From JAUWCW01 sp030609125 [NCBI: Candidatus Rokuibacteriota bacterium] (GTDB lineage: Bacteria; JAUVQV01): a DNA stretch of 9,722 bases. Where the stretch lies: the NCBI GenBank assembly GCA_030609125.1, contig JAUWCW010000050.1, forward strand, positions 1-9,722, given 5' to 3'. The translations under genes were made by a program, and so were the position numbers. Position 1 is the first letter of the stretch; the number at the start of each line of letters is the position of its first letter. A model generated the notes under the pieces. That model was not told where the DNA came from, did not search any database, and saw nothing but the letters and a program-made list of their open reading frames with translations. This document shows, one piece after another, positions 1 through 9,722 of the stretch.

Positions 1-411
1 CGGGCCGCCCTCACCGCCGACGAGATCGCAGCGGAGGCGGACTTCTTCTCTTTCGGAACGAATGACCTGACCCAGATGGGGGCTGGTTTCTCCCGAGACG
101 ACGCCGGCACCTTCCTGCCGATGTACATTGAAAAGGGAATCTACGCCGCCGACCCCTTCCAGAGCCTCGATACGGCCGGTATCGGCAAACTCGTGAAAAT
201 CGGCGTGGATCTGGGACGGGGGGTGAAAAAGGATCTGAAGATAGGCATCTGCGGCGAGCACGGCGGGGATCCCTCTTCCATCGCCTTCTGCCACCAGCTC
301 GGGCTGGACTATGTCTCCTGCAGCCCTTTCAGGGTTCCCATCGCCAGGCTTGCCGCCGCGCAGGCTGAGCTTGCGAATCCGAGAAGGGCTTCCCGTTCAC
401 GGAAGGGTTGA
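1..411 (+). CDS. ppdK: Pyruvate, phosphate dikinase, C-terminal part (5' end outside window)
   Basis: The last 136 residues of pyruvate phosphate dikinase, a cytosolic enzyme that interconverts pyruvate + ATP + phosphate and phosphoenolpyruvate + AMP + diphosphate. The visible part is the end of the C-terminal PEP/pyruvate-binding TIM barrel. It has the [10 protein letters not shown] block (residues 16-25 of the fragment), the ICGEHGG block with the catalytic cysteine (fragment C84, equivalent to Cys831 of the Clostridium symbiosum enzyme by recalled alignment), and the family ending [19 protein letters not shown] (104-122). The stretch [16 protein letters not shown] is also typical of PPDK and argues against the related PEP synthase or PtsI. 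The reading frame is open from base 1, so the start lies upstream. The TGA stop at 409-411 overlaps the TTG start of the next gene, which suggests co-transcription and translational coupling. The short tail after AAAQAELA looks strain-specific. Confidence 0.96.
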
Positions 412-1259
412 AAGGGCGCATCGGTACCCTGGCAGCGGCCTTCGTGCTCCTCGCTCTGGCGGGGGGGGCCGAAGCCGGCTCCCTGCCGGTGCCGCTGTGG
501 GAAGGGCCGGGGTCCGTGGAATGGGAGTCAGGCTACATCCTGAGCTACGGCCGGGGAAACGCCTCGTCCAATTCGGTGAACAGCAGTGTGCGCCGCGCCG
601 GGAATCTTAAAGCCGCCGCCCGGCAAGCCAGGCGCAGCATGTACCGGCTCTGCCTGGGAATAACCGTTCAGGACGGACTGGCGGTGCGGGACTATCTCAG
701 GCAGGACCCGGAGCTGCAGGGAATCATCAGAAAGAAGCTCCTCGCACTGCCGCCGTGGGAAATCAGGGTCGGAAAGAGTGAGGAGGCCCGGCTCGTTCTC
801 AGGCTTCCCATGGGTGGAAGAGGGGGCCTCTCCGAGCTTCTCGGGGATCTGGGAGGTGCCGGGGAGGAAGAGTACCGGGAGGGGGGGGGCTTTGATCCGG
901 AGCCGGCGTCGCTCGAGATCGACTCGGCTACGGGCGTTGTCCTCATCGCCTCAAGACGCAGTGTGATTGCGGCGCTGAGACCCCGCATCGTCGGGGGGGC
1001 GGGGAGGATTCTGCTTGAACACGGCGAGGCCGCCGCCGAGGCTCACGATCGGCCAGCCTACATAGCCTATTACGACTCACTGGAAGACGCCATGAGAGAC
1101 CCCGTTGTCGGCGAAAACCCTCTCGTCGTGGCCGCGGGGGAACATCGGGGGCGGGGGAGCGACCTGGTGCTGCCGCGGTTCCTGGAAGAGAGCCTCTCCC
1201 GTGCCGATGGGGCGAGACGTATCCTGACCGAGGTACGTTTCTCCGTAGTCCTGCAGTAG
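408..1259 (+). CDS. Secreted LPP20/FlgT-like protein of unknown function
   Basis: A 283-residue exported protein. Residues 1-23 form a classic signal peptide: MKGR, a hydrophobic core [13 protein letters not shown], and AEA before a likely cut after residue 23. Residues about 35-135 resemble the LPP20/FlgT N-terminal fold: a strand ([15 protein letters not shown]), then an amphipathic helix rich in Ala and Arg ([19 protein letters not shown]), then a strand ending VLRLPM. Residues about 168-283 resemble the C-terminal domain I recall from deltaproteobacterial proteins of this kind, normally beginning TGLIIDARGL and containing NPLVV. Here it reads [10 protein letters not shown] (175-184), with [15 protein letters not shown] and GENPLVV (235-241) retained. 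A Gly/Glu-rich linker (about 137-165) joins the halves. The start is TTG inside TTGA, overlapping the ppdK stop. The GGAAGGG just before it is too close to be a good ribosome site, so reinitiation is likely. There is no lipobox, so it is probably periplasmic. Function is unknown and the family call rests on recalled sequence patterns. Confidence 0.72.
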
Positions 1260-1261
1260 AG

Positions 1262-1942
1262 TTACACCGCCCCGAAACGGCGCTGGCGGTCACGGAAATC
1301 CTCAAGGGCCACGACGAGGTCCTTCCTGCCGAAGTCAAGGCCATTGCCGGGGGAGTGCCGGATCTCGGCGTACGAGGCCTGCCAGACGAGGAAATCCTTG
1401 GGCTCCAGAGAGCCGCCGGCGTAAAGAATGAGATCAGGGTCGGGCTGGCCGGCGGTCAGAAGATGGGCCGAGAAGGTTTTCTCATCCACCACCCCGTCCG
1501 GGTGGGCATCCAGGCACCGAGCAGCCGCCCGGGCGATTTCCTCTCGGCCGCTGTAATTGAAAAAGAGGTTCACGAATCGTGCCGGATCCCCGCCGGGAGG
1601 TGAGGCTGCGGGGGTGGACTGCCCGGGACAAGACAGGGCTTCTGTGTCTCCGAGACAGAGGAAAAGGGCGCCCTGATCGGCGGCAGCCCCGGCGAGAGCC
1701 TTGAGATCCTCCCTCCAGGCGGCGTGGGTGGAACCGGCGGGAAGAGTGGCGATGAGGCGGGGCAGCTCGGGCGAGAAGAGAGAGAGGGAGACGAGGTCGG
1801 GGATGAGAGTGAAGGAATCGAAAACGACGTCGCCGAAGAGGCGGAATATCTTCCCGGGGATGGCGGGCAGATCGCCTCGCCGGTCGGGATCCGACACCGT
1901 GCCGTCCAGGACGAGAGCGAGGTGGAGAAGATCACTTTTCAT
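1262..1942 (-). CDS. Divergent cis-prenyltransferase (UppS-family) homologue, possibly inactive
   Basis: A 226-residue protein that aligns along its length with undecaprenyl diphosphate synthase, the cytosolic enzyme that builds the C55 lipid carrier for peptidoglycan. Family marks seen: HLALVLDG (7-14; D13 matches the catalytic Asp of MDGN), LFSPE (55-59; FSSEN in E. coli), FNYSGREEI (128-136; NYGGR), PDPDLI (167-172), FLVWQASYAEI (184-194; E193 matches the metal-binding Glu) and RRFG near the end (221-224). Differences: GNGRW after the Asp has become GTVSD, and the IRTGGEHRISNF segment reads LYAGGSLEPKDF (173-184), so the two diphosphate-binding arginines (E. coli R194 and R200) are Tyr and Glu. 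A Ser/Pro/Gly-rich insert sits at about 104-121. ATG at 1942 is the first plausible in-frame start after which homology begins; no Shine-Dalgarno is visible. It may be a paralogue with a changed substrate or a non-catalytic partner. A true uppS is expected elsewhere in the genome. Confidence 0.75.
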   Translation of the reverse strand: MKSDLLHLALVLDGTVSDPDRRGDLPAIPGKIFRLFGDVVFDSFTLIPDLVSLSLFSPELPRLIATLPAGSTHAAWREDLKALAGAAADQGALFLCLGDTEALSCPGQSTPAASPPGGDPARFVNLFFNYSGREEIARAAARCLDAHPDGVVDEKTFSAHLLTAGQPDPDLILYAGGSLEPKDFLVWQASYAEIRHSPGNGLDFGRKDLVVALEDFRDRQRRFGAV

Positions 1943-1953
1943 GGCGAGAGAAG

Positions 1954-1983
1954 ATGGTAATGATGTGAGGCGGGCGGTGTCAA
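1954..1983 (-). promoter_or_regulatory. Putative sigma70 promoter for the UppS-like gene
   Basis: On the minus strand a perfect TTGACA (1983-1978) is followed after 18 nt by TACCAT (1959-1954; 4 of 6 matches to TATAAT). Transcription would begin only about 5 nt before the ATG at 1942, giving an almost leaderless message, which agrees with the lack of a ribosome binding site there. Predicted by eye only. Confidence 0.4.
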
Positions 1984-2078
1984 CCCGGATATTGCATGCA
2001 TGGCCCGCGACTGTGTTCGGGCTTGCCGCCTCGTCCTGCGGTCCACCTGAGGCGGAGCTCGGTCGGTGCGCTGTGAGA

Positions 2079-2106
2079 TTGACTTTTTCCGGCCTTTCAT
2101 TAGAGT
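2079..2106 (+). promoter_or_regulatory. Putative sigma70 promoter for LysM gene (and possibly uvrBC)
   Basis: TTGACT (2079-2084), a 16-nt spacer, then TAGAGT (2101-2106; 4 of 6 matches to TATAAT), in a T-rich patch that stands out from the GC-rich surroundings. It lies about 35 nt upstream of the LysM gene's start. Because the 96-nt gap before uvrB shows no comparable promoter, uvrB and uvrC may also be read from here. No LexA-type operator is obvious near it. Confidence 0.5.
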
Positions 2107-2123
2107 AGGGACAAAGCATACGA

Positions 2124-2130
2124 GGGAGGA
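2124..2130 (+). promoter_or_regulatory. Ribosome binding site GGGAGGA deciding the LysM gene start
   Basis: A strong Shine-Dalgarno GGGAGGA. It lies only 1 nt before the ATG at 2132 but 10 nt before the in-frame ATG at 2141, so the second ATG is the better start. Confidence 0.55.
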
Positions 2131-2140
2131 CATGTCAGCC

Positions 2141-2473
2141 ATGCCAAGAAGAAAAAGAGTGCTGCTCGCTGCAGTGACGGCGCTTCTCTGGGCTCTTCTG
2201 TCCGGTGCGGGGCCCGGGAAAGCGGAGGCGGGTGTTGCGGGAGGCACGGGAGAGACCGTGGAGCACGAAGTGATCAAGGGTGACAACCTTCACCTGCTGG
2301 CGGGATACTATTACAGCGATCCTCGCCAGTGGAGGAGAATTTTCGACCGCAATCAGGGCATCATTTCCGACGCCAATTTGGTTCTCCCCGGCACGGTTCT
2401 GAAAATTGAGGCAGACCCGGCCCGGCAGTGGAAAATCCCGTACGGCGAGTTCGTCTCCCGGGTCTTTGACTGA
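2141..2473 (+). CDS. Small exported LysM-domain protein
   Basis: A 110-residue protein with an N-terminal signal peptide (MPRRKR, hydrophobic LLAAVTALLWALLSG, then AEA with a likely cut after residue 30) and one LysM domain at about residues 41-90. The domain begins EHEVIKGDNLHLLAGYYYSD, has the WRRIFDRNQG centre and ends with LVLPGTVLKI, the usual LysM closing pattern (L.PGT.L.I). LysM modules bind N-acetylglucosamine polymers such as peptidoglycan, so the mature protein is expected in the periplasm on the cell wall. About 20 residues follow the domain, with no catalytic domain, so the protein is a stand-alone LysM adaptor or a structural piece. The start at 2141 is chosen by ribosome-site spacing; ATG 2132 would add MSA in front. 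It lies 96 nt upstream of uvrB on the same strand. Role beyond wall binding is unknown. Confidence 0.85.
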   Translation: MPRRKRVLLAAVTALLWALLSGAGPGKAEAGVAGGTGETVEHEVIKGDNLHLLAGYYYSDPRQWRRIFDRNQGIISDANLVLPGTVLKIEADPARQWKIPYGEFVSRVFD

Positions 2474-2478
2474 GGAGG

Positions 2479-2545
2479 GTCTCCGGCCGGCCGGGCGCGC
2501 CCGAAAGGGCGGGGCCCGGGGTTCCCGGATCGCGGGGGCGGAGAC
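2479..2545. repeat. GC-rich inverted-repeat region between LysM gene and uvrB
   Basis: The leader before uvrB contains a 7-bp inverted repeat, GTCTCCG (2479-2485) and CGGAGAC (2539-2545), enclosing a very GC-rich core. Inside it is a tight hairpin: CGCCC (2498-2502), GAAA tetraloop (2503-2506), GGGCG (2507-2511). No T-tract follows, so it is not a standard intrinsic terminator. It could be an RNA structure that tunes read-through or translation of uvrB, or simply a product of high GC content. Confidence 0.4.
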
Positions 2546-2569
2546 CGGAGAGGCGACCGGCGGGTTGGG

Positions 2570-4636
2570 GTGAAGAAGTTTGTTCTTGACTCGGAGTTCT
2601 CTCCCCAGGGTGATCAGTCGAAGGCCATCGGCGATCTCATCCGGGGGGTACGGTCCGGGGTTCGGCACCAGGTGCTGCTCGGGGTCACCGGTTCGGGAAA
2701 AACCTTCACCGTCGCCAACGTCATAGAGGGGCTCCAGCGCCCGACCCTCGTGATATCCCACAACAAGACGCTTGCGGCTCAACTCTTCAACGAGTTCCGG
2801 TCCTTCTTTCCTGGAAACGCCGTAGAGTACTTCGTCTCCTATTACGACTACTATCAGCCCGAGGCGTATCTTCCCCAGACCGATACCTACATCGAGAAGG
2901 ATTCCGCCATCAACGAGCAGATCGACAAGCTGAGGCACTCCGCCACCAGGTCGATCCTGGAGAGAAGGGACGTCATCATAGTGGCCAGCGTGTCGTGCAT
3001 CTACGGCCTGGGTGCCCCCGATTATTACAGGGACATGAGGATCAGCCTGTCCGTCGGCAGCGGCCGCGGGCGACAGAGACTGCTGAGGGATCTTGTCGGG
3101 GTGCACTACAGGAGAAACGATCTTGATTTTTCGCGCGGGACATTCCGGGTCAGGGGGGACGTTGTGGAAGTGTTTCCCGCTTACGAGGAGGAGAAGATCC
3201 TGCGTGTCGAGTTCTTCGGGGAAACCGTGGAGCGCCTGGCGTGGCGGGACCCCCTGACGGGACGGTGCCTGGAGACGGTGGAGGAGGCCGGCATCTTCCC
3301 CGGGAGCCACTACGTCATTCCCGGGGAGGTCATGGAGGAAGCCCTGGGGGGCATCGAGCAGGAGCTGGAAGAGCGGCTGCAGTGGTTCCGGGCGCAGGAC
3401 AAGATTCTCGAGGCGCAGCGGCTCGAGCAGAGGACGAAGCTCGACATGGAGATGATCCGGGAGGTGGGTTTCTGCTCGGGCATCGAGAACTATTCCCGGC
3501 ATCTTACGGGGCGGACGACGGGGTCGCCTCCTCCAACGCTGATGGAGTACTTTCCCGACGACCTTCTGGTGGTTATCGACGAAAGCCACGTGACCGTCCC
3601 GCAGCTGAGAGCCATGGCGGCGGGGGACCGGTCGCGGAAGAGGAATCTCGTGGAGCACGGTTTTCGCCTTCCCTCGGCCTACGACAACCGGCCGCTGAGG
3701 TTCGAGGAGTTCGAGGAACGGGTGGGGCAGGTTGTCTACGTGTCCGCCACCCCCGCGCCGTACGAAATAGAGAAGGCCGGGGAGAGTGTGGTGGAGCAGA
3801 TAATACGCCCCACGGGGCTCATGGAGCCCGAGGTGGAGATTCGTCCCATCGCGGGCCAGGTTGAGGACCTGATGGAAGAGGTCAGGGTCAGGGCTGAGCG
3901 GGGGGAGCGGGTTCTCGTCACGACCCTCACCAAGAGGATGGCCGAGGATCTGACGGAGTACTACACGGAACTGGGGATCCGGGTTCGGTATCTGCATTCG
4001 GAAATCCACACCCTGGAGAGAATGCAGCTTCTGCGGGACCTCCGGCGTGGCGTCTTTGACGCCCTGATCGGCATCAACCTTCTCCGGGAGGGGCTCGATC
4101 TTCCGGAAGTCTCCCTCGTGGCGGTTCTTGACGCGGACAAGGAGGGCTTCCTCAGATCCGAGACGGCTCTCGTGCAGACGGCGGGGAGGGCGGCGAGGAA
4201 CATCGACGGCAAAGTGATTCTTTACGCCGACGTGATGACGGGATCCATTCGCCGCGCCATGGAAGAGACGGGAAGGAGGCGCGTCATCCAGAGCGAATAC
4301 AACATTCGGGAGGGGATAACTCCGGAGGGGATCAAGAAGGGCATCAACGACGTGCTGGTCTCGATTTACGAAGCGGACTACGGGCCGGTGCCGAGTGCGG
4401 CGGATGGCGCGGAGGAATACGTTCCGCTGGAGGAGGCCGAAGCGAAAATCGTGGCGCTGGAGGCGGCCATGAAAGAAGCTGCGGCCGGGCTGGAGTTCGA
4501 GAAGGCGGCGGAGCTGAGGGATCAGGTTCGAGAGTTGAAGTGGCGGGAAGTGCTGCCGGGAGCGGCAGGAATGGACGTGCGGCTCCCGGGGACAAAACGC
4601 GGGAAGGCCCGCAGGAAGAAAGGGCGGAAGACGTGA
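2570..4636 (+). CDS. uvrB: UvrABC excision nuclease subunit B (helicase-like damage verifier)
   Basis: A full-length UvrB of 688 residues (family usually about 660-690). In nucleotide excision repair it is loaded on DNA by UvrA, verifies the lesion with ATP and recruits UvrC. Visible marks: Walker A GVTGSGKT (38-45); the beta-hairpin region with [20 protein letters not shown] and the following [13 protein letters not shown] block; Walker B DESH (337-340); helicase motifs in the second RecA-like domain, including [24 protein letters not shown] and motif [11 protein letters not shown] (536-544; more often QTIGRAARN); and the C-terminal UVR motif at about 621-656, which pairs with the matching motif in UvrC. 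The start is GTG 2570, giving the typical N-terminus [13 protein letters not shown]; only weak GGAGAGG 16 nt upstream could serve as a ribosome site. The last 4 nt overlap the uvrC start, so the two are translationally coupled. A basic tail ([11 protein letters not shown]) ends the protein. Confidence 0.98.
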
Positions 4637-6492
4637 GGGAGGCGCGGGAGGCCGTTCGCATTCTGCAGGGTGAGGCTGAGAGAGCTCCCCGCGGGCCCGG
4701 GGTATACATCATGCGCGGTGCGGATGACGCGGTTCTCTACGTGGGCAAAGCCAAGTCGCTGCGGGCGAGGCTGAGGAGCTACAGGGATCCGCTTCGGCAA
4801 GGGCCGAAGACGGCCGTGATGGCGCGGCAGGTGAGAAAGGTTGAGACCCTCGTCACGGACACGGAAGTGGAGGCGTTGATCCTTGAGAACGCTCTCATCA
4901 AGAAGTACAGGCCCAAGTACAACATCACCCTCAGGGACGACAAGACGTATCCGTTTCTTCGGCTCTCGGTTCAGGAAGAATTTCCGGCGCTCACCGTGGT
5001 GCGGGGTCCTGGAAAGGACGGCGCGAGGTATTTCGGGCCCTACGTCCCCGCCGGGGCGATGCGGAAAACGGTGGCGATCCTGCAGAGGATCTTTCCGCTG
5101 CGAAAGTGCCGAACGGCTCTGAAGGCACGGCGGGGGCGACCCTGTCTGAACTTCCAGATGGGCAGATGCCTGGCGCCCTGCGCCGGCAGGGTCACCGGCG
5201 AGGAGTACGGGAAGCTCGTCCGGGGGGTCGCGCTCTTTCTGCAGGGAAAGGGAAGGGAGCTGGCGGGGGAATACCGGAAGCGGATGCTGGAGCTCTCCGG
5301 ACAGGAGCGCTATGAGGAGGCGGCGGTCCTGAGGGACCGGATCGGGGCGATTGAGGCGACGCTCCAAAGGCAGAAGGTGCACTTTCCCGGAAGGGGTGAT
5401 CTGGACGTCCTCGGCAGCGCCATCCTCGGGGAGAGGCGGGTGGTGACGGTTCTGCACGCGGCGAAGGGGCAGATCGTCGGGGCCAGAACGATCCATGTCA
5501 GGGAGAGTCCCGAGGAGGAAGGGGAGATGTTCTCCGAGTTCCTGCGCGCGTTCTACGACAGGGCGTCTTCCGTGCCGCCGGAGATCCTTCTCCCCCAAAG
5601 GCCGGCCGGATTCGAGGCCATGGAGGAGTGGCTGCAGGGGAAGCGCGGAAGGCGCGTGAGGCTTCTGGTGCCCAGAGCAGGGCCTCTGCGGGCGCTCGTG
5701 TCGCTGGCGTCGCGCAATGCGATGGAGACGCTGGAGAGAGGAAAGACTCGCGGCGGGGGCGAGGACGCCGTGGGCCAACTGGGGATGGTGGCGGCCAGGC
5801 TTAAAGGGCTCCGCACTCTGGGGGCGGTGGACGTGTCCGCCATCTGCGGTACCGACACCGTCGCCTCCTTCGTATGGTGGGAGGGCGGCAGGTTCAAGAA
5901 AAGCCGTTACCGGAGGTTCCGGATCGGGTCCCCCGCCGGGGGCGACGATTACGCCGCCATGACCGAAGTGGTGAAGCGGCTGGCGGCGAGAATTGAAAAG
6001 GGGAGATGGCCCGGGCCGGACATCCTGCTTCTGGACGGCGGGAAAGGGCACCTGTCGGCGGTGAGAAGGTGTCTTGCCGGGCGGAAGTGGCAACCCGCCC
6101 TCACCGTCGCGATCGCCAAGCCCGGGGGGGGACGCTCCAGAGACGCAGTCTACGCGGAGGGCAGAAGAGACTCTCTTCACCTGGACAGGGTTCCCGACGT
6201 GCTGCGTACGCTCCAGACGGTGAGGGATGAGGCCCACCGTTTCGCGGTGGCGTACCATCGCAGGGTGAGAAGCAGAAGAGTGCTCGGGAGTGCACTCGAG
6301 GCGGTGCCCGGGATCGGCCCGGAGCGCAGGAAGCTTCTCCTCAGGAGGTTCGGGAGCCTGGAGAGACTGCGGCGGGCGAGCCGAAGGGATCTGCAGGCGG
6401 TGGAGGGGCTTCCTGCCGCAGTGGCCGATGACCTCTTTGTGTATCTGCGAAAATGGCCGGGGCGCCGCGGAAACGCAACCCGCCTCAGGTGA
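4633..6492 (+). CDS. uvrC: UvrABC excision nuclease subunit C
   Basis: A full-length UvrC of 619 residues, the dual-incision nuclease recruited by UvrB. Domains in order: GIY-YIG nuclease for the 3' cut (about 21-100; GVY 23-25, [15 protein letters not shown] 36-50 with R46, and the [13 protein letters not shown] block); a four-cysteine cluster C159, C171, C179, C183, with the same spacing as the reported [4Fe-4S] ligands of E. coli UvrC; a UVR motif (about 205-245) for UvrB contact; an RNase H-like nuclease for the 5' cut with D400, D468 (LLLDGGKGH) and H535 (RDEAHRFAV), matching the T. maritima triad; and paired helix-hairpin-helix motifs (about 556-610, [18 protein letters not shown]). GTG 4633 is chosen because it overlaps the uvrB stop as GTGA and gives the usual short lead before the GIY domain; a frame open from 4540 would add an unlikely 31 residues. 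The DISH motif of the RNase H-like domain reads DVSA (400-403). The 3' end overlaps the convergent kinase gene by 8 nt. Confidence 0.98.
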
Positions 6493-8227
6493 GCTCGGCG
6501 CGGGGAAAAGTACGGGAGGAGTCTCCGGGATCGGAGCCGTCCGGGGCGCCGGTCCCGGGAAGCGTGAAATGGAAGGTGCAGCCCTTCCCCGGCTCGCTTT
6601 CCGCCCAGACTTTGCCGCCGTGAAGAGCGACGATCTCTTTCACGATGCTCAGGCCGAGCCCGGCGCCGCCGTAGTGCCTGGTGGCTGAAGAGTCGACCTG
6701 GTGGAATTTCTCGAAGATCTTCTCCTGTTCCTGTTCGGGAATGCCTATCCCTCTGTCCCGGCAGAGGAAGTGAAAGGAGGCGTCGTCCTCCCGGCACTCG
6801 AGATCGATGGTGGAGCCCTCGGGTGAGAACTTGATGGCGTTGCCGATGAGGTTCGTGAAGACCTGCTTGATCTTGTCCGGGTCGCAGAAGATCCGCCGCC
6901 CGCAGGAGGAGGTGTTGAGCCTTATCTGCTTTCTCTGGAGATCTTCCTGAAACTGCTCGACCACATCGAGGAGGGCGCTCTCTACGGCAACCTCCTCCCT
7001 GTGAATGACCATGGCCTTGGCGTCGAGTCGCGAAAGGTCTATGAGCTCATCTATCATCCGCGTCAGCTGCTGCCCCCGGCGTTTGCTGATCTCCACGGCT
7101 TCACGCAGCTGCTGGGGGTCTTGCCGGTAACGCTCGTCGAGGATGAGGGAGAGGAAACCGTTGATGACGGAGAGAGGGGTCTTCAGCTCGTGAGAGACGA
7201 TGGAGAGGAAGTTGGATTTCGCCTGGTTGGCCTTGAGCAGGTCGATGTTGGCTGCTTCGAGCCGCCGCTTTGACTCTCCCAGGGCGGACGTCGTTTCCTG
7301 GAGCCGGTCGACCATGTTTTCCAGCTCGGTAGTCCTTTCGCCGATCCGGGCTTCCAGGTTTTCGTTGAGGTCGCGAAGCTGGACGTTCGCGCGGCTCAAC
7401 TCCTCCGCCTTCTGCTGGATCTCCAGGTCGCGGTCGTGAAGATGCTCGGCCATGAGATTAAAGCGGGAGGCGAGAAGGCTGTACTCGTCTTGACCGCCGG
7501 TGTTGGGAAGGCGGAGGCTGAAGTCGTCGCGATAGATGGACTCTGTTCCCCGAAGAAGGGAGGTCATGAGGCGGTTGATGGAGTAATGGGTGTAGCCCAT
7601 GATCACGAGGGCGAGGAGGACGACGAAGGCGACGACGGCGGTGACGGTGAAAATGGTTTCCCCCGCCAGGCGCGTGTTGGCGGCGAGAAGCTGGTTCACC
7701 ATGAAACCGGCAGAGGTGTTGATGGAGCTGATGGTCTGGATGATGTCCTCACCGAGAGCGTTGGCGTGGTCGTGGTGGACGATTTGAGCCTGCGGGTCGG
7801 AGGTTGTTATGAGAATGCTGATGTGCCCCTGATACTCGTTGATCTTGACTCCCAGGTCTTCCATCCTTGCTTCGAGGCGTGCGACGTCGTCAGCGAGGCT
7901 GTCGTGGCAGGAGGTGCAGTACTCGGGGTGAGGGTACTCCCGGTAGGATTTTGGAATGCTCATAAGGAGAGAGTCGAAAGCGACGATTTCGGCGACGAGA
8001 CCGTCGATGTTGCGTGAGTAGCCCGCCTTGTGCTTGTAAAGGTGGGCCTGGGCGGTCTGGATCTTTTCCAGGGCGTGGTGGTGCATGTGGAACAGAGTGT
8101 CCTTGAAGACGAAAACGTCCTGGTTCCGGCGGAGAAAATTGAGATTCCGAACTATCAAGGCGGTGCCGCCCAGGCAGACGACCGCGAGCAGAATGACTCC
8201 GAGACGGAGGCGGAGGCGAAGGCTCAT
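6485..8227 (-). CDS. Membrane sensor histidine kinase with periplasmic c-type haem motif
   Basis: A 580-residue inner-membrane histidine kinase. TM1 is at about 9-26, followed by a mostly helical periplasmic domain (about 27-190), TM2 at about 191-212, HAMP at about 213-265, a long coiled coil (about 265-335), a HisKA dimerisation domain with the phospho-acceptor H346 in SHELKTP, and a HATPase domain: N box NLIGNAIKF (N463), G1 DRGIGIP (491-497), F box FEKFHQVD and G2 GGAGLGLSIVK (520-530). The periplasmic domain contains CTSCH (104-108), the CxxCH signature for covalent haem c, within YCTSCHDS; its own helix also carries HMHHH (47-51), and HHDH occurs at 151-154, either of which could supply a distal ligand. 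It likely senses redox state or a haem ligand. There is no receiver domain, so a separate response regulator, not in this window, must exist. ATG 8227 lies 9 nt after the binding-protein stop, which indicates an operon; the ribosome site is weak. Its target genes are unknown. Confidence 0.93.
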   Translation of the reverse strand: MSLRLRLRLGVILLAVVCLGGTALIVRNLNFLRRNQDVFVFKDTLFHMHHHALEKIQTAQAHLYKHKAGYSRNIDGLVAEIVAFDSLLMSIPKSYREYPHPEYCTSCHDSLADDVARLEARMEDLGVKINEYQGHISILITTSDPQAQIVHHDHANALGEDIIQTISSINTSAGFMVNQLLAANTRLAGETIFTVTAVVAFVVLLALVIMGYTHYSINRLMTSLLRGTESIYRDDFSLRLPNTGGQDEYSLLASRFNLMAEHLHDRDLEIQQKAEELSRANVQLRDLNENLEARIGERTTELENMVDRLQETTSALGESKRRLEAANIDLLKANQAKSNFLSIVSHELKTPLSVINGFLSLILDERYRQDPQQLREAVEISKRRGQQLTRMIDELIDLSRLDAKAMVIHREEVAVESALLDVVEQFQEDLQRKQIRLNTSSCGRRIFCDPDKIKQVFTNLIGNAIKFSPEGSTIDLECREDDASFHFLCRDRGIGIPEQEQEKIFEKFHQVDSSATRHYGGAGLGLSIVKEIVALHGGKVWAESEPGKGCTFHFTLPGTGAPDGSDPGDSSRTFPRAELT

Positions 8228-8236
8228 GAAGGTGTC

Positions 8237-9226
8237 TTACCTGTAGGGGCGGGCCTCACGGACGTTCCGGAGGGGCCAGTCGGAGAGATTGATGCCCGCC
8301 TTTTCTGCCATGTCGATGACCGGGGAATAGTCCTGAAAGGAAGTCTCGATGAATTTCAGGGCCCCGAACTTGTTCAGCGCAGCCATCCCGTCAGGATCTT
8401 CGTGCATGGTGAGGAGGGCCTCCCGGAGTCTGGCTTTGAGGCCGTCATCGAGGCTGGGCCTGACGCCAAGACCGTTGGACGGCACTGCGGCCGAGGTGGA
8501 GAGGATTTTGACGTTGGCGGCAACATCGGGGTTGCGTTGCAGGAACTCCTGGAAGATGGTGTTCTTGCAGGCCCCCATGTCGACCTCTCCCTGGACGACG
8601 GCGATGAGCGAGGCATCGTGACTCCCGGAGAAGATCGCCCGGTCGAAATACGTCCCGGGATCGTCGGTGATGCCCGCCTGGCGGAGGACGCTCAGCGGAT
8701 AAAGAAAACCAGCGGTGGTGACCTTGTTCACGAAGGCGATGCTTCTGCCCCTCCACGTCGCGGGATCCGAAGTTATGCCGCTCCCCTCGAGTGTGAAGAT
8801 GTAGCCCCAATAGGTGGAGGAGTTGTCGGGCCACACCGGACGGGCCAGGATCTCGACACCTCCGCGAACCTGGGCGATGGCGCCGTTCATGCTTCCCCAG
8901 AAAGCGCCGTCGACGCGGTCTTCGAGGAGCTCGGAAAAGATGTGATCATAGTTGTCGAGGAGCTTGAAGTAGACACTGAGCCCCAGCTTCCGCGATAGAT
9001 ACGCCTGGAGAGGAAGATACTTGATCTTCTGCTCGAAGACATTCCGTTCCGGAAGCAGGGCGATCACCAGGTCGGCATCGGCTTCGAGGGCTGCGGGGGC
9101 GGGAGCTGCGGGGGGCTCCTCGGGCGCCCGGCTGCAACACGATACAAGCAGCAGCGCCAGGACGAGCGGGGAAAGGGCCATGAAAAGCCTGACGAGTCGT
9201 GCGGGGTGTACCTGCCAATCTCTCAC
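8237..9226 (-). CDS. PhnD-like periplasmic binding lipoprotein, probable co-sensor of the kinase
   Basis: A 329-residue substrate-binding lipoprotein of the PhnD (phosphate/phosphite/phosphonate) superfamily. A hydrophobic signal segment (LFMALSPLVLALL) leads to the lipobox LVSC, with Cys30 as the likely lipidated residue, followed by a Pro/Ala-rich tether. The body has the bilobed type II binding-protein pattern: strand VIALLPERN, a YLPLQAYLSRKLGLSVYF block, GAFWGSMNGAIAQ, WRGRSIAFVNKVTTAGFLYP (the usual ligand-loop region, with TTAGF in place of the common S.SG), FSGSHDASLIAVVQGEVDMGAC, and a C-terminal helix region ALLTMHEDPDGMAALNKFG. GTG 9226 is preferred because GGAGGG lies 4 nt upstream; GTG 9238, in frame, has no good ribosome site. 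The kinase gene follows after 9 nt and no transporter genes are near. PhnD-like proteins with this arrangement include AioX and ArrX, which bind arsenic oxyanions for their kinases. The ligand here cannot be told from sequence. Confidence 0.88.
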   Translation of the reverse strand: MRDWQVHPARLVRLFMALSPLVLALLLVSCCSRAPEEPPAAPAPAALEADADLVIALLPERNVFEQKIKYLPLQAYLSRKLGLSVYFKLLDNYDHIFSELLEDRVDGAFWGSMNGAIAQVRGGVEILARPVWPDNSSTYWGYIFTLEGSGITSDPATWRGRSIAFVNKVTTAGFLYPLSVLRQAGITDDPGTYFDRAIFSGSHDASLIAVVQGEVDMGACKNTIFQEFLQRNPDVAANVKILSTSAAVPSNGLGVRPSLDDGLKARLREALLTMHEDPDGMAALNKFGALKFIETSFQDYSPVIDMAEKAGINLSDWPLRNVREARPYR

Positions 9227-9230
9227 GCTG

Positions 9231-9236
9231 CCCTCC
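9231..9236 (-). promoter_or_regulatory. Ribosome binding site GGAGGG for the binding-protein gene
   Basis: On the minus strand GGAGGG is followed by a 4-nt spacer and GTG 9226. It lies inside what would be the first codons if the upstream GTG at 9238 were used, which favours 9226 as the start. Confidence 0.55.
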
Positions 9237-9267
9237 ACGTTGAGTGCCGCCGCAGTAGATGGCTCAT

Positions 9268-9296
9268 TTTATATACGTTTTTCGCATCTTTTTCAA
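9268..9296 (-). promoter_or_regulatory. Sigma70-type promoter for the binding-protein and kinase unit
   Basis: On the minus strand TTGAAA (9296-9291), a 17-nt spacer and TATAAA (9273-9268) form a near-consensus promoter in a short AT-rich island. The predicted start of transcription is about 35 nt upstream of GTG 9226. It lies in the 81-nt gap after the metalloprotease gene, where no terminator hairpin is seen, so read-through from the protease gene is also possible. Confidence 0.62.
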
Positions 9297-9307
9297 GCTC
9301 CTGCGGA

Positions 9308-9722
9308 TCAGGGAAGAGAGGAGAGCCAGCGCTCCTGGAACTCCAGGGTTTCAAGGCGTGTCTCCTCCCTGAAGGCCTCCTCGAAGGGCACCCCCTTCCC
9401 GACGGATTCCAGCACTCTTCTCACCGTCCAGAAACCCTCCTCGTCGATGATCAATCTGACCGCCAGCAGGGCCGCAAGATAGGAGGCCTCGACCGATCCC
9501 CCCCGGCCCCTCAGACCTCCGTTGAGTCCCTGCAGAGTGCGGGGGAACGATCCTCCGTGTCTCTCGAGGTAGGCCTCGGCCCCGCTGGTGGGAGCGCCCT
9601 CGAAGTGCTTGGCCAGACCCTCCTGGAACCAGAGGGGGAGACCGCGGGGGGCCATGGCGAGAATGAAGGCGTGAGCCAGTTCGTGGATAAGGATGGGGCG
9701 GATCCGGGCCACGTCTCCCGGA
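9308..9722 (-). CDS. Zinc metalloprotease, MA-like (HExxH), C-terminal part
   Basis: The 3' part of a gene that enters from beyond the right edge; 137 codons plus stop are visible and the frame stays open to the edge (PGDVARIRP...). The fragment has ILIHELAHAF with the HExxH zinc motif (HELAH at 9685-9671), then LPLWFQEGLAKHFEG, in which the Glu of QEGLA (9622-9620) fits the third zinc ligand of gluzincins. The remainder matches the usual tail of the peptidase MA-like family: a helix around SYLAALLAVRLIIDEEG, then WTVRRVLESVGKGVPFEEAF and a closing WL. Such proteins are commonly exported and sometimes carry TPR repeats or a signal peptide in the part missing here, so location is not decided. 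An internal GTG at 9712 is not a likely start because homology appears to continue upstream. Substrate unknown. It precedes the sensor unit on the same strand, but that unit has its own promoter. Confidence 0.85.
   Translation of the reverse strand, partial: PGDVARIRPILIHELAHAFILAMAPRGLPLWFQEGLAKHFEGAPTSGAEAYLERHGGSFPRTLQGLNGGLRGRGGSVEASYLAALLAVRLIIDEEGFWTVRRVLESVGKGVPFEEAFREETRLETLEFQERWLSSLP

Follow-up and report, generated by a model that had tools for sequence, protein, structure and literature searches.

The window, that is, the whole 9,722-nt stretch of DNA that was analysed, encodes a probable PhnD-clade co-receptor next to an unnamed haem-motif sensor, predicted to be a four-helix bundle; judged by the residue tested, the pair does not sense arsenite. 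The gene pair, found in numerous uncultured bacteria, is conserved when the binding protein is taken as the starting point, its two members co-vary and their motifs are retained. The reading that we favour, with moderate confidence, is a co-receptor system like AioXS or TorTS, equipped with a new haem-c-type four-helix sensor.

The locus and the predicted folds of its two proteins

The binding protein is a PF12974 (PhnD-family) periplasmic lipoprotein of 329 aa with a GTG start, encoded at positions 8237–9226 of the minus strand, on which all features lie unless stated. It passed the PF12974 cut-off (176 bits vs. 27) and matched TIGR01098 over its cut-off. A transmembrane sensor histidine kinase of 580 aa with an ATG start, recognised by Pfam, follows at 6485–8227 after an intergenic gap of 9 nt, and its stop codon overlaps the end of the convergent uvrC (4540–6492, plus strand). 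The preliminary description had placed both genes, the gap and uvrC at the far end correctly. The lipoprotein that it proposed was confirmed by the lipobox LVSC in the translation (aa 27–30; 9137–9148), and the haem motif by the one CTSCH in the kinase (aa 104–108; 7904–7918). The open reading frames and Pfam analysis of the window likewise showed no ABC permease, ABC ATPase or response regulator. A lipobox count across the alignment (21/70) was discarded, as the rows were trimmed and some of them did not start at the start codon.

The two genes had been described as a closed unit. This held on the uvrC side; on the other side, the 9,722-nt contig ends within a co-directional peptidase-like gene (HELAHAF, identified by eye), whose 3′ portion (9308–9722) terminates 82 nt before the binding protein gene. 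The peptidase-like gene had no Pfam match and a weak NCBIfam flagellinolysin match, far under the cut-off, and may be an operon partner of the pair. The sole genome of the same taxonomic order among the 59 others searched as relatives (G001) carries the window's gene order at locus L008, namely peptidase-like gene, binding protein, kinase and convergent uvrC (labels by eye). Because the upstream side is cut and the same order is found in G001, a closed two-gene unit is unproven. The G001 kinase keeps CTSCH, the binding protein and the sensor region are 55% and 36% identical, respectively, to those of the window, and no ABC ATPase or permease was seen beside the G001 binding protein. The promoter proposed at 9268–9296 is retained as a candidate; the promoter-like TTGAAA-17-TATAAA is present, but the stricter consensus of the search tool does not count it.

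The AF2 model of the binding protein had a mean pLDDT of 91.2. Its nearest PDB folds were ArrX (ranks 1–5, TM-score by target 0.84–0.93), followed by AioX and PtxB, and PtxB was the nearest relative by sequence. The loop motif PERNVFEQ (aa 59–66; 9029–9052) is a hallmark of the clade in the 70-row alignment, with P59, E60 and Q66 invariant in 70/70 rows, and by residue count it would sit roughly at the position of the AioX signalling loop, residues 53–61 (PMC5908839, in part). The AioX pocket residues (Tyr88, Tyr131, Ser161, His192, Cys106, Ser163 and Asp210; PMC5908839, in part) were mapped onto the binding protein through the ArrX alignment, and the correspondences are inferred accordingly. 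Four of them, Tyr88, Tyr131, Ser161 and His192, map to Tyr93, Tyr139, Thr170 and His203, each invariant in the 70 rows. By the same mapping through ArrX, Cys106 is replaced by Gly111 (70/70 rows), Ser163 by Ala172 (68/70) and Asp210 by Lys221 (70/70), an invariant pocket residue encoded at 8564–8566. Arsenic sensing is disfavoured, as Cys106, the arsenite-binding residue of AioX, has no counterpart. The invariant Lys221 suggests that the ligand is an anion, not arsenite. No arsenic respiration or oxidation genes were recognised within the window, which is truncated upstream by the end of the contig.

The kinase has a TM-periplasm-TM arrangement, as judged from model and sequence, followed by HAMP (7433–7582), HisKA (7019–7222) and HATPase_c (6557–6883) domains assigned by Pfam. 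His346, within the HisKA motif SHELKTP read from the sequence, is the likely phospho-acceptor, and no receiver domain was found in the kinase by Pfam. The periplasmic sensor (about aa 31–190; 7658–8137) is predicted to be a four-helix bundle. In the AF2 model of aa 1–275, built with 68 sequences (mean pLDDT 92.7), helices span residues 3–68, 74–97, 111–141 and 145–232, and CTSCH falls in the stretch that links helix 2 to helix 3. The PDB matches of this model at E 0.001 or better were three NarQ fragments only (TM-score ~0.4), which indicate the fold class of the modelled sensor and no more. The sensor sequence profile yielded no convincing PDB relative.

Among the 68 sensors, 18 Pfam families were matched by any member at E 0.01. 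HAMP was matched in 68/68, the other matches were scattered and weak, and no Pfam sensor family covered the periplasmic bundle. Membership of DUF3365 (sCache_heme) or PF21563 was ruled out, neither being among those 18 families. Ser137 and Thr141, at the end of helix 3 as delimited in the model (7805–7819), are invariant in the 68 sensors and were not selected for, whereas the invariance of the motif Cys and His residues arises partly from selection of the set. From the helix lengths of the model, CTSCH would lie on the membrane side, and Ser137, Thr141 and the 66–75 turn would lie at the far end of the bundle, where the binding protein could dock.

Recurrence of the pair and its haem motif

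In a set of 386 genomes sampled across the domain, the source genome among them, the binding protein was matched at E 1e-25 in 32, at a total of 34 places. Twelve places scored about 195 bits or more, and eight of these, including the window and G001, adjoin four-helix CxxCH sensors. A ninth has one broken sensor (L044), two have large HAMP-like neighbour proteins without CxxCH (L047 and L048; HAMP by eye), and at L052 a kinase with a different CxxCH domain lies one PilZ gene away. The next five places (144–162 bits) are fusions of PBP_like_2 and PF12974 domains, three of the five having been checked by Pfam; in these five, CxxCH falls within an insertion in the PF12974 domain and is missing from the adjacent kinases. 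L052 is a sixth fused relative, and its nearby CxxCH kinase matches PF21563 under the cut-off of that family. None of the 17 more distant PF12974 proteins (92–109 bits), which served as controls, adjoins a haem-motif HAMP sensor. Kinases lie by four of them (L143, L150, L151 and L154) and a GGDEF protein by L153; other CxxCH neighbours are a 332-aa gene with one motif (L142) and a 653-aa gene with two (L149), and a small three-CxxCH gene lies further off at L150.

A second scan covered one genome per species with the binding protein alone as the query (11-sequence alignment) and returned 193 relatives, the best 80 being taken forward; a scan with a two-sequence alignment gave no matches. By record title, the best 80 of the 193 loci comprised 45 of Nitrospirae type, 25 of Deltaproteobacteria type (15 of which are placed in Myxococcota by NCBI ranks), three Proteobacteria, two Spirochaetes and five unclassified. 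A same-strand adjacent HAMP sensor with CxxCH was present at 71 of these 80 loci (70 downstream, one upstream), so that a search of genomes for the neighbour pair, as suggested in the preliminary description, found it recurrent. Three further loci have altered sensors: that of L061 carries CX3CH instead of CxxCH, that of L123 runs off the contig, and that of L134 is frame-shifted with CxxCH in another frame. The remaining six (L065, L102, L109, L125, L133 and L136) have no sensor of the family, L109 and L125 having a HAMP-like partner without CxxCH. L133 is situated close to the end of its contig. The gap between the binding protein and sensor genes is −4 or −1 nt at 29 of the 74 sensor-bearing loci. 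Since the pair recurs in several phyla, pairing by chance is very unlikely. No description of a PhnD-like protein paired with a CxxCH four-helix sensor was found in the open-licence literature, and there was no mention of the pair in the available parts of PMC3831638, PMC2825233, PMC8846402 and PMC12285233.

Quick maximum-likelihood trees, with SH-aLRT support only and several long branches among the controls, separated all 70 clade rows from the controls (SH-aLRT 100). Within the clade, the six fused rows were recovered as one group (SH-aLRT 96). The four binding proteins with HAMP-like partners lacking CxxCH (L047, L048, L109 and L125) form one nested group (SH-aLRT 99), consistent with a single event.

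Covalent attachment of haem at CTSCH would fit the sequence data. The source genome holds four cytochrome c assembly places plus ResB (PF01578 and PF05140 matches), and thus combines a CxxCH in an exported region with a maturation system, as required of a c-type haem protein. Across the sets, a cytochrome c assembly homologue was present in 42/43 sensor-bearing genomes vs. 9/14 control genomes, a modest contrast. Multihaem cytochromes lie near many of the pair loci and were kept out of the evidence.

It is also conceivable that the CxxCH carries no haem and instead serves as a metal site or as a redox disulphide, which would make the pair a plain AioXS-like ligand sensor. In keeping with this, one genome with the pair (G043, 98% complete) yielded neither PF01578 nor ResB, and the clade without CxxCH in its partners keeps the same binding protein. 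A second axial (distal) haem ligand common to all 68 sensors was looked for and none was found, with a His at position 43, 47 or 171 in 63/68. Among the six genomes searched for ResB, it was also missing from G349, where PF01578 is present. Against a haem-free motif, the motif-bearing partners (71/80) retain the His that follows the second Cys and the lone spacing variant is CX3CH; CxxCH reappears in the binding protein of the five fused relatives; and assembly homologues are nearly universal in the sensor-bearing genomes, as set out above. We regard the haem-free alternative as unlikely.

Partnership, gene neighbours and proposed mechanism

Seen from the sensor, the pairing is looser. A sensor profile run over the 386 genomes found nine places, 9/9 beside a clade binding protein, eight of the nine being seeds of the profile. 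A reverse test was performed on 39 genomes chosen for holding a pair locus, a choice that favours the pair; 38 of them contained 75 sensor places (74 read in the DNA, plus L051 added by hand). CxxCH was present in 72/75; of the other three, one is the sensor with CX3CH, one a truncated gene (L239) and one L237, in which the one CxxCH falls outside the first 160 residues scanned. The binding protein lies directly upstream of 54/75 sensor genes and is absent for 21/75, two of which end at a contig edge (L222 and L223) and one of which (in L213) is an additional kinase located behind an intact pair. The index loci by which the genomes were picked account for 36 of these 75 (36/36 paired), so the sensor genes outside them are more telling: 18/39 are paired and 21/39 are not. 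The sensor is thus nearly always beside the binding protein, and a linked binding protein is beside about half of the sensors in unbiased cases. Kinase homologues without a binding-protein neighbour, named in the preliminary description as evidence against a two-gene sensor, accordingly do exist for part of the family, and from these counts many sensors may work without a linked partner.

The recount raised the standing of the explanation in which the haem kinase alone senses redox or gas and the binding protein is co-inherited or accessory, with no part in signalling; it slightly lowered our confidence in the co-receptor reading and in the dual-input class considered below. The compactness of the cassette also suits a sensor acting alone. 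On the other side, the distance matrices of binding protein and sensor are correlated (r = 0.87; maximum of 2000 permutations 0.16) over 68 of the 74 pairs, six partial or truncated loci (L064, L093, L099, L110, L123 and L134) having been left out. This co-variation is paralogue-specific: swapping paralogues in six two-system genomes caused the correlation to fall sharply in five (for example, from 0.97 and 0.91 to −0.59 and −0.45) but not in the sixth. Cassette inheritance and linkage can explain co-variation without contact. The binding proteins have no linked importer at the loci examined and their nearest folds are sensory binding proteins, the invariant residues are at what is predicted to be the membrane-distal end of the bundle, and orphan sensors could use a binding protein encoded elsewhere. 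A kinase acting alone is therefore considered rather improbable.

The outputs of the 74 sensors were histidine kinases (35), histidine kinases with a receiver (16), GGDEF proteins (16) and cut or unclassified (7). The pair had been called stand-alone, which suits its own genome; elsewhere, 18/44 downstream same-strand neighbours match the sigma-54 activator domain (Sigma54_activat), among the matches listed. These 44 include three loci without an intact sensor (L102, L125 and L134), and for L134 the entry is the 3′ portion of its frame-shifted sensor gene, a gene that includes a sigma-54 domain of its own. Glutamate-dehydrogenase-type proteins made up 5/41 upstream neighbours, among the matches listed. 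A search of the source genome (G000, an assembly of 376 contigs) for a cognate regulator gave 12 sigma-54-regulator matches, the full-length ones 39–45% identical, and none stood out.

A PhnCDE-type importer, with ATPase and permease beside the binding protein, was not found at the loci examined, and the consistent ABC neighbours that would have argued against a sensor were absent. Among the matches listed, no ABC permease lay near the best 80 of the 193 loci (one-reference search), and no ABC family was matched by at least two of the 85 same-strand neighbours (25 of 40 downstream and 25 of 41 upstream families listed). The ABC-ATPase-like matches near those loci were at L077, L090 and L119 (600–694 aa, other strand), L102 (672 aa) and L124, the last a 149-aa contig-edge piece directly upstream; the full-length ones are too long for a PhnC-type protein. 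That the binding protein serves an importer encoded elsewhere while the kinase monitors the transporter, as in Phn/Pst control, is highly improbable on these data, even though PF12974 proteins are often importer parts, such ATPase-like matches do occur, and three of the 17 distant controls adjoin an ATPase and permease (L149) or an ATPase (L144 and L145).

Under the favoured co-receptor reading, the lipoprotein would bind a small anion in a PhnD/AioX-type pocket formed by Tyr93, Tyr139, Thr170, His203 and the invariant Lys221. The anion-loaded lipoprotein would close and engage the membrane-distal end of the periplasmic four-helix bundle of the kinase, and one c-type haem would be held at CTSCH, near the membrane-proximal end of the same bundle. 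The haem state (redox or bound gas) and the loaded binding protein might then jointly set the bundle, the TM helices and HAMP, and thereby autophosphorylation, with the phosphate presumably passing to a response regulator encoded elsewhere in the genome. Haem attachment, docking, the dual input of ligand and redox, the class of ligand and the regulator are all put forward on this conditional footing.

More broadly, and only tentatively, the pair could stand for a kind of receptor that is widespread and so far undescribed, a single dual-input (coincidence) sensor made up of a PhnD-clade anion receptor together with a c-type haem. The haem would reside in the new four-helix domain, in another haem kinase or in the binding protein, and the outputs (kinase or c-di-GMP enzymes) would be interchangeable. 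If so, such a receptor would tell anaerobes that a given anion is present and that the redox state makes it usable. In genomes titled Nitrospirae or Deltaproteobacteria, a four-helix haem-c sensor paired with an anion receptor would amount to an additional sensor family, and the pair would provide a testable logic gate for the control of anaerobic respiration in little-cultured lineages.

Comparison with known systems

The closest parallels are AioX-AioS-AioR and ArrX-ArrS, which likewise combine a PhnD-family binding protein with a transmembrane kinase. The Tyr, Tyr, Ser/Thr and His of the pocket are shared with AioX and ArrX, the nearest solved folds, and sigma-54-type regulators, common beside the pair loci, resemble AioR, which is of that type (PMC5908839, in part). 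Unlike AioX, and as mapped through ArrX, the binding protein has Gly111 for Cys106, Ala172 for Ser163 and Lys221 for Asp210. The pair further differs from AioXS and ArrXS in the CxxCH of its sensor and in the GGDEF outputs found elsewhere, and no arsenic genes were recognised in the window.

TorT-TorS also joins a binding protein to a kinase with a helical periplasmic domain, and the NCBIfam TorS model aligned to the kinase from aa 122, far below its cut-off. TorT belongs to a different binding-protein family, and TorS is not known to have a haem motif. The best fold match of the sensor model was to the four-helix sensors NarX/NarQ. These bind nitrate directly and, to our knowledge, have neither a CxxCH nor a binding protein.

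Few two-component systems with a c-type haem are known (PMC8396549, a 2021 review, in part). Known c-type haem sensors are mostly PAS or Cache domains, MsmS being a PHY-like exception, according to parts of PMC12889525 and PMC8396549. Haem-c Cache domains are described in PMC12889525 (in part), where the sCache_heme/DUF3365-Tll0287 and PF21563 sensors carry a single periplasmic CxxCH in kinases, chemoreceptors and GGDEF/EAL proteins. Those sensors have a Cache fold, whereas the sensors described here are predicted to be four-helix bundles and match neither family.

Neighbourhoods of the pair and of the sensor genes

A glutamate-dehydrogenase-type gene was identified directly upstream of the pair, comprising the PhnD-family (PF12974) binding lipoprotein gene and the adjoining CxxCH kinase gene, in 5 of 41 upstream neighbours (same-strand genes 5' of the pair among the 80 loci found with the binding protein), including L086 (4871-5962). 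In 20 regions, the sensor genes, which encode a HAMP kinase or GGDEF protein with the predicted periplasmic four-helix bundle, adjoin no binding protein; a gene with at least four CxxCH motifs was present nearby in eight of these (L240, L209, L215, L222, L224, L225, L235 and L237; raw count). The pair was present at locus L045 of genome G043, which is 98% complete and in which no match to either PF01578 (cytochrome c assembly) or ResB was found.

Altered sensor genes

The kinase gene of L044 (6779-8223) stops short after the sensor part, with loss of the CxxCH, and is followed 3' by unrelated sequence, perhaps an insertion. The sensor gene of L134 (1294-3466) is frame-shifted, and its 3' part encodes a sigma-54 activator domain as well as a HAMP-like stretch; as read from this arrangement, the sensor is apparently fused directly to a transcription activator. 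In L061 (6824-9142) the sensor motif is CX3CH, replacing CxxCH.

Related binding proteins

The genome containing the window carries a second PhnD-family gene, which shares 4 nt with an overlapping kinase gene (L009, 2734-5495); by eye, this kinase was PAS-type in appearance and without CxxCH. A third, encoding a lipoprotein, lies near a gene labelled by eye as YeeE/YedE-like membrane protein (L010, 683-3300).

The binding proteins of L053 (3786-5588), L054 (6451-8205), L055 (6073-8037), L056 (6703-8577) and L057 (5310-7064) are fusions, in which the PhnD-type domain sits behind a second binding-protein-like domain and itself contains a CxxCH insert. No CxxCH was seen in the adjoining kinases. 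Genes with 20 CxxCH motifs adjoin the fused proteins in L054 and L055.

A further haem-motif kinase

L052 (5674-10815) comprises consecutive genes for a CxxCH kinase, a PilZ protein, a fused binding protein and a sigma-54 regulator. This kinase is a further haem-motif kinase associated with the same binding-protein clade as the pair. Its CxxCH lies at residue 179, and its match to the known haem-sensor family PF21563 was below the family cut-off.
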